Shown here: positions 1 to 64,000 of the stretch, piece by piece | Layout: every line of letters starts with the position of its first letter | How positions within the stretch are numbered: position 1 is the stretch's first letter | Made by a program: the position numbers and the translations under genes | The notes under the pieces: model-generated | Told to the model about the DNA's origin: nothing | Database searches by the model: none | What the model saw: only the letters and a program-made list of their open reading frames with translations | Source of the DNA: Corynebacterium singulare | GTDB lineage: Bacteria; Actinomycetota; Actinomycetes; Mycobacteriales; Mycobacteriaceae | Direction: 5' to 3' | NCBI RefSeq assembly: GCF_000833575.1 | Contig: NZ_CP010827.1 | Location: forward strand, 1,971,993-2,035,992 | DNA: 64,000 nucleotides

Positions 1-215
1 AAGACTCCCGAGATGAGCCTCTGGCGATACTCACTCGCGGTGAACGCATAGTGGCCGAACTCGTCGCCCGTGGGCTGACGAACCCCGAGATCGCCGAAAC
101 TCTTGTTCTCGCCGAAGGAACCGTCAAGAACCATGTTTCGGCCCTCCTGCGGAAACTCGATGCGAGAGACCGCACAGCCTTGGCCCTCACGTTGTACAAA
201 GCCCTAGGCGACTGA
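1..215 (+). CDS. Response regulator, C-terminal LuxR/GerE HTH (partial)
   Basis: The left edge cuts this gene; only the last 70 codons are present, read in frame from base 3 to the TGA at 213-215. The fragment is a complete LuxR/GerE-type helix-turn-helix: LTRGERIVAELVARGLTNPEIAETL leads into the recognition-helix motif EGTVKNHVSALLRKL. This is the DNA-binding output domain of NarL/FixJ-family response regulators, which pair with a membrane sensor kinase presumably encoded to the left. The receiver domain is not visible, so the partner and target genes cannot be stated. It is convergent with the next gene. Confidence 0.85.
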   Translation, partial: DSRDEPLAILTRGERIVAELVARGLTNPEIAETLVLAEGTVKNHVSALLRKLDARDRTALALTLYKALGD

Positions 216-337
216 CCTCAGGGCTACAAGCCTTGCAGCGCGCCTCGGCTGCCTATGCATGAGAACGAAACTCCTGGAGCGTCCAGGAAAGACGCGCTCC
301 GGAGCGTTCCTCGCCGAGACAGACCCGTACAGTGTCA

Positions 338-556
338 TTAGTTCGCCGGTGGTTTGCCCCAGTCAGGGCGCTTGGTTAGGTGCCACGACCCGCACGAGGG
401 GCATTCGTAGATCCGCAGCGGCCCTGCCCGTCGCGACCGTTTCAGTGCTACATGCACGGCGTCATCATAGTGCTCGTATTCGCGTTTACCAGTTTCGGAG
501 CACAGTACGCGTTCGACTGGCGGCTTCTTCGACCTCCTCCGATGGTGCTTCATCAC
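338..556 (-). CDS. Small zinc-ribbon-like protein (72 aa)
   Basis: A 72-residue basic protein with one CPSCGSWH cluster near residues 53-60, preceded by an aromatic-rich YEHYDD stretch. The single CxxC plus nearby His and Cys21 could bind zinc. Short proteins of this look are common in actinobacteria and their accessory DNA, and their function is unknown. It lies 9 bases after the MFS exporter stop in the same direction, so it may be the last gene of that operon. There is no convincing ribosome-binding site before either of the two adjacent ATGs, so translation may depend on coupling. Confidence 0.5.
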   Translation of the reverse strand: MMKHHRRRSKKPPVERVLCSETGKREYEHYDDAVHVALKRSRRAGPLRIYECPSCGSWHLTKRPDWGKPPAN

Positions 557-565
557 ACAATGATT

Positions 566-1930
566 CTAAACTTCTGGTGTAACTGGCTCCTGTAGGTGAC
601 TGATGATGGTGGCAGCAACTACGAGCGCTGCGGCACCGAAGACTCCACCGGCGACCGCGACGGCTGTGTGGAAGCCTGTGAGGAACGCTCCACTGGCGAC
701 CATTTCGCCGAGGACTGCGACGCCGACGACGCTGCCGGTCTGGCGGGCGGCATTGATGACTCCTCCTGCAATGCCGACATGTTCCGGCGGGGCCGAGGCC
801 ACTGCGGCCGAGGTCGCGGCCGGCATCGCGAAGGCCATCCCGAATCCAGCCGTGAAGGTCAACACCGCGACCACCACGTAAGGGGTTTCTGCGGTGAGCA
901 GCACGAGGCTGCTGAAGCCGATCGTGCCGACTACCAGGCCGGTGAGCATGGTGGGGAACGCGCCCCACCGGGCGACGGCACGGCCGCCCAGCGGTGACGC
1001 GACCACGGCGCTGCACGCCTGTGGTGCCAGCGCGAGGCCTGCCAGCCACGGCTCGTATCCCAGGTACTGCTGGAAGAAGAGGGAGAGCACGAAGAGTTGT
1101 CCGAAGAAGCTGATGTTGAGCGCGAGCCCTACCATTGCGGCCACGGAGAACCGGGCACGAGTGAACAAGGCCATCGGCAGCATCGGGTCCGGGTGTCGTC
1201 GCTCTGCGATGATGAACAGGGCGAGGAAGACGCCCCCGGCGATCAGCACGGCTACCTGCCAGGGTGACCATCCGTGTTCGCCTGCGGTGATGACTGCATA
1301 GGTTACTGCCACCAGCGTGAGCACGGAGAGCACCTGTCCGGGTAGGTCCACCCGTCTCGCGCGACTGCCCGTGAGCGCGGGAATTGCCCACAAGGTGAGC
1401 AGACAGCCGATAGCGACGATGGGGAGGTTGACCCAGAACACCGCCCGCCACCCGATCGTCGACACCAGCGCTCCGCCCAGGACCGGTCCGATCGCGGCGG
1501 CAACACCTCCTGCGCCGCCCCACAGCCCGATGGCGCGTGCTCGTTCCTTCGGATCGTCGTACACAGCCGACAGCAATGCCAGAGAGCCCGGCACGATCGC
1601 TGCCGCGCCCACGCCCTGGACGGCGCGACCAGCGACGAGGAACCCGCCTGTGGGAGCGAGGGCGCACACGGCCGAGAGCACAGCAAAGACCACCAGGCCA
1701 GCGAGGTAGACCCTGCGGGCCCCGAGACGGTCGCATGCGGCCCCAGCTGTGAGAAGGAACGCGGCGAACACGAGGGTGTAAGCGTCGACGACCCACTGCA
1801 GTGAGCCCACCGTCGTGTCGAGGTCAGTGCCGATCTCGGCGAGGGCGACATTGACGATGGTCGTATCGAGCATGACGATGAAGAAACCGAGGAGGGCCGC
1901 GACCAGCGCCGTGCGCCGATGCGCGGTCAT
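566..1930 (-). CDS. MFS drug exporter, DHA2 (EmrB/QacA) family
   Basis: A 454-residue membrane protein with about 14 hydrophobic segments. The first helix carries the DHA2 signature LDTTIVNVALAEI, followed by LQWVVDAYTLVFA, both typical of EmrB/QacA proton-driven multidrug antiporters. The motif-A-like segment ACDRLGARRVYLAG lies in the loop after TM2. Motif C (VQGVGAAAIVPGSLALL) marks it as an antiporter. Its ATG overlaps the stop of the upstream E1-like gene (ATGA), so the two are translationally coupled. The divergent ArsR-type regulator suggests an inducible export module. The substrate is unknown. Confidence 0.88.
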   Translation of the reverse strand: MTAHRRTALVAALLGFFIVMLDTTIVNVALAEIGTDLDTTVGSLQWVVDAYTLVFAAFLLTAGAACDRLGARRVYLAGLVVFAVLSAVCALAPTGGFLVAGRAVQGVGAAAIVPGSLALLSAVYDDPKERARAIGLWGGAGGVAAAIGPVLGGALVSTIGWRAVFWVNLPIVAIGCLLTLWAIPALTGSRARRVDLPGQVLSVLTLVAVTYAVITAGEHGWSPWQVAVLIAGGVFLALFIIAERRHPDPMLPMALFTRARFSVAAMVGLALNISFFGQLFVLSLFFQQYLGYEPWLAGLALAPQACSAVVASPLGGRAVARWGAFPTMLTGLVVGTIGFSSLVLLTAETPYVVVAVLTFTAGFGMAFAMPAATSAAVASAPPEHVGIAGGVINAARQTGSVVGVAVLGEMVASGAFLTGFHTAVAVAGGVFGAAALVVAATIISHLQEPVTPEV

Positions 1931-2436
1931 ACGCGAGACTCCAGCGAAGCCTCGGCGGGCGGGTGGCCGAAGTAGGTGCGCTTGCTCAGGTCTTGATCCC
2001 AGGTCCGGTAGGACCGGTCCAGCAGTGTCGGCAGCACCAGATCGAACAGGCGCCAGGACGCGGCGAAGTGCATGTCCCGGATCTCCCTGGCCGTCTCTCC
2101 CCCGGTGAGCGCGAGGAGTTGCTGGGCGACGACTTCGGCCTTGTTGCGGCCGATCGTGTCTCGCCCGGCGCCGTACTGGCGTTGCACGTTAGTCAGGTCG
2201 AAGTGGTCGGGATCGGCCAGTTTCAGGTTGAGTGCGCCCATGCGCACCAGGCGGGCGGCTGCGGCACCGCCGATGCCCCCGGTGCCGACGATGCCGATCA
2301 CGGCATCGCGCAACCGTGCTTGGCGTTCACGCTGTTCCTCGGTGGTGTCGCCAAGCCAACCCAGGTTGCGGTCAACGCGTTCCCAGTAGAAGTCCTCATC
2401 GTAGTGCCCGCGTAGCCGTTGGCGGTCCCCGTTCAT
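1927..2436 (-). CDS. E1/ThiF-MoeB-like adenylating-enzyme fragment (169 aa)
   Basis: The N-terminal half has the ATP-binding Rossmann core of the ThiF/MoeB/HesA E1-like superfamily: GIVGTGGIGG, then DPDHFDLTNVQRQ and GRNKAEVV. Family members usually run 250-350 residues and continue into a DAxDN motif and a catalytic Cys/zinc region. Here the protein leaves the family pattern after residue 110 and ends at about 169 residues. It may be truncated, or a specialised short form. Start chosen at ATG 2436, 8 bases after AAGGGAG; an upstream in-frame start at 2466 lacks this. It overlaps the MFS exporter by 4 bases. Confidence 0.6.
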   Translation of the reverse strand: MNGDRQRLRGHYDEDFYWERVDRNLGWLGDTTEEQRERQARLRDAVIGIVGTGGIGGAAAARLVRMGALNLKLADPDHFDLTNVQRQYGAGRDTIGRNKAEVVAQQLLALTGGETAREIRDMHFAASWRLFDLVLPTLLDRSYRTWDQDLSKRTYFGHPPAEASLESRV

Positions 2437-2498
2437 CGCGATCGCTCCCTTCGTCTCCTGATGCAATGAATCTGGTGAGTTCAGACTATGCCTGCGAT

Positions 2499-2518
2499 TG
2501 TTCGGTCGTCACCGAACA
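2499..2518. promoter_or_regulatory. Perfect palindrome in divergent promoter, likely ArsR-type operator
   Basis: TGTTCGGT and ACCGAACA form an exact 8+8 inverted repeat around a 4-base spacer. It sits between the divergent starts at 2436 (minus) and 2541 (plus), where a regulator would control itself and the exporter operon. Binding by the adjacent ArsR-type protein is inferred from position and symmetry only. Confidence 0.6.
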
Positions 2519-2540
2519 GTTCCGGGTGCACACTGGAGGC

Positions 2541-3242
2541 ATGGTTGCGCGCGTGTTTCCTGAAGCGGTCCCGGATATCTCGACAGTCGCGTCGGCTCTG
2601 GCTGACTCGTCGCGGGCGGCCATGTGTGCTGCGCTCATGGACGGGCGGGCCTGGACGGTTGGTGAACTGGGCAGGTACGCGGGCCTGGCCCGGTCGACGG
2701 CGAGCGAGCATGTTGACGTGCTCGTCACCCACGGTCTCGTCCACGACATTCGGCAGGGCCGGCACCGCTACATTCGCCTCGCCGGGGAAGACATCGCACG
2801 AGTGGTCGAGAGCCTTGGCGTGGTCGCCCGCTCGCCCCTGCCCACTCCTCACAGCCTCAGCGCGTCACGGGCGAATGCGAACCTACGTGAAGGCCGCACC
2901 TGTTATCAGCACCTCGCCGGTAAGCTCGGGGTGCGCCTGGCTGAACAACTGGAAGAGCACGAGTTCATCGACTCGCACTGTCAGGTCACTAATCAAGGTC
3001 ATCGCTTGTTCATACAGTGGGGTGTGCCCCCGAAGATGCTCGACACGGGCAGGTCGTGCATGGACTCCACCGAACGCCGCTTCCACCTCGCCGGCCCTCT
3101 CGGCACGGGAATCTGCAAGACTCTGCTGGATAAGGAATGGCTTTCCCGCAGGGGTCGTACCCGGGCCGTGCGTCTCACTCCCGCCGGGCGGGCAGCGCTC
3201 AACGACGCGGGGATCTCCCTCGATTCCCCATCACTGTCATAG
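2541..3242 (+). CDS. ArsR-family winged-helix transcriptional regulator
   Basis: A 233-residue protein. Residues 10-90 form a winged helix of the ArsR type: ALADSSRAAMCAALMDGR, then WTVGELGRYAGLARSTASEHVDVL and a wing RQGRHRYIRLAGEDI. The C-terminal 130 residues carry cysteines (about residues 116 and 179) and a DSTERRFHLAGPLG segment that could sense a ligand or metal, but no standard ArsR metal-site motif is visible. Start ATG 2541 follows a clear GGAGG. It is divergent from the E1-like/MFS/zinc-ribbon operon across a perfect palindrome and is its probable repressor. Confidence 0.8.
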   Translation: MVARVFPEAVPDISTVASALADSSRAAMCAALMDGRAWTVGELGRYAGLARSTASEHVDVLVTHGLVHDIRQGRHRYIRLAGEDIARVVESLGVVARSPLPTPHSLSASRANANLREGRTCYQHLAGKLGVRLAEQLEEHEFIDSHCQVTNQGHRLFIQWGVPPKMLDTGRSCMDSTERRFHLAGPLGTGICKTLLDKEWLSRRGRTRAVRLTPAGRAALNDAGISLDSPSLS

Positions 3243-3425
3243 AATAGGCCGCCGGCAGCGGTGAAAACTGTTTCACCGCCATCCACGCTGCTCCCGCCGC
3301 ATTGAGGGCATACATAAGTGTCAGGTGCGGCGCCTGGCTTTCCAAGATGCCATTTGCTGGACGCCATCTTCCCCGTTCCACGTGTGGTGTGTTGTGGGCA
3401 CGGCCCGGTTGGCACCGGACAGGCT

Positions 3426-3860
3426 TTAGGCCATGATGACGGCGGTGCCAGTGGCGCGGTCGTGGAGGCCACGGCCATCGGCGTCCACCATTGCGGCTGG
3501 GAAAAGCACACCGGTGAGTAGCGTGCGGACAGCAGCGCGCCAGAAGCCCACAGTGGCACCCGGCTCATCCAGTCGGGCCACGCCCATCCCCAGAATGAGC
3601 ATCCCCGGGGTGCGGGCAAAGAGCCAGCCGCACACAATGCCCATGACAGCCCAGACCGCATAGCCAAGAAAGGCAGGCCCGCCAAGAGAACTGGTGAATA
3701 GCTCAAGAAGGTTCGCTATGAGCATGGCCAAAAGCCAATCTATGAGCACGCCCCCTGTGCGGCGCATCACGGAGGCGAGTGCACCTGCCCCCTCCTTGGG
3801 GAGGCCGAGATCCTTTCCGGGCCACTCCCCCGGCCCGAAGCCATCTTTGTTGTCTGCCAT
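3426..3860 (-). CDS. RDD-family membrane protein
   Basis: A 144-residue protein with an acidic cytoplasmic N-terminus, then hydrophobic helices beginning RRTGGVLIDWLLAMLIANLL and a second pair around GYAVWAVMGIVCGWLF. The spaced Arg/Asp pattern (R-x5-D in helix 1; D-x5-LHDRATGTAV at the end) fits the RDD family of small membrane proteins, whose role is mostly unknown. I use the ATG at 3860, preceded by GGTGGG; a TTG three codons upstream is possible. It lies back to back with glnA. Confidence 0.8.
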   Translation of the reverse strand: MADNKDGFGPGEWPGKDLGLPKEGAGALASVMRRTGGVLIDWLLAMLIANLLELFTSSLGGPAFLGYAVWAVMGIVCGWLFARTPGMLILGMGVARLDEPGATVGFWRAAVRTLLTGVLFPAAMVDADGRGLHDRATGTAVIMA

Positions 3861-3989
3861 GCCCACCAATCTAGTCGGCGGGCGGTAACGGGATGAAATT
3901 TCCCATTGCCTACCCCACGTGCCCGAGTGGTGGGCTCACTACCTGTAAACTGATCGGGAGTACTACAGGTCAACCAACAGGAGACAACC

Positions 3990-5423
3990 GTGTCCTTCGA
4001 GACAATCCAGGACGTCGTCAAATTCATCAAGGAAGAGGACGTCAAGTTCGTTGACATCCGCTTCACGGACGTTCCCGGCGCCGAGCACCACTTTTCCATT
4101 CCAGCAGATGAGTTCACCGAGGACGCGGCCGCTGAGGGCCTCGCTTTCGATGGCTCCTCCATCCGCGGATTCACCACCATCGATGAGTCGGATATGACCC
4201 TCCTGCCGGATCCGACCACGGCTTTCGTGGATCCGTTCCGCACCGCGAAGACCCTGAACATTAAGTTCTTCGTCCACGATCCGTTTACTCTCGAGTCGTT
4301 CAGCCGCGACCCGCGCAACATCGCCCGCAAGGCCGAGGAGTACCTCGCTTCTACCGGTATCGCCGATACTTGCAACTTCGGCGCAGAGGCAGAGTTCTAC
4401 ATCTTTGACTCTGTTCGCTACGGCACTGAAGTGCACAACGGTTTCTACGAGGTGGACACCGATGAGGGCTGGTGGAACCGTGGTTCCGAGACCAACTTCG
4501 ATGGCACCCCGAACACCGGTTTCAAGACTCGCGTGAAGGGCGGATACTTCCCCACCGCGCCCGTCGACAAGCACGGCGAAGTCCGCGATGCCATGGTGCA
4601 GCAGCTGCAGAAGGCCGGCTTCGCCATTGAACGTTTCCACCACGAGGTAGGCAGCGGCCAGAACGAGATCAACTACCGCTTCGACTCCTTGCTGCACGCG
4701 GCGGATGATATTCAAACCTTTAAGTACATCATCAAAAACACCGCTGAGCAGTACGGCAAGACCGTCACATTCATGCCGAAGCCGCTGGCTGGTGACAACG
4801 GTTCTGGTATGCATGCCCACATGTCCCTGTGGAAGGACGGCCAGCCGCTCTTCCACGATGAGGCTGGCTACGCTGGGCTGTCTGACATGGCCCGCTACTA
4901 CATCGGCGGCATCTTGGCCCATGCACCGGCTGTTTTGGCGTTCACCAACCCAACGCTGAACTCCTACCACCGTCTGGTCCCAGGCTTCGAGGCCCCGATC
5001 AACCTGGTGTACTCGCAGCGTAACCGTTCTGCTGCTATCCGCATCCCGATTACCGGTTCCAACCCGAAGGCTAAGCGCATCGAGTTCCGTGCACCGGACC
5101 CGTCAGGTAACCCCTACCTGGGATTCGCTGCCATGATGATGGCCGGCCTGGACGGTGTGAAGAACCGCATCGAGCCGCATGCTCCGGTGGATAAGGACCT
5201 CTACGAGCTTCCGCCGGCAGAGGCTGCCTCCATCCCGCAGGCCCCGACCTCCCTGGAAGCTTCTCTCGCCGCGCTGGAGGAAGACAATGACTTCCTGACT
5301 GAGGGCGATGTCTTCTCCGAGGACCTCATCGAGACCTACATCGAGTACAAGCGCGAGAACGAAATCACGCCGTCGCGTCTGCGTCCGACTCCGCTCGAGT
5401 TTGAGATGTACTACGACTGCTAA
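3990..5423 (+). CDS. glnA: Glutamine synthetase type I, GlnA
   Basis: Makes glutamine from glutamate, ammonia and ATP. The protein has 477 residues, the usual GSI-beta length. Visible signatures are FDGSSIRGF near residue 55, the metal/substrate region [28 protein letters not shown] around the ATP site, and NRSAAIRIP. The adenylylation motif KDLYELPP is present with the target tyrosine at residue 405, so activity can be modified by GlnE (21432-24491). The start is GTG at 3990, 6 bases after ACAGGAGA. A -10-like TGTAAACT lies at 3944-3951. I saw no certain AmtR operator. Confidence 0.97.
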
Positions 5424-5470
5424 AGGATATGTGGGTATCTGACCTCTTCTTTTAGCACTCAGCGCAAAGA

Positions 5471-5509
5471 CACAACCCACGGTTTCCTTCACGGATTCCG
5501 TGGGTTGTG
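5471..5509 (+). terminator. Hairpin downstream of glnA
   Basis: A perfect 12-bp stem (CACAACCCACGG at 5471-5482 with CCGTGGGTTGTG at 5498-5509) lies 48 bases after the glnA stop. The T-tract after it is weak, so termination may be intrinsic or Rho-assisted. It also separates glnA from the convergent hmuO and could serve both. Confidence 0.7.
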
Positions 5510-5612
5510 TCATGTTTGGCCCGGCGCGCAGGAAGCCGATGGCGCAGCTTCTGAAACTAACTACATGGGCTACCGGCCACGCAGGCTAAGTCTTTTGGGG
5601 AGGTTTCACCGG

Positions 5613-6254
5613 CTAATAGAGGCGCCCCAATTCAGCGAAAATCGCCGAATTAAAGCTGAAAGCCCGCTCTGCCTCCGAGAGCATAGCTTCACGCTGTTCA
5701 ACGTTAAGCTCCAGGCTATCCACACGCCTGCGGTATCCCGTGCGATAAGGCGGGATTTTTCCAATTGAAGTGAAGTCATAGAAGTTCAGGGCCTCAGGAG
5801 GAACTCCGTAATGGGCCCCCAAACGCGCTGCAATCACCTGCCCACCGGAAATATCACCGAGATAGCGCACGTAGTGATGAGCTACCACTTCTACTGGTTG
5901 GCTAACTATTTTTTCTAAGCGCGCGGTATAGGCCGTCGTCGCTGGAAGAATGCGAATCTCCTCGCTCCAGTTTTCGCCAACGAGTATTTTCAGATCTGCT
6001 TCCAGTGCTTGACGACGTTCCAGCCGTGGATCCGCCACCGCACCGGCAATGGGAGTAGTCGCCACGCTGCGAACGGCGTTCTCGAGAGCTCCATATACAA
6101 ACCACAATTGGCCGGCCAAATCAGCCACGGCTGACTTATTGAGCTCCCCTGACAACAGGCGCTGCATGAATGCCGAATTCTCCGCATGCTCATGCGCACG
6201 CGCAGTCGCCTCTCGCAACGCAACGGACAAAGGTTTATTGAGAGTGGTAGTCAC
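5613..6254 (-). CDS. hmuO: Heme oxygenase HmuO
   Basis: Cleaves heme to biliverdin, CO and free iron in the cytoplasm, so that heme imported by HmuTUV can feed iron needs. The 213-residue length fits bacterial HmuO. The proximal heme ligand is His21 in ATARAHEHAENSAFM, matching the conserved His20 of C. diphtheriae HmuO. The distal helix glycine motif YLGDISGGQV is intact. The start is GTG at 6254 after GGAGAAGAACA. A DtxR-like box lies about 45 bases upstream, consistent with iron control. It is separated from the hta/hmu operon by 169 bases and has its own promoter. Confidence 0.96.
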   Translation of the reverse strand: MTTTLNKPLSVALREATARAHEHAENSAFMQRLLSGELNKSAVADLAGQLWFVYGALENAVRSVATTPIAGAVADPRLERRQALEADLKILVGENWSEEIRILPATTAYTARLEKIVSQPVEVVAHHYVRYLGDISGGQVIAARLGAHYGVPPEALNFYDFTSIGKIPPYRTGYRRRVDSLELNVEQREAMLSEAERAFSFNSAIFAELGRLY

Positions 6255-6296
6255 TGTTCTTCTCCACGGTGTTATTTAGAAAAACTACAAATCAGT

Positions 6297-6315
6297 TGAG
6301 GTTAGAAAAACTCAA
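6297..6315 (-). promoter_or_regulatory. DtxR-like iron box upstream of hmuO
   Basis: The 19-base sequence beginning TGAGGTTAG and ending ACTCAA matches the DtxR consensus (TTAGGTTAGCCTAACCTAA) at 13 of 19 positions by my alignment, best in the left half-site. In C. diphtheriae hmuO is repressed by DtxR with iron and activated by ChrA/HrrA with heme; the same control is inferred here. Confidence 0.5.
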
Positions 6316-6423
6316 AACCGAAAATTAAGGGGATTAGGCCGACGTGGGTGTGCGGCACCAAATTTCATCGGCACCCCACACCCGTTACGTCGCTCTTGAA
6401 CTGTCAGCGATGTGCTTTAGCGC

Positions 6424-7725
6424 TTATCGCTGAAAGAAGGCACGGGCACTGTCAAAAGCACCGGACTTAACAAATGCTTGCCACAGAATTGCGATCATGC
6501 TGCCAATAGTCGCAATGCCTAGGAAGTAGTTCCAGAAGTTGGTGACCTTCGAGCTAGAAGAGGAGTTCTCACCCGAGCTAAGATTCTTATCTTCCGAAGG
6601 TGTCTGGGGCTTCGGCTTCTCCCCGTCGGACGGAACCTGGGGCTTCGGCTTCTCCCCCTCGGACGAAACCTGGGGCTTCGGCTTCTCCCCGTCGGACGGA
6701 ACCTGGGGCTTCGGCTTCTCCCCGTCGGACGGAACCTGGGGCTTCGGCTTCTCCCCCTCGGACGGAACCTGGGGCTTCGGCTTCTCCCCTTCGGACGAAA
6801 CCTGGGGCTTCGGCTTCTCCCCCTCGGACGGAACCTGGGGCTTCGGCTTCTCCCCCTCGGACGGAACCTGGGGCTTCGGCTTCTCCCCCTCGGACGGAAC
6901 CTGGGGCTTCGGCTTCTCCCCCTCGGACGGAACCTGGGGCTTCGGCTTCTCCCCCTTGGACGGAACCTGGGGCTTCGGCTTCTCCCCCTCAGACGGAACC
7001 TCGTCATTGTCTTTCTCTTGGCCGCAGCCCGGGGCGAGATTGAGGGTCAGCTGCGCGCTGTTCACCTCTGGGTTGTAGTCGTGGCTGTACATACCCATGA
7101 ACAGGAAGTCAACGCCCTCGACGTCACCAGAATCATTCGTTCCGGGCTGTCGCTCGTACATCACGTCGGAAGCATTAAGCGTGAGAGTATCGCCGTCCTT
7201 GCTCCACTGTGCCTTACCTTGACCGAACGCCCCTTCACCAGTACGCTTGTTGGCTTCAACGCGGTCCTCCGGGGTGTACTGCGTCATGTGCTTGCCTTCA
7301 ACAAAGTAGGCCTCGTAGCCGGAGCCGAGCTGGGCCTTATCGCCTTCGGTCTGCACGAATGGGTTCGTCATCTTGGAGTACAGCGCTCCGTGGTGTCCAG
7401 TGAAAGTAATCGAAGAGTCCTTGGCCTTGATCTTCGATGCAGTGACATTGCCGGCCTCGTCCACAGAGACTGTGGACGCTTCCGGATCGACTTCGAAACC
7501 GAAGGTGAAATCGCTGCCTGTCGGATCGCCGTTTTCCTTCACCGTTCCGGTCGTCTCCCAGTCACCGTTAGCGATTCGTCCCTTGATGTAGGAGCGCCAG
7601 GAGTGCTTGATACCCCAGTTGAAAGTGCCGGATTCGATGGTGCAGGATTCTGCTTCTGCCGCGGTTGCCTGCGGCACAGTAATCGCCGTCGCTGCGATAG
7701 CGGTCACCAAGATTTTTTTAAACAT
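6424..7725 (-). CDS. htaB: HtaA-domain heme-binding surface protein with repeat stalk (HtaB-like)
   Basis: A 433-residue exported protein: signal peptide ([22 protein letters not shown]), one HtaA/CR domain at about residues 30-205, twelve 11-residue repeats of the type [11 protein letters not shown], a Ser-rich stretch and a C-terminal membrane helix ([15 protein letters not shown]) with a short basic tail. The heme ligands known for CR domains have counterparts in Tyr46 (WRSYIKG) and His111 (FTGHHG). Start ATG 7725 follows CTGGAGG and overlaps the end of hmuV by 8 bases, so it is the last gene of the htaA-hmuTUV operon. HtaB is inferred from position; the repeat stalk is unusual for it, and a ChtA/HtaC-like identity is possible. 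Confidence 0.82.
6601..6996 (-). repeat. Twelve tandem 33-bp coding repeats in htaB-like gene
   Basis: Twelve head-to-tail 33-bp units encode 11-residue blocks of pattern (P/S)S(E/D/K)GEKPKPQV. The DNA copies are nearly identical, which points to recent slippage or recombination. The Pro/Lys/Glu composition suggests an extended stalk that lifts the heme-binding domain through the cell wall and mycolate layer. Confidence 0.95.
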
Positions 7726-8512
7726 GGAAGTCCTCCAGTTGATGCGAGAAAAATGAATTGATTGTGGGCGCGGCACGCTGTGGTTGTACCTGCAGCCCGT
7801 CGACGGAGATCGGCCAGCCGTACACCTCTGACAAGATGGGACCGGTGAAAACCTCCGCCACGCGCCCTTGAGCTGCGATCCCCCCGCGTGAGACGCACAC
7901 GATGTGATCGCAATATGCGGCTGCCGCGTTCAGGTCATGGAGCACCACGAGTGCGGTTACTCCTGCCTCGCGGGCTAGGGCTTTCGCAGAACCCAGTAGC
8001 TGTTCTTGGTGGCGGATATCGAGGGCCGCTGTCGGTTCATCCAGCAGGATTATTGGAGTATTTTGTGCAAGAACACGGGCAAAGGCCACCCGCGCACGTT
8101 CACCACCGGAAAGCGTGCTGATATCGCGTCCGGAGAGATGCGCGGCTCCAGCTGTTTCAAGGGCAGCTTCGATAAACTGCTCGTCAAGTTCGGCGTGGGG
8201 CGTTCCGCGCCAAGGGCGGCGGCCCATCGCGACAACATCGCGTACCAGAAATTCAAAGGACACCGAAACATCCTGAAGCATCACCGCACGTTTGCGTGCG
8301 AGCTCACGGGGCGAGGTCTTCGGCGACAAACCGCCGACACTGATTTCACCGGAGAAGTCGATATCACCCGCGATCGCGCCAAGGACAGTTGACTTCCCCG
8401 CACCATTCGGGCCAATTAGTCCGGTGACCTCGCCTGGCCGGGCATTAAAGGTCACGCTGTCAACGAGGGTAACCCCGTCGACTTGGACGGTGAGGTTGTC
8501 CACGTTCAGCAT
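7718..8512 (-). CDS. hmuV: Heme ABC transporter ATP-binding protein HmuV
   Basis: ATPase subunit of the heme importer HmuTUV. The 264 residues carry Walker [11 protein letters not shown]-loop region [10 protein letters not shown], signature [13 protein letters not shown], Walker [13 protein letters not shown] and the switch histidine in VVLHDLN. The start overlaps the hmuU stop (ATGA), and its own end overlaps the htaB-like start, so the cluster is tightly coupled. The final 20 residues are extended compared with the core domain and of unknown role. Confidence 0.96.
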
Positions 8513-9555
8513 CAGTGCACCCCCTTTCGCATCATGCGGCGCAACAGGATGAAGAAGGTCGGTCCGCCAACTAAGGCGGTAAAAATACCGATTGGGAGGT
8601 CCGCAAAGGGAATCAAGGTTCGTGCTGCCACATCCGCAAAGCCGATGAGCACCGCACCACCTAAGGCGGATGCAGGAATGAGGATGTGGTTTTGCGGTCC
8701 TACGATGCTGCGTAACAAGTGGGGAACGATGAGCCCAACGAAGCCGATGAGGCCGGCGAAGGACACAGCAGCTGCGGTAAGCACTGCGGATGCCACAATT
8801 GCCACGATGCGCAACACAGACACATCTACGCCAGTGTGCACAGCAGCGCGTTCGCCCAGCGCAAGAATGTCAAGTTGCCTGCCCAAACGCAGGGCTACTG
8901 CTATACCGATAAGGACGATGGGAAAAACAACCCATACGTGCTTCCACTGCGAGCCATTGAACGAACCCATCTGCCAAAAAATGATGGCTTCCCGGTTGGC
9001 GGTCGGTGCTAGGTACACCATGAAGGAGATGATTGCATTGCACACTGCATTAATGGCGATACCCGTGAGGATCAGGTGAACCACCGTGACGCGACCGTTA
9101 TAGCGTGCAAGTTGGTAGATAATGAAAGTAACTAAAAGTGCGCTCAAGAAAGCCAGCGCTGGCACAGTGAAAGTTCCCACGAAGGTGAGGTTGAAGACGA
9201 ATGCTACAGCCGCCCCAACACCTGCACCGGAGGTCACTCCGATGATGGATGGCTCCGCCAGAGGATTGGCAAAGATGGCCTGCATCAACGTGCCGGCAAC
9301 GCCTAGAGCAGCACCTACGAGTAGCCCCAAAACCAAGCGCGGCAGGCGAATATTCCATACCACGCTGGCTGTGAGGGACTCTTGCCCCGGCCCTAAGGCC
9401 AGAATCGGGAACAGATCAGAAAGCGCAATGTAGTACTGTCCGAGGACGATCGAGATGAGTCCCGCTAGAACAGCAAGCACCGCTAAGAATATGAATACCG
9501 ATATCCGCTGAGTGCGGCGTCGTGTGAAGACGTCGCTATGCATTGTCTGGGTCAT
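8512..9555 (-). CDS. hmuU: Heme ABC transporter permease HmuU
   Basis: FecCD/BtuC-family permease of 347 residues with about ten membrane helices. Family landmarks include GLLVGAALGVAGTLMQAIFANPLAEPSIIGVTSG (described here by its ends GLLVG and GVTSG), ILTGIAINAVCNA, and the conserved cytoplasmic loop ALGERAAVHTGV followed by GLIGFVGLIVPHLLR that contacts the ATPase. The start at 9555 overlaps hmuT by 20 bases; an ATG at 9543 would shorten this to 8. It forms the membrane channel for heme delivered by HmuT. Confidence 0.95.
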   Translation of the reverse strand: MTQTMHSDVFTRRRTQRISVFIFLAVLAVLAGLISIVLGQYYIALSDLFPILALGPGQESLTASVVWNIRLPRLVLGLLVGAALGVAGTLMQAIFANPLAEPSIIGVTSGAGVGAAVAFVFNLTFVGTFTVPALAFLSALLVTFIIYQLARYNGRVTVVHLILTGIAINAVCNAIISFMVYLAPTANREAIIFWQMGSFNGSQWKHVWVVFPIVLIGIAVALRLGRQLDILALGERAAVHTGVDVSVLRIVAIVASAVLTAAAVSFAGLIGFVGLIVPHLLRSIVGPQNHILIPASALGGAVLIGFADVAARTLIPFADLPIGIFTALVGGPTFFILLRRMMRKGVH

Positions 9556-10582
9556 ATACAGCCTTTGCGAGTTTGACCAGTGTCTGACCGGTCATGGGGC
9601 CGAAGGCCAGGGACTGGCCGTCAGGAATGGTGACGATGCGCTGCTTTTGACCAGCAATGGTCTGAGCCACACCAGGACGTTCCAGTAGTCCGTCGACTCC
9701 GCCAGTGGATTTCAAACCATCGGTCATCATGATGATCACCTCTGGGTTGATGCGGGCCAGCGCTTCTGCGTTAGCAGGTTCGGCATAAGAAAGGTTGTTC
9801 TCCGCAGCGAGGTCGACTCCCCCTATTCCTTCGATGAGGTCTTGGGCGCCGGTCCCCTCCCCCATGATGAAGAACACGCCACCGTTCCCGCGGGCGTAGA
9901 GGAAGGCCATACGCATTGGTTCCTCGGGGGCAATGGTCTTAATGGCTTCCTTCGACTCATCAATTTCCTTGATGGAGCGCTCTGATAACTTGCGGGCCTC
10001 GTCCGGAAGCCCGACGGTCTCACCCAGCGTAATGATGTCTTCGTCAACCGAGTCGATGGTCCGCTGCGGTTCCATGACCACAGTGGTCACGCCTGCTTCA
10101 CGGATCTGATCGATCGCATCACGGGGCCCAATGGAGTGGTCCACGATAACGAGCGTCGGATTAAGTTCTAGGACTGCCTCAACATTGATATTGTGGCCGC
10201 CTTCAGTCACGACAGGACGATCCGCCAGATTCGGTTCAGTGGAAGAGACGGTGCGGCCAACGATATTGTCCGCGAGCCCCAATCCACTCAGCGTTTTGGT
10301 GTAGGTCCCATAAATATCGAGCGCCAGAATCCGCGAGACGTCCGTGACGGAGACGTCATAACCATCAGCGTCAGTAAGTTCCACCGGAAGGGCGGGCTGG
10401 ACTTTAGTACTTACCGGCTCGATATCGGCGAAGTCACTTACCTCAGTAACGCCTTCGAAGGAGCGCGGGTCGGAAAGGTCCTGCGGGTCCGGTAGCTGGT
10501 CTGTATAGCTTCCTTGCACGCCACAGGCAGTCAATCCCACGATGCACAGAAGCGGGAAAAGGAGACGTAGGAGAAGTTTCAC
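9536..10582 (-). CDS. hmuT: Heme-binding lipoprotein HmuT
   Basis: Substrate-binding protein of the heme importer, 348 residues, anchored as a lipoprotein through Cys20 in the lipobox LTAC. It belongs to the BtuF/FhuD-like periplasmic-binding fold. C. diphtheriae HmuT binds heme through His136 and Tyr235; here His130 (EGGHNIN) and Tyr229 (FLYARG) have the same 99-residue spacing, which supports a working heme site. It follows htaA by 10 bases. It should take heme from the surface HtaA-type proteins and pass it to HmuU. Confidence 0.96.
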   Translation of the reverse strand: MKLLLRLLFPLLCIVGLTACGVQGSYTDQLPDPQDLSDPRSFEGVTEVSDFADIEPVSTKVQPALPVELTDADGYDVSVTDVSRILALDIYGTYTKTLSGLGLADNIVGRTVSSTEPNLADRPVVTEGGHNINVEAVLELNPTLVIVDHSIGPRDAIDQIREAGVTTVVMEPQRTIDSVDEDIITLGETVGLPDEARKLSERSIKEIDESKEAIKTIAPEEPMRMAFLYARGNGGVFFIMGEGTGAQDLIEGIGGVDLAAENNLSYAEPANAEALARINPEVIIMMTDGLKSTGGVDGLLERPGVAQTIAGQKQRIVTIPDGQSLAFGPMTGQTLVKLAKAVYDPDNA

Positions 10583-10592
10583 GGCGATCTTT

Positions 10593-12446
10593 CTAGGAGT
10601 TGTTCATAATGAGGCGGCTGGTGGAGCCTCCGGCGATAATGAGCCCGGCGATGAACAGGAGGAGGTAGGTAACTAGGTCATCGGTGGTGCCGTTCTCGGA
10701 GTTCGCGGACTTGATCTGGAAATTCTTTGAACCATCTTCGTAGCCCTGCGACGAGTCACTGGCCAGCGCGTTGTCTACTGCTTCGGAGTTGACGCCGCCA
10801 CTGCCCTTCGCCTCGGAGCCGGCACTGTCTCCCGCACTGGACGAGCCGCCACCACTATTGCCGCCAACAGCGTCGTTGCAATCGGCGTTTCCGCCCAGGC
10901 TGGCGTTGAAACTTAGCGGATCGAGTTGTGTTCCAGGTTCATAGAATTCGGCGAATGCCTTGGAGCCAACGTCAGTCAGGGATACTGTTGCTTCACCCGA
11001 AACGGCATCTGTCCCCACATCCAGAGACGTGAAATTCAAGTCGGCGATGGCGGTGCGTCCGAAGTCCTTCTTCTCGCCTTCCATGTTGGAGGAGCGCACG
11101 TCGCCGATTAGTTTTCCGGTTTTACCGTTGAAGGAGATTTCTAGATTCGCAATATTGAGGTCGAGCTTGCCGTGGTGGCCGGTGAACTGGATGCTTCCGC
11201 CGTAGCGCACGGAACCCGCGCCGTCCTTAACTGCGCCTGAGTTGCCGGAAAACTGGAATCTACTATTGCTGTATCCGACTCCCGAGAGATCCCATTTTCC
11301 TTGCGCAATGGAGCCGGTGATATAGGACTGGAATGACTTCTTCACTCCCCACTGCGCCCTAGCTTGGGTCACACCGGTGGCTTGGCAGGTTTCGTTGGCT
11401 GCAGAGGCTGCCCCTGACGAAGAATCCGCCGAGCTCGTCGCCCCCGAAGCACCGGAGTTAGGCACTCCAGCTGTCGACGCTCCCACGCTGGATCCGTTGC
11501 CAACTGCTGCTGTTTCTGGAAGGCTGTTGGCGCTTCGGCCCGGGGTACTGGTGCTACCGGAGGTAGAGTTGCCAGACTGCGCGCTAGCCGACACCGCTGG
11601 AGCCGCAGCCGAGTTGGTGTCGCCTCGCTTCTTGAATGAGTCCAGCTCGTCCAAGAAGGCTTGGGTATTACCCATAAACGTGGTGACACCGTTCATGGTG
11701 TCGTTGGTTTCGGACAACATAGCCATGACTTCCTTGTTGAAGCCCGTAAAATTGCCGGTAATAGAGTTCAGCTGCCGTTTCGAGCCAGATCCATTGTCGG
11801 CTGCACCGCCGGAACCAGAGCAGGATCCATCCAACGCGATGGTGCCTGAGGAAGGATCGAGTTCTTCGCCCTGCTCATAGAAGCCCGTGAAGAGCTTGAC
11901 TCCCCCGGCGCTAAGAGACGTGGTTCCCGTCAGGTTCACTGCCGAGCCGTTGTCCTTGACAGGCTCCTGCAGATTAATGGTGGCGATGACCTCATCGTCG
12001 CCCTTAATCTGGGCCCCGCGGGTGTAGTTGCTTCGGTTCAGTTCATAAGAAACGTAGTCAACCGTCACTTTTGCTTGGTCACCGGAAGCAATGACCTTGA
12101 AGTCCGACATTGTCATGTCGAGAACCCCGTCATGTCCTGTGAAGTTCAGCGTGCCTTGGAACGGGATGGTGACTGTACCGCCAGAGGACGTGGGCGCGCT
12201 GGCTTGGAACACAAAAGCACCGTTGCCTTTTTCATCACCGCTAAAGCCGATACCGCTGGCTCCCCAGCCGCCGCGGGCGATATTGCCTTTGATGTAGCTT
12301 CGGAAGGATTGCTTGATCCCCCAGTTCCACGTACAGGAAGTCTCTGCGTGAGCTACCGGGGCGCTGTTCAAAAATGGAACGGCGCCGAGAGCAAGGGGAG
12401 CTGCGATCATCACACCGCATGCTGAGCGCCAGAGATTGCGAATCAT
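10593..12446 (-). CDS. htaA: Heme-binding surface protein HtaA (two CR domains)
   Basis: A 617-residue exported, membrane-anchored protein: signal peptide ending near AHAE (residue 35), HtaA/CR domain 1 at about residues 36-210, a Ser/Gly/Ala-rich linker to about residue 355, CR domain 2 at about 360-530, then a C-terminal helix [17 protein letters not shown]. Each CR domain keeps the heme-ligand pair: Tyr51 (FRSYIKG) and His105 (FTGHDG) in domain 1, SFQSYITG and FTGHHG in domain 2. HtaA extracts heme from host hemoproteins and hands it on to HmuT. First gene of the htaA-hmuTUV-htaB-like operon; a DtxR-like box lies just upstream of the ATG. Confidence 0.96.
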
Positions 12447-12477
12447 GTTGAGAACCTTGTTTCATCCAGTACTAATT

Positions 12478-12496
12478 ATAGGCTAGGCTTGCCTTG
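12478..12496 (-). promoter_or_regulatory. DtxR-like iron box upstream of htaA
   Basis: ATAGGCTAGGCTTGCCTTG matches the DtxR consensus at 12 of 19 positions in my alignment and keeps both half-site cores (TAGG and CCT). It starts 32 bases before the htaA start, where binding would block transcription. The divergent gene at 12561 could be affected too. Confidence 0.6.
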
Positions 12497-12560
12497 GTAA
12501 AGTCAGCCTGCCCTAAATTAACAGGTTTGTCAACATATCAACTGAACCGGAGGAAACAGC

Positions 12561-13025
12561 ATGCACAGCCACCCCCACACCGATATCTTCAGGAGCATCT
12601 ACCCCGACGTAGATCCGGCCCAAAAGTTCCCCCCTACTCTGTCGGAACGCGTGGCGTTAGCGTTCGCCGTCGGCGTTTTCATGTTCGGCGGAGTGAAGGG
12701 AGACCTACTCATCGCTGGCGCAGGGCTGGTGTTTGTTGTGGGCTGCGTTTGGACGCTTTCCCGAAAGACTCCCCGGCGCATCCGTGCCGAAGCGCGTAGC
12801 CGGTTCCCCCAAGAACCATGGGTGGAAAACCCTAGCCCCCTTATCCCCGCTTTATGGCTCGTGCTCGGTGCACTCGCCGTATCCGCGTGGTGGTTTACCC
12901 CTGATGAGTTTCTCACATGGAGCGCTTCCGCAGTGGCTATCCTGGCAGCCGCTGTAACGTGGTACATGCCGGCTATACAAGCTCGTCGCACGGATGTACC
13001 TGAAGGACCTGATTCAAACCCATAA
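12561..13025 (+). CDS. Membrane protein of unknown function
   Basis: A 154-residue protein I do not recognise. The His-rich start (MHSHPHTDIF) is followed by a first pair of hydrophobic helices (ALAFAVGVFMFGG, LLIAGAGLVFVVGCVW), a basic loop RKTPRRIRAEARSRF, and a second pair (IPALWLVLGALAVSAWW, ASAVAILAAAVTWYM). The ATG at 12561 has a strong GGAGGAAA site. It is divergent from htaA and shares its regulatory region, so iron control is possible but unproven. Confidence 0.75.
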   Translation: MHSHPHTDIFRSIYPDVDPAQKFPPTLSERVALAFAVGVFMFGGVKGDLLIAGAGLVFVVGCVWTLSRKTPRRIRAEARSRFPQEPWVENPSPLIPALWLVLGALAVSAWWFTPDEFLTWSASAVAILAAAVTWYMPAIQARRTDVPEGPDSNP

Positions 13026-13164
13026 CAACCCCGAGCTTCCGTGATGCCGCGAGCCCGATCCTTGAAGCTAGCAGGCACAAATGGGCAGGTTACCCACCCC
13101 ACAGGAGCCCGGTTCCGCAAAGTTCAGCACATCAATAGGACAGTAGGCGGGGAATACAGCTACC

Positions 13165-14142
13165 ATGCCATCTGTGTCTGATAGATTCCGCCAATTGCCG
13201 CCGCCTGGCCCCGCTTGGGGAGGCAGTCTCATGGGTACCTCGATCGTATCCCGCCTCCTTGTCGAAAACGGTTTGATGATTGGCTCCGCCGTGTTTGCTG
13301 GCATTGCCTGTGTCATCTTCTTGGTTCTCACCATCGGTTTTGCGCGCTACCGCCAGCCCAGCTTTGCGCGCACAACAATGGCGGAATGGTCGATGTACTT
13401 TATTGGAATCTTGGCGCTCGGCGCGGCACTGTCGGGTCTAACGGGTATTCCAGCGTTCCGGCTCGTGGGTTTCTGGATCGGTGCTCCCGTCACCGTTGTC
13501 ACGTGGGCTATTCAGCTCACCCGCTTCGACGGCCAGCCACGGTTTACCTGGGGATTGCCGCTGGTGGGACCCATGATTTCCTCCTCTGTCGCCGGGTTCT
13601 GTGCCCGCGATTACGGCCAGTTCTATCACTTGTTGGGCACGGGCTTTTTCGCCATGTCGATTCTCACGGCCGTCCCAACGTTCATCCGTGTGTACTGGGC
13701 CGCGTGGCACAGCAAAGTGGATCTCAGTGGCCCGAACTCCGCCACCGCCTGGGTGCCGCTGGGTGTGGTGGGACAGTCCACCACTGCGATGCAGATCCTC
13801 TACCCAGGTAAGTTCTCCGTGTACTACGGTCTCACCGCGATGATTATCGCTATCCCCCTTGCTCTGTGGGCAATGGCGAAGTTCTACCCCAACGTCGTAC
13901 GGTGGGCGGAGTACACACCGGCCTGGTGGGCATGCACCTTCCCGCCGGGAACGGTGAGCATGGGAGGCCACCAAGTCGCTCTCGTCAACGGCTCTGAGCT
14001 TTTAGATCTCATCTCCCTGAGCCTGCCTATCTTGCTCATTGTTCACTGGACAGCCTGTTCCAGCCGCTTTGTCAGCTGGGCAATCGAGGGCCGCCGAATT
14101 GCTGAACGCACAAAAGAAAGTGGCCAGCCCGTTGCGGGCTAG
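13165..14142 (+). CDS. TDT-family transporter (TehA/SLAC1-like)
   Basis: A 325-residue integral membrane protein with about ten helices. The N-terminal PPPGPAWGGSLMGTSIVSRLL resembles the pattern in the tellurite-resistance/dicarboxylate transporter (TDT) family, where a PxWFxxVMGTG-like motif opens helix 1. WVPLGVVGQSTTAMQ and the PPGTVSMGGHQVAL segment are also placed as in the family. Members export or import small anions such as malate or sulfite; the substrate cannot be told here. Start at ATG 13165 is used, though the ATG at 13231 inside the motif region is less likely. Confidence 0.8.
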   Translation: MPSVSDRFRQLPPPGPAWGGSLMGTSIVSRLLVENGLMIGSAVFAGIACVIFLVLTIGFARYRQPSFARTTMAEWSMYFIGILALGAALSGLTGIPAFRLVGFWIGAPVTVVTWAIQLTRFDGQPRFTWGLPLVGPMISSSVAGFCARDYGQFYHLLGTGFFAMSILTAVPTFIRVYWAAWHSKVDLSGPNSATAWVPLGVVGQSTTAMQILYPGKFSVYYGLTAMIIAIPLALWAMAKFYPNVVRWAEYTPAWWACTFPPGTVSMGGHQVALVNGSELLDLISLSLPILLIVHWTACSSRFVSWAIEGRRIAERTKESGQPVAG

Positions 14143-14146
14143 CCAC
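14120..14146 (+). terminator. Hairpin at end of TDT-family transporter
   Basis: GTGGCCAGCCC (14120-14130) pairs with GGGCTAGCCAC (14136-14146) with one mismatch around a 5-base loop. It overlaps the last codons of the transporter and precedes the convergent META-domain gene. There is no clear T-run for several bases, so it may act in either direction or need Rho. Confidence 0.5.
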
Positions 14147-14172
14147 CGTGCAGCGCAGTTTGTTTACTTTAT

Positions 14173-14745
14173 TTACTCCGCAGCTTTGACGAACTGAATG
14201 ACGTGTCCCTGGGTGACGAAGGCAATGGTCGAATCGTCGATGGCGTAGACGTGTGGCTTGGCGTAGACAAGATCGGTGAATGCCTTAGCATCCTCCATCA
14301 CGGACTTTTCGCAGCCCTTTTTCGTGGTCATCACGTCCTTCAATTCCACGGTGCCGTTCTTTTCGTCGACCGCGTAGGTGCCGCTGCCGCCGTTGCAGCC
14401 GTCATCAACGGCAACGGTGCCGTCTTCTTGGAAGCCGATGGTGATGTTCTTGTTCTTCTTGGCTTCAAACGGGCCGTCAAGGAGAACCTTGTTGGCCTCA
14501 TCGGCAGAGAGTGGTGCCTTCAGGCCCTCGACGTCATCGATCTTTTCGACAACGCCGGAGCCCTTCTCATCATCTTGGCCGCCAAAGATCTTGGAGCTCA
14601 GCTGTGCGAACTGGCTGGAGCCGGAGGCGAAGGGGTTGGTGGGGGCAGATTCCACAGCACCAGCAACGCCGGTGCCAAAGGCGCTGCAGGTCAGTGCTGC
14701 GAACGCGGTTGCAATGGTCGCTTTCTTGAATGTGTGCGTCAACAT
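14173..14745 (-). CDS. Secreted META-domain protein (copy 1)
   Basis: A 190-residue exported protein with a signal peptide (FKKATIATAFAALTCSAFGTGVAGA). The C-terminal half matches the META/HslJ fold: FEAKKNKNITIGFQEDGTVAVDDGCNGGSG (seen as ITIGFQEDGT, then GCNGGSGTY), with a second conserved cysteine in TTKKGCEKSV. It lacks a lipobox Cys at the signal site. Function is unknown; E. coli HslJ relates to novobiocin resistance and heat shock. The gene lies 121 bases downstream of a close paralogue in the same direction, so it is a tandem duplicate. The ATG at 14745 follows AGGGTGAAACC. Confidence 0.75.
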   Translation of the reverse strand: MLTHTFKKATIATAFAALTCSAFGTGVAGAVESAPTNPFASGSSQFAQLSSKIFGGQDDEKGSGVVEKIDDVEGLKAPLSADEANKVLLDGPFEAKKNKNITIGFQEDGTVAVDDGCNGGSGTYAVDEKNGTVELKDVMTTKKGCEKSVMEDAKAFTDLVYAKPHVYAIDDSTIAFVTQGHVIQFVKAAE

Positions 14746-14866
14746 GGTTTCACCCTAAAAAGCATCACGCTACAAACACAAGGCTTTTCATGGGTTTGTA
14801 CTACAACTTTATACTTTCCCCAAGGAAACCATTTGTCTCACAGCTTTGACACGCACCGGCAAGATT

Positions 14867-15460
14867 TTACTTGTCTTCAGACTTGACGAACTGAATGACA
14901 ATACCCTGGGCGCCCAAGGCATAGGTGGAATCGTCGATAGGGAAGACTGCAGGCTTAATCTCTAGAATCGACTTGAAATCCTGGGCATCAGCCATCACCG
15001 GCTTATCGCATGCCATCCTGGTCTCAGTGAGATTGTCAATGACAATCGCATCAGCCCCGTCGAAGTGGTAGGTGCCAGAACCGTGGTTGCAGCCATCGTT
15101 GTAGGACAGGGTGCCGTCCTCGTTGAAGGTGACAGATACGGCATCGTTCTTCTTGGCCTTGAAAGTGCCGACAATCGCCTTCTTCGCTTCATCGGCAGGA
15201 AGCTTGTCCTTGAAGCCGTCGACCTCCTCATACTTCTCGATGAGGCCGGAGCCCTTCTCATCATCCTTGCCGCCGTCATTGTTGCCGCCCTTGTTGCCAA
15301 ACAGCTTAGAGCTCAGCTCTTCGATCTGGCTGGAGCTGGAGGCGAAAGGGTTAGCGGAGGTCGGTTCCGCAGCACCAGCAACGCCGGTGCCGAGGGCACC
15401 GCAGGTCAGTGCTGCGAGTGCGGTTGCAATGGTCGCTTTCTTGAGTGTGTGTGACATCAT
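14867..15460 (-). CDS. Secreted META-domain protein (copy 2)
   Basis: A 197-residue paralogue of the neighbouring protein, sharing the signal region HTLKKATIATALAALTC, the NPFASSSSQIEELSSKLFG linker, and the META core DGCNHGSGTYHF with the second Cys in TRMACDKPVM. A Gly/Asn/Asp insertion (GNKGGNNDGGKDDEKG) lengthens the linker. I chose ATG 15460, which aligns with the paralogue start and follows AGGGTG by 6 bases; a GTG at 15469 overlaps that ribosome site. The two copies keep similar promoters and starts, suggesting parallel expression after duplication. Confidence 0.75.
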   Translation of the reverse strand: MMSHTLKKATIATALAALTCGALGTGVAGAAEPTSANPFASSSSQIEELSSKLFGNKGGNNDGGKDDEKGSGLIEKYEEVDGFKDKLPADEAKKAIVGTFKAKKNDAVSVTFNEDGTLSYNDGCNHGSGTYHFDGADAIVIDNLTETRMACDKPVMADAQDFKSILEIKPAVFPIDDSTYALGAQGIVIQFVKSEDK

Positions 15461-15566
15461 GGTCTTCACCCTAAAGAGCGCCCCACCCGCGTCTCAAGGG
15501 ATTTCATTTGTTTGTGCTACTACTTTATGCTTCCGCCAAGAAAACAATCTTTCTCCCAGCTTCGCC

Positions 15567-15941
15567 ATGACACCACCACTCACCTTCATCGCGCTCGACG
15601 GCGCCGACGTTGATGCGGTGCGTGCTCTTCTTGCGGGCTTGCCCAGGGAGGGTATATATCTGCGCCGCGGCACCTTGCTGCTCGAAACCTCCTACCTAGG
15701 GCCGGGCGCGCGAGATGTGTACGCCACAGCATGGGGCTATGGGATGAGCGATGTTACCTTGCTCTTTGCCCTGTCCTGTCACGGACGGCTGCTGATGACC
15801 GTGGGACAGCTGGTCTTGGTAGGCGTCGACAAGCACAGCCCCTGGATTGGCCGAGAAGAACTGGAGGACTCCATCGTCGACGGTGAGGTCAGTGTGGTGA
15901 CGGAGCCGAAAGAACTGGCTTACTGGTTACGCTTGACGTAG
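15567..15941 (+). CDS. Hypothetical protein (124 aa)
   Basis: A soluble-looking 124-residue protein without signal peptide or recognised motif. It starts MTPPLTFIALDGADVDAVRALL and contains a central GARDVYATAWGYGMSDVTLLFALSCHGRLL. Codon use is like its neighbours. The ATG at 15567 is preceded by CCCAGCTTCGCC with no ribosome site, so translation may be leaderless. It overlaps the convergent Nudix gene by 22 bases. I cannot assign a function. Confidence 0.6.
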   Translation: MTPPLTFIALDGADVDAVRALLAGLPREGIYLRRGTLLLETSYLGPGARDVYATAWGYGMSDVTLLFALSCHGRLLMTVGQLVLVGVDKHSPWIGREELEDSIVDGEVSVVTEPKELAYWLRLT

Positions 15942-16453
15942 CCCATGCGGGGCCGGAAGCCCTGCGGGTGCTTCATCTGCGCCACAGCATCGCCGATAAC
16001 CATGCGGTGGCGGGCGCTGACGGACGTCGGCATCTGCGCCACGGAGAACCACTGGGCATCCAGGTTTTCCTCGTCAGAAACGACGGGTTCAGCATCGTCC
16101 GGAACAGACACGCGGAGGGTGGTGTCCATAAACATGCACTGATCCCCGTTGGGAAAGGTCACGGGCCCAACCTGGCCCACACCGAGGAGGGCTTCGATAC
16201 GCCCATCGAGGCCGATTTCTTCCTTAACCTCCCGCAGCGCCGTCGTGGTGATCTCCTCCCCCGGCTCACAAATACCGGAGACCGGAGCCCAGTTTCCGTT
16301 ATCAGTGCGTTGGGCCAAGAGCACCGACGGCAGCTCCCAGATAGCTGAGCCAGTTGGCACCGCACGCACAATCACCGCGGTGACGGCGGGAAGAAAAAGC
16401 TGGTCGTGGCCGATTTTCTCACGTAGGGACAGAATATACTCAGGAGTGGGCAT
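15920..16453 (-). CDS. Nudix hydrolase
   Basis: A 177-residue Nudix-fold pyrophosphohydrolase. The Nudix box is complete: GICEPGEEITTTALREVKEEIGL (start GICEPGEE, catalytic REVKEEIG), with glutamates that hold the divalent metal. The N-terminal half LLAQRTDNGNWAPVSG is the usual strand and substrate platform. Such enzymes cleave nucleoside diphosphate-X compounds; the LPSVLLAQR arrangement resembles housecleaning phosphohydrolases. The specific substrate is not readable from sequence. It precedes the secreted protease by 18 bases in a possible operon from thrC. Confidence 0.93.
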   Translation of the reverse strand: MPTPEYILSLREKIGHDQLFLPAVTAVIVRAVPTGSAIWELPSVLLAQRTDNGNWAPVSGICEPGEEITTTALREVKEEIGLDGRIEALLGVGQVGPVTFPNGDQCMFMDTTLRVSVPDDAEPVVSDEENLDAQWFSVAQMPTSVSARHRMVIGDAVAQMKHPQGFRPRMGYVKRNQ

Positions 16454-16471
16454 GGACCTTATCCTACTGGG

Positions 16472-17308
16472 TCACAGGTTGTCGAGAATCTCCGGGAGGA
16501 CTGCTTCGATGTCCGCGGCCACCGTGAAGGACATTTCGGCGCCAGCACCGTTCGCACAATCAACACCATCGATGTCCGCATCCGTCGTGCCTGATAGCAC
16601 CCCCACGATGATGCCCTCCTGCGAGGTGCCCGGCGCGCCGTACACCGGTGCACCGGAGTCGCCGCGGGCCGAGCACGCTTGCGCCCGCGCAGAAACGGTA
16701 TCCACCGTGCGCTCGGCATAGGTGAGTTTGCCTGGACCTTCGCGGTGCGTTAGTTGCCCGCAGGTCTCTCCTGTAATGCGCCCTAGCTTGCACACCTCCG
16801 CAGGCAAGGCGCTCTCCCCCGCCGCAGCTACAGAGGTGGGCATATCCTGTGGGGAGTAAAACTCCGCCTGACGGGAGATCTCTACGAGGGCGAAGTCCAG
16901 CCCATGCGTGTCTGGGGCAGACAAGTCCGAATAGATAATGCTGCCCACCGGATCGGCAGGGTACGTAAACTCCCCCTCCGCATTGCCGGCCCACACCGTA
17001 TCGCCAGGCTCGCCGCAATGGGAAGCGGTGACGGCGATTGTGCGGGCGTCATCAAGCACAAAGCTCCAGGCCACCGTGCACAGGTTGAAATCAAAGTTCT
17101 CACCGGGCACGGGCTCACGGGAGCTGACGTCCAGGGCGGTACCTGGAGGAACCGGCGACGAGCCCGGGCTTTCTGCCCGTGGTGTCGACGGCACAACGGT
17201 TGTGTACGGGGCGCTGCCTGCCTCGGAGTGGTTATCCTCCGCAGGTACGCAGGCCGCCACCCCCAGGCTCATGACGCACACCACGCCGAGGAGGAAACGC
17301 CTAGTCAT
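16472..17308 (-). CDS. Secreted trypsin-like (S1) serine protease, lipoprotein
   Basis: A 278-residue exported protein from the chosen start MTRRFLLGVVC. A lipobox-like VAAC follows the hydrophobic core, so it may be lipid-anchored. The chymotrypsin-like triad is visible: His in AVTASHCGEPG, Asp in GLDFALVEI, Ser in ARGDSGAPVY. Two cysteine pairs (for example CKLGRITGETC) are likely disulfides. A Pro/Ser-rich segment (residues 35-60) links anchor and domain. The ATG at 17308 overlaps the upstream 47-aa ORF by 8 bases, so they are probably cotranslated. Substrate unknown. Confidence 0.85.
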   Translation of the reverse strand: MTRRFLLGVVCVMSLGVAACVPAEDNHSEAGSAPYTTVVPSTPRAESPGSSPVPPGTALDVSSREPVPGENFDFNLCTVAWSFVLDDARTIAVTASHCGEPGDTVWAGNAEGEFTYPADPVGSIIYSDLSAPDTHGLDFALVEISRQAEFYSPQDMPTSVAAAGESALPAEVCKLGRITGETCGQLTHREGPGKLTYAERTVDTVSARAQACSARGDSGAPVYGAPGTSQEGIIVGVLSGTTDADIDGVDCANGAGAEMSFTVAADIEAVLPEILDNL

Positions 17309-17444
17309 CCTGCTCTGGGCTAGCCTCTTCCGCCTTCGAGTCCTTCTCTTTTTCCATCTCCGCAACCTGCTTCATGTCACGGATAAACTTTTCTGGATCA
17401 AACTCGGTGAAGTATTCCGGGCCTGAAAATTGCTCTTGTCCCAT
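17301..17444 (-). CDS. Small acidic protein between thrC and protease (47 aa)
   Basis: A 47-codon ORF starting MGQEQFSGPEYF and ending SPEQDD. It begins 4 bases after the thrC stop with GGAGGT overlapping the thrC end, and its stop overlaps the protease start. Good ribosome site and tight packing argue it is real. The protein is highly charged with a Glu/Lys-rich middle (MEKEKDSKAEE), probably helical and cytoplasmic. No function is recognised. Confidence 0.65.
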   Translation of the reverse strand: MGQEQFSGPEYFTEFDPEKFIRDMKQVAEMEKEKDSKAEEASPEQDD

Positions 17445-17448
17445 GGGT

Positions 17449-18903
17449 TTAGACCTCCGTGCTGCTAATCGACGCCGTAATGTAATCCTTCACCGCACCT
17501 GCGTCATTGGGCAAGTCCTTGACGCGGCGCTCGGCGTCCATAATGCCCGCGAAACGCTCGGGGACATCCGGCTCGGTACCGATGGCCTCCGCGATGGTCT
17601 CAGAGAACTTCACCGGCAGGGCAGTTTCCAAGCACACGATGGGGCTCTCTACCCCATGCTCATCCTTGACCGCGCGGGCCACCTTAATGCCATCTGCAGT
17701 GTGCGGATCAACGAGGACATGGTACTTCTCGTGCACGTCCTTGATAGTGGCGAGGCGATCAGCATGTGTGGAAGCGCCGGACAGGAAGCCGTACTCCTGG
17801 CGCGCGGCGTCGAGAGCATCCTTGTCCACGCTGAATCCACCCTCCTTGACCTTCACGCCGAAGAGCTCGCCGACCTGGGCGGCATCGCGGCCCAGCAGGT
17901 CGAAGACAAAGCGCTCGAAGTTGGAGGCGCGAGAAATATCCATGGACGGCGAGGAAGTCTTATGTGTCTGCGCAGAAGAGCGCGGGCGGTAGCTGCCGGT
18001 GCGGAAGAACTCATCGAGGACGTCATTCTCATTCGTCGCGACAATGAGGCGGTCAATGGGCAAGCCCATCTGGCGAGCGATATGGCCCGCGCAAATATCG
18101 CCGAAGTTACCGGTGGGCACGCTGAAGGAAACCTTCTGGGCATTCTCCGTGGTGACCTTGAGGTAGCAGTTGATGTAGTAGACAATCTGCGCCATGAGGC
18201 GAGCCCAATTGATGGAGTTCACGGCACCAATGCGGTGCTGCGCCTTGAAGTTGGCATCGGACGACACAGCCTTGACTACGTCCTGGCAGTCGTCGAAGAC
18301 CCCGTCGAGGGCGATGTTGAAGATATTCGGGTCATCGAGTCCAAACATCTGTGCCTGCTGGAACGGCGTCATCCGCCCAGCCGGGGTCAGCATGAACACG
18401 CGGATACCATGGCGGCCACGCATGGCATATTCAGCAGAGGAGCCGGTATCGCCCGAGGTAGCACCCAAAATGTTGAGTGTTTCACCGCGGCGTGCCAGCT
18501 CGTATTCGAAGAGCTCACCGAGCATCTGCATGGCCATGTCCTTGAAGGCGGCTGTGGGGCCTTCCGAGAGGTGACCGATGTACAGTCCCTCCCCCAGCTC
18601 GCTGACGGGGACGATCTCCTCATGGGCAAACTTGGGGTAAGTGTAAGCGCGTTGCGCAATGCCCTCGAGGTCATCCTCCGGGATGTCATCCACGAAGAGC
18701 TTCAGCACCTCTGCGGCCAGCGCCGCGTAGCCGCCCTCCGCGAGCGTCTGACGCCACGCAGTCAGGGTGGCATCATCGATGCGGGGATAGGATTCCGGCA
18801 GGTACAGGCCTCCGTCAGGAGCCAAACCTCCGAGGAGGATGTCCGTAAAGGAGGCCGGCTGGCGGTCGGTGTCTCGGGTCGAAATGTACTTCACCCCCTG
18901 CAT
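17449..18903 (-). CDS. thrC: Threonine synthase ThrC
   Basis: PLP enzyme that converts O-phosphohomoserine to threonine. The start MQGVKYISTRD at 18903 fits the corynebacterial N-terminus; an upstream in-frame start at 18939 overlaps the divergent gene region. The protein of 484 residues has FTDILLGGLAPDGGLYLPE near the N-terminus, the PLP-lysine motif PTAAFKDMAMQ, GATSGDTGSSAEYA for phosphate binding and SVPTGNFGDICAG. This is the longer fold-type II ThrC. No attenuator was seen upstream; the 29-base divergent gap to the MFS gene is very short. Confidence 0.96.
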   Translation of the reverse strand: MQGVKYISTRDTDRQPASFTDILLGGLAPDGGLYLPESYPRIDDATLTAWRQTLAEGGYAALAAEVLKLFVDDIPEDDLEGIAQRAYTYPKFAHEEIVPVSELGEGLYIGHLSEGPTAAFKDMAMQMLGELFEYELARRGETLNILGATSGDTGSSAEYAMRGRHGIRVFMLTPAGRMTPFQQAQMFGLDDPNIFNIALDGVFDDCQDVVKAVSSDANFKAQHRIGAVNSINWARLMAQIVYYINCYLKVTTENAQKVSFSVPTGNFGDICAGHIARQMGLPIDRLIVATNENDVLDEFFRTGSYRPRSSAQTHKTSSPSMDISRASNFERFVFDLLGRDAAQVGELFGVKVKEGGFSVDKDALDAARQEYGFLSGASTHADRLATIKDVHEKYHVLVDPHTADGIKVARAVKDEHGVESPIVCLETALPVKFSETIAEAIGTEPDVPERFAGIMDAERRVKDLPNDAGAVKDYITASISSTEV

Positions 18904-18932
18904 CTTAGTGGGTGCGGCGTAAAGTATCAGCC

Positions 18933-20234
18933 ATGTCAACCCCTCATCCTCGCGAAGTCATCACTACCAAAGCTCTCTCTGTTTGGGTAGCAGCCATGCT
19001 GGTCTACATCGTGGCGATGACCGGGCGCACATCCTTTGGCGTGGCCGGGCTGGAAGCCATCGACCGCTTCGAAGTGGACGCCTCACGCATTGCGGTGTTT
19101 ACCTCGGTTCAGCTGGGCGTCTACGCCCTCGCACAAATCCCCACCGGCATGCTCATTGATAAATTCGGTCCGCGCCGCCTGCTTGTTATCGGCTCGGTCA
19201 TCATGGGCCTAGGCCAAGTTGTGTTGGGTTTTACCACGAACTACTGGGTGGCCATCGCTGCCCGCATATTAATCGGTGCCGGCGATGCCACCGCCTTCCT
19301 GTCAGTAATGCGCATCCTCCCTTACTGGTTCCCACTGCACCGCACCCCTATGCTTACCCAGGTGACCTCCTCGCTAGGTCAGCTGGGCCAATTCATGTCC
19401 GCCATCCCATTCTCCCTCGTTCTGGGCTGGGCCGGATGGACCACGGCGTTTGTCACGCTGGGCGCGGTGGGCATCCTTATCGCTGTGGCTGCCGCGGTAG
19501 CGGTGGCGGACTCCCCGGAATCCCTCGGCATTGTTAAGGCTCCAAAAGAACGCCCCAACTCTGGGTCCCCCGGTCTTGGCTCGCTGCTAGCCACCGTGCT
19601 GCGCTCCCCAGTAGCCTGGCAGGCCTTCTTCATCCACTGGGTAGGCTTGGCAGCCACTAATGTTTTCGTCATGCTGTGGGGTATGCCGATGATGACGGCT
19701 GGCCTGGGCTTTTCCAAGACGGAAGCCGGCTGGGTTCTGACGTGGTTTAGCGTATGCATGGTTCTGGTCGGCCCTCTGCACGGCAAGCTCTCCTCACGGG
19801 CAAGCGGGTACCGCCCATGGCTTACCCTCAGCTTCGTCGCTGTCCATATCGCGGTGTGGGTCGTCTTCTTCCTTGCCGGCGGCAGCTACCTGTCCCTGTT
19901 CATCCTCATCAGCTTGGTCTCCCTGTGCACGCCGGTGGCGAATTATGGGTTCGACATTGTGCGCGAAAACCTCGAGCGCAGCGTTGTCGCCACCGCGACC
20001 GGTTTGGGCAATATGGGTGGGTTCATTTCCTCTATGCTGGGTGCGCAGCTTTTCGGCGTGTTTCTGGACCACTTGGGCCATGGCCCTGCGTATCCCATGC
20101 ATGATTTCCGCCTAGCTGCCTGGGCAGTGCTGGGCGTGTGGGGCGTGGGCATCGTGGGCGTCATCATCACCCACATCCTGCGTAGACGGGGTGGCGACAC
20201 GCGCCGGCGCACCACCATCGTGCAGGTGGGCTAG
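18933..20234 (+). CDS. MFS permease
   Basis: A 433-residue, 12-helix major facilitator. The loop after TM2 carries MLIDKFGPRRLLVIGS (motif A: DKFGPRR), and the first helices read VAAMLVYIVAMTGRTSFGVAG. NYGFDIVRENLERSVVATATGLGNMGGFISSMLG near TM10-11 (ends NYGFDIV and GNMGGF) is like the anion/sugar-phosphate and nitrate/nitrite-type branch. The substrate is unknown. The ATG at 18933 lacks a Shine-Dalgarno site, and a -10-like TAAAGT ends 10 bases upstream, so leaderless translation is possible. Divergent from thrC. Confidence 0.85.
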   Translation: MSTPHPREVITTKALSVWVAAMLVYIVAMTGRTSFGVAGLEAIDRFEVDASRIAVFTSVQLGVYALAQIPTGMLIDKFGPRRLLVIGSVIMGLGQVVLGFTTNYWVAIAARILIGAGDATAFLSVMRILPYWFPLHRTPMLTQVTSSLGQLGQFMSAIPFSLVLGWAGWTTAFVTLGAVGILIAVAAAVAVADSPESLGIVKAPKERPNSGSPGLGSLLATVLRSPVAWQAFFIHWVGLAATNVFVMLWGMPMMTAGLGFSKTEAGWVLTWFSVCMVLVGPLHGKLSSRASGYRPWLTLSFVAVHIAVWVVFFLAGGSYLSLFILISLVSLCTPVANYGFDIVRENLERSVVATATGLGNMGGFISSMLGAQLFGVFLDHLGHGPAYPMHDFRLAAWAVLGVWGVGIVGVIITHILRRRGGDTRRRTTIVQVG

Positions 20235-20383
20235 CCCCAGGGCAGCGTGTTGATCTGCATCTCCAGGGGCACCCCATTTGCCACCGCAAACATCCCTAAT
20301 CCCCCACCGATGGGAACGAGGATGGCGAGGCTGACCCCGCACACCGTCCGCAGGAGCTCTCGCAACCGTCGACGTTTCTCCAT
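20231..20383 (-). CDS. Small membrane protein (50 aa)
   Basis: A 50-codon ORF starting MEKRRRLRELLRTVCG, with one hydrophobic segment (VSLAILVPIGGGLGMFAVA) and a short polar tail ending NTLPWG. The positive N-terminus predicts it stays inside, with the C-terminus outside. AAAGGTGG lies 10 bases before the ATG. It overlaps the end of the convergent MFS gene by 4 bases. Function unknown; it may be a conserved corynebacterial microprotein. Confidence 0.5.
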   Translation of the reverse strand: MEKRRRLRELLRTVCGVSLAILVPIGGGLGMFAVANGVPLEMQINTLPWG

Positions 20384-20494
20384 CTCAACGCACCACCTTT
20401 ACCGTTTCGTTATGTGTGCGTTTGAGACTAAGCACCCCGCCTGCCAGCACCATGCCGGGTCTCTGCCGAGTCTCTGCCAGTCGCTGCGCGCTCC

Positions 20495-20935
20495 CTAATC
20501 TGCTGGGGTAGATTCTGCGATGATGGGCCCCATCGCTGGGGTAACAATGCCGGCGTCGAAGGCGGCAAGAGCGCCTGCAGCATCGTCCTTTGTGATGGTC
20601 CCGCTCTCTACGGCCTTCTTCAGCTCTCCTTGCAGGACCTGGCGGGAGCGGTAAACATCAGTCGACACCGACAGGATGCCGCGTGGCACCGACTCCGCAG
20701 GAATTCCGAGCGCTTCTGCTAGCGCCACAATGCGGTCTTTCTCCGCTGAATCCGCATTCACATTGACCGACTGGTCTTGGGGCACGCCGCCGTTAACAAC
20801 GTCCTGCACTGTCAAAAAATCCTCCGGGGTATGTTGCCGCTCAGTAAACCACCAGCCAACACCAACAACCGCTAGGACTGCGAGCACCACCGCGATCCAC
20901 ACGGCGATTATTTGCTTGGACTTCACGCCCATCAC
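20495..20935 (-). CDS. Membrane-anchored hypothetical protein
   Basis: A 146-residue protein with one N-terminal helix (IIAVWIAVVLAVLAVVGVGWWF) and an exported domain rich in small charged residues, including DSAEKDRIVALAEALGIP and KKAVESGTITKDDAAGALAAFD. The last segment looks like a short EF- or SHOCT-like helical repeat but without a clear motif. Two adjacent in-frame ATGs (20935, 20932) are possible. It follows the 105-residue gene at 20961 by 25 bases, probably in one operon. Confidence 0.7.
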   Translation of the reverse strand: MMGVKSKQIIAVWIAVVLAVLAVVGVGWWFTERQHTPEDFLTVQDVVNGGVPQDQSVNVNADSAEKDRIVALAEALGIPAESVPRGILSVSTDVYRSRQVLQGELKKAVESGTITKDDAAGALAAFDAGIVTPAMGPIIAESTPAD

Positions 20936-20960
20936 TCTAATGCGCCCTCGTTCCTACGGT

Positions 20961-21278
20961 TTAATCAATATCAGGGCCAAAAGTTCCGAAGGAACTTCCG
21001 CGCGGTGGGTACGGCGGATCTAGACGCTCAGAGAGTGCATCAATGATCGAGCGAATGGTGCTTTCTGCCACTGGGCGATCCATGCCGGTGCGTGGGCGCC
21101 TCTCCGGCTGCGGTTCCACTGGGCGCACGCGCGGCTTATCGACGTCCACTCGCATCACCGTTCCTTCCACGCTGAGCTCCGCCTTCGGATCGCTGTGAGC
21201 GGCACGCGCTGCAGCGAGGAATGCTTCAAGGTCAGCCAGCGTAGCACCGGCAAGGTCGAGAGAAAGGTTTAAGCTCAT
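20961..21278 (-). CDS. Hypothetical protein (105 aa)
   Basis: A 105-residue cytoplasmic protein starting MSLNLSLDLAGATLADLEAFLAAARAAH. It has an N-terminal alpha/beta part ending SVEGTVMRVDV, a Pro/Arg linker and a helical STIRSIIDALSERL segment before a Pro/Gly tail. The ATG follows AAACCGAAGGA. I do not recognise it. Codon use is typical, and it is placed 153 bases downstream of glnE in the same direction. Confidence 0.65.
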   Translation of the reverse strand: MSLNLSLDLAGATLADLEAFLAAARAAHSDPKAELSVEGTVMRVDVDKPRVRPVEPQPERRPRTGMDRPVAESTIRSIIDALSERLDPPYPPRGSSFGTFGPDID

Positions 21279-21431
21279 GGTCTGGTAATCCTTCGGTTTG
21301 GGAGGGGCACTGCGGAGAAGGGAAAAACTTTCATTCCGTTTGCTCCTCAGAGTATCGCTTTCGCACGGGAAAGAACAGGGTTTAGCAGCAAGTTCAGGGA
21401 TAACCCTGAGATCTGAATCTTGTTGTTCTCA

Positions 21432-24400
21432 TTAATCGTGTTCAAAGGATTCCGTTTCTCCCCAGAACACCTCATCCACCACCTTGCGGGCATGGCGAGT
21501 GACTTTGAGATAGTGCTCGAGAAAATCCTGGTTATTCTCCGGCGCCCAGCCGGATGCACCGGCGACCTGAGCTAGCTGTGGGCCGGGTGCTGGAAGCTGG
21601 TCTACGCGTTTGCCACGCACGAGGACGAGTGCATTTCGGGCGTCAGTGGCCAACAGCCACGCCTCACGTAGGTCCTGGACGTGTGAAGCAGGAATAACCT
21701 CATGCTCCTCCAGCGCATCCAAGACGCGGAGCGTGGACGGATCATGCAGTTCCGGTACTTCGTGAGCATGCATCATTTGTAAGAGCTGCACGGTCCACTC
21801 AATATCGGTGAGGCCTCCACGGCCCAGTTTGGTGTGGGTATTACGGTCTGCGCCACGAGGCAGGCGCTCATTATCAACCCGCGCTTTCATCCTGCGTATA
21901 TCCCGCAGAGTCTTTTCACTCGCGCCATCTGCTGGGTAGCGGAATCCATCAATCATCGTCATAAACTGCTCGCCCACCTCCTTGTCGCCAGCGACAAAGG
22001 CAGCGCGCAAGAGGGCCTGCATCTCCCAGGACTCACCCCAGCGGGAGTAGTAACGCTCATAGGACTCAATCGAGCGCACGACAGCTCCCGAGCGCCCTTC
22101 AGGGCGCAGACCCAAGTCAACGTCCAATGGTGGGTCACCGGACGGCTTGGCCAAGCGGCGACGCAGCTTATCAATGATGCTGATTGCCCACGAGATCGCA
22201 GCCGATTCCTCAACGCCCTCCGTCGGCTCGGCCACAACAATGACGTCAGCATCCGAACCAAATCCCAGCTCCATGCCACCGAGACGCCCCATGCCAATCA
22301 CCGCGATGCGCGCCGGCGGCTCAGCATCCTCTTCCGCAAGGCGCCAAGCACGAACTTCGGCCCGCAACGCGGCCTCCAAAACGGCATTCCAGATGGTGGA
22401 AAGCTCGTGGCATACCTGTTGTACAGGAAGGAATCCCAGCAAGTCTGCCGACGCAATGCGGGCAAGCTCCACGCGACGCAATGACCGTGCCACTGCCACG
22501 GCTTTATCTGGGTTGGCATGACGTTTCGTTGAGTTGATGAGTGCTGAGGAGACCTGCTCCGGCTTGGTCTCCAACAGCTTCGGCCCCGCCGCACCGTCAG
22601 AGAGCTGTTTCACCACATCAGGGGCCTTGATGATGAGCTCCGACGTAAACGGCGAGGTGCCCAAGATCTTCATGAGACGCTGGCCCACCACGCCCTCATC
22701 ACGGAGCATGCGGAGGAACCAATTCCTGTCATAGGCAGCCTCCGACAACTTCCGGTAGTTCAGCAGGCCCATGTCAGGGTCTGCCGTGAAGGAAAGCCAT
22801 TCCATCAGCGTAGGAAGCAAAATAGCTTGGATGCGCGCCTTGCGTGAGCTTCCCGCGGCGAGCGAGGTGAGGTGCTCGAAGGCACGGTCAGGGTGGCGAT
22901 ACCCCAAGGCCGCCAGCTGTAGGAGCGCGGCCTCGCGGGAGAGCTTGAGCTCATCTGCAGACATCGACGCCACGGAGTTAAGAAGCGGCCGGTAGAACAG
23001 GCGCGAGTGCAATTCCGAAATCAGCACACGAATTTTACGCAGGTGCTCGTTCATCCTGTCTGCGGCTGATTGCTGCCCTTGGGAGTGGAAGCCTGCATTG
23101 AGGGCTAGCCACTTCAGCGCGCTGGCATCATCACTGGCCGGCATAGTGTGGGTGCGGCGGAAGCGCTCCAACTGCAGGCGGTGTTCCAACAAGCGCAGGA
23201 ATTCATAAGCCTCAATGAGCTGGGTACCGTCTTCACGGCCCACGTAGCCTGCGCGTACGAGAGCGGCAAGTGCATCCACCGTAGCGAGTGTGCGAAGAGT
23301 GTCATCGGAGCGCCCATGGACGAGCTGAAGCAACTGCACCGCGAATTCGACATCACGTAATCCACCCTCACCGAGCTTAAGCTCACGGTGACGCATATCT
23401 TCCGGCACGTTATCGAGGACACGGCGACGCATGGCCTGCACATCCTCAACAAATGACTCACGCTGCGAAGCAGTCCACACCATGGGGCCGATGTTGTCCA
23501 CATAGTCCTTACCCAACGGCATGTATCCCGTCTGGGGGCGGGCCTTGAGCTGTGCTTGAAACTCCCAGGTTTCTGCCCACCGCTTGTAGTACGCAATATG
23601 CGAATCCAAGGTACGCACCAAGGCGCCAGACTTTCCTTCGGGACGAAGGTTTGCATCGACCTCGAAGAAACACGCTGAACCGATTCGGTTAAATTCTGAA
23701 GCTAGTCGGGTTACTCGCGGTGTGGCCTCCGAGCCGACGAAAAGGACGTCGACGTCTGAAATGTAATTGAGCTCGCCAGCACCACACTTGCCCATTGCGA
23801 TCACTGATAACTGGGCATCGAGTGAGTCATCGCCGTAGACAACGCGCACCGCGCTTGCCAGGGCGGCCGTCAGTGCTGCGTCTGCAAGTGCCGTTGTCAG
23901 CCTGGTCACCTCGCGGAATCCAACGCGCGGCTGTGGCCGCGACTGTCCTTTTCGCGAATGGAATGTTCCTGCAAGATCGTGGGCAGCAATGCGCATCATC
24001 AGCGTGCGGTAGACCGTCTTGAGCTGTGCTTTGTGCTCCCCCGCTTCCGCGCGGTACGTACCCGGCGTGGTGAGATCCTCGCTGGCAGTATCGGGACGAT
24101 CCGGTTGCTCAGCAAACGTTGCCGGCTCTGCGCCAATCGTAGTGAGCAGCGTATGCAGCATTTCCGTGGGAGTAGGCAGCGCCCGCTGCAGTTCTTGCCA
24201 CGTGCCGGGGTTTGCGGCGAGATGATCTCCAAAAGCCGAAGAACCTCCGAGTAGAGCAATGAGTCGCACTCGGAATGTCTCATCTTCTCGCAGTGCCGGG
24301 CCAATCTCAGGAGCGCCGTCAAAGACCCTCATGAGGGTATTCAAGGCCAAGTCTGGGTCACCGGCAGCCGCCAGTGTCCACAACAAATCCAAAGAGTCAG

Positions 24401-24491
24401 CGTTGTCCCAGCCTAAGCGGGCAAGGTCCTCCGCTGCGGTCGGTCTAGTCAGCCCGAGAGTTGCTGGTGACGGTACTGATGCAGGACGCAT
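21432..24491 (-). CDS. glnE: Glutamine synthetase adenylyltransferase/deadenylase GlnE
   Basis: Adds AMP to, or removes it from, the regulatory tyrosine of GlnA according to nitrogen status. The 1019-residue protein has the two tandem nucleotidyltransferase domains of the family: the N-terminal one with GKCGAGELNYISDVDVLF (GELNYISDVD) and the C-terminal one with GRLGGMELGFGSDADVI (ELGFGSDAD), separated by a helical region. Both aspartate pairs are intact, so both activities look functional. It starts 7 bases after the glnA2 stop. Its substrate GlnA (Tyr405) is encoded at 3990-5423. Confidence 0.97.
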   Translation of the reverse strand: MRPASVPSPATLGLTRPTAAEDLARLGWDNADSLDLLWTLAAAGDPDLALNTLMRVFDGAPEIGPALREDETFRVRLIALLGGSSAFGDHLAANPGTWQELQRALPTPTEMLHTLLTTIGAEPATFAEQPDRPDTASEDLTTPGTYRAEAGEHKAQLKTVYRTLMMRIAAHDLAGTFHSRKGQSRPQPRVGFREVTRLTTALADAALTAALASAVRVVYGDDSLDAQLSVIAMGKCGAGELNYISDVDVLFVGSEATPRVTRLASEFNRIGSACFFEVDANLRPEGKSGALVRTLDSHIAYYKRWAETWEFQAQLKARPQTGYMPLGKDYVDNIGPMVWTASQRESFVEDVQAMRRRVLDNVPEDMRHRELKLGEGGLRDVEFAVQLLQLVHGRSDDTLRTLATVDALAALVRAGYVGREDGTQLIEAYEFLRLLEHRLQLERFRRTHTMPASDDASALKWLALNAGFHSQGQQSAADRMNEHLRKIRVLISELHSRLFYRPLLNSVASMSADELKLSREAALLQLAALGYRHPDRAFEHLTSLAAGSSRKARIQAILLPTLMEWLSFTADPDMGLLNYRKLSEAAYDRNWFLRMLRDEGVVGQRLMKILGTSPFTSELIIKAPDVVKQLSDGAAGPKLLETKPEQVSSALINSTKRHANPDKAVAVARSLRRVELARIASADLLGFLPVQQVCHELSTIWNAVLEAALRAEVRAWRLAEEDAEPPARIAVIGMGRLGGMELGFGSDADVIVVAEPTEGVEESAAISWAISIIDKLRRRLAKPSGDPPLDVDLGLRPEGRSGAVVRSIESYERYYSRWGESWEMQALLRAAFVAGDKEVGEQFMTMIDGFRYPADGASEKTLRDIRRMKARVDNERLPRGADRNTHTKLGRGGLTDIEWTVQLLQMMHAHEVPELHDPSTLRVLDALEEHEVIPASHVQDLREAWLLATDARNALVLVRGKRVDQLPAPGPQLAQVAGASGWAPENNQDFLEHYLKVTRHARKVVDEVFWGETESFEHD

Positions 24492-24498
24492 GCTTCTC

Positions 24499-25836
24499 CT
24501 AGAAGTTCAGGTTGTGGCGAAGTTCAAAAGCCGTGATCTGCTGCTGGTACTCGTGCCATTCATCCCACTTGGAGCGCAGGAAGTATTCAAAGACGTGCTC
24601 TCCCAGAACTTCCGCCATAAACTCAGAACGCTCAAACTCACGAAGCGCCTGATCCAAGCTCATCGGCAGATCCTTATAGCCCATCGCACGGCGTTCCCGG
24701 CGCGTCAGCTGATGGACGTCATCCTCTGCAGGATCACCAAGCTCGTAGCCTTCCTTGATACCCCGCAGACCGGCGGCAAGAAGAACCGCATAACCCAAGT
24801 AGGGGTTCATCGCGGAATCCAAAGAACGAATCTCTACCCGGCGCGACATCTCTTTGGAGAGCCGATACGTAGGAACACGGACGAGCGCGGAGCGATTCGA
24901 CACGCCCCAAGTCACGGAACCCGGCGCCTCGCTACCGAACATGAGCCGCTTGTAGGAGTTCGTCCATTGGTTAGTGATTGCCGTCATTTCGACAGCGTGC
25001 TCGAGGATGCCAGCGATGAACTGCTTCGCAGTCTCCGAAAGGGAGAACTCATCATCCGGGTCGTGGAACGCATTCGAGTCCCCTTCAAAGAGACTCAGGT
25101 GCGTGTGCATACCGGAACCCGAGCGATGCTCAAATGGCTTGGGCATGAAGGTGGCGTGAACGCCCTGTTGCGAAGCGACCTCCTTAATGACGTAGCGGAA
25201 GGTCATAATATTGTCCGCCATCGCTAGTACGTCTGCGTGCCTCAAGTCGATTTCCTGCTGCCCAGGAGAGGTTTCATGGTGACTAAATTCCGTGGCGATG
25301 CCCATAGACTCCAGTGCGTACATGGAGCGCCGACGGAAGCTCGGCGCATTGTCATGAGTCGCTTGGTCAAAGTACCCGCCATTGTCGGTGGCAACCAACC
25401 TGTTAATGTCCCGCGCATCCTCGAGAAGGTAGAACTCCACTTCAGGCGATGCCATACACGTGAATCCTTCATTTGCAGCCTCAGTGACCTGTCGTCGCAA
25501 AATGTGTCGCGGGTCCACCATCGAGGGCTGACCATCAGGCTGCGCGATATCGCAGAACATCCGTGCCGACAGCAGCTCAGGTTCATCCTTGTCGAAAGGC
25601 ATGATCTGGAACGTCGACGGATCTGGCATCGCAATGGTGTCAGCCTCAGAAATGCGGGAGAAACCTTCGACTGATGAACCATCGAAGCCAACGCCTTCTT
25701 CAAATGCAGATTCCAATTCGGAGGGGCTCATCACCACGGACTTCAAAGCGCCCAGGATGTCGGTAAACCACAGACGAATAAAGCGGATATCGCGTTCTTC
25801 TACTGTGCGGAGGACGAATTCGTGTTGGCTGTTCAT
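24499..25836 (-). CDS. glnA2: Glutamine synthetase GlnA2 (GSI-alpha type)
   Basis: A 445-residue GSI paralogue. It keeps FDGSSVEGF, ASPEVEFYLL, KPFEHRSGSGMHTHLSLF and NRSALVRVP. The segment equivalent to the adenylylation motif reads EDDVHQLTRRERR instead of DLYELPP, so the target tyrosine is missing and GlnE should not modify it. In other actinobacteria GlnA2 is not essential for nitrogen growth, and its exact role is unsettled. First gene of a glnA2-glnE operon, ATG at 25836. Confidence 0.93.
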   Translation of the reverse strand: MNSQHEFVLRTVEERDIRFIRLWFTDILGALKSVVMSPSELESAFEEGVGFDGSSVEGFSRISEADTIAMPDPSTFQIMPFDKDEPELLSARMFCDIAQPDGQPSMVDPRHILRRQVTEAANEGFTCMASPEVEFYLLEDARDINRLVATDNGGYFDQATHDNAPSFRRRSMYALESMGIATEFSHHETSPGQQEIDLRHADVLAMADNIMTFRYVIKEVASQQGVHATFMPKPFEHRSGSGMHTHLSLFEGDSNAFHDPDDEFSLSETAKQFIAGILEHAVEMTAITNQWTNSYKRLMFGSEAPGSVTWGVSNRSALVRVPTYRLSKEMSRRVEIRSLDSAMNPYLGYAVLLAAGLRGIKEGYELGDPAEDDVHQLTRRERRAMGYKDLPMSLDQALREFERSEFMAEVLGEHVFEYFLRSKWDEWHEYQQQITAFELRHNLNF

Positions 25837-26028
25837 GCTCTAAACCCTACCGGCGGTCAGTACACCCCAGCCGAAAGTCATCAGGATTGCCCCCGCATCG
25901 CTGTTCGTTACCCCTGCTCGCAAGAGTATCTCGGGGGCAATAATTTTCTAACCCAGGGACTTATGTCGAAGCAACATGCTTGAATGGCCACACAAGCGAA
26001 CATTTGTACCAACCACAAAAGGATAGTT

Positions 26029-27102
26029 ATGAACTCTTACCACTCAGCACTCAGTGACCGAGGCATCGATCTCGTTATTGTCGCCGCGCAACAGGGGTGG
26101 TCTCCCGCAGATCTACTCCACGTCCTAGGCAAATACTGCTACCCCATCGTTTACCGTGCCGCTGGGCGTGTACCAGCCCAAATCACCTCTACGGTTCTAC
26201 GCAAGGAATGGCTAACCCTCGAACCACCCACGTCCATGAGCATGACCACTACCGAGCTCGAACAGTTCATTACAGAAATCATGAGGCTGCCTCGGTTAAG
26301 GGACGTTGACGCTTTGATTGATGAGTCGAGCGCTCAACAACCGCGTAGAACCAAAGAAGCCAAGGTGCGCACAAGAATCACTAATCTCCTCAAGAAGGCC
26401 GAATCGACGCCTTACGAAGAGGAAGCGAGCGCGCTTATTGCTAAGGCTCAGAGCCTTCAGCAACGACACCGAATGGAAGAGATTGACAGTAATGATGCAG
26501 CTGAGTTCGTTTCCAGGCGGGTTCGCATCAGTGCTCCCTACATCAACCACAAGTCGACATTGCTCAGTGTTATCGCTGATAGAAACGGCTGTTCCGCGTT
26601 GCAGATTCACCCTAAAGGAATCATCACCATTTTCGGAACCGAGGGCGATCTTCGACATGTGCTCGATCTCTTCCGGTCTCTGCAGCGCCAATGTGATTGG
26701 CACATGCGCCATGGGGAGCATGCCGAGAATGCCCAGAAACTCGGCAACCTCGCGAGTTACCGCCGCAGCTTCATCCTGTCGTACGCATCTCGGATCGGCG
26801 AGCTTCTCGATGAGGCTAACAAGACATTCGCACCCCATGAGCCTAGGGAAACAGACCTCAAGGATTCTGCCCACCAGGATGACCCCCACGCATTGGCACT
26901 CACCAACCGGGCCTTCAATGCATTGGATCAGCGCCAGCTAGACGCTGAAGCAGCCCGAGACCGACACTTCCCAAATGCGCGGACAATATCGCTGGCTATG
27001 GGCAGCCGCGCGGGTATGTCCGCTGGGGCCTCCGCTGCAGAAAAATCTCATCTTAACGGCGATTCCTCTGGAGTGGACGGACGCCGACAACTAACACGCT
27101 AG
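26029..27102 (+). CDS. DUF2786-domain protein
   Basis: A 357-residue soluble protein. Residues about 105-150 match DUF2786: RTRITNLLKKAESTPYEEEASALIAKAQSL (start RTRITNLLKKAE) with QQRHRM following. The N-terminal 100 residues are a helical region ending in SMSMTTTELEQF; the C-terminus is His/Asp rich and disordered. DUF2786 proteins are widespread in phages and actinobacteria with unknown function. Start ATG 26029 has AAAGGA 7 bases ahead; an upstream in-frame ATG at 25984 does not. It stands alone between glnA2 and the CYTH-CHAD gene with its own promoter. Confidence 0.8.
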   Translation: MNSYHSALSDRGIDLVIVAAQQGWSPADLLHVLGKYCYPIVYRAAGRVPAQITSTVLRKEWLTLEPPTSMSMTTTELEQFITEIMRLPRLRDVDALIDESSAQQPRRTKEAKVRTRITNLLKKAESTPYEEEASALIAKAQSLQQRHRMEEIDSNDAAEFVSRRVRISAPYINHKSTLLSVIADRNGCSALQIHPKGIITIFGTEGDLRHVLDLFRSLQRQCDWHMRHGEHAENAQKLGNLASYRRSFILSYASRIGELLDEANKTFAPHEPRETDLKDSAHQDDPHALALTNRAFNALDQRQLDAEAARDRHFPNARTISLAMGSRAGMSAGASAAEKSHLNGDSSGVDGRRQLTR

Positions 27103-27210
27103 GCAACCACTCCAACCCCGTATAGCCCTGTGGCCAGGTAAACTATGTAGCGATATAAGGGCATTTCCTGCTCTTTGAGAAAGTTTCCTCCTCCCGACGA
27201 AGGTGTGTGT

Positions 27211-28935
27211 ATGTCTCCCAAGACGTTCCTAGAAGTCGAAGCAAAGTTCGCCGTGGATGAATCCACGCCGGTACCTGATCTCACCCAGCTCGAAGAGGTC
27301 GCCCGGGTAGCGGAAACTCGTCATCACTCAATGTCAGCGATTTACTACGACACTGCGGATCTTCGACTCACTCATGCCAAGATCACTCTGCGCCGCCGTA
27401 CAGGCGGTAATGATGATGGATGGCACATCAAGATCCCGGGTGAGGCGGGACGTACAGAAATTCGTGCTGAATTGGGCGAGCCTGTTGACGGCCGCTATGA
27501 GGTTCCGGCAGAGCTCATCCACGAAGTGCGCTCGGTGGTCCGCAATCACTCTCTGGAGCCCATTGCACAGGTGGATAACAACCGTACGGAATTGCTCTTG
27601 GTCGACACAGCTGATCAGCCGGTCGCTGAGTTCTGCGATGACCACGTCACCGCCTTCTCGTTCCTACCGGGCGGCTCCCAGTGTGTATGGCGCGAGTGGG
27701 AGGTCGAGCTCGCAGGGGAACTTCCCGCCACCAAGGAGGGCGGCTCCTTCCTGCGCCACGCCACATCCCTACTCATCAGCTCTGGTGCTCGCGTATCGTC
27801 CTCACCTTCCAAGCTGAAGTCGGCCCTGGGGGACTCCATCAACAACGTGGAGCTGCCGCCGGCACTCGCCGTATCGAATGTTGAACCGGACTCCCCCGCC
27901 GCAGCCGTCGTCAATGCACTCAAAGCAAACCGTGACAAGCTCGTGGAGTATGACCCTCGAGTTCGCCGCGATGAGTGGGATTCCGTGCACCAGATGCGCG
28001 TTGCTACGCGTGAGCTCCGCAGCCACCTTCAGACCTTCCACGGCATTGTGGTGGGTCCGGAGATTAAGCGTCTGGAATCTGATCTCAAGGAACTCGCCAG
28101 CATGCTGGGCGTAGCCCGCGATGCAGAGGTTGTCGAAGAACGCTGGCAGAACCTCCTCGCGTCGGAGGACTCTGACGTGCTGGATGATGCAACCCGTGAG
28201 CACATTTCACACGACATGGGCCGTGACTACCGCCGTGCTCACCGTCGCGTTATCGCTGCACTCGATTCTGATCAGTACCTCGATCTGCTTGACGCCCTTG
28301 ACGCCTTCTTGGCGAACCCTCCGGTTGCTCGTGAGGACGACGAGCGCGACGAAGCTGAGGCTGACGCAAGCGTTGAGGTGGGTCCTGAGGCACAGGAGTC
28401 CGCTGACAATCAGGAAGGCCAGGGGTCTCAGGACGAGCCGAAGACTAAGACCAAGCACTCCAAGACTGAGGATAAGGAGCATCATGACCTCGATACTGTC
28501 ATGGCTTTGCACCTCAACGAGGCATACGACAAGTTGGTAAAGCGCCACAAGAAGGCGGTGAAGAACTGGGACAACTCCGAGTTGTCGCTGCATGAGCGCG
28601 AGGAATATTTCCACGACATGCGCAAGGCCGCTAAGAAGCTGCGTTACGCTGCGGAAGCTGCAGGTTCGGCTACCAATCTCAAGACCAAGAACCTGTACAA
28701 GGCGTGCAAGCAGATGCAGTCGGTGTTGGGTGACTTCCAGGATTCAGTAACATCCCGTGACAAGCTCATCGAGCTGGCTGAGACTGCTCGTCGGCGAGGC
28801 GAGGATACCTTTGGTTACGGCCTTCTCTACCAGCGAGAGCGCGCCATTGGTCTGGAGGCGCTCGATGCCTACGCCGAGAGCTTCAAGGCTATTAAGGCGG
28901 CGTTTAAGCCGCTGCGCAAGAAGCTGCGAAAGTAA
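27211..28935 (+). CDS. CYTH and CHAD domain protein (polyphosphate-related)
   Basis: A 574-residue protein with two domains. The CYTH domain at residues 1-200 begins with the metal-binding ExExK signature (LEVEAKF) and carries paired basic/acidic strands such as KITLRRRTGG and WHIKIPGE, as in triphosphate-tunnel enzymes. The CHAD domain at about residues 230-565 has conserved histidines in DSVHQMRVATRELRSHL and YFHDMRKAAKKLRYAAE; an acidic, Lys-rich insert (residues 385-435) interrupts it. CHAD domains bind polyphosphate. The start at ATG 27211 follows GAAGGTG. The combined protein may hydrolyse or sense inorganic (poly)phosphate. Confidence 0.88.
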   Translation: MSPKTFLEVEAKFAVDESTPVPDLTQLEEVARVAETRHHSMSAIYYDTADLRLTHAKITLRRRTGGNDDGWHIKIPGEAGRTEIRAELGEPVDGRYEVPAELIHEVRSVVRNHSLEPIAQVDNNRTELLLVDTADQPVAEFCDDHVTAFSFLPGGSQCVWREWEVELAGELPATKEGGSFLRHATSLLISSGARVSSSPSKLKSALGDSINNVELPPALAVSNVEPDSPAAAVVNALKANRDKLVEYDPRVRRDEWDSVHQMRVATRELRSHLQTFHGIVVGPEIKRLESDLKELASMLGVARDAEVVEERWQNLLASEDSDVLDDATREHISHDMGRDYRRAHRRVIAALDSDQYLDLLDALDAFLANPPVAREDDERDEAEADASVEVGPEAQESADNQEGQGSQDEPKTKTKHSKTEDKEHHDLDTVMALHLNEAYDKLVKRHKKAVKNWDNSELSLHEREEYFHDMRKAAKKLRYAAEAAGSATNLKTKNLYKACKQMQSVLGDFQDSVTSRDKLIELAETARRRGEDTFGYGLLYQRERAIGLEALDAYAESFKAIKAAFKPLRKKLRK

Positions 28936-28977
28936 CGCCGCTCGATAATCGCTTTAAGCAGGTCCGTGAGACGTGGT

Positions 28978-29040
28978 TGACCCCGCTGCTCCCCTCATTA
29001 GGTGCACTAAGCGCCTACCTGATGGAGAGCAGCGGGGTCA
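28978..29040 (+). terminator. Long hairpin between CHAD gene and convergent SPOR-like gene
   Basis: A perfect 14-bp outer stem (TGACCCCGCTGCTC at 28978-28991 with GAGCAGCGGGGTCA at 29027-29040) closes a 35-base loop that contains weaker inner pairing (CATTAGG with CCTACCTGATG). It lies between two convergent genes and probably serves both. Confidence 0.7.
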
Positions 29041-29091
29041 GGTGTTTGTCAGTAGTGACGCCTGTGGCAGTGGCGCCTGTGGCTGTGACCT

Positions 29092-29280
29092 CTAGTAGTC
29101 GTCTTCAGCTTCATCCTCGGCATCGGCAGCCGCGGTACGAGCGTTAGCAATCTCGATGGCGTGCTCGGCGGCCTCACGGGAGTCATACGGGCCCATACGG
29201 TTCTCCCAGCCAGAAACCTTGCCTTGGGTAACCTCACCGGTAGATGGGTCATAGAACCACTTGTTGTCAGCGTCAGCCAT
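29092..29280 (-). CDS. Small SPOR-like acidic protein (62 aa)
   Basis: A 62-residue protein with WFYDPSTGEVTQGKVSGWENRMGPYDSREAAEHAIE (start WFYDPSTGEV, core NRMGPYDSREAAE), a pattern annotated as SPOR-like in corynebacteria, where the GPYDSREAAE strand-helix resembles a peptidoglycan-binding SPOR repeat. It has no signal peptide, so it is probably cytoplasmic. The acidic tail ends DEAEDDY. I chose ATG 29280, 6 bases after GGAG. Confidence 0.7.
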   Translation of the reverse strand: MADADNKWFYDPSTGEVTQGKVSGWENRMGPYDSREAAEHAIEIANARTAAADAEDEAEDDY

Positions 29281-29490
29281 TGTTTTCTCCATTCTGAGAC
29301 TCGTATCTCTACGTTGTGAATCGGGGAATGCGGAGACCTCTCCGGTTTCGGTCACCGGAAAAGTGCACCGTCGATTCGATGCACCCCACACTACAGACCC
29401 CTCGTGAGCCATGCGGCTAGAATGAACAGGTCACTCTCTCCTGCCCAGCCGCAGAGAACATACCGCCACCAGCAAAGGAGTACTTCCCCG

Positions 29491-30762
29491 ATGCCCCTGT
29501 GGACCGCCCCTTCAACGCCGGTCATCGACCGCGTACGCACCGCACACAATGAGAACGTCGGTACCGAGCCCGCTCACATTGCGAGTGCCCCAGCCACGTG
29601 GTCGCTCATTGGTGAGCACATTGATCACTACGGCGGCATCGCCATCATGGGGCTGTCGGACCTGCGCGCAGCGGTAGGAGTCAGCCCACGTGACGACGGC
29701 ACCGTCACCGTTCGCTGCCTCAACGCTGACGGCAGCACGACCGAGGATTTCATCACGTTGGATAAGGTCTCCGCCCTCGCCGCTGAACAGCAGCCCAGCG
29801 TTGATTCTGAGGGCCAGCCGGTGAAACCCCCGGCACCGGCAGGAGGCCTTGCCGCGCGTTTGGGCGGCATTATCCACACAATGATCACCCGCCAGCTGCT
29901 CTCCCGCGAGACCACCGGCGCGGACATCACGGTGGTCACCGACATCCCAGATAACGCGGGACTGGGTGCGGCAGCAGCGATCGACATCGCGACGGCTCTC
30001 GCTCTGCTGGGCAGCGCTGACGATCCGCACGACGCCCCGCTGCGCGCGCGTCTGGCTGAGGTCTGCTCGCAAGCGGTCGGGACTTTCGCACACTTCCCGG
30101 CTCTGCGCGCCCGCCATTCCGCAGCGCTGCGCGGAACTGGTGAATCCATCACCATCATCGACTATGCCGATGGTTCCGTCACGCAGGCTCCGCACCCAGT
30201 CAACCAGGACCTAGCAGCTTGTGTGCTCGCCGTACCAGGTGACTTCGACTGCGAAGAGGCTATCGCCGATATCCGCACCCGCGAGCGCTTCGTGGATGAC
30301 GCTTGCCGCGCCTTCGGCACGGAATCGCTGCGTCTGTTGCCGGACGCACCGCAGCGCGTTCTCGACTGGCTGGCGGCCGTCCACAAAATCCACGGGCCAG
30401 AAAATCAGCCCACGATTCCCCAGGCCACCGCATGGCTGACTTTCTACGCAGAGGAAACCGATCGTGCCCAGGGCCTGGCCCGTGCGCTGCGGTCCCGGCG
30501 CGGAATGGAACTCTTCCCGCTGCTGACGCAGTCACAGTCAGCGTTGGCTACGGTGTACGGCTTCGACTCTGCCGAAAAGCTCGCCCAGCTGGCCACCGCC
30601 CGCGGTGCTGTGGCAGCACGTTCGGCGCATGCCGGAACGTCGACGGCGGTCATCGCCTATGTTCCTGCTGCCAAGGCCACCAACTTCGCCGCTGATTTGG
30701 CGGAAGATGGCTTGCTTGTGGTTCCGCTCAACGCGGGCGCGCCGGCAGTGACCGAAAGCTAG
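29491..30762 (+). CDS. Galactokinase-like GHMP protein, catalytic motifs degenerate
   Basis: A 423-residue protein with the overall layout of galactokinase/GHMP kinases. The N-terminal sugar motif reads APATWSLIGEHIDHYGG, in place of GRVNLIGEHTDY, so the catalytic arginine is missing. The phosphate-binding motif reads IPDNAGLGAAAAID instead of PxGxGLSSSA, losing the serines, and the C-terminal GxGFGG loop reads SAHAGTSTAV. The MDQ motif is also absent. The fold is likely kept but activity as a sugar kinase is doubtful. ATG 29491 follows AAAGGAG. Its end overlaps the convergent RNB gene by 4 bases. Confidence 0.75.
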   Translation: MPLWTAPSTPVIDRVRTAHNENVGTEPAHIASAPATWSLIGEHIDHYGGIAIMGLSDLRAAVGVSPRDDGTVTVRCLNADGSTTEDFITLDKVSALAAEQQPSVDSEGQPVKPPAPAGGLAARLGGIIHTMITRQLLSRETTGADITVVTDIPDNAGLGAAAAIDIATALALLGSADDPHDAPLRARLAEVCSQAVGTFAHFPALRARHSAALRGTGESITIIDYADGSVTQAPHPVNQDLAACVLAVPGDFDCEEAIADIRTRERFVDDACRAFGTESLRLLPDAPQRVLDWLAAVHKIHGPENQPTIPQATAWLTFYAEETDRAQGLARALRSRRGMELFPLLTQSQSALATVYGFDSAEKLAQLATARGAVAARSAHAGTSTAVIAYVPAAKATNFAADLAEDGLLVVPLNAGAPAVTES

Positions 30763-32174
30763 TCGGCCGGCCAAGCGAAGAGTACGTCGCGCTCCGCTAC
30801 ATCGGCCTTGACGAGGGACACGGTGGTCTCGCTGCCGGTTGCGGGCTGGCCCACGGCCTCCCCCATCACAGGAGGCTCGAGTACAAAGAGGCGGGCCTTC
30901 TCGCGCTTCTCGCTGCCGTCGAGCACAACAGCGTCGAAGTTCGTGCCCTCCCACGGTGCGAGGACGGTAGCCTCCGTGAGGTTGAGGCAGGCCCTGTCCA
31001 CCTGGGAGGCCAGCTGCGATGTCGAGCGCATCGTGGAAATGACCGCAGCAGCGCGCTCGCGAACCCACTCCGGGATCTCGTAGCCGCCGCTGAGCGCCAA
31101 GCAGACCTCGGTAGCGAAACGATCCACGAGGCGCCGCAGCGGCGCCGTGACGTGGGCATAGTACCCACCAATGCCAGCGTGGACATCAGCCGGGGATTCC
31201 TCCAGCCACACATAATCCGCGCCGCGCAAGAGGCGTTGGGCTTCACGCATGACCGCCATGCCACGGGGCGAATCAGCATCGACAGAGTGCAAGAACTCTG
31301 AAATGGACTGCCCTTCCAGCGAGAAGCCCAGAGCTTGAGCTTCGGAACGGAATTCGGCTTCAGCCTCCGGTGTGGCAGCGGCCAACGTGCGCAGGAAACC
31401 GACGCCGTGGGATTCCATGAGTCGGCCCGCACACATGCCGGTCAACAAGGAAATTTCCGAGTTGTAGTCCATGACTTCATAGCGCGGCTCGATAATGAGC
31501 TCGTAGTGTCCCTGTTCCTCAGCCTGCCCCGAGTCAGATGTCTCGGAGACCCGCTGGGAGGGCAGACGCAGGTTGATCGCGTCTCGACGCAAAGAGGAAG
31601 CCTGGCGCAGCTTGCCCACCTGTGGCAGCAATGCGATGGAGGAATGCAAGGTGCCGTTCTCTAGATCCTCGTGGACCTGGTCGTAGTCAAGGCGTGCGCG
31701 GTTGCGCACGAGGGCGCGCTCGACCGAGAAGTCCTCTACCTCACCGGCGGAGTCGAGGTCGAAGGTCCAGAGGACGGCGGGCCGGTCGACGTCGGCAAGC
31801 AGCGAGGCCCTATCCTCTGAGAGCTCCGCCGGGTGTAGCCGCGCTGGGTCATCGGGGAGATAAATGGTCTGCCCGCGCTTGAGAGACTCCTCTTCTAAAG
31901 CTGAGCCGGGCTCGATGAAGGCGGCAACGTCCGCAATGGCGTAAAGCACGCGGTAACCGCCGTCGCGGGCCTCAATGAACACGGCCTGGTCCAAGTCCAT
32001 GGAACCGGCCGGATCGATGGTGACGAAGGGAATGTCCCGGGCGTCCCGACGCTGGTCTGCGTAGCGATCCTGCGCGGCGGCGGCCTGTGCGGAAACCTCA
32101 GACGGGAAGTCGGTGGGGACGGAAAATTCTTCCGCGATGGCGCGGAAATCCAACGGTGCGGCATAAAGCTTCAT
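30759..32174 (-). CDS. RNB-domain ribonuclease (RNase II/R family)
   Basis: A 471-residue exoribonuclease-like protein. The RNB domain at residues 50-340 includes RDIPFVTIDPAGSMDLDQAVF, where the aspartates of DPxxxxDLDQA coordinate the metal, and YAIADVAAFIEPGS downstream. HAGIGGYYAHVTAPLRRLVDR is the family segment near the end of the catalytic domain. It lacks the usual N-terminal cold-shock domains and is half the size of RNase R, a short form common in actinobacteria. The C-terminal 90 residues form a small beta-rich domain. It lies directly downstream of rnpB on the same strand. Confidence 0.88.
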   Translation of the reverse strand: MKLYAAPLDFRAIAEEFSVPTDFPSEVSAQAAAAQDRYADQRRDARDIPFVTIDPAGSMDLDQAVFIEARDGGYRVLYAIADVAAFIEPGSALEEESLKRGQTIYLPDDPARLHPAELSEDRASLLADVDRPAVLWTFDLDSAGEVEDFSVERALVRNRARLDYDQVHEDLENGTLHSSIALLPQVGKLRQASSLRRDAINLRLPSQRVSETSDSGQAEEQGHYELIIEPRYEVMDYNSEISLLTGMCAGRLMESHGVGFLRTLAAATPEAEAEFRSEAQALGFSLEGQSISEFLHSVDADSPRGMAVMREAQRLLRGADYVWLEESPADVHAGIGGYYAHVTAPLRRLVDRFATEVCLALSGGYEIPEWVRERAAAVISTMRSTSQLASQVDRACLNLTEATVLAPWEGTNFDAVVLDGSEKREKARLFVLEPPVMGEAVGQPATGSETTVSLVKADVAERDVLFAWPAD

Positions 32175-32208
32175 GCCGCCCCATTGTTCCAAAAAATTAA
32201 CGTGTAGG

Positions 32209-32650
<442 letters not shown>

Positions 32651-32659
32651 GGTGCTAGT

Positions 32660-33853
32660 TTATCCCAGCGCGCCCAGATGCCCCACATCGTTGAATCGGT
32701 GCAGGACACCGCCCTCTGCGAAGAACTCAACCTCGCTCAAGGACGCCAGCCCCAAAAAGAGGTGGTTCGGGGTCTGCGGGCCGGAGTCGAGTGCTTGGCG
32801 GATGAAGGATTTAATGGGGTTGACGTGGGAGACCACGAGCACCGTCTTGCCTTCGTAACGCTTCTGCAGGTCACGGCGGGCGGCACTGACGCGGCGATGC
32901 ACCGCGCGCAGGGATTCACCGCCGGGGCAGGCCACGGACGTATCCGTGAGCCACTGGGCATGGAGTTCGGGGGCGGCGGCATCGGCCTCAGCGAAAGTCT
33001 TGCCTTCCCAACGTCCGAAATCGACCTCGATGAGCTTGTCCACAGTTTCAACGCGCAGGTCTCGGCCCTCCACCACCGCGGAGGCCGTCTGCTGGCAGCG
33101 GCGCAGTGGAGAGCACACGACTGCGTCGATGTGGGTATCGGCCAAGGCTTGGGCGGCTGCTAGCGCTTGCTTCTTACCCAGATCGGTGAGCTCCGGGTTG
33201 GCGCGGCCGGAATACTGTTTGGCAGCGGACATGGCTGTTTGGCCGTGGCGCAGCAGGATAAACCGGGTCGCGGGGCCGGTGTCGGGGCGCCAGTCGGACA
33301 CCGTAGTAGGCCCTATGGCCGGCTCAGTGGAGGTCGCCGTGCTTTCCGACGTCCCCTCCTCGCCCACCGGTTCCTCGCCCACGGTGTCATCGGTTGTCGC
33401 CGCAGCGTCAGAATTCTTTGGACCGACGATGCCGACAGGCTCACCGGCTGCGGCGGCATCCATCGCCACGTTGGAGAGCTCGTCAGCCACCTTGTTCTGT
33501 GCGCGCGGAACCCAGTCGAGGGTGTAACTGCCAATCTGGTTAAGCAGACGGCGGGCCTCAATGGCGAGCTTCTGCATGTCTGGGTGCTTGATTTTCCAGC
33601 GCCCGTTCATCTGCTCCACCACGAGCTTGGAGTCCATGTAGAACTCCACCTCGTCCGCGCCCATCTCCACGGCAGCCTCAAGGCCGCGCAGCAAGCCGTG
33701 GTATTCGGCCACGTTGTTGGTGGATTTCTGGCCTACAACGTAGGCGATTTCCCGTAACAGCTGCGAACGGTCGTCGTTGTAGACCGCAGTGCCGGAGCCG
33801 GCGATGCCGGGATTGCCGCGGGAACCGCCATCAGCAAAGATGACGAGTTTCAT
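32660..33853 (-). CDS. Bifunctional RNase H1-like and histidine phosphatase protein
   Basis: A 397-residue fusion. Residues 1-135 are RNase HI-like with catalytic carboxylates in IFADGGSRGNPG, NNVAEYHGLL and FYMDSKLVV. A low-complexity Ser/Thr/Glu linker covers about 140-190. Residues 195-395 are a histidine phosphatase with the RHG motif LLRHGQTAMSA and the second His in VSHVNPIKS. The mycobacterial homologue Rv2228c combines RNase HI and alpha-ribazole phosphatase activity (CobC-like), linking RNA/DNA hybrid removal and cobamide biosynthesis; the same is inferred here. The start ATG 33853 overlaps the upstream zinc-ribbon stop (ATGA). Confidence 0.92.
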   Translation of the reverse strand: MKLVIFADGGSRGNPGIAGSGTAVYNDDRSQLLREIAYVVGQKSTNNVAEYHGLLRGLEAAVEMGADEVEFYMDSKLVVEQMNGRWKIKHPDMQKLAIEARRLLNQIGSYTLDWVPRAQNKVADELSNVAMDAAAAGEPVGIVGPKNSDAAATTDDTVGEEPVGEEGTSESTATSTEPAIGPTTVSDWRPDTGPATRFILLRHGQTAMSAAKQYSGRANPELTDLGKKQALAAAQALADTHIDAVVCSPLRRCQQTASAVVEGRDLRVETVDKLIEVDFGRWEGKTFAEADAAAPELHAQWLTDTSVACPGGESLRAVHRRVSAARRDLQKRYEGKTVLVVSHVNPIKSFIRQALDSGPQTPNHLFLGLASLSEVEFFAEGGVLHRFNDVGHLGALG

Positions 33854-34566
33854 GAGGCAGGGCGCACGAGGTAGGAGCCGCAGTCGCTGCACTGCGGGAC
33901 AACGTCGGCAGCCGCGTTGCGCACAGCATTCTGCTCAGCCGGAGGCAGCACGATGAAGCAGCCGCCACAGGCGCGGCCGGTGAAGGCAGCGGCGCCCACG
34001 CCGTTCTCCTCGCGGACGGTGTCATAGTCCTCAATGACCTCAGCAGGCAACTGCTCGCGCAGCTCGTTGATGCGCTCTTGCGGGTCCGGCTGGTTATCAG
34101 CAGCTTCCTTCGCTGCCTCGGCCGCACGCTTGAGTACCTCAAGCTTGCGCTCGGAGTCGGAGACCTTGGCGCCATGCACGTCCAGGTTGGCGCGCAGTGC
34201 ATGGATCTCGTTGTGGGCTTCCTGCAGCTCGCTCATGAGATCAGCAATACGGGACTTCGCCGCGTACAGGTCGTGCTCCAGGTCCTTGCGCTGTTCTGGG
34301 TCTGTCGCCGCACCGAGCTGTGCCTTGTCATCGCGCTCGCGTTGGCGCAGCTTGCGCTCATCGGCCTGGATGCGGAGGATTTCCAGCTCCATGTCATCGA
34401 CGGCGAGTTGGGCGGAGCCGGAGGCGTCGACAAGCCGGGCGTGTGCGGCCTGTGCCTTCTCGTACTCCTCTTGTTCTGGGATGGTGGTCGGTCCACCGAG
34501 CGCCTGTGTGCGCTGCAGGGTGGCCAGCTCGAGCAAGGTCTGCTGCAGGTCCTGTGACAGTTTCAT
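33850..34566 (-). CDS. Coiled-coil and C4 zinc-ribbon protein
   Basis: A 238-residue protein, mostly a long antiparallel coiled coil (residues 5-165) of heptads such as LEHDLYAAKSRIADLMSELQEAHNEI (start LEHDLYAAKS), ending in a C4 zinc ribbon: CGGCFIVL and CSDCGSYL. It belongs to the family of Rv2229c, encoded next to the RNase H/phosphatase fusion in mycobacteria. The coiled coil plus ribbon suggests nucleic-acid or protein scaffolding; the role is unknown. It follows the Nif3-like gene without a gap. Confidence 0.88.
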   Translation of the reverse strand: MKLSQDLQQTLLELATLQRTQALGGPTTIPEQEEYEKAQAAHARLVDASGSAQLAVDDMELEILRIQADERKLRQRERDDKAQLGAATDPEQRKDLEHDLYAAKSRIADLMSELQEAHNEIHALRANLDVHGAKVSDSERKLEVLKRAAEAAKEAADNQPDPQERINELREQLPAEVIEDYDTVREENGVGAAAFTGRACGGCFIVLPPAEQNAVRNAAADVVPQCSDCGSYLVRPAS

Positions 34567-35415
34567 TTAGTTCTCCTTCTGCGCAGAAATCGTCCAAGGG
34601 TCGGTGCGGAGATCAATAATCTCGGTATTCACGCGCAATGCGCCTTCCACAATATCGCGTGCCTGCACGGTCCAGGGAAATTCGCTGGCCCAGTGGGCGG
34701 TATCCACCACGGCCGGGCCCTCCGGATCTGCCAGGTCGGCCGCGCGCAGGTGCTCATCCACCGGGTGATGGCGCAGGTCAGACGTGACGTACACGTCCAC
34801 GCCCAGTGCCGCCGCCTTATCGAGGAAGGAATCACCCGAACCGCTAGAGACGGCCACTCGTTTAACCATCCGCTCCGGGTCCCCGGCGGCACGGACACCC
34901 CATTCGGTTTTCGGAAGGGCATCGGCTACTCGCTGAGTGAACTGGCGCAGAGTGATGGCCTCCGGCAGCTCGCCCACGCGGCCCAGCCCCAACGCCTCCT
35001 CGAGGTCGTCATAAGGTTCCACCGGCACGATAGGGCGACCCGGCGTGATGCCGACGAGCTCTGCCAGTCTGTCATTGACACCTGGGCGCGCTTTGTCCGC
35101 ATTCGTGTGGGCCGAGAGCAATGCAACACCGTTGCGGATGAGGGTGTGAATGACCTTGCCCTTCGGGGTATCAGCAGCAACCGAGGTCACCCCGCGCATG
35201 AGCAACGGGTGATGCACCACGAGCATGTGGGCACCAAGTTCCACAGCCTTGTCCGCCACCTCCTGGGTGCAGTCAAGGGCGAAGGCCACGGTGCTCACCT
35301 CGTCCGTGGGGTCACCGCAGACCAGGCCCACGGCATCCCAGGACTCGGCGAGCTCTGGCGGGTATGCCTCGTGGATGACGCGGCGGATGTCACCGACGGT
35401 CGTGCGTTCTGCCAT
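34567..35415 (-). CDS. Nif3-like dinuclear metal centre protein
   Basis: A 282-residue member of the Nif3/YbgI family (hexameric, two-metal centre). Key pieces are SWDAVGLVCGDP near the N-terminus, HMLVVHHPLLMRG with metal-binding histidines, LLSAHTNADKA and VAVSSGSGDSFLDKA with SDLRHHPVDEH later. It may act as GTP cyclohydrolase-like or a metal-dependent hydrolase; the cellular role is unsettled. It leads a three-gene operon with the zinc-ribbon and RNase H/phosphatase genes. The ATG at 35415 follows AAAGGAGCAAACGAG. Confidence 0.92.
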   Translation of the reverse strand: MAERTTVGDIRRVIHEAYPPELAESWDAVGLVCGDPTDEVSTVAFALDCTQEVADKAVELGAHMLVVHHPLLMRGVTSVAADTPKGKVIHTLIRNGVALLSAHTNADKARPGVNDRLAELVGITPGRPIVPVEPYDDLEEALGLGRVGELPEAITLRQFTQRVADALPKTEWGVRAAGDPERMVKRVAVSSGSGDSFLDKAAALGVDVYVTSDLRHHPVDEHLRAADLADPEGPAVVDTAHWASEFPWTVQARDIVEGALRVNTEIIDLRTDPWTISAQKEN

Positions 35416-35520
35416 CTCGTTTGCTCCTTTGTTGAAGGTGGGTTTCACGTCAGTCGCGTTGCTGCTATATCCTAGCTTTCGTTCGCCAGCGCACCCTCGA
35501 TATCTTAAGGAGTCCCCTCC

Positions 35521-36012
35521 ATGACGCCTCCGGAGAACGACAACCAGCTCCACATCGTATTCGTCTGCACTGGCAATATCTGCCGCTCCCCCATGGCTGA
35601 AATCATCACCCGCGATGCCATGGAGACCGACATGCTCGACCTCCTTGCCCGCGTATCCTCGTGTGGTCTCGGCGGCTGGCACGTTGGCCAGGGAGCCGAT
35701 GAGCGCGCCGTGGCAGAGCTGCGCCGCGGCGGCCATGATGGTGCCAATCACCGCGCTTCCCAGCTCGGTGAGGAGCACATGGACGCCGACCTATTCGTAG
35801 CCATGGACACTGGCCACCGCGATGCCCTCCTTGAGCGCGGCATCCCGCAGGACAAGGTGCGCCTCATGCGCAGTTTCGACCCGAACTCTCCTGAGGACGC
35901 CAGCGTCGAGGATCCGTTCTACGGCACTGACGAGGACTTTGAGCGCACCCGCAAGGAGATCGACGCGTCCGTGCCGGGCCTACTCGAGTGGATTCGCGAG
36001 CAGCGCGACTAG
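35521..36012 (+). CDS. Low-molecular-weight protein tyrosine phosphatase
   Basis: A 163-residue LMW-PTP. The P-loop CX5R(S/T) reads VCTGNICRSP with nucleophile Cys16 and Arg22, and the general acid Asp lies in VEDPFYG near residue 123. Similar corynebacterial enzymes act on phosphotyrosine or, with a mycothiol-dependent mechanism, on arsenate; the Tyr-phosphatase reading is preferred because the DPFYG loop is intact. ATG 35521 has AAGGAG 9 bases ahead. It is followed by the SURF1-like gene after 10 bases, so they probably share an mRNA. Confidence 0.92.
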   Translation: MTPPENDNQLHIVFVCTGNICRSPMAEIITRDAMETDMLDLLARVSSCGLGGWHVGQGADERAVAELRRGGHDGANHRASQLGEEHMDADLFVAMDTGHRDALLERGIPQDKVRLMRSFDPNSPEDASVEDPFYGTDEDFERTRKEIDASVPGLLEWIREQRD

Positions 36013-36022
36013 ACTGGTCCTC

Positions 36023-37000
36023 ATGCTGAAGACGTTCCTCAAGCCTGGGTGGGTCATCCTGCTCATCACTGTCGTCGCCTTTACCTACTTCGCCTTCACG
36101 GTGCTCGCACCATGGCAGCTGGGTAAGGATGATCAGATTGTGGAACGCAACCACCTCATCGAAGAGGCCTATGAGTCTGACCCGCAGCCGATCGAGGATG
36201 TTTTCTCCGCTGAGGGAACGCTGAACAAGGAATGGACCCGCGCTGAGGTCACCGGCCACTATTTGCCGGATCAGGAAGTACTGCTGCGCCTGCGCCCAGT
36301 GGGCTCGAGCCCCGCCTTCCAGTCCCTCGTCCCGTTTGAAAGCACCTCGGGCACGACCTATCTGGTTAACCGCGGCTGGATGCCCACCGATGAGGGCAAC
36401 GCCGTCCCTCACATCGATAAGGCCCCCAGTGAGAACGTCACCATCGTGGCCATGGCCCGTACGGACGAACCCCAGCACACGTCTGCCCCCACGGAGCAGC
36501 AGGGCTACACGCAGGTCTACTCCATCAATACGGAGCAGATCGCAGGGCTTGTCGGCGTCCCCCTAGCCCACGATTACCTCCAACTCTCCCCGGATCAGCC
36601 CGGCGAGCTTCACGCTCTCCCAGTGCCGAAGCTCGACCGCGGAAACCACCTGTCCTACGGATACCAGTGGATCGCCTTCGGCATCATGGCACCCCTGGGC
36701 TTGGCCTACTTCGTCTGGTCAGAAATTCGGGAGCGCCGCCGTGCCCGTGAGGAGGAAGCTGCTCTCGCCGCTGCTGCAGCCGCTGTAGACGGCCCCACCA
36801 CAGCCGAGCTGGAGTCTGCCTCCGACTCCGCACCTGCGCCCTCTGAGTCCGCTGAGTCCGCGGTGTCTACCGACGCCGCACCGCAGCCCACAGCACCGGC
36901 CTCCCCTGCTTCCTCCTCGCGCCGTTCCCGCTCGCGCTACGGCTCCTCCAAGCCGGACTTCTACGAAAAGATCCGCAACCGCGGCCAAGACCGCTTCTAG
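36023..37000 (+). CDS. SURF1-family cytochrome oxidase assembly protein
   Basis: A 325-residue protein with two membrane helices, one N-terminal (WVILLITVVAFTYFAF) and one near residue 220 (YGYQWIAFGIMAPLGLAYF), enclosing an extracytoplasmic domain with LVNRGWMPTDEG, the SURF1 signature region. It follows LQLSPDQPG as in the family. SURF1 helps insert heme a into the aa3-type cytochrome oxidase. A long Ala/Ser/Pro cytoplasmic tail (residues 250-310) ends in a basic motif KIRNRGQDRF. Start ATG 36023, 10 bases downstream of the phosphatase. Confidence 0.9.
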   Translation: MLKTFLKPGWVILLITVVAFTYFAFTVLAPWQLGKDDQIVERNHLIEEAYESDPQPIEDVFSAEGTLNKEWTRAEVTGHYLPDQEVLLRLRPVGSSPAFQSLVPFESTSGTTYLVNRGWMPTDEGNAVPHIDKAPSENVTIVAMARTDEPQHTSAPTEQQGYTQVYSINTEQIAGLVGVPLAHDYLQLSPDQPGELHALPVPKLDRGNHLSYGYQWIAFGIMAPLGLAYFVWSEIRERRRAREEEAALAAAAAAVDGPTTAELESASDSAPAPSESAESAVSTDAAPQPTAPASPASSSRRSRSRYGSSKPDFYEKIRNRGQDRF

Positions 37001-37041
37001 CGTCACCCCCGTCCCCCGTGGGACAGCCGTGAGATCGCGAA

Positions 37042-37075
37042 AGGGCCACGTCCTAGCAGTGTAGGAAGTGGCCCT
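37042..37075 (+). terminator. Hairpin downstream of SURF1-like gene
   Basis: AGGGCCAC (37042-37049) with GTGGCCCT (37068-37075), extended inside by TCCT with AGGA, forms a strong hairpin 41 bases after the SURF1 stop and just before the left attachment site. There is no clear T-run. Confidence 0.6.
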
Positions 37076-37081
37076 CACATG

Positions 37082-37105
37082 GTGCGGCCTGAGGGGATCG
37101 AACCC
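37082..37105 (-). other. Left attachment repeat (attL), tRNA-Val 3' fragment
   Basis: A 24-base exact copy of the tRNA-Val 3' acceptor and T-arm sequence: GTGCGGCC followed by TGAGGGGATC and GAACCC on the plus strand. Flanking bases differ immediately on both sides from the right copy, marking the crossover core. The rest of a tRNA is absent here. Confidence 0.9.
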
Positions 37106-37231
37106 GTGGTTTATCCCTGTTGGTAAACGCACTGTTTAGCGGTGTTTTTAGCGCTCCTGCACTGGGTAGAAACTCTACCAAACCCTGCGCGTGCAACAAA
37201 CGTGCAATAACTCGAATAAGGAGCGCCTGTA

Positions 37232-37471
37232 ATGGATACAGCGACGAAGATGGACGGGCTAAGTATCCCGTTCTTAGTGAGCGTGAACACCGTGGAAGGA
37301 CGGCTACAGCTATCGCATGATGCTGTGCTGAAAGACTGGCACCCGTTGGTGTCCCCGGTGCTGGAATACGCCCGGCGCGCCGGGCTGTGCGTGCTGCACG
37401 ATGACGAAAGCGATAACGACTATTTCGTTTCTGGCCGTGAGCGTGAGAGGTGGTTTATCCCCGGTGTTTAA
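37232..37471 (+). CDS. Small element-encoded protein (79 aa)
   Basis: First gene inside the integrative element. The ATG at 37232 follows AAGGAG 8 bases upstream. The 79-residue protein contains VSPVLEYARRAGLCVLHDDESDNDYFVSGRER (start VSPVLEYARRAG), suggesting an alpha/beta single domain with acidic loop. No family recognised. It overlaps the next small ORF by 8 bases (GTG start), implying coupled translation. Confidence 0.6.
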   Translation: MDTATKMDGLSIPFLVSVNTVEGRLQLSHDAVLKDWHPLVSPVLEYARRAGLCVLHDDESDNDYFVSGRERERWFIPGV

Positions 37472-37634
37472 CTACAAACTCGAAACGCTAGCCAACGGTG
37501 TTCGTCTTACCTACGAATTGCCGTATCCAAAGCATGTACCAGCGTCTGTAACCGAATGGATAGCTAGCCAAGATATGACGCGGATTAGTACCAGCGTTTC
37601 CGGAACTACAGCGACACAGGTCTACGTAGCCTAG
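37464..37634 (+). CDS. Small element-encoded protein (56 aa)
   Basis: A 56-residue protein, MFNYKLETLANGVRLTY at the start, read from GTG 37464 overlapping the previous stop. Earlier in-frame starts would be embedded in the upstream gene. It has a beta-rich look with TRISTSVSGTTATQVYVA at the end. A strong terminator follows 8 bases after its stop. Function unknown. Confidence 0.45.
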   Translation: MFNYKLETLANGVRLTYELPYPKHVPASVTEWIASQDMTRISTSVSGTTATQVYVA

Positions 37635-37641
37635 GAACACG

Positions 37642-37677
37642 AACGCCCCGGTCCTTTTTCAAGGTACCGGGGCGTTT
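37642..37677 (+). terminator. Intrinsic terminator inside the element
   Basis: AACGCCCCGGT (37642-37652) pairs with ACCGGGGCGTT (37666-37676) around a 13-base loop, followed by TTCTGG. It ends the two small left genes and stands between them and the minus-strand genes to the right. Confidence 0.8.
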
Positions 37678-37691
37678 CTGGCTTTGTAGAC

Positions 37692-37862
37692 TTATGCGCC
37701 TGCCATAGACGACATAAGAAGGGCCGGGCCTGCTGCGCTGGAACCAACGGCAAGGACAATTGCCGCTAGGCCACCGAAAAAGACGCCAGCGAGAGTTTTG
37801 AGACTCTCCGGATTAAGCATTTCCGGATTATTGATAAGTAGTTCCATTAGGTTAGTGAGCAT
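37692..37862 (-). CDS. Small membrane protein in the element (56 aa)
   Basis: A 56-residue protein starting MLTNLMELLINNPEML with one hydrophobic helix (LAGVFFGGLAAIVLAVG) and a short Ala/Ser/Met tail. AAAGGAATTTAC before the ATG is a good ribosome site. It lies downstream of the serine recombinase on the same strand. Size and single helix recall holin-like, toxin-like or superinfection-exclusion peptides of mobile elements, but no family is recognised. Confidence 0.6.
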   Translation of the reverse strand: MLTNLMELLINNPEMLNPESLKTLAGVFFGGLAAIVLAVGSSAAGPALLMSSMAGA

Positions 37863-37929
37863 GTAAATTCCTTTGCTTTGGAGACAGAGACCTGCTCATA
37901 TTACCCGACACAACCCGCGTACGGTGCAT

Positions 37930-38481
37930 TTAGCTATTCTCCAAAGCACGATAAATGCTAGGACGTGAAACCCCGTAGCGACGGGCGATTTCTGCGATTG
38001 ATACGCCAGCGGCCTTAAGTTCTACAACTTCATTAACCTGTGACGAGGTTAGCGATGGTTTACGACCCTTGTATTTTCCTTTGGCCTTTGCAATGGCGAT
38101 ACCCTCACGTTGGCGTTCTTTGATTAGTGAGCGCTCGAATTCCGCTACTGCACCAAGCATGTTGAGCAAAAGATTATTCATAGCAGAGTCCTCGCCAGTA
38201 AAGACGAGATTTTCTTTCACGAACCGGACGGCAACGCCTTTGGTGTTTAGTTCTTCCACTATCCCGCGCAGGTCAACGATGTTGCGGGCGAGTCTGTCCA
38301 TAGAGTGCACTACGAACACGTCCCCCTTGCGGGCGTAGCGGATGGCAGCACTAAGCTGCGGGCGGTTTGCGTCTTTGCCGCTGGCCTTGTCCGTAAACAT
38401 TTCGTCTACGTCTACGTCTGATAACTGGCGTTCTTCGTTCTGGCCGTAAGAACTAACGCGCTGGTATCCGATTATTGACAT
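37930..38481 (-). CDS. Serine recombinase (resolvase/invertase family)
   Basis: A 183-residue small serine recombinase. The catalytic serine is Ser10 in GYQRVSSYGQN; the arginine-rich active-site region is VVHSMDRLARN, and the helix MLGAVAEFERSLIKERQREGI is the dimer/regulatory helix (start MLGAVAEFERS). The C-terminal HTH reads VSIAEIARRYGVSRPSIYRAL, typical of Tn3-resolvase/Hin-type proteins. In the element it may resolve dimers or invert a segment; no inverted target pair was found. The start ATG 38481 precedes a region with GTGTAC/GTACAC repeats that may be its site. Confidence 0.92.
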   Translation of the reverse strand: MSIIGYQRVSSYGQNEERQLSDVDVDEMFTDKASGKDANRPQLSAAIRYARKGDVFVVHSMDRLARNIVDLRGIVEELNTKGVAVRFVKENLVFTGEDSAMNNLLLNMLGAVAEFERSLIKERQREGIAIAKAKGKYKGRKPSLTSSQVNEVVELKAAGVSIAEIARRYGVSRPSIYRALENS

Positions 38482-38956
38482 TGTGCCTGTGTCCTTTTGT
38501 GAGAGTGTACCGGGGTGTACGTTGGAGTCTATAACCCGGCGTACACAGTGTCAATAAATGGGGATTGGCACCCTATCGTACAGGGGATACGTGCACCGCC
38601 CCCGGTGTCCGCAGGGGTATAGCCTATCGGACACCCTCGCAGGGACTACCGCACACACTGGGTGTGGATTGGGCAGGCTTTGCCGCAAGTTTGTGGCTGA
38701 GTTGGGATTGCAACACCTAGGCTTGCACTTTGGCACGGACAACAACGACAAGGAGCCGCCACACCGCTAGCGTCCCCCGCTAACGGCACAGCCCCCTTGT
38801 GCGGTTTACGAAGCTGCGGGCCTCTCTCGCACTTCAAGCAGGTGCCCGATAGGGGCAGGGGCTATGCCCCCGCCCCCGCATAGCCGACCGAATCGTATAG
38901 CGCCCGCACGCCCGTGCCGGGGTTGCGAAGTCGATGAATTTAATTCGTCAACAAAC

Positions 38957-38986
38957 TTGACAGCGGCGTGTGCCATAGGGCATACT
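38957..38986 (+). promoter_or_regulatory. Candidate sigma-70 promoter for the HNH/ATPase genes
   Basis: TTGACA at 38957-38962 and CATACT at 38981-38986 with an 18-base spacer, in the right position to drive the rightward genes of the element. An ORF-like 24-codon leader starts 16 bases after the -10. Confidence 0.5.
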
Positions 38987-39001
38987 GAGGGGTGCTCAGA
39001 A

Positions 39002-39076
39002 ATGCCTAAACCCCCGGCAAGCTACTACTTGACGGGTTGGTCTTTTTTAGTTCTGAGTTTGGTCTGTTCACCCTGA
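39002..39076 (+). CDS. Possible leader peptide ORF (24 aa)
   Basis: ATG at 39002 with GAGGGGTG about 8 bases upstream opens a 24-codon frame (MPKPPASYYLTGWSF at the start, ending VCSP). It lies just after the candidate promoter and 54 bases before the HNH gene. It could be a leader peptide that governs the downstream gene; chance is not excluded. Confidence 0.25.
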   Translation: MPKPPASYYLTGWSFLVLSLVCSP

Positions 39077-39130
39077 GGGCGTTGGTAGCAACCTTAGTCG
39101 ATGCACTGAGTTTGCGCAAGCGCCTCCGCT

Positions 39131-39844
39131 TTGAGAGAGGAAGATTTAAAGATTTCGAGATTTATTGCTACGCCAGAATTCCGTGCACGCCGGACGGAGT
39201 TGGTAGAAATTGGACTACGCCAGTGCACACGCTGTGGTGAGATAAAGCCCCTTGAATCCGGCTTTGATAACGACCGCACCGGAGCCGACGGCAAAGCTGG
39301 CCGGTGCAAGGACTGCCGCAACGCCAGTGCCCGTGAGCGTCACAACCGCAACGACGGACTGCAAGGCGCATTGGATAACGGTTTCAAGCGTGCCACGAGG
39401 GCAGGCAGACGCCGCAGGAAGATCACTGTCGAGCATCTTCTACATACGTGGGAGCGCAACGGTATTGACCCGTGGAAGTGTTATTACACCGGCGTTGCTT
39501 TAACCCGCGAACCTGGCCTACCGAACACGCGTCAGCTTGACCATATTGAAGCTTTGGCGATTAAGGGCAGCGCTGGCCACACAGCCGGAAATATCGTGCC
39601 TGCAGCCGCTTCGTACAACGGGTATAAGCACGACCACCGCGCGGTAACGCGGTATCTCAACGCACCGGAGCACCTGGCCCCGATTGCCTCCTACGCCGGT
39701 CTAGGCGATGGCATGGCCGGTGTTGACGATTCCGGCACACCCCTTGTCCCGGCGCGTGTTGAGTTCGCCAACACGGAGGATGACGCGGTTACGCCGCCGC
39801 AGATGGGCTACTGCCAGTGGCTTAAGACGTTCGCCATGGCCTAA
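39131..39844 (+). CDS. HNH-type endonuclease with zinc ribbon
   Basis: A 237-residue protein. An N-terminal zinc ribbon reads CTRCGEIKPL and CKDCRNASAR (four Cys). The HNH-like core follows with LDHIEALAIKGSAGHTAGNIVPAAASYN, where the catalytic His (DHIE) and the trailing N and H positions fit a bba-metal nuclease (start LDHIEALA). It resembles phage and mobile-element HNH nucleases. The first in-frame start, TTG at 39131, has no ribosome site, so the true start is uncertain; no ATG lies near the N-terminus. It may nick DNA for replication or mobility. Confidence 0.78.
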   Translation: MREEDLKISRFIATPEFRARRTELVEIGLRQCTRCGEIKPLESGFDNDRTGADGKAGRCKDCRNASARERHNRNDGLQGALDNGFKRATRAGRRRRKITVEHLLHTWERNGIDPWKCYYTGVALTREPGLPNTRQLDHIEALAIKGSAGHTAGNIVPAAASYNGYKHDHRAVTRYLNAPEHLAPIASYAGLGDGMAGVDDSGTPLVPARVEFANTEDDAVTPPQMGYCQWLKTFAMA

Positions 39845-39927
39845 GCCTTGCTTTGACTGTCCCGGTGTGGATGCCCTGCACCGGGCCTTAGGCATGGGCA
39901 ACTAGTTTTCGATGTAAAGGAGGATTA

Positions 39928-40950
39928 TTGAATAACACCGGATATACAGATGCCGAAATAGAAGCGATGGTAGATGAATATTTTTCTTCACTGCTACCGG
40001 AACGTTCCGCACAGGATTGGTTGGATTTATTCGACAACGACCTAGATGAATGGATTTACCCCGGTATCCTTTGCGATTCCTACACCATGTTCGTTGGCGC
40101 ACCGAAGTCTGGTAAGTCTCAGACCGCTGTAGAGGTAGCGGCAGCTATCACACGCGGCAGGCCGTTTCTTGGCGTGGATTCAACGCGCGGTAACGCGCCG
40201 GGCAACGTTTTATTTATCACCACGGAGTCCAATGGCCCGAAGGAGAATCTAGGCCGTCTCATAGCCGCAGACGCTGACATTAATCGCGTATGGATTGACC
40301 AAGCCGCCGCGAGCGGTACAGTGCCTGAGGCTTCATACACAGCCGCAGAGGCTGGCAACCTGTCTCTAGTCGTTGTTGACCACATTCCTGGCCTATGCGC
40401 CAGCAGAGGCGTGGACACTAATTCATTAGACGCGGTTGGGGTTATTTTATCCGTGGCTAGCAGGTTCAACTCTGCGAACGTCCCTGTGCTGTTTGTGCAT
40501 CACGCTAACAAAGGCTACAGCGGTGACCCCGTAGGGGCTGCGAGCGGGCATAGTTCTATCGCTGGCCTTATGCGTCATCTTGTTGGCTTCAAAATGGCGG
40601 GTAACAAAGCGTTCACTACGCTGCGGTTTAACGGCAATATCACCGGTGGCTTTGATGACCCCGTGAAGGTGTCCTTAGGCCGCAACGGACGGTTAAGCTT
40701 GGTTAATTCGCAGCAACCGAAGGCAGCGACTGGCACAGACGCGGCAGAGGCTGTTATGGCTGAGATTGCTAAATCAATCCCCGGCCCCACCACGAAAAAG
40801 GCGGTGTATGAAGCGGTGGCGTATGAGTTAACCAAGCGCGGCTTCACGAACAATCGCGGTAGTTCCTACAGTGTTGAGTCGATTAAGAAGAAACTGAACG
40901 GTATGGGCACTCTGGTATGGGATGCGAAGGAGGGATTTGCACAGTCTTAG
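39928..40950 (+). CDS. RepA-like AAA ATPase (helicase-type P-loop)
   Basis: A 340-residue ATPase with Walker A GAPKSGKSQTAV near residue 55, a helicase-like ITTESNGPKENL, Walker B LVVVDHIPGL and the sensor region VPVLFVHHANKG. This is the AAA_25/RepA (RecA-like hexameric helicase) fold found in plasmid RepA and in phage satellites. A C-terminal winged-helix-like region (AYELTKRGFTNNRGSSYSVESIKKKL) may bind the origin. The start is TTG at 39928, 6 bases after AAAGGAGG. It sits 83 bases after the HNH gene in the same direction. It probably replicates the excised element. Confidence 0.85.
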   Translation: MNNTGYTDAEIEAMVDEYFSSLLPERSAQDWLDLFDNDLDEWIYPGILCDSYTMFVGAPKSGKSQTAVEVAAAITRGRPFLGVDSTRGNAPGNVLFITTESNGPKENLGRLIAADADINRVWIDQAAASGTVPEASYTAAEAGNLSLVVVDHIPGLCASRGVDTNSLDAVGVILSVASRFNSANVPVLFVHHANKGYSGDPVGAASGHSSIAGLMRHLVGFKMAGNKAFTTLRFNGNITGGFDDPVKVSLGRNGRLSLVNSQQPKAATGTDAAEAVMAEIAKSIPGPTTKKAVYEAVAYELTKRGFTNNRGSSYSVESIKKKLNGMGTLVWDAKEGFAQS

Positions 40951-41038
40951 GTTTTCCCGTTTTCTACGTTTATGCAGGTCACAGCGTTACTGTGCGGGAA
41001 ACTGTTTTCCCGTCGGTTTACGTTTCCGCAGGTCACAG
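40951..41038 (+). repeat. Two imperfect 34-35-bp direct repeats after the ATPase gene
   Basis: GTTTTCCCGT at 40951 and again at 41004, each continuing into TACGTTT and GCAGGTCACAG, form two imperfect direct repeats whose starts lie 53 bases apart, immediately after the RepA-like gene stop. The position and direct orientation recall iterons at a replication origin. Confidence 0.6.
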
Positions 41039-41156
41039 GCGTGGGATTCGGGAAATCGGGCTCCTTATACACTCACTGTCGTTCGTTTATCCTCTAAGCG
41101 ACAAACCTGTTTGGCGCTGCGCTTTCTTCGGAGAGTGAGTATTATCGACCGGCTTA

Positions 41157-41530
41157 GGCGGTCGTTGGTACGAACGATGACCGCCGGAGGGGAGCAGGCT
41201 AGGGGCTGCTCCACGAAGGACTCTAAGAACCAAGGGAGTGGCATAAGGGCTTATGCCGCTACCGTAGGCGTTATACCGACCAGTGGGAGCGGAGTTATCC
41301 CGCTCCTAAGGGGACGTAGGTTACCCACCTGAGCAGGTTCAGCACCTGCGAAGGGGGCGGTGTGGTTGTGGACTAGGTAGTAGCGGGTAGCTGCTGCCTA
41401 GGGCACGAAGGACTAATAATGTTCCGAAGGGGAAAGCAATAGCGCTTTCCCACGAAGGAAGTTGATAGACCTGAGCATGAACCTGCGAAGGGCTACGCAC
41501 TGTCCTGTGCAATGAGCCTAAGCCTCATTG
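41157..41530 (+). ncRNA. Candidate structured RNA: row of hairpins with CGAAGG motifs
   Basis: Hairpins in order: GGCGGTC/GACCGCC (41157-41185), GGAGCAG/CTGCTCC (41191-41212), AGTGGCATAA/TTATGCCGCT (41237-41260), GGAGCGG/CCGCTCC (41286-41306), GCAGGT/ACCTGC (41333-41349), a 12-bp stem CTAGGTAGTAGC/GCTGCTGCCTAG with GU pairs (41373-41401), GGGAAAGC/GCTTTCCC (41430-41451) and CAATGAG/CTCATTG (41510-41530). CGAAGG occurs at 41214, 41349, 41406, 41425, 41453 and 41486, four times directly after a stem. No ORF spans it. I match it to no known RNA family. The strand is inferred from the repeat reading; a replication-origin DNA role is an alternative. Confidence 0.5.
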
Positions 41531-41539
41531 CCCTAACTG

Positions 41540-42676
41540 CTAATCGTCAAGGTCTACCCGGCGCATAAGCTCTACTGGCCGGGCCTCCCTTGACTTCATG
41601 TACACGTTAACAATGGTTGATACGTCTTCCTGACCTAGGATACGGCCTATCTCCCTAGGGGTAGCGCCTGCCTCTGCAAGGCGCGTGATGATGAAGTTAC
41701 GGCCGTAGTGCGGCGTGATGGATTTATCAATCCCGGCGCGTTGCTTAGCCCGGTTGAACACGCTGCGGTACGAAGTATCAAAGACCACCGCACCAGCTTC
41801 GGTAAGCGTTGCGTACTCCTCCGGATACGTGGCAAAGGTTTTTAGGTGCCTAATCACCACCGGAACGAACTCACGAAGCAAAGGCACCGTGCGGTATCCG
41901 GCGTTCGTCTTAGGAGGATGAAACGCCATCTTTACACCACCGTTGCCGTTGGGAACTCTGACTAGGTTTCCTTCAACCCGAACACTGGCACCGTTGGTGT
42001 CGAATTCAAAGTGTTTGTTCTTCACGGCTAATGCTTCGCCTATCCGAAGTCCATGGAAGAGACACAACACGGTTATGAGGCGGTAGCGCTCTGGCACGTT
42101 GTCCAGAATGGCCCTTAGCTCCGCTGTGGTTGGAAGTTCTTTAGCCTTTGGTTTAGCCCGTGTCCTGGCCGCGTTAATCGCCACCGGGTTCGTAGGCAGA
42201 TAACCGTATTCCACCGCCAGCGCTATCGCAGCCCTTAGCTTGTGATACGCCCTAGCATTGCGGTGGTTCGATGCCGGGAACGTTTGTACGGTCTCCTGCC
42301 ACCACGCCGCGACGGCCACCGGCGTGAGCTTATCCACCGGAATAGCGCACAGCGTTTCATTTCCCAACACCCGTGCTGTTACGAATTCTTCGTACGCCTT
42401 GTACGTTGAATCCCGCACCTGTGGTTTGGTCAACGCCAGCCAGTGCCTCACCATCTCCCCTACCGTAGGAATTTTGGTCTGCGCTTTCTTCACCACCGGT
42501 GGTTGCCATGCGCCTAGGTCAATCTCCTTGCGCACCGCAGCCAACCACGCCAGTGCGTCTAGCCGGTCTCTGAACGTGTGCGGTGCTTTATAGCGTTGTT
42601 TATCCGGCCCTTGGTAGGACGCTTGCCAGCGTCCGCTTGGTAGTTCGCGCGTAGCACCCCATGAATTCCGTGCCAT
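41540..42676 (-). CDS. int: Tyrosine integrase of the element
   Basis: A 378-residue phage-type integrase. An AP2-like N-terminal arm-binding region (GRWQASYQGPDKQRYKAPHTF) precedes a SAM-like core-binding domain (VGEMVRHWLALTKPQVRDSTYKAY). The catalytic domain carries FHGLRIGEAL (Arg), PHYGRNFIITRLAEAG (His-x-x-Arg) and VNVYMKSREA (Tyr nucleophile). It lies 147 bases from the right attachment site, as expected for site-specific insertion into tRNA-Val. The ATG at 42676 is used; longer in-frame starts (42703, 42790) lack a ribosome site. No excisionase gene is recognisable. Confidence 0.92.
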   Translation of the reverse strand: MARNSWGATRELPSGRWQASYQGPDKQRYKAPHTFRDRLDALAWLAAVRKEIDLGAWQPPVVKKAQTKIPTVGEMVRHWLALTKPQVRDSTYKAYEEFVTARVLGNETLCAIPVDKLTPVAVAAWWQETVQTFPASNHRNARAYHKLRAAIALAVEYGYLPTNPVAINAARTRAKPKAKELPTTAELRAILDNVPERYRLITVLCLFHGLRIGEALAVKNKHFEFDTNGASVRVEGNLVRVPNGNGGVKMAFHPPKTNAGYRTVPLLREFVPVVIRHLKTFATYPEEYATLTEAGAVVFDTSYRSVFNRAKQRAGIDKSITPHYGRNFIITRLAEAGATPREIGRILGQEDVSTIVNVYMKSREARPVELMRRVDLDD

Positions 42677-42822
42677 AATCGTGCAACATCTCCCCCGAAA
42701 CATGTACGCGGGCGGAGTACACGTGTCGGTAGTTGGGTTATACTGAAATCGCCCTGTGCAGGGGATACGGTGGAAACACAAAGAGGCCAAACCCCCGAAA
42801 AGGGGGCCTGACCTGCTGTTTT

Positions 42823-42846
42823 GTGCGGCCTGAGGGGATCGAACCC
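42823..42846 (-). other. Right attachment repeat (attR) inside tRNA-Val
   Basis: The second copy of the exact 24-base repeat, from just beyond the discriminator base through the acceptor 3' strand and T-arm of tRNA-Val. Because the complete tRNA is on this side, the gene stays functional after insertion. Confidence 0.9.
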
Positions 42847-42896
42847 CCGACCTACTGGGTGTAAACCAGTTGCTCTTCCAGCTGAGCTAAAGCCGC
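42824..42896 (-). tRNA. tRNA-Val (anticodon TAC)
   Basis: A complete 73-base cloverleaf on the minus strand: acceptor GCGGCTT with AGGCCGC, D-arm AGCTCAGCTGGAAGAGC, anticodon stem ACTGG/CCAGT with loop TTTACAC (anticodon TAC), T-arm with GGTTCGATCC, discriminator A. CCA is not encoded. The 3' half is the insertion site of the integrative element. Confidence 0.96.
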
Positions 42897-42997
42897 AGTG
42901 CGCTTGGTGCGCTCGCACAAGATTAGCTTACGGGCACCCGCAGTAACAAATCAGGGCCTCCCCCGACACCGAGAATGCCCGCTGAGCAGTGAAAAGT

Positions 42998-43435
42998 TTA
43001 AGGCTTCTTGGTGTAGCCGCGCGCCACGAGGCAAGAACCCTGCCACTCACCAAGGCGCTCAGCCTTGGTCTGCACCAGACCTGCCAGCTGTGCGGATTCG
43101 GAGATCTCACCCGGTTCAAGGTTGCCCGGCTTGCCGGCACCCGGGGTGAGCAGCCAGATTCGGCCAGAATCACCGAGCGGACGGGTGGCGTCCACGAGGC
43201 CATCGACCAAGTCGCCATCCTCAGCGCGCCACCACAGCAGCACGACATCACACAGCTCGTCGGTCTCCTCGTCGAGGAAGTCTTCTCCCAGCACGTCTTC
43301 AATGGACTCGGAAATCGTGGAATCGCAGTCCTCGTCCCATCCGAGTTCGAGGGCGATCTGCCCCTCCTCGATACCGAGCTTGGCCGCAGATCCGGTCACG
43401 TGTTGAGTTCCTTCCGATGGAGTCGTCGTTGTCAT
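42998..43435 (-). CDS. DUF3052-family protein
   Basis: A 145-residue soluble acidic protein, MTTTTPSEGTQHVTGSAAKLG at the start, with LELGWDEDCDSTISESIEDVLG (start LELGWDEDCD) and VVLLWWRAEDGDLVDGLVDA in the middle. These fit DUF3052, found next to aceE in mycobacteria (Rv2239c) and corynebacteria. The GRIWLLTPGAGKPG loop is conserved in the family. Function is unknown. Divergent from aceE, with which it shares the 172-base intergenic region. Confidence 0.85.
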   Translation of the reverse strand: MTTTTPSEGTQHVTGSAAKLGIEEGQIALELGWDEDCDSTISESIEDVLGEDFLDEETDELCDVVLLWWRAEDGDLVDGLVDATRPLGDSGRIWLLTPGAGKPGNLEPGEISESAQLAGLVQTKAERLGEWQGSCLVARGYTKKP

Positions 43436-43607
43436 GCAGAGTATTTTAACGTCTGCCGTGCACATTTTCGCGCTGAACCACCCCTATTCCTCCCCAGAAG
43501 TGGACATTTTCCCCCGTAAAAGCACCACAAGGGACCTCGACGTGTCTCCCTAGTGAGAGACGCGTATCCTTGTGACAGATCTTTGTACCCCGAACCAGGA
43601 GGATTCA

Positions 43608-46364
43608 ATGGCTGATTTGGACGCTGTCAACGGCGACTCCAACTTCCCCATCGTCCGCGATGGTGTAGCCGCGTACCTGCACGACTCCGACCCGGAGGAG
43701 ACCCGCGAGTGGATGGATTCCCTCGACGGTCTGCTTGATTCTTCCGATCCGGAACGTGCCCGCTACCTCATGCTGCGCCTTCTTGAGCGTGCCACCGCCA
43801 AGCGTGTTCCACTGCCGTCCCTGACGTCTACGGACTTCGTTAACACCATTCCGACCTCCCTCGAGCCGGAATTCCCCGGCGACGAGGAGCTAGAGAAGCG
43901 CTACCGTCGTTGGATCCGCTGGAACGCCGCCATCATGGTGCACCGCGCACAGCGTCCGGGCATTGGCGTTGGTGGCCACATTTCCACCTACGCTGGCGCT
44001 GCCCCGCTCTACGAGGTGGGCCTGAACCACTTCTTCAAGGGCAAGGACGATCCGTCCGGCGGTGACCAGATCTTCTTCCAGGGCCACGCCTCCCCGGGCG
44101 TCTACGCCCGCGCCTTCATGGAAGGCCGCTTGACTGAAGAGGACATGGACAGCTTCCGCCAGGAGCACTCCCGCGGTGAGAATAAGGGCCTGCCTTCGTA
44201 CCCGCACCCACGCCTGATGCCGGACTTCTGGGAGTTCCCAACTGTTTCCATGGGTCTTGGCCCGATTAATGCTATCTACCAGGCTCGTTTCAACAAGTAC
44301 CTGGAGACCCGCGGCATCAAGGACACCTCCAAGCAGCACGTGTGGGCCTTCCTCGGTGACGGTGAGATGGATGAGCCGGAGTCCCGTGGTCTGCTACAGA
44401 TGGCGTCCCTCTATGAGCTGGACAACCTCACCTTCGTGGTGAACTGTAACCTGCAGCGCTTGGACGGCCCGGTGCGCGGTAACACGCAGATTATCCAGGA
44501 GCTGGAGTCCTTCTTCCGTGGCGCCGGCTGGTCCGTCATCAAGGTCGTGTGGGGCCGCGGTTGGGACAAGCTTCTCGACGCTGACAAGGAAGGCGCCCTT
44601 GTCAACATCATGAACACCACGTCGGATGGTGACTACCAGACCTTCAAGGCCAACGATGGCGCCTACGTGCGTGAACACTTCTTCGGCCGCGATGAGCGCA
44701 CGCTCAAGCTGGTTGAGGACATGACCGATGATGAGATCTGGGCACTGCGCCGTGGTGGCCACGATTATCGCAAGATCTACGCTGCGTATGACAAGGCTCT
44801 GAGCTACGCCGGCACCGGCCGCCCGACCGTCATCCTGGCCCACACCATTAAGGGCTACGGCCTGGGCCACAACTTCGAAGGCCGTAACGCTACCCACCAG
44901 ATGAAGAAGCTGACGCTGGAGGATCTCAAGCTCTTCCGCGATAAGCAGGGTATCCCGATTTCGGATGAGCAGCTTGAGGCTGATCCGTACCTGCCGCCCT
45001 ACTACCACCCGGGTCCGGAGACTCCGGAAATCAAGTACATGCTGGAGCGTCGTAAGGAGCTCGGTGGCTTCCTGCCGGAGCGCCGCGAGAACTTCACCAC
45101 GCTGACCACCCCGGATCTGTCCAAGCTGCGCTCGGTGCGCAAGGGCTCGGGCAAGCAGGATGTGGCCACGACCATGGCTCTGGTTCGAACCTTCAAGGAG
45201 CTCATGCGTGACAAGGAGCTGGGCAAGCGCGTTGTGCCGATCATCCCGGATGAGGCCCGCACCTTCGGTATGGACTCCTGGTTCCCGACCTTGAAGATTT
45301 GGAACCCACGCGGCCAGAACTACGTGCCGGTGGACCATGACCTCATGCTCTCCTACCGCGAGGCTACTGACGGCCAGATCCTCCACGAAGGTATTTCTGA
45401 GGCCGGCGCTGCCGCGTCCTTCACCGCCGCTGCAACCTCCTACGCCACCCAGGGCGAGGCCATGATTCCGCTGTACATCTTCTACTCGATGTTCGGCTTC
45501 CAGCGCACCGGCGATGCCTTCTGGGCCGCCGGCGACCAGCTGGGCCGCGGCTTCATCATCGGTGCTACTGCCGGCCGCACCACCCTGACCGGTGAGGGCC
45601 TGCAGCACATGGATGGTCACTCCCCGATCCTGGCATCGACCAACCCAGCGGTTGAGGTCTACGACCCAGCTTTCGGCTACGAAATTGCTCACCTTGTTCC
45701 GCGCGGTATCGAGCGCATGTACGGCGAAGACAACGAGCCGATCATGTACTACATCACCGTGTACAACGAGCCGGTGAAGCAGCCGGCCGAGCCGGAGAAC
45801 CTCGACGTCGAGGGCCTGCACAAGGGCATTTACCACTACAACACCGCTGAGTCCGGCTCCATCCCGGCCAACATCCTGGCCTCCGGTGTCGGTGTCTATG
45901 AGGCGCTGCGTGCCCAGGAAATCTTGGCCGAGCAGTTCGACGTCAAGGCTTCGCTGTTCTCCGTCACCTCGTGGGTCAACCTGGCCCGCGATGGCGCTGC
46001 CCGCAACAAGGAGGCCCTGCAGAAGGGCAGCACCCCGACCGAGGCTTTCGCCACCTCCCAGCTCAAGGGCTTTGAGGGACCGTACATCGGTGTCTCCGAC
46101 TTCGCCACGGACCTGCAGGAGCAGATTCGCCCCTACGTGCCGGGCGAGTACATCGTCCTGGGCACGGACGGCTTCGGCTTCTCCGATACCCGTGAGGGCG
46201 CTCGCCGCTTCTTCAACAACGACGCCGAGTCCATCGTCGTCGCCGTCCTCGAGGGCCTGGCTCGCGAGGGCAAGGTGGAGCGTAGCGTCGTGGAGCAGGC
46301 TGCCCGCGACCTGAAGATCGATGACCCGACGGCTACCTTCGCCGCCTCCTCCGATGAGGACTAA
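43608..46364 (+). CDS. aceE: Pyruvate dehydrogenase E1 component AceE
   Basis: Thiamine-diphosphate-dependent, homodimeric E1 that decarboxylates pyruvate and passes the acetyl group to the lipoyl E2. The protein of 918 residues has the family length. Features seen are [19 protein letters not shown] near residue 110, the ThDP motif [14 protein letters not shown] with [14 protein letters not shown], and [17 protein letters not shown]. The start is ATG 43608 after GGAGGATTCA; an upstream in-frame ATG at 43572 is less likely. In corynebacteria E1 joins E2 and OdhA in a mixed complex. A strong terminator follows. Confidence 0.97.
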
Positions 46365-46394
46365 GGCTTAGGGCTAAAAGCTTCACGCCCTCCA

Positions 46395-46426
46395 GCCCCT
46401 TCTGTCCCGCTTCGGGCAGAAGGGGC
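46395..46426 (+). terminator. Intrinsic terminator after aceE
   Basis: GCCCCTTCTG (46395-46404) pairs with CAGAAGGGGC (46417-46426), and the loop itself pairs CCCG with CGGG. ATTCTCAT follows. It is 30 bases after the aceE stop. Confidence 0.85.
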
Positions 46427-46594
46427 ATTCTCATGCTCAAAGCCACAACGGCAACTGCCCTACCTGACAATTTTTCCTCCAAAAATTGAGGCAGGGGCGA
46501 CAACTTTGGCAGATAGGGCAGTTCAGCCACCGCGCGGGGCTCGGCCGCCAACAGCAAAGGGCACGACCGCTATCAGCAAAGGGCTCAGCCGCCG

Positions 46595-47614
46595 TCAGCG
46601 GGAACTAGCGAGCACACGGTCAAGGACACGGCCCAGCGCCTTAGAGACCTCGAGTGGTTCCTCCAGGATGACCATGTGTCCGGCACCCTCGATAGCGGTA
46701 AACGTTGCTGCGGGCCAATGCCGAGCAATGACCTCGGACTGACGCTTCGGGGTGACGATGTCATAGTTGCCCACGACGATTTCCCCTTGGATATCACGGA
46801 GCCGAGCCGCCGCACCGAACTCGGAGTGCTCCACCAAGTCATCAAAGAAGCCAGCGTAGCTCGACATCGGCGTGTCGAGCAGCATGGAGACGTGGAACTG
46901 CAAGCTGTCCATCTGCGGGAAACCTTGCAGGAGTGCGGCGAACGCGGGTGTGACCACCGCTGCTGCCTCGAAGCGCGCGCGATTCATGCGATCGGGAAGG
47001 CGCAGGCAGGCACTGTAGATCGCACCGAGGGTCCGCGATTCCAACATGCGGGCCATTCCCTCGGCAGCAAAGCGCTGCATCGACGTTGAGACCAACAGCA
47101 TTCCCTCGATGCGCTGGGCCACCTGACGTGGGGCACGCCGCAGAAGATTGAGCGCAATCATGCCGCCCATGGAGTGGCCCATCACCACCAGCGGCCCAGT
47201 TGCGGCGCGCTCAGCAATAACTGCGAGAACATCATCGGCTGCGCCCCGCACGGTGCACTCAGAGGGAGCGACGTGGGTGGAGCGGCCGTGGCCGCGGACA
47301 TCGACAAGCACACAACGCACCGAGGGATAGTTTGCGCGGACATCCGCAACCTGCGAATAGAAGCTCTCCGCCGACAAACAGTAACCGTGAATAAAGACCG
47401 CGGTTACCTCGGCATCCGCTGGCCCGACTTCATACCAGGCCACGCGCACGCCCTCGTTGTCCACGAAGCCAGTGGCGCTGACCTGCGTCAAACCAGGCTC
47501 GGTAGTGAGATCATGCAGTTGGGAATGGACGCCGTGCTCAACGCGGCGCATCTGCGGGCGAACGCGGCGCGCCCAGCTGCGGGCGATTGCGGAGGAGCGT
47601 GCTCGAATAATCAT
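46595..47614 (-). CDS. Alpha/beta-fold hydrolase
   Basis: A 339-residue protein whose residues 60-335 are an alpha/beta hydrolase: oxyanion region FIHGYCLSAESF, VDVRGHGRS, nucleophile elbow MGHSMGGMIALN (Ser), acid near VVGNYDIVTP and histidine in IEGAGHMVILEEP. The basic N-terminus (RARSSAIARSWARRVRPQMRR) is unusual and may target membranes. Substrate unknown; its divergence from an acyl carrier protein gene hints at lipid or acyl-ester chemistry. No ribosome site; the ATG may be leaderless. Confidence 0.85.
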   Translation of the reverse strand: MIIRARSSAIARSWARRVRPQMRRVEHGVHSQLHDLTTEPGLTQVSATGFVDNEGVRVAWYEVGPADAEVTAVFIHGYCLSAESFYSQVADVRANYPSVRCVLVDVRGHGRSTHVAPSECTVRGAADDVLAVIAERAATGPLVVMGHSMGGMIALNLLRRAPRQVAQRIEGMLLVSTSMQRFAAEGMARMLESRTLGAIYSACLRLPDRMNRARFEAAAVVTPAFAALLQGFPQMDSLQFHVSMLLDTPMSSYAGFFDDLVEHSEFGAAARLRDIQGEIVVGNYDIVTPKRQSEVIARHWPAATFTAIEGAGHMVILEEPLEVSKALGRVLDRVLASSR

Positions 47615-47640
47615 GACATTTCAATACTAGACTGATACAC

Positions 47641-47943
47641 ATGGCTAACGACCTTTCCGCACAACTGGCCGCCCGCTTTGGCTCCGAGCCGGCCGAGTAC
47701 ACCGATTCTGCTTCCGCTGGCGATACCTATGGTGAGCTCACCCGCCTTATCACGAAAGTCACGGGAATTGAGGAGGGCTTGGAGCGCAACGCCCTCTTGG
47801 AAGACCTTGGGGTGGAGTCGCTTGAGCGCATTGAGCTGGCCATTCGCCTTGAGGAAGCCTGCGGGGTGCGGCTGACTGAAGAAACAATGCTCTCCGTGAA
47901 GACGGTGGGCGAACTTGCTAATTATTTGGAGGAACACTCGTGA
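47641..47943 (+). CDS. Acyl carrier protein
   Basis: A 100-residue acyl carrier protein. The phosphopantetheine serine sits in LGVESLERIELAIRLEE, where the usual DSL is ESL. An N-terminal 25-residue tail precedes the four-helix domain. Corynebacteria use multidomain FAS-I, so a stand-alone ACP here has a less obvious role, perhaps with the neighbouring hydrolase. There is no ribosome site; a -10-like TAGACT (47628-47633) lies 7 bases before the ATG, suggesting a leaderless mRNA. It overlaps the next gene by 4 bases (GTGA). Confidence 0.9.
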   Translation: MANDLSAQLAARFGSEPAEYTDSASAGDTYGELTRLITKVTGIEEGLERNALLEDLGVESLERIELAIRLEEACGVRLTEETMLSVKTVGELANYLEEHS

Positions 47944-48719
47944 TTTCTTATCTCTCCGACATGGACGGCGTGCTCATCAAGGAAGGAGATATGATTCCCG
48001 GCGCGGATAAGTTCATCCAGGCGCTGAAGGATAATGACATCGAGTACATGGTGCTGACTAACAACTCAATGTCGACCCCGCGGGATCTTTCCGCCCGCCT
48101 TAAGAACACTGGCTTGGACATTCCGGCAGAGCGTATTTGGACCTCGGCCACGGCCACCGCAGCTTTCCTCTCGAACCAGGCGGGCCTGTCTACCGCCTAT
48201 GTGGTGGGCGAGTCAGGCCTGACCACCGCACTGCACGAAGCAGGCTGGATTCTCAATGAAACGGAGGCAGACTTCGTGGTGTTGGGTGAGACGCGCACCT
48301 ACTCCTTTGAGGCCATCACGACGGCCATCAACCTCATCCGCAATGGTGCTCGCTTCATTGCCACGAACCCTGACGTCACTGGCCCCGCACCGCAGGGAGT
48401 GCTGCCGGCTACGGGTGCCGTGGCCGCACTCATCACAGCGGCGACCAACCGCGAGCCCTACTATGTGGGCAAACCCAACCCGGTCATGATGCGCAGCGCT
48501 CTGAACAACATTGGCGCGCACTCGGAGAACACCGTGATGATTGGTGACCGGATGGATACTGACGTCAAGTCGGGCCTTGAGGCAGGCATGCGCAGTATCC
48601 TCGTGCGCTCTGGCATCAGTGATGACCGCGAGATTGAGCGCTACCCGTACCGCCCGACGCGCATCATCGATTCCGTGGCGGACCTCTCGGAGCGCATCCT
48701 CGATCCTTTTCAGGACTAG
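47940..48719 (+). CDS. HAD-IIA family phosphatase (NagD-like)
   Basis: A 259-residue haloacid-dehalogenase phosphatase of the NagD/4-nitrophenylphosphatase type. Motif I is YLSDMDGVLIKEG (nucleophile and acid/base aspartates), motif II TNNSMSTP, the lysine is in YYVGKPNPVMM, and motif IV MIGDRMDTDVKSGLEAGM. The start is GTG at 47940 overlapping the acyl carrier protein stop. Substrate unknown; NagD acts on nucleotides. Coupling to the ACP gene suggests a shared pathway, which is inference. Confidence 0.92.
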   Translation: MISYLSDMDGVLIKEGDMIPGADKFIQALKDNDIEYMVLTNNSMSTPRDLSARLKNTGLDIPAERIWTSATATAAFLSNQAGLSTAYVVGESGLTTALHEAGWILNETEADFVVLGETRTYSFEAITTAINLIRNGARFIATNPDVTGPAPQGVLPATGAVAALITAATNREPYYVGKPNPVMMRSALNNIGAHSENTVMIGDRMDTDVKSGLEAGMRSILVRSGISDDREIERYPYRPTRIIDSVADLSERILDPFQD

Positions 48720-48734
48720 GGCTGTGAAACGAGC

Positions 48735-49169
48735 CTAGAGCGCGCGCCGGACTGCACCTTTAAAGCCGTACTCCCCTGCCAGCATCTCTACTGCGCGGCC
48801 TAGGGCTTCCAGCTCGCTGGGCGTGCCGGTAAGGACCTGGCGGCAGCCGATGCCCACGCTGGGGCCACCGCCGAGCGTCATTCCACTCACCGGGTCCCAG
48901 TCGGCATCGCGGCGCCAACGGGTACACCACTGCGCGGTGAGTGGGTCATCGCCCGGCACGATGAATTCGCTCTCGCTGCGGATGCAGCGCGCCATGGCAC
49001 GCTCGATAGCCGGGCGCAGGCCGCGGGGCATGCCCGAAATCTGCAGGACCGCTGTGCCGACTTCACCGCGGGCGCGGTTGGGCCAGCTTTCTGCGGGGCT
49101 GCCGACAGGGCTCGCTGACGTGGCCGGCGCAGATGCGTCGGCGTGCTGCGGGTGAACGCGTAGATTCAC
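48735..49169 (-). CDS. Hypothetical protein downstream of overlapping ORF (144 aa)
   Basis: From GTG 49169 (8 bases after AAAGGAG) a 144-residue protein reads VGTAVLQISGMPRGLRPAIERAMAR in the middle and LEALGRAVEMLAGEYGFKGAVRRAL at the end. I do not recognise it. Its 5' part overlaps another ORF (49063-49326) in a different frame by 107 bases. The two might be separate genes or one ancestral gene split by a frameshift near 49200. Confidence 0.55.
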   Translation of the reverse strand: MNLRVHPQHADASAPATSASPVGSPAESWPNRARGEVGTAVLQISGMPRGLRPAIERAMARCIRSESEFIVPGDDPLTAQWCTRWRRDADWDPVSGMTLGGGPSVGIGCRQVLTGTPSELEALGRAVEMLAGEYGFKGAVRRAL

Positions 49170-49326
49170 TCCTTTGTCTCCTTTGACGTCCGTGTGATGG
49201 CACGCCGGCCTGCGCCGACGCAAGACGAGCTTCGTCTTCCCCTACGAACTTGCCTTCATCACGCCACACGCTGAGCTCAACTTTGGGCCAAGCCGCACGT
49301 GGCTTCGGTGCGTCTGAGTTGCTCAC
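49063..49326 (-). CDS. Hypothetical protein, possibly frameshifted (87 aa)
   Basis: GTG at 49326 follows CGGAGGAAAATT, an excellent ribosome site. The first 35 residues (WPKVELSVWRDEGKFVGEDEAR) look like a real, structured start. After about residue 37 the composition turns to Arg/Ser/Gln (GRQRRQRSESTRSPAARRR), as expected for an out-of-frame reading, and the other frame (to 48735) carries plausible protein. A sequencing or genuine frameshift is likely, or programmed overlap. Confidence 0.45.
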   Translation of the reverse strand: MSNSDAPKPRAAWPKVELSVWRDEGKFVGEDEARLASAQAGVPSHGRQRRQRSESTRSPAARRRICAGHVSEPCRQPRRKLAQPRPR

Positions 49327-49532
49327 AATTTTCCTCCGCCACTTAAGCCTCAACAACCCTCAACCTGCACTTAAGCCCCCGCTGTCTCAATCTCACCTTG
49401 AGACTTCTCCCCCGAAATCCGCCACACGAATCACTTTCGCAACACTAGTGCTCATACGCACCAGCCACGTGCCGCCACCACAGGTACCCCACTACCCCCG
49501 TTGCGCCCACAGCCGGCGACGGCACGGCATAG

Positions 49533-50336
49533 CTACTGCGCCTGGCACTCCTCCCAGATCGCGGTGTTAGCCTCCGCCCACAGCGGTTTGCACCAGTCCC
49601 CAAAATCACGGTCAGTCAGCGCCACCATGGCCCAGTCACCGGCAACCCAAAGGTAGGTGCCACTCATGCCGAAGTGCCCCACGGCATCAGTTGGCAGGCC
49701 ACCCATCCACTGTTCCTTCTCCCCATGGATTTCAAAGCCCAGTCCCCACGTGCAGTCCTTAAAGCTGCCATAGCCTGGCACGATGCCGCGCAGTCCGGGG
49801 AACTGTACGCTGCGCATCTCGTCGACAGTGGAGGGAGCAAGCAGCTGCGGGGACTGCACCTCACGGGCAAAGGCCGCGAGATCATTAACGGTGGAAACCA
49901 CACCGTGGCCCGCCGAACCTTCGAGGGTGGTCGCGCTCATTCCCAGCGGGGCGCACACTCCCTCCGCAAGGTAGTCAGGGAAAGAAAAGTCGGTAGCCTT
50001 CTCCACCACCTCAGCGGCCCACTCATAGCCCGCCGAAGAGTAGATGCGCCGCTGCCCCACGGGCTTCTGCGGCTCACGGGAGTCAAAACCCACACCGGAG
50101 GCATGCGCCAGCAAGTGACGCAGCGTGGAGCCCTCCGGGCCAGCAGGCTGGTCCAGCTCCACCGCACCTTCCTCCACGGCCACCATCACCCCATAGGCAG
50201 CCACAAGCTTGGTCACCGACGCCACTGGGAAGCGGTGGGTGGCATCCCCCACCTGCTCCACCACCTCGCCGCGGTGCAGCAGTGCTCCGGAAACGGTGTC
50301 GACGGGCCACGATTCAATGGAAGAAAAAGCGCTCAT
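49533..50336 (-). CDS. Serine hydrolase of the class C beta-lactamase/PBP4-like fold
   Basis: A 267-residue protein without signal peptide. The active-site motifs are ASVTKLV (Ser40-x-x-Lys43), YSSAGYEWAA (YxA/N variant) and HFGMSGTYLW (HxG in place of KTG). It thus belongs to the esterase/DD-peptidase branch of the beta-lactamase-like hydrolases, lacking proven beta-lactam activity. Length is short for the family. Downstream of it is the excalibur-domain gene, in the same direction after 10 bases. Confidence 0.85.
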   Translation of the reverse strand: MSAFSSIESWPVDTVSGALLHRGEVVEQVGDATHRFPVASVTKLVAAYGVMVAVEEGAVELDQPAGPEGSTLRHLLAHASGVGFDSREPQKPVGQRRIYSSAGYEWAAEVVEKATDFSFPDYLAEGVCAPLGMSATTLEGSAGHGVVSTVNDLAAFAREVQSPQLLAPSTVDEMRSVQFPGLRGIVPGYGSFKDCTWGLGFEIHGEKEQWMGGLPTDAVGHFGMSGTYLWVAGDWAMVALTDRDFGDWCKPLWAEANTAIWEECQAQ

Positions 50337-50346
50337 GCGCTCTAGC

Positions 50347-50982
50347 TTAACGAGGATCCCTCTCGCAGCCTACGCCATCACCGTCTCTGTCGAACTTGGA
50401 ACGAAAACCCGGATCGCTCGGGTAAATCGGGCGACCAAGCGCGTTCCACACATCGAGGCAACGACCATAGGAAGCCGGTGCTGGCGCAGGGGCCGGTGCC
50501 GGCGCAGGGGCCGGAGCAGGCTGTGGTGCCGGGGCTGGTGCGGGCGCCGGAGCAGGGGCAGGAGCCGGTTCAGGCTTCGGTGCAGGAGCAGGCGCAGGCG
50601 CTGGCGCAGGAGCAGGCGCAGGTGCAGGAGCCTGTGGTGAAGGGATAACGCCAGGAAGTGGATTCGGGATAATGCCCTGCTGAACCGCCCAGAACACGCC
50701 TCCGGCGGCGGCTGCGAGTACTGCCGCAGCAATGCCCACGCCGAGGGCGATCTTCTCCCCCTGAGAAGACTGCTGCTCCTCAGCATCAGATGCGTCGTCC
50801 TTAGCGGGGGACTCGAAGCCCGAGGTAGAGGTTGGGTCAGCATCGGACTCAGAGGCAGTAGACGCCGGAGCGACAACCTCCGCGTCGACAGCGCCAGTCT
50901 CTGCATGAGCAGGGACCACGGCGAAAAGAGACAGTGAAACAGAAACAGAAGCGGCGAGAACCGCGCGAGAGAACTTTGTCAT
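50347..50982 (-). CDS. Exported excalibur calcium-binding domain protein with Pro-Ala repeat
   Basis: A 211-residue exported protein: signal peptide (LAASVSVSLSLFAVVPAHA), an acidic segment, a hydrophobic helix near residues 80-100 (LGVGIAAAVLAAAAGGVFWAV), a Pro-Ala repeat of about 55 residues broken by KPE and Q, and a C-terminal excalibur domain with the calcium loop DRDGDGVGCE. Excalibur domains occur in surface proteins of Gram-positives. The repeat may span the cell wall. The tandem 23-bp repeat lies just upstream. Confidence 0.82.
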   Translation of the reverse strand: MTKFSRAVLAASVSVSLSLFAVVPAHAETGAVDAEVVAPASTASESDADPTSTSGFESPAKDDASDAEEQQSSQGEKIALGVGIAAAVLAAAAGGVFWAVQQGIIPNPLPGVIPSPQAPAPAPAPAPAPAPAPAPKPEPAPAPAPAPAPAPAPQPAPAPAPAPAPAPAPASYGRCLDVWNALGRPIYPSDPGFRSKFDRDGDGVGCERDPR

Positions 50983-50991
50983 AAGTACTTG

Positions 50992-51037
50992 TTATATCCC
51001 GTAACACCGCCGCCTTATATCCCGTAACACCGCCGCC
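50992..51037 (-). repeat. Tandem 23-bp duplication upstream of excalibur gene
   Basis: The unit starting TTATATCCCG and ending CCGCCGCC occurs twice in direct tandem (50992-51014 and 51015-51037). It overlaps the promoter region of the excalibur-domain gene, and copy number could change its expression. Confidence 0.9.
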
Positions 51038-51159
51038 GAGGAAATCTCACTACCCCGGGGGTAAAGCACACGTAACAGGCTGGAAAACGGCATTTAACCG
51101 GCGAGCGAATTCTCGCGCCCCAAGTTGCGGAGACGCTTCAGGGGAGAAACCTTTGAAAC

Positions 51160-52800
51160 ATGCGCCGTTCCTTCTCTCGTCGCCGACTCCTGCACGCCAC
51201 CGGCCTGGCCACCGCCACGGCCGCTTCACTCGCCGCATCCTCCGCCTCCGCAGCGGATCCAAATGCTTCCGCCTCCCTCGGCCTCGTTGAGCCGCCGGAA
51301 GGACAGCTCCCCTTCGTACACGGAGTGGCCTCGGGAGATCCGATTCCGGATTCGGTCATTTTATGGACGCGCGTAACGCCCACGGAGGAGGCCCTTCCTG
51401 GCAGCGGCGTGGGCCCAGCAGTCACCGTGGAATGGGAAGTGGCCCGGGATGAGGGGATGGGGGACGTCGTCAAGCGTGGCCACGCCCACGCCACCGCGGA
51501 CCATGACCACACCGTCCACGTGGACCCGCACGGCCTCGAGCCGGACACGGTGTATTTTTACCGCTTCATCGTAGACGGTGCCTCCTCCCCTATTGGACGC
51601 ACCAAGACTGCACCCGCCGCGAATGCCTCCCCGGACAAGCTCACCTTTGGTGTGGCCTCGTGCGCCAATTGGGAGTCCGGTTTCTTCAGCGCCTACCGGG
51701 ACATCGCACAGCGAGCCCGCGGTGGGCAGCTGGACTACATGGTCTTTTTGGGTGATTACATCTACGAGTATCGCTCCGGCGCCTACTCCGGTTTCGGGCC
51801 GGTTCGCCTGCACCACCCAGCGCACGAGATTACAACGCTGGCGGATTACCGCACGCGCTACGGACGCTATCGTACCGACCCGGACTTGCAGGAAGCCCAT
51901 GCAGCGCTGCCATGGGTCGTGGTGTGGGATGACCACGAGATTGCTAACGATAACTGGGCCGGTGGCGCTGAGAACCACAGCCCCGCCACGGAAGGCAGCT
52001 GGGCCGCGCGACAGTCAGCGGCAATGCGCGCCTACTTCGAGTGGATGCCGGTGCGCGCCACCGCGCCATCCGAGGCTGGGCATCTCTACCGTTCCCTCAC
52101 CTTCGGTGACTTGGTGGAGCTGACCATGATGGACCTGCGCACCTACCGCGATGAGCAGGTGTCTTGGAACCCCGTGGCTTTCGCCCAAGAAGGCCGCTCA
52201 ATGCTGGGCTCGGAGCAGTACGCGTGGCTGTTGGGCAAGATTGAGACCTCGCAGGCCACGTGGAAAGTGCTGGGCAATTCCGTCATGTTCGCCCCACTCA
52301 ATCTCATTTCTCTTCAGGAGAACTCCATGACGGCGCAGGTGGCTGCGGCACTGACGGACAACATCACCAGTATCCCCATCAACGGTGACCAGTGGGATGG
52401 GTACTCCGCCGAACGCCGTGCGCTTATCGACGCCCTCCCCACCCACACCCTTTTTCTCACCGGTGACATTCACACCGAATGGGCCCACGCCATCACTACA
52501 GGCAGCCGAGTTGTGGGGGCCGAAATGGTGTGCGCATCCGTCTCGGCGCCCAATATCAACGAGGCGCTCAACCTGCGTCAGGGAAACACCGTCTCACAGA
52601 CCGCACAGCAGCTCCTCCGCGCAGCGAACCCGCACTGCCATCACGTGGACTTGGACAGCCACGGCTACAGCTTTGTCACCATCACCCGCGAGGAGGCACA
52701 GATGCACTGGCTGCGAGTGGAGGACCTGCTTAAACCCGGTTCTCCGGTTCACGAGGCGGTCTCGATGACATTCAAACCAGGCGTTGGTTTCGTGTCATAG
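51160..52800 (+). CDS. phoD: Alkaline phosphatase D family protein (PhoD)
   Basis: A 546-residue exported metallophosphatase. The twin-arginine signal starts MRRSFSRRRLLHATG and ends AADP near residue 35. The PhoD N-terminal Ig-like strand is FVHGVASGDPIPDSVILWTRV. Catalytic metal residues appear in LTFGVASCANW, MVFLGDYIYEY, WVVVWDDHEIANDNW, and LTGDIHTEW. PhoD enzymes hydrolyse phosphodiesters and monoesters outside the cell with Ca/Fe. No Pho box was identified. ATG at 51160. Confidence 0.93.
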   Translation: MRRSFSRRRLLHATGLATATAASLAASSASAADPNASASLGLVEPPEGQLPFVHGVASGDPIPDSVILWTRVTPTEEALPGSGVGPAVTVEWEVARDEGMGDVVKRGHAHATADHDHTVHVDPHGLEPDTVYFYRFIVDGASSPIGRTKTAPAANASPDKLTFGVASCANWESGFFSAYRDIAQRARGGQLDYMVFLGDYIYEYRSGAYSGFGPVRLHHPAHEITTLADYRTRYGRYRTDPDLQEAHAALPWVVVWDDHEIANDNWAGGAENHSPATEGSWAARQSAAMRAYFEWMPVRATAPSEAGHLYRSLTFGDLVELTMMDLRTYRDEQVSWNPVAFAQEGRSMLGSEQYAWLLGKIETSQATWKVLGNSVMFAPLNLISLQENSMTAQVAAALTDNITSIPINGDQWDGYSAERRALIDALPTHTLFLTGDIHTEWAHAITTGSRVVGAEMVCASVSAPNINEALNLRQGNTVSQTAQQLLRAANPHCHHVDLDSHGYSFVTITREEAQMHWLRVEDLLKPGSPVHEAVSMTFKPGVGFVS

Positions 52801-52944
52801 TCCTCGCTGGCGTTAACGAATGCGCCACGAGTAGCGATAAACACACTGTAGCGCTTCACCGCGTTGCATCCCTATCACTCATATTTCTCATGTGCTCTCC
52901 CGAGCGTCTCTCACAGAGCCGCGTTCGCCCAAGGAGTTCCCCGC

Positions 52945-54561
52945 TTAGTTCGCAGGGGCTGACTCGACGGTGTCGGTGGACGCGGCGGCGTCTGGGGCAT
53001 TCGATTCCACGGTATCCGTCACATCGCCCGTGCGTGACCCGTCATCTCCTTCAGTAACCGCAGGTGTGGCTGCTGTGTCACCGTCGTGCGCCTCCTCTGG
53101 TCGTGGAGCCACAGACGACTCGTTGCGTGGGGAGGCTTCCGCGCCGTCTTCTGTGCCTTCTTCCCTGCCACTCGCAGTGGGCTCCGCTGCTGGTGCGTCG
53201 TCCTGCGAGGCCTCGCGTGGGGCTGTTTCAGGCGCGGTCTGCTGCTCCGAGGACTCAGCCGCGTTGGCAATTTCATTCATCCACCGCGAGGGCGACAGCC
53301 AGCCCGCATCCACGCCATCCGGGTTTGCTGACGCGAGCAGCAATGCGCCAACAACAGCGAGCCCGGCACATAGGCCGGTCGTGGACGCGCGTACTCGTCC
53401 GCCCATGGTCCAGAAATAATCCCACTTGTTCTTTGGGTGATCTGAGCGCCAAATTCCGCGAGTGTGCTCATCCGGCTCGTCTTCCTTGTCGCGCCCCGAA
53501 TAAGCTGGGCGGCCTGGCCCATTGTCAGTGCTCATGTCCGTATTCGCTACAGCCCCCGCTACCGCCTGCGATGCCTCCCCCGAATCCTCACGTTTAGCAG
53601 CGGCATGCTGGTTCGTGGTCGGCACAGAGCTAGTCATCGACGCCTCAGCGTGGGCATCACTGCCCGTCGATGTGCTCGCGGAGTTTGTCGCCGTGCGATC
53701 CAAGGGGAACTCATCCGGAATGGCCTCTGGGTGGGGGAGCTTGTACAGATCCCAGAAGGACGCGAGCAGCGCCGAGCGGATCGCACGTTCAACTGCCCAC
53801 TGGCGGGCAGGGTTGACCCGCACGAGGACACGGTACTTCACCTGCCAGGGTTGACCGGCAACGGTCGGCGCCACAATTCCGGTAGCGGGAAGCACATCGA
53901 GCTCACCATCCACGTCATCACGAATATCCGGTGTGCGGATGGCGTGCTCCGAAATCTTTTCCACTCGAGCCGTAGTGTCAGGAAGGCTGTCTCCCTCATG
54001 GACCGGGATGGCGATGTCCACCACCGCACGGGACCACTCCTGGGAATAGTTTGTCACCACGCCTGCTGAACCGTTGGGCACCATAACCACCTCGCCGGTG
54101 GGAGTGCGCACCGTCGTCGTACGCAAAGTCAAGGACACAACGGTTCCCTCCACGCCCGTCACGCCATCGAAGCTCACATAATCTCCGACGCCGAACTGCT
54201 TCTCCGAGAGAATGAAGAAGCCGGCAAGGAAATCACCGATGATTTTCTGCGCACCGAAACCGACCGCGGCTGAGACCACGGTTGCGGGGATGGCCGCACC
54301 GAGTGCAGGTACGCCCAGGTTGGCGAGTGCAGCCACGACGAGAAGAAAATACGCCACGGCTTGGGCAACGTAGACCAGAGCGCCTGCCAAGGCTAAGCGC
54401 GCCTTGGTTGATTCCTCGTTCTCATCCAAGCGGGATTCGATAACCCGCACTGCCAGCCGTCCCACGCGGGGGATAAGAAGCACGGTGAGCAGCATGCCCA
54501 GTAGCGGCAGGCCATGATCGATGAAGGCCTGCCAGAAGGTGAAAAAATAGTACCTCAGCAT
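52945..54561 (-). CDS. mscCG: MscCG-like mechanosensitive channel / glutamate exporter
   Basis: A 538-residue MscS-family channel. Three N-terminal helices lead to the pore helix TVVSAAVGFGAQKIIGDFLAGFF and the MscS beta domain VGDYVSFDGVTGVEGTV. The arrangement SEKQFGVGDY and LPATGIVAPTVAGQPW matches C. glutamicum MscCG (NCgl1221), including a long cytoplasmic spacer, a fourth helix (GLCAGLAVVGALLLASAN) and the following GWLSPS motif with an extracellular acidic tail. MscCG relieves turgor and exports glutamate. Here the tail is especially Glu/Asp/Ala rich. Confidence 0.9.
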   Translation of the reverse strand: MLRYYFFTFWQAFIDHGLPLLGMLLTVLLIPRVGRLAVRVIESRLDENEESTKARLALAGALVYVAQAVAYFLLVVAALANLGVPALGAAIPATVVSAAVGFGAQKIIGDFLAGFFILSEKQFGVGDYVSFDGVTGVEGTVVSLTLRTTTVRTPTGEVVMVPNGSAGVVTNYSQEWSRAVVDIAIPVHEGDSLPDTTARVEKISEHAIRTPDIRDDVDGELDVLPATGIVAPTVAGQPWQVKYRVLVRVNPARQWAVERAIRSALLASFWDLYKLPHPEAIPDEFPLDRTATNSASTSTGSDAHAEASMTSSVPTTNQHAAAKREDSGEASQAVAGAVANTDMSTDNGPGRPAYSGRDKEDEPDEHTRGIWRSDHPKNKWDYFWTMGGRVRASTTGLCAGLAVVGALLLASANPDGVDAGWLSPSRWMNEIANAAESSEQQTAPETAPREASQDDAPAAEPTASGREEGTEDGAEASPRNESSVAPRPEEAHDGDTAATPAVTEGDDGSRTGDVTDTVESNAPDAAASTDTVESAPAN

Positions 54562-54612
54562 TTCACTAACTCTAGCCGCGCACCCTGCCAGAAGCCTTGG
54601 AAGAAGAAGCGA

Positions 54613-56211
54613 CTACGTGCGGTGAATGAGATAATAGTTCGGCGTGGGCTTCCACGTGTAGCTAGCGGGAGCAATGTCCTTGCCATAGGCCCCAAGTGCC
54701 TTTGAGGTCCACAGCGGAATCGCCGGCATAGCGTCCACCAGAAGATCCTGGGCCTGCGCGTAGTACTCGTGGGCCTCAGCCTTGGTAGCGGCCTTGCCGG
54801 CTTTCTTGAGCAGATCATCGAATTCGCCGTTGCTAAATCCGGACTCATTTGCCGCCGAGTACGACGCAAACAGTGGTGCGAGGAAGGAAGATTCATCCGG
54901 GTATTCTGCCTGCCACACGGTGCGGAAGGCTCCCGTGATGTGACGCGCAGTGACTTCTTGGCGCATATCCTTGAACGTTTCCAAGGGACGACCTTCACAG
55001 GGCACGCCGAGGGTATCCGTCATCTGTTGAGCTACAGCTTCGACCCACTTCTGGTGGCTGCCATCCAGGTTATAGGCAATGCTGAAGGTCCCTTCAAAGG
55101 GATCCATTTTCTCTGCCTTCTCCCAGAGTTCGCGGGCCTTTTCCGGCTGGTAGGTCAGCGCCTCTGCGTCGGTGGGTGCGGGTGGCATCGTGCCATGAAG
55201 TGGTGCCACGAAGCCATTGGCCGGGATTACGGTGTCGTAGAAGACCTCGCGGGCCAGCTTCTCACGGTCCACTGCCATAGACAGGGCGCGTCGGCGCAGA
55301 CGGCCTGCCTCGCCGCGGAAGTTCGAGGCATTAGCCGGGATGGTGATTTCCATCATGGACCCCACCGGCTTGCTTACTGCCTGGGAACCCAACTCATCTT
55401 CGAAGGTGGCCAGCTTGGAATCAGGGATCTGGACAAGCACGTCCAGATTCCCTGCCACCAAGTCCTTGTAAGCGTGATCCTCTGAGGGATAGATTACAAA
55501 CTTGATTCCCTCGTTCTGCGGGGTACGCGGCCCCTCATAGCGAGGATTCGGCACGATTGTGAGAGCTTCTTCGCGTTCCCACGAGACCAACATGTAGGGC
55601 CCGTTGCCGATGGGATCCGTGCCGCGCTCAGTCAGTTGATTTTGATCCTCAGAGCGCATGGGGAAGAAGACGGAGTAGCCCAAGCGCTCGAGGAAACCCG
55701 CGGTGGGGCGAGAGAGCTCAATGCGGAAGGACTTCTTCCCCGTCACGCTCAAGCCGCGCATGGTTTGCTGACCCTCGTGGAACCCCAGGATGGGCTCGAA
55801 ATTATAGGCCGACAGCAATGACTGGCGTACAGCCGTATTCCACGTATCAACGAAGTCTCGGGCGTCAACCTCCGAGCCATCGGAAAACACTGCGTCATCC
55901 CGGATGACCACGTCATAGGTCGTGTCGTTGACTTGGGTGACGGACTCCGCCATGTCATAGTGCGGGTTGCCGTCCTTGTCCAAATACATCAGGCCGGAGT
56001 ACACCAAGTTGATGATGGTCTGACCCGGAACGTCATTGGAGTCTGCCGGGATGAGGGATTTTTGGGGTTCGGAGATATCGGTCGTAATAAGGTCTAGTCC
56101 TGAAGTATCGACGTGTGCGGACTCATCCGCGCAGCCTGTAACGGCCGCCGCGCCGACGCACGTCACGGCCAGAGCTAACACTACGCTAAGACCGGACCGG
56201 ACAGATCGCAC
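54613..56211 (-). CDS. ABC transporter substrate-binding lipoprotein (family 5, peptide type)
   Basis: A 532-residue extracellular solute-binding protein. The signal ends at a lipobox, AAVTGC (Cys27). The SBP_bac_5 region includes DDAVFSDGSEVDARDFVDTW and VSWEREEALTIVPNPRYEG, with LRRRALSMAVDREKLAREVFYDTVIPANGFV further on (ends LRRRALSMAV), all typical of Opp/Dpp-type proteins that bind oligopeptides or other small ligands. No permease or ATPase genes lie next to it, so it may serve a transporter elsewhere or act alone. The gene starts 47 bases from the TRIC-like gene, same strand. Confidence 0.9.
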   Translation of the reverse strand: MRSVRSGLSVVLALAVTCVGAAAVTGCADESAHVDTSGLDLITTDISEPQKSLIPADSNDVPGQTIINLVYSGLMYLDKDGNPHYDMAESVTQVNDTTYDVVIRDDAVFSDGSEVDARDFVDTWNTAVRQSLLSAYNFEPILGFHEGQQTMRGLSVTGKKSFRIELSRPTAGFLERLGYSVFFPMRSEDQNQLTERGTDPIGNGPYMLVSWEREEALTIVPNPRYEGPRTPQNEGIKFVIYPSEDHAYKDLVAGNLDVLVQIPDSKLATFEDELGSQAVSKPVGSMMEITIPANASNFRGEAGRLRRRALSMAVDREKLAREVFYDTVIPANGFVAPLHGTMPPAPTDAEALTYQPEKARELWEKAEKMDPFEGTFSIAYNLDGSHQKWVEAVAQQMTDTLGVPCEGRPLETFKDMRQEVTARHITGAFRTVWQAEYPDESSFLAPLFASYSAANESGFSNGEFDDLLKKAGKAATKAEAHEYYAQAQDLLVDAMPAIPLWTSKALGAYGKDIAPASYTWKPTPNYYLIHRT

Positions 56212-56257
56212 CCTTGACTCCTTTCTTCCGCACCCATTTTAACCTATTTTTCAGGTT

Positions 56258-57334
56258 TTAATTATCTCGGTTCTCGTAGCGGTGCATAAGTTTCTCAACC
56301 AGCTCATCTGTAAGCTTCTCATCGGCCAAGATTCGGTCCAGAAGCTCGCGCGGCGAAGGCCCTTCGCTGTTCTGGGCATCGTAGGAATCACCGCTAAGGT
56401 CTACACCGAAATCAGAGTGGGCGTCAGAAGAAGCTGCCGCCATCTCTGCAGACATCTCGGCGACTTCCTCATTGAAGGAATCGAGGAACTCTGAGGCGTC
56501 GATAGTCGCGTCTGCTCGGCGCTTACCCGCGCGCACCTCACGCTCAATACGTCGCTGCAGTGCTTTCTCCATCTGGTTATGCCGCCACGCACGGAGCTTG
56601 GTCGGCTCCAGACGACGGCCCACAGCGCGGCCCTTGTTCTCCGCCTTGCGCGCCATCACCATGACATACGCAGCAGTGTCATTAACCGGCGCCCACTCTT
56701 GGCGGGCAGGAATGCGCCAGCCTACCCAGATGCCCAGCATGGTCAGTACAAAGGACACGATTGGGCCCAAAATGACACCGTAGGCCAAGAACCCGGTGGC
56801 ATCCGCCCCCAGCACCACCAGTGCACACGCCACTGCCGGGATAACAGTCGGCGTGTTGTCACCAAAGACCGCCGGTTCACGGCCCATCGCAATGTCACGA
56901 ATCATGGAGCCGCCAGTCGCTGTGAACACACCCATCATGATGCAGGGAATGAAGGGCAGGCCGTAGGCAATGGCCTTGAGCGCGCCTGTCGACGCCCACA
57001 GTGCCGACACCACCGCATCACCATGGGATTGCACATAATCCCAGGTCTTGCCCTTGAAGTAGACAAAGCGCGCGATGATTGCGCCTGTAAAAGCCAAGTA
57101 AAGGTACTCCGGCTGACTCATCGCCGCCACGGTGCCGCGGTTGATGAGCACGTCACGGATCATGCCTCCGCCCAAGGAGGAGAACATCGCGATGAAGAAG
57201 AAACCCACGATGTCGTAGCCGCGCTGGCGGGCAATGGTGCCGCCGATCATGCCCATGAGAAGGACTCCGATGATGTCGGACCAGTAATACAGCGACTCGA
57301 TTAACGGGTCCATCTCAACACTCATGTGGGTCAT
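56258..57334 (-). CDS. TRIC-family (UPF0126) cation channel with long C-terminal tail
   Basis: About 358 residues. The first 210 form the two-repeat membrane unit of prokaryotic TRIC channels: GMIGGTIARQRGYDIVGFFFIAM and GGGMIRDVLINRG, repeated as GVFTATGGSMIRDIAMGR, with the glycine-rich GGxxRD marks. A charged cytoplasmic tail (residues 235-358) with KAENKGRAVGRRLEPTKLRAWRHN and an acidic end is not part of the family core. The start is uncertain: ATGs at 57334, 57325 and 57313 all fit, none with a ribosome site, so leaderless translation is possible. Confidence 0.85.
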   Translation of the reverse strand: MTHMSVEMDPLIESLYYWSDIIGVLLMGMIGGTIARQRGYDIVGFFFIAMFSSLGGGMIRDVLINRGTVAAMSQPEYLYLAFTGAIIARFVYFKGKTWDYVQSHGDAVVSALWASTGALKAIAYGLPFIPCIMMGVFTATGGSMIRDIAMGREPAVFGDNTPTVIPAVACALVVLGADATGFLAYGVILGPIVSFVLTMLGIWVGWRIPARQEWAPVNDTAAYVMVMARKAENKGRAVGRRLEPTKLRAWRHNQMEKALQRRIEREVRAGKRRADATIDASEFLDSFNEEVAEMSAEMAAASSDAHSDFGVDLSGDSYDAQNSEGPSPRELLDRILADEKLTDELVEKLMHRYENRDN

Positions 57335-57418
57335 GGTAACTGCTAGCCCGCAGATTCTCGCATTGAGGTTCGCTTCGCCCGCCAGCGTCGTGGCGACGCT
57401 CGACAGCGAGCCTGATGG

Positions 57419-57492
57419 TGGGGCCACCGGGGCTCGAACCCGGGACCAACGGATTATGAGTCCGTAGCTCTAACCGACTGAGCTATAGCCCC
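57419..57492 (-). tRNA. tRNA with CAT anticodon (Ile2 or elongator Met)
   Basis: A complete 74-base cloverleaf on the minus strand: acceptor GGGGCTA with TGGCCCC, D-arm TAGCTCAGTCGGTTAGAGC, anticodon stem ACGGA/TCCGT with loop CTCATAA, T-arm GGTTCGAGCC, discriminator A. CAT in this loop is either elongator methionine or isoleucine-2 after lysidine modification by TilS. The variable loop TTGGTC is more like Ile2, but this is not decisive. Confidence 0.93.
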
Positions 57493-57854
57493 GCGTATTC
57501 ATTACTCATGTGTCCGCTCCGGCTCACAGCCAGCCGCGCCACACTCAGCAGCGAATCCGCTCCCCGCAACATTAATCGGCAGGACCCTCAAACAGCAATT
57601 TGCGGCAATGACTCCCCCACTAGTCTGCTGCACTTCTCGGTCTCACCGAGCCCTCGGAAGCGCCGAGCAGTGCCACAAGCGCGACAGCACCAGCAAAAGC
57701 TCAGCCCCCATTTGGGCCACTGATCCGGAATCCACCGAGAACCAGAGCCTTCGAACAGCACACCAAACTGCCGGACAGAACACACCCCATCAGGGCTAAC
57801 TTCACACGCTCGCAGGAGCACCGAGAAGCATCGATGACTGCTACACATGGACGC
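57493..57854. other. Intergenic region at the leader-distal end of the CRISPR array
   Basis: No gene found in these 362 bases between the tRNA and the array. Short reading frames exist on both strands but lack ribosome sites. It may hold remains of older repeat-spacer units or a terminator for the array transcript; I see no repeat copies here. Confidence 0.6.
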
Positions 57855-60800
57855 GCCTCATCCCCGCTTACGCGGGGAGCACTCCACAAGCTTCAGGCCG
57901 GGGTACGCGTGCCCGGGCTCATCCCCGCTTACGCGGGGAGCACCATTCCAGTGAGTCCGCGCCCTCGAGGTCATCGGGCTCATCCCCGCTTACGCGGGGA
58001 GCACGCCTTCTTATCGACAGCCGAGTCTACGTAACCCGGCTCATCCCCGCTTACGCGGGGAGCACAGCAAAGTGGGCTGGTACCCCTCAAACGCCACGGG
58101 CTCATCCCCGCTTACGCGGGGAGCACGGTGGCCCTTATGGTGGTCATACTGCCGGAACCGGCTCATCCCCGCTTACGCGGGGAGCACTATGTCAGCGCCG
58201 TTCGTTCCCTCCCAACCACGGGCTCATCCCCGCTTACGCGGGGAGCACAGCGCCCTTCCTTCCTATCGGGCTCGATAACCGGGCTCATCCCCGCTTACGC
58301 GGGGAGCACCTGTACACTTTTCGCCCGTTGTACCAGGCTTCCGGCTCATCCCCGCTTACGCGGGGAGCACTCTGTACCCGCGAGGACATGATAGCTAGAT
58401 TTGGGCTCATCCCCGCTTACGCGGGGAGCACTCCAGTTCCCGGTCGATGGCATCAACCGCCGAGGGCTCATCCCCGCTTACGCGGGGAGCACCTGTACAC
58501 TTTTCGCCCGTTGTACCAGGCTTCCGGCTCATCCCCGCTTACGCGGGGAGCACTCTGTACCCGCGAGGACATGATAGCTAGATTTGGGCTCATCCCCGCT
58601 TACGCGGGGAGCACTCCAGTTCCCGGTCGATGGCATCAACCGCCGAGGGCTCATCCCCGCTTACGCGGGGAGCACCCCGACGCCGGTACGCTCCTCAAGT
58701 CTGCCCTGGGCTCATCCCCGCTTACGCGGGGAGCACGCTCGTGGTCTTGGATTACGCAAAACACCCAGCGGCTCATCCCCGCTTACGCGGGGAGCACCCC
58801 ATCTCGGTATTGAGCGCGGCCTGAGCAATCGGCTCATCCCCGCTTACGCGGGGAGCACGTGGTGGGCTCAGCGCCCAGGCGCTCACCATCCGGCTCATCC
58901 CCGCTTACGCGGGGAGCACGGTGGCTTCGGTCAGGTAGGTTTCTTCGTCGCGGGCTCATCCCCGCTTACGCGGGGAGCACGGTTCCCTTGGTGACTAGTT
59001 CTCCTTCTCGCCAGGCTCATCCCCGCTTACGCGGGGAGCACCGGTCCCTACCCAATGACGTGACACCTCACCAGGGCTCATCCCCGCTTACGCGGGGAGC
59101 ACGACTCCCTAAAGTCCTCTACGTTGTTAGTGCGGGGCTCATCCCCGCTTACGCGGGGAGCACGGAGTCGCCGTTAGTCACCTTCCGCAGCCATTGGGCT
59201 CATCCCCGCTTACGCGGGGAGCACTAACCGACGAGAGTGTCGCGGTACGACTCGAGGGGCTCATCCCCGCTTACGCGGGGAGCACAGCCTGACACCAGGG
59301 CATCACCAGACGGTGGTGGGCTCATCCCCGCTTACGCGGGGAGCACCACACCCGATGAACTACGCGCCGGAGCTAAGGGGGCTCATCCCCGCTTACGCGG
59401 GGAGCACCCAGGTCATAGCGGGTTGCAACGCGGATCGCGGGGCTCATCCCCGCTTACGCGGGGAGCACCCGGTAAATTTGAGGTTGTTTCAGCATGGTTG
59501 GGGCTCATCCCCGCTTACGCGGGGAGCACATGGTGTGGATGGTCGCGCCCAGGCTGCGGTAGGGCTCATCCCCGCTTACGCGGGGAGCACTTTTCCTTTC
59601 TGCTGGGCTCTCTGCCTTACATCGGCTCATCCCCGCTTACGCGGGGAGCACTTGAACGCTGTCGCCATGCCCGACAGTGTGCGGGGCTCATCCCCGCTTA
59701 CGCGGGGAGCACTCGCAGGGTGTCGTCTGCGTCGCTGGAGTCGAGGGCTCATCCCCGCTTACGCGGGGAGCACGGCAGAGGAGTTCGAGTATGGGCGCGC
59801 CATGGGGGCTCATCCCCGCTTACGCGGGGAGCACGCCGTAGTCAGCGCATACTGATTCACGTCATACGGCTCATCCCCGCTTACGCGGGGAGCACTCAAC
59901 CTACGTCCCCTATGACTGGTGCTATTTGGGCTCATCCCCGCTTACGCGGGGAGCACGGTATTCGTAAAGCGTGGAATGCCGTCGGAAAAGGCTCATCCCC
60001 GCTTACGCGGGGAGCACTCCGCAATATCCTCGCGGACTTCCGCCAACTTCGGCTCATCCCCGCTTACGCGGGGAGCACGCGGTGTCGGCTAGGGAGGCCT
60101 CTCATTCTGCGGGCTCATCCCCGCTTACGCGGGGAGCACCACAGCGTGAGCTTGAGGTTTTAGCGGCTGACGGGCTCATCCCCGCTTACGCGGGGAGCAC
60201 CCTACTCAGTTGGCGGCGGCTGACCCCCAGACGGGCTCATCCCCGCTTACGCGGGGAGCACGGCCTTCTGGCCTTGGTCGTCTGGTGCCGAATGGGCTCA
60301 TCCCCGCTTACGCGGGGAGCACTGGCTGGTTCTCGGTCTGAGTAAGCACGTAGAGGGCTCATCCCCGCTTACGCGGGGAGCACGCAAACATCACCACAGG
60401 GACAAACGGGACAAAGGGCTCATCCCCGCTTACGCGGGGAGCACAACCGCGACGCCACCTTCCCCGCACGCCTCAGCGGCTCATCCCCGCTTACGCGGGG
60501 AGCACGTCGAGATGGTGTGGGACGGCGCGCAGGCGGTGGGCTCATCCCCGCTTACGCGGGGAGCACGAAGCATGATCCGCCGCTGCCGTACATGCGTTGG
60601 GCTCATCCCCGCTTACGCGGGGAGCACCACTTGAAGCTCTTTCTGCCGCAATCGCTGATGGGCTCATCCCCGCTTACGCGGGGAGCACAAATATTGCCCT
60701 TAACAGTAGCCATCAAAAACCGGCTCATCCCCGCTTACGCGGGGAGCACAGCACGATGAGGCAGGAGATGATGATTAATAAGGGCTCATCCCCGCTTACG

Positions 60801-61847
60801 CGGGGAGCACCTCGGAGGCCTCATCGGCTTTATCCTCCACGCCGGCTCATCCCCGCTTACGCGGGGAGCACGGTGCCGTGCGACATTCCGATGGCCATCT
60901 GGTCGGCTCATCCCCGCTTACGCGGGGAGCACGGCTACGGCGGTGCGTAGTGTCTCGATTTGGAGGGCTCATCCCCGCTTACGCGGGGAGCACGTTAGTG
61001 GGTGCTGGTTAGAGTTTCTTCCAGCCGGCTCATCCCCGCTTACGCGGGGAGCACGCCCTGCTGTGGCACTGCATGCCTGCAACCCCCGGCTCATCCCCGC
61101 TTACGCGGGGAGCACCTTGGCCTCGTCGATGGTGAGGGGTTCGAGCGGGGCTCATCCCCGCTTACGCGGGGAGCACTTCCCGACCCTTGGTGCTCTCGAC
61201 TTCCACATGGGCTCATCCCCGCTTACGCGGGGAGCACTGGGCAGCGATGACATAAGTGCCCTTCGGCACCGGCTCATCCCCGCTTACGCGGGGAGCACTG
61301 TGTTCTTTGAGACGGATATTGGGCCTAGTGGGGCTCATCCCCGCTTACGCGGGGAGCACTTCTTCCTCCGATGGTTCCTCTTCTGGTGCCGGGGCTCATC
61401 CCCGCTTACGCGGGGAGCACGTGACGGCAAGGTCTTCGGCCTGTTCACCAACGGGCTCATCCCCGCTTACGCGGGGAGCACATGTGCTGAAGGTTGCGCG
61501 TCTCCCCCCGGATGGGCTCATCCCCGCTTACGCGGGGAGCACTGCGCGTCGTGGATTTGCTTGCGAGTTGGTGTGGGCTCATCCCCGCTTACGCGGGGAG
61601 CACCCACCCCCCACGGGGGTTAGGCGGTGAGGTAGGGGCTCATCCCCGCTTACGCGGGGAGCACTTTAAGCGTGGCCGTGGGCCTGGCAAGAACGCGGGC
61701 TCATCCCCGCTTACGCGGGGAGCACATGTCACGAGTCATTGCGCCAGCGAACGCAATCGGCTCATCCCCGCTTACGCGGGGAGCACTATTCGGAATGAGT
61801 ATGGCTAGAATCCGCCTTCGGCTCATCCCCGCTTACGCGGGGAGCAC
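57855..61847 (-). CRISPR. Type I-E CRISPR array, 66 repeats and 65 spacers
   Basis: A 28-bp repeat, GTGCTCCCCGCGTAAGCGGG followed by GATGAGCC in the transcribed (minus) sense, alternates with 33-bp spacers. The first repeat starts at 57855 and the last at 61820, exactly 65 periods of 61 bases apart. The hairpin CCCCGC/GCGGGG is the Cas6e target. The repeat family and the cas genes identify subtype I-E. The leftmost repeat differs at its second plus-strand base (C for G), as expected for the leader-distal end, so the oldest spacers are on the left and the newest at 61787-61819. All reading frames crossing the array are artefacts. Confidence 0.98.
58310..58675 (-). repeat. Tandem duplication of three repeat-spacer units in the array
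   Basis: Spacers 8, 9 and 10 (58310-58342, 58371-58403, 58432-58464) occur again, in the same order, as spacers 11, 12 and 13. The 183-base block 58310-58492 equals 58493-58675. It leaves 62 distinct spacers. Confidence 0.95.
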
Positions 61848-61935
61848 TCTTGCTGAGCTGCAAGTCTTCGAGCCTGGCCACTATTTTACATACGGCTTTA
61901 TGAATAGTGCCTTGTTCTATCGGCTACTTGGTTAG
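61848..61935 (-). promoter_or_regulatory. CRISPR leader between cas2 and the array
   Basis: The 88 bases between the cas2 stop and the last repeat are the leader side. They contain an AT-rich stretch with TATGTAAAATAG on the minus strand, usable as a promoter -10 region, and an inverted repeat GGCCACTATT (61876-61885) with AATAGTGCC (61903-61911). In E. coli the leader carries an IHF site for spacer integration; actinobacteria lack IHF, so this inverted repeat may matter instead. That is inference. Confidence 0.65.
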
Positions 61936-62292
61936 TTATGCACCTTTCTGCTTCCTATATGCGGAACGAACACGGCGGGCGTTTGACCACCCCTTTCGAT
62001 TCTGCTCATTCTGTGGCTTCGTTGTGGGGCGGACCATGAGCGTAACGCCGTCAAAATCAGAAGGTGTCCAGTGATGGCGGTGAGTCTTAAACTCCATGCC
62101 TTGTTCATTGGCTGCTGAATAGACCAAAAGTGCACGGCCGTCCTTACACAATTCGGTGGTTCGCTCCCACAGCAGATCACGGATGCGAGCGGAAGGCCGT
62201 CCTACGAAAACTCCAGGAGTTAGTTCAATTAGCCACTTCGACAAGTCGCCGCGTAGCCCTGCAGGGCACGCAGTGACAACGAGAACCATCAT
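61936..62292 (-). CDS. cas2: CRISPR-associated endonuclease Cas2 (I-E)
   Basis: A 118-residue Cas2e. It starts MMVLVVTACPAGLRGDLSKWL with ELTPGVFVGRPSARIRDLLWE following, the ferredoxin-like fold of the I-E family. With Cas1 it forms the integrase complex that inserts new spacers at the leader. The ATG at 62292 overlaps the Cas1 stop. The C-terminal 20 residues are basic (RKGWSNARRVRSAYRKQ). Confidence 0.95.
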   Translation of the reverse strand: MMVLVVTACPAGLRGDLSKWLIELTPGVFVGRPSARIRDLLWERTTELCKDGRALLVYSAANEQGMEFKTHRHHWTPSDFDGVTLMVRPTTKPQNEQNRKGWSNARRVRSAYRKQKGA

Positions 62293-63227
62293 GAAAGAGT
62301 CTCCTCTTCGGCCCAATTCATTCCAGAAGCAATCACTTCAAGCTCACTCCAGAGCATAAGTTCCACGTCGCTCACCAGCTCGTCATCTGGGACATCAAAT
62401 AGGGACTTCAAATCTTTGACCATGCGGGGCATGAGCCGGTGGGAAACAACATAATCGCGGACATGACGGCGCACTTCAACGGACGGCTTACCCTTCGCCG
62501 CAGCAACCGTGTCAAAAGCGGCCGGAATTGAAATCTCTGCCTTGTACAAGTCGGCAATGTCGTAGACAAAGGAACGATCAGTTCCGGTATGAATAACGCC
62601 GAGAGCCGGAACAAAGCCCAATGCGGAGATCACAGCATGTGCTACCCCATACAGGGCCGCGCTGGCTGCAGTAAGTGCTTGGTTGATCGGATCAGAAGAT
62701 TCGAAGTCGTTGGGATCGTACGACCTCCTATTCCAATAGACACCAGTTCGCACAGATTCTTTTTCGTACACCTTCTTCATCCGAGCACCTTCGCGCCCGC
62801 GGAGCTGGGCCATGGTTAGCCCAGATACATCCTCACCGGGAAAGCGCATGGCATACATCCGGCGGGCACAGTTCAATCGTTTGCGCTGATGCGTGACTAC
62901 TTCTGCTTGAATTTCTGCCATACGGCTTGACTTCGCGGGTGGGCGGCCATGTGCGTAATAGCGCACACCGCGCTCCCCTACCCAGACCGCGCTCACTCCG
63001 GCATCACCAAGCAAGGCCATCGCGGCGTATGTAATCTTCGTGCCCGGTCCTAGAAGCAAAGCTGCAATCTGCGTAGCGGGCACATGCGCGGTGCCGCGTT
63101 GATCAACGATGGTGAGTGAATTGCCATCGCGGTTAATAACGCACCGCTCAGCGTAAAGAAAACTGATGCGGTCCCCAACGCGCGCCAAAGCTTGGCGTGT
63201 GAGAGGGACCTCATGTGGGGTGGTCAT
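62289..63227 (-). CDS. cas1: CRISPR-associated integrase Cas1 (I-E)
   Basis: A 312-residue Cas1e. The metal-binding active-site residues are Glu146 (GREGARM), His213 (VIHTGTD), Asp223 and Asp226 (VYDIADLY); they match E. coli Cas1 Glu141, His208, Asp218 and Asp221 with one common offset of 5. It catalyses spacer integration with Cas2. It overlaps cas6e and cas2 by 4 bases each, so the adaptation and processing genes are translated together. Confidence 0.97.
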   Translation of the reverse strand: MTTPHEVPLTRQALARVGDRISFLYAERCVINRDGNSLTIVDQRGTAHVPATQIAALLLGPGTKITYAAMALLGDAGVSAVWVGERGVRYYAHGRPPAKSSRMAEIQAEVVTHQRKRLNCARRMYAMRFPGEDVSGLTMAQLRGREGARMKKVYEKESVRTGVYWNRRSYDPNDFESSDPINQALTAASAALYGVAHAVISALGFVPALGVIHTGTDRSFVYDIADLYKAEISIPAAFDTVAAAKGKPSVEVRRHVRDYVVSHRLMPRMVKDLKSLFDVPDDELVSDVELMLWSELEVIASGMNWAEEETLS

Positions 63228-63919
63228 GAAGACACAGCCGCCAACGTCATCAGGCCACAGCCATAGCCGCGAGCACGACCAATACCGTGAGTAAGCGTAG
63301 CTCGGAGCAGCTCGGGATCGGTGACCTCAAGCGTGCCACGGTAACGGACAGTAACGATACGAATATGTCGCCGATTCTCGCCCTTGCGGAAATCGAGAGT
63401 ACGCCTTTCCACGATGGCTGTCTCATCATCGAGTGACCATCGTGCGCGTTCTTCATCAGATGCCTCGTCATGTGCGCGAGGAGCTAGGGCAAAACCCGCC
63501 TTTTCAGCGCGCTTGTAAAGCCACTCAAGCTGGTGTTCTACAGAGACATGAGCTTTGACCTTTCCGCGCTTACCGTTGTTGGACTGGGAATAGGTGGGGT
63601 TCGCAAGCAACTCGAAGCGCCAGCGCTGCCCCTTCTGCAATGTCCTTAAGAACCGTGTGTAATCGAGGGATTGGGCCGGGCGTGTGTCATAGCCGGCCTG
63701 CTCAACAATGCCTGCCGAGGTCGGTTTTTCAGAGCCCACGATGTAAAGGACATTCTCGTGACGGTTCTGATCAACGCGCCACAGGATACGTGCGTCGGAA
63801 TTGTCGATGTCCGGCGGAAACGCTGCGCTCACCGCTGCATGCATGGCATGAGGGTTGCTCAGCAGCTTTCGGCCCTGGCGCAACTGCGGGTTGATAAGGA
63901 TTTTGGTCAAGGTAGTCAC
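63224..63919 (-). CDS. cas6e: CRISPR RNA endonuclease Cas6e
   Basis: A 231-residue Cas6e (CasE/Cse3) that cuts the array transcript at the repeat hairpin and stays bound in Cascade. The N-terminal NPHAMHAAV carries the active-site histidine region, and GIGRARGYGCGLMTL is the C-terminal Gly-rich loop of RAMP proteins. VSVEHQLEWLYKRAEKAGF fits the second ferredoxin-like domain. The start is GTG at 63919, overlapping the cas5e stop (GTGA). Confidence 0.95.
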   Translation of the reverse strand: MTTLTKILINPQLRQGRKLLSNPHAMHAAVSAAFPPDIDNSDARILWRVDQNRHENVLYIVGSEKPTSAGIVEQAGYDTRPAQSLDYTRFLRTLQKGQRWRFELLANPTYSQSNNGKRGKVKAHVSVEHQLEWLYKRAEKAGFALAPRAHDEASDEERARWSLDDETAIVERRTLDFRKGENRRHIRIVTVRYRGTLEVTDPELLRATLTHGIGRARGYGCGLMTLAAVSS

Positions 63920-64000
63920 GCGTTCATCACTGCTTCCATAAATGGGTCGGGGCGCAGTTGCGAAGCCTCCAGCGGATTGTCCACAAGTGCGTTTTCACGC
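63916..64000 (-). CDS. cas5e: Cascade subunit Cas5e (3' end only)
   Basis: The window edge cuts this gene; only the last 27 codons remain, reading RENALVDNPLEASQLRPDPF and ending MEAVMNA before the TGA at 63918-63916. Position directly upstream of cas6e, and the overlap with its GTG start, fit cas5e in the usual I-E order cas3, cse1, cse2, cas7, cas5, cas6e, cas1, cas2. The rest of the effector genes should lie beyond the edge. Confidence 0.8.
   Translation of the reverse strand, partial: RENALVDNPLEASQLRPDPFMEAVMNA

Follow-up and report, generated by a model that had tools for sequence, protein, structure and literature searches.

What does a row of hairpins do between the gene of a RecA-type ATPase and that of an integrase? 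The question is raised by a stretch of 64,000 nucleotides (the window) from Corynebacterium singulare, whose genome is one contig of 2.83 Mb. Here the hairpin array is placed between an AAA_25 ATPase gene and a convergent tyrosine integrase gene, inside an integrated element with the following features.

37082..42846: integrated element of about 5.8 kb, bounded by two identical 24-bp copies of the tRNA-Val 3′ end, at 37082 and 42823.
37930..38481, minus strand: serine recombinase of the resolvase/invertase type (PF00239, 1.7e-35; phrog_125, 1.3e-63).
39131..39844, plus strand: endonuclease VII/HNH-like protein (phrog_1035, 8.5e-24; no Pfam match at 1e-3).
39928..40950, plus strand: AAA_25 RecA-type ATPase, a replication-protein candidate (PF13481, 2.8e-16).
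41540..42679, minus strand: tyrosine integrase, convergent with the ATPase (PF00589, 4.2e-14; phrog_1, 9.8e-46).
42823..42896, minus strand: tRNA-Val, the attachment site (tRNA search; 24-bp repeat at its 3′ end).

The serine recombinase, the endonuclease VII-like protein, the AAA_25 ATPase and the tyrosine integrase are the recognised genes of the element; a 56-aa ORF with a hydrophobic stretch (MLTNLMELL...) was also seen at 37692-37862 on the minus strand. Both an integrase and a tRNA attachment site, by which phage satellites are judged, are present, and we have here a small integrative element, possibly a phage satellite. One report states that small prophage-like elements of actinobacteria may be satellites (PMC10023795), and another lists candidate satellites of Mycobacterium (PMC10654092). 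Scanning of the four element proteins against Pfam and PHROG recognised neither a packaging gene nor a separate iteron-binding protein or primase. The recombinase, endonuclease and integrase gave no primase-domain match, and the ATPase matches part of some primase-helicase PHROGs. A search with PADLOC for a defence function of the element gave weak matches only.

The original prediction confined the structured region to 41157..41530. This interval turned out to be too narrow: the module begins at 40951, directly after the ATPase stop codon, and comprises the following parts.

40953..41055: four copies of the element-specific, iteron-like repeat CGGGAAA/TTTCCCG, at 40953, 40995, 41006 and 41049 (0 of 200 shuffles reach four).
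40968..40986, plus strand: GTTTATGCAGGTCACAGCG site, copy 1 (pattern GTTTNNGCAGGTCANNGC and alignment).
41022..41038, plus strand: GTTTCCGCAGGTCACAG site, copy 2 (from the sequence).
41061..41077, plus strand: degenerate CCCC(C)TTATA box with the sequence CTCCTTATACACTCACT (identified by eye, the pattern having missed it).
41129..41164, plus strand: first conserved array block, CGGAGAGTGAG...CGACCG-gcttagg-CGGTCG (CGGAGAGTGA.TAT is common to relative G196).
41191..41212, plus strand: hairpin of 7 pairs, then ACGAAGG (strict finder).
41237..41260, plus strand: hairpin of 10 pairs including one G-T, identical in relative G265a (strict finder; comparison).
41284..41308, plus strand: hairpin of 9 pairs including one G-T (strict finder).
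41333..41349, plus strand: hairpin GCAGGT/ACCTGC, in G265a GCAGGC/GCCTGT, with one compensated pair and one change from G-C to G-T (comparison).
41373..41401, plus strand: hairpin of 12 pairs, with two G-T pairs retained in G265a (sequence; comparison).
41430..41451, plus strand: hairpin of 8 pairs, with CGAAGG on either side (strict finder).
41509..41531, plus strand: final hairpin of 8 pairs, separated by 8 bp from the integrase stop codon (strict finder).

Motif positions, a hairpin finder and shuffles agree that the hairpin row and its six CGAAGG motifs are real. The number of stems depends on stringency: where at least eight had been claimed, a strict finder (at least 7 pairs, at most one G-T) returns five, at 41191-41531, but a relaxed finder detects 10 helices over the 590 bp that follow the ATPase. 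Within the 64-kb window, at least five strict hairpins per 400 bp occur only at 41200 and in a CRISPR array at 57.8-61.9 kb. The interval had also been described as free of protein genes; a 136-aa ORF (40922-41332) does overlap the array, but we judge it spurious. Stems within one array are unlike each other in sequence. Judged from their sequence, the units differ too much for CRISPR-like repeats, and toxin-antitoxin RNA repeats were likewise rejected, with units that differ and no toxin gene seen behind the array.

Do related elements carry such a module? At the DNA level, a search of phages and plasmids with the array gave nothing beyond matches of 29 bp and 41 bp, and the G265a array had no match in plasmids. 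The ATPase protein matched nothing in phages or plasmids at 1e-8. Viral contigs gave no match to the window ATPase, nor viral or genome contigs to a three-row ATPase alignment, and one viral contig was matched by the ATPase of the G265b element. Bacterial genomes were more productive, with ATPase matches in 30 of 242 genomes of the genus at 1e-3 and in 44 of 401 genomes of the family at 1e-8. The genus sample consisted of the best 8 of these 30 genomes by E-value (nine loci, the window included), together with two weaker genomes and a further G127 match. The family sample comprised the best nine genomes outside the genus out of the 44 (ten loci in six genera: g35, g36, g49, g50, g54 and g56), the 33 weaker ones being left out. 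An IMG/VR record was added through a search with the box pattern described below. The resulting 20 loci (nine from the genus, ten from the family and the IMG/VR record) were thus picked by match strength, not blind, and G265b and the IMG/VR record, being 98% identical, are not independent. The original prediction had pointed to the interval between integrase and ATPase genes in related small elements as the place to look, and it is in such relatives that the structure was found.

Directly behind the ATPase gene the module begins, in many elements, with iteron-like repeats; the box CCCC(C)TTATA...CCCC follows, and after it a row of between 3 and about 40 hairpins. In 11 of the 20 loci an element-specific 7-mer is repeated significantly, its count being reached by no more than 1 of 200 shuffles; nine lack one at that threshold, G127 (3/200) and G173 (7/200) coming near it. 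The repeated word is CGGGAAA in the window, TCGGTCA in G196, AAGTGCA in G010, GTGCACA in G265a, GTGGTGA in G450 and GCTGCAC in G336. In 11 elements picked for repeat position, 3-6 copies lie no more than 200 bp from the ATPase stop codon. CGGGAAA occurs five times within 13 kb, four of them at 40953..41055, so that the window has the cluster of element-specific short repeats by which iteron origins are recognised. A site like GCAGGTCA(C/G)AG was found by eye in 16 of 20 loci (G419a and G419b have it on the opposite strand, and G343, G408, G470 and G612 give no clear site). The pattern GTTTNNGCAGGTCANNGC gave 18 matches in 61 genomes of the genus and one in the reversed control.

The box comes next. 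By pattern, CCCC(C)TTATA or CCCCCTATA or a near variant, followed by a second C-run, is present in 19 of 20 loci, the window copy being the degenerate one. The box pattern CCCCYTTATRYATCCCC has three matches in 242 genomes, all of them in these elements, and none in the reversed control. By eye, a hairpin stands between the two C-runs in 12 loci, and its stem varies in sequence. Over these 12 loci, chosen by eye and with segments cut by hand, the stem lengths add up to 65, where 41.2 would be expected (z 8.9); taken singly, 5 of 12 box hairpins are significant, each being equalled in fewer than 20 of 1000 shuffles. One stem is common to G408 and G470.

The hairpins after the box, short and almost perfectly paired, are in excess in 18 of 20 loci, with 3-9 per 420 bp compared with 0.5-1.1 in dinucleotide shuffles. 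None of 100 shuffles matches the count in 14 loci, one does in G196 and in the IMG/VR record, four in G265b and eight in G366; G419a and G419b have the box without a hairpin excess over dinucleotide shuffles. The control inside the ATPase gene holds 0-3 hairpins in 19 loci, and in two loci the array hardly differs from it (three versus three in G366, three versus two in G196). At the other extreme, the G173 array contains about 40 hairpins that are similar to each other. Many of those at L017 10400-12220 have a GTAG...CTAC foot, and the array is flanked by two inverted IS3-like copies. The ATPase hits L060, L061 and L062, which belong to other element types, show no significant hairpin excess. 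A search of the class gave six matches, of which three new ones, all outside the family, were examined. G790 and G745 have no hairpin excess, and G862 does have an array together with the box: C-runs stand on either side of TTAGTAGAA, with flanking inverted repeats, and there are six hairpins, a number reached in 0 of 100 simple shuffles. Counting pairs within an array is circular, the hairpins having been found by their complementarity, and we therefore relied on shuffles and on comparison between relatives.

Such comparison shows how the arrays change. G265a, the closest relative of the window array, matches it in two blocks of 78% and 83% identity, the latter a 101-bp match into which the block at 41129..41164 falls. 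It has the same hairpins and CGAAGG linkers in a different order, with extra units. Between G265b and the IMG/VR record changes are few (1/84 in stems, 3/38 in loops, 7/354 in linkers), and a 23-bp stretch spanning one hairpin unit has been gained or lost. Enough substitutions to judge selection on pairing are found in a single pair, G408 and G470, which are 90% identical and differ at 6 of 156 stem positions versus 24 of 131 in loops and linkers (Fisher p 7e-5); of the six stem changes, read from G408, three keep a G-T or standard pair and three give A-C. With stems read from G000, the window array, the comparison with G265a gives 5/36 changes in stems versus 5/52 elsewhere in block 1 and 11/50 versus 28/87 in block 2, and it is not clear that stems are better conserved than the rest. 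Among their pairs one is compensated on both sides, several have gone from G-C to G-T and several are broken, partly as a result of the alignment. Covariation, the check initially proposed for these stems, is thus visible in part: stems change less in G408/G470 and one compensated pair is seen in G265a, but the comparison of the window with G265a is not clear.

Gain, loss and movement of whole modules is also what one would expect if the palindromes were mere transcription punctuation between convergent genes or a neutral expanding family similar to REP/BIME clusters. The 40 or so similar hairpins of G173 and the stems not clearly conserved between G000 and G265a fit this explanation as well, and ATPase and integrase indeed converge on the array in the window and in its genus relatives (with one ORF between them in G265a). 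Yet the next presumed gene is co-directional with the ATPase in G408, G470, G336 and G612, a search of the window array for T-tract terminators gave none, and stems are more conserved than loops in G408/G470. Nor would neutral repeats be expected to recur behind the same box, at the same place, in other genera. REP/BIME clusters, as generally known, are alike in their clustered palindromes and in a short motif at the stem, but the stems here differ within one array and keep a fixed place behind the ATPase, and a REP-type transposase was not recognised among the window-element proteins scanned. Altogether, we consider punctuation or neutral expansion unlikely.

The gene next to the ATPase brings up another explanation, in which the array is a branched-DNA substrate of the endonuclease VII-like protein, used for linearising or packaging the element. 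Endonuclease VII cleaves cruciforms, and an endonuclease VII-like gene is present in all six genus elements scanned, beside the ATPase in five and elsewhere in G265a. On the other hand, four neighbours in other genera (L093, L097, L098 and L100) lack any PHROG match, HNH genes are common in actinophages anyway, and the scan of the four window-element proteins recognised no packaging gene. A role as nuclease substrate therefore seems very improbable to us.

The CGAAGG motif, noted at the outset together with the hairpins, proved to be of narrower distribution than the hairpins. It lies on the plus strand at 41214, 41349, 41406, 41425, 41453 and 41486. Four of these copies were said to follow a stem directly, and this holds with a one-base gap at 41214 and 41453 and, at 41349, with the motif sharing the last C of the stem, but the copy at 41406 comes after a four-base gap. 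CGAAGG has 66 copies on both strands of the whole 64-kb window, against 45 expected, and the 590 bp after the ATPase hold six on the plus strand and none on the minus strand, which 0 of 200 shuffles reach. On the ATPase strand there are six copies in the window, five in G265a, four in G265b and five in the IMG/VR record (0 of 200 shuffles each), so that the four enriched arrays together show 20:0 in favour of that strand. Elsewhere, G366 has two copies on the ATPase strand, G127, G450, G419a and G419b one each and the other eleven none. CGAAGG is a trait of one array type within the genus, marking one strand there. The suggested ribosome-acting RNA, with GAAGGA as a Shine-Dalgarno core, finds no support in CGAAGG itself: the motif is enriched in only four of 20 arrays, and ribosome binding is therefore not the function of the module as a whole. 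A Shine-Dalgarno decoy as the role of the whole module was rejected on the same count.

The strand bias of CGAAGG is compatible with a wider alternative, in which the array is a transcribed modular structured RNA, either a noncoding RNA or a 3′ or 5′ UTR of an element mRNA, whose hairpins and linkers bind a protein repeatedly. In the window, the fold of 40951-41540 has a z-score of −6.6 on the plus (ATPase) strand versus −3.6 on the minus strand, and its local fold too is stronger on the plus strand, but in six other arrays the local fold is about equally strong on both strands. G-U pairs, preserved in RNA and not in DNA, had been noticed in the stem at 41373-41401, and both G-T pairs are indeed there and are retained in G265a. 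Within stems, G-T outnumbers A-C by 74:32 over 19 arrays (shuffles expect 54% G-T), by 13:2 in G000 and G265a (p 0.017) and, in a looser count of seven arrays, by 40:15. However, G173, where composition favours G-T, contributes 25:3 of the 74:32, and leaving it out gives 49:29 (p 0.14). Apart from one compositionally biased array, the window type alone shows a clear G-U excess. Moreover, the stem changes between G408 and G470 go both ways (three pair-keeping versus three A-C), and the looser count gives nine A-C and zero G-T for the stems of G127. A exceeds T in the linkers of 14 of 19 arrays, but array loops are not A-rich. A co-directional reading frame begins directly after the array in G408 and G470. 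Against transcription, a scan of 40800-41700 found nothing resembling a promoter or a terminator, the box, by reading of its sequence, does not fit a TANNNT −10 element, and G127 and G505 have terminators inside the array, as judged by eye. Satellites such as PLE do produce abundant noncoding RNAs (PMC7567579). No Rfam family reached its gathering threshold in the array interval (the best was TPP, E 6.9, 13.9 bits versus 54.3), and a known RNA family was rejected. GOLLD and ROOL phage noncoding RNAs are likewise long structured stretches in mobile elements near a tRNA, but the array has no Rfam match and no fixed architecture, and the number and sequence of its hairpins vary from element to element. 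We regard a transcribed RNA as possible but doubtful. The one-strand signals of the window type are what one would see with RNA, or with that strand in the form of single-stranded DNA.

A replication origin is the reading we prefer. The ATPase is a candidate Rep-like protein with a predicted RecA/DnaB/RepA-type fold and a putative initiator or helicase role. A profile of its family matches RSF1010 RepA (1g8y) weakly, at 8.2e-4, ranked behind THR5 and RAD51 homologue 4. Its structure model (pLDDT 83.9) resembles Rad51, DnaB and RepA in a Foldseek search (RepA 1olo at 1.2e-9), and KaiC and DnaB in a second structure comparison, with matches that cover mainly residues 35-266. The last 70 residues are modelled as helix-helix-helix-strand-strand, read here as a winged helix. 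The presence of iterons next to a Rep-like gene speaks for an origin with hairpins formed on one unwound strand, and since element-specific repeats, a conserved box and structure without conserved sequence all lie beside such a gene, an origin is the best reading. Thus, of the three roles first offered (a noncoding RNA acting on ribosomes, a packaging signal and replication-initiation hairpins), the last is best supported, by the repeats and box between the Rep-like ATPase and the array. We infer that 41157..41530 is the distal half of the replication origin of a small integrative element, a role for the array to which we would give an even chance.

In RSF1010, oriV is arranged as iterons, an AT box and ssi hairpins. 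The RSF1010 origin (ssiA/ssiB, RepA helicase) resembles the module in its ATPase (AAA_25, in the window a candidate RepA type) and in the order of repeats, short AT box and hairpins. It differs in that RepB′-type primase and RepC were not recognised among the window-element proteins scanned and in having two facing ssi sites, whereas the module has many hairpins in a row. Iteron origins, such as the PLE RepA/ori of Vibrio satellites, similarly have a Rep-like gene beside element-specific repeats in a small integrative element, but the Rep candidate in the window is a RecA-type ATPase, and we know of no iteron origin whose repeats are followed by a hairpin row that varies and can reach about 40 units. 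Among the points against an origin, the TTATA part of the box is very short for an unwinding element and, to our knowledge, no known origin uses as many as the roughly 40 hairpins of G173. For Vibrio satellites, RepA, an origin and abundant noncoding RNAs are described (PMC7567579). The pRN1 plasmid offers a precedent: to replicate, it requires a stem-loop immediately 3′ of its rep gene, whose structure is conserved and whose sequence is not (PMC4234260). The module shares with this family of origins a structure directly 3′ of the rep gene that is kept without sequence (18 of 20 loci, by hairpin excess), but the pRN1 origin has a single stem-loop, about 100 nt long, and a Rep of the primase type, whereas the window element has many short hairpins.

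If the module is an origin, it could work as follows. The element would excise, and the C-terminal domain of the ATPase would bind the repeats and open the box. The strand next to the opened box would then fold into the hairpin row, which might keep the strand open, or might offer docking and priming sites to a helicase, a primase or a priming protein of the host. What the cognate protein recognises may include the linkers that follow the stems (in the window type CGAAGG, always on the ATPase strand). Tentatively, we also suggest that the array is a new modular cis-element, made of 3 to about 40 hairpin-plus-linker units that are gained, lost and reshuffled while pairing is kept and one strand is read, and that together with iterons and box it is a hallmark of widespread small actinobacterial mobile elements. 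Each unit of such a cis-element could be the docking site of a single protein molecule, active in replication or binding RNA; with one molecule per unit, array length would therefore set the competitive strength of the element. Repeats, box, hairpins and a Rep-like gene are known from origins, and it is the long reshuffled hairpin row that is unfamiliar. Among the matches listed in a search of the open-access literature, titles and the beginnings of abstracts contained no description of such an array. As an origin, it would represent an unusual design, with interchangeable hairpins behind a RecA-type ATPase in several actinobacterial genera, and would offer a sequence-independent signature for recognising an overlooked class of small integrative elements. 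It could also provide replicons for actinobacterial genetics and a way to test hairpin rows on single-stranded DNA. Were the array an RNA instead, it would add a new class of modular RNA to those of mobile elements.

Several neighbouring observations are worth recording. The sequence [GC]C[AT]GGTCA, found at the origin module, is also present at 42809-42816 of the window (minus strand). More generally, it lies 5-8 bp after the 3′ end of the presumed attachment tRNA or tmRNA in 9 of 10 elements (the window, L016, L017, L018, L019, L021, L058, L059 and L102) and in one of six other tRNAs; a host factor or the integrase may bind there, or the motif may belong to a tRNA terminator. The CRISPR array of the window (57861-61843) has 66 repeats with an exact 61-bp period and is followed by cas genes to about 63919. 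The pair beside it we take, from the sequence, to be cas1-like and cas6e-like, and its spacers had no match beyond 15 bp to the elements fetched. The GTTTNYGCAGGTCA(C/G)AG site is found also at L022 7325-7345, near the start of a Rep-like ORF that, by reading, appears to be of the rolling-circle type, and at 1284-1312 of the unrelated Rhodococcus phage NiceHouse, in a stretch without annotated genes. Finally, the IMG/VR record (G983; L132/L133, L123) is phage-like and 40.9 kb long, with an integrase-like ORF near one end and, at the other, a close copy of the G265b element, which brings an integrase of its own.
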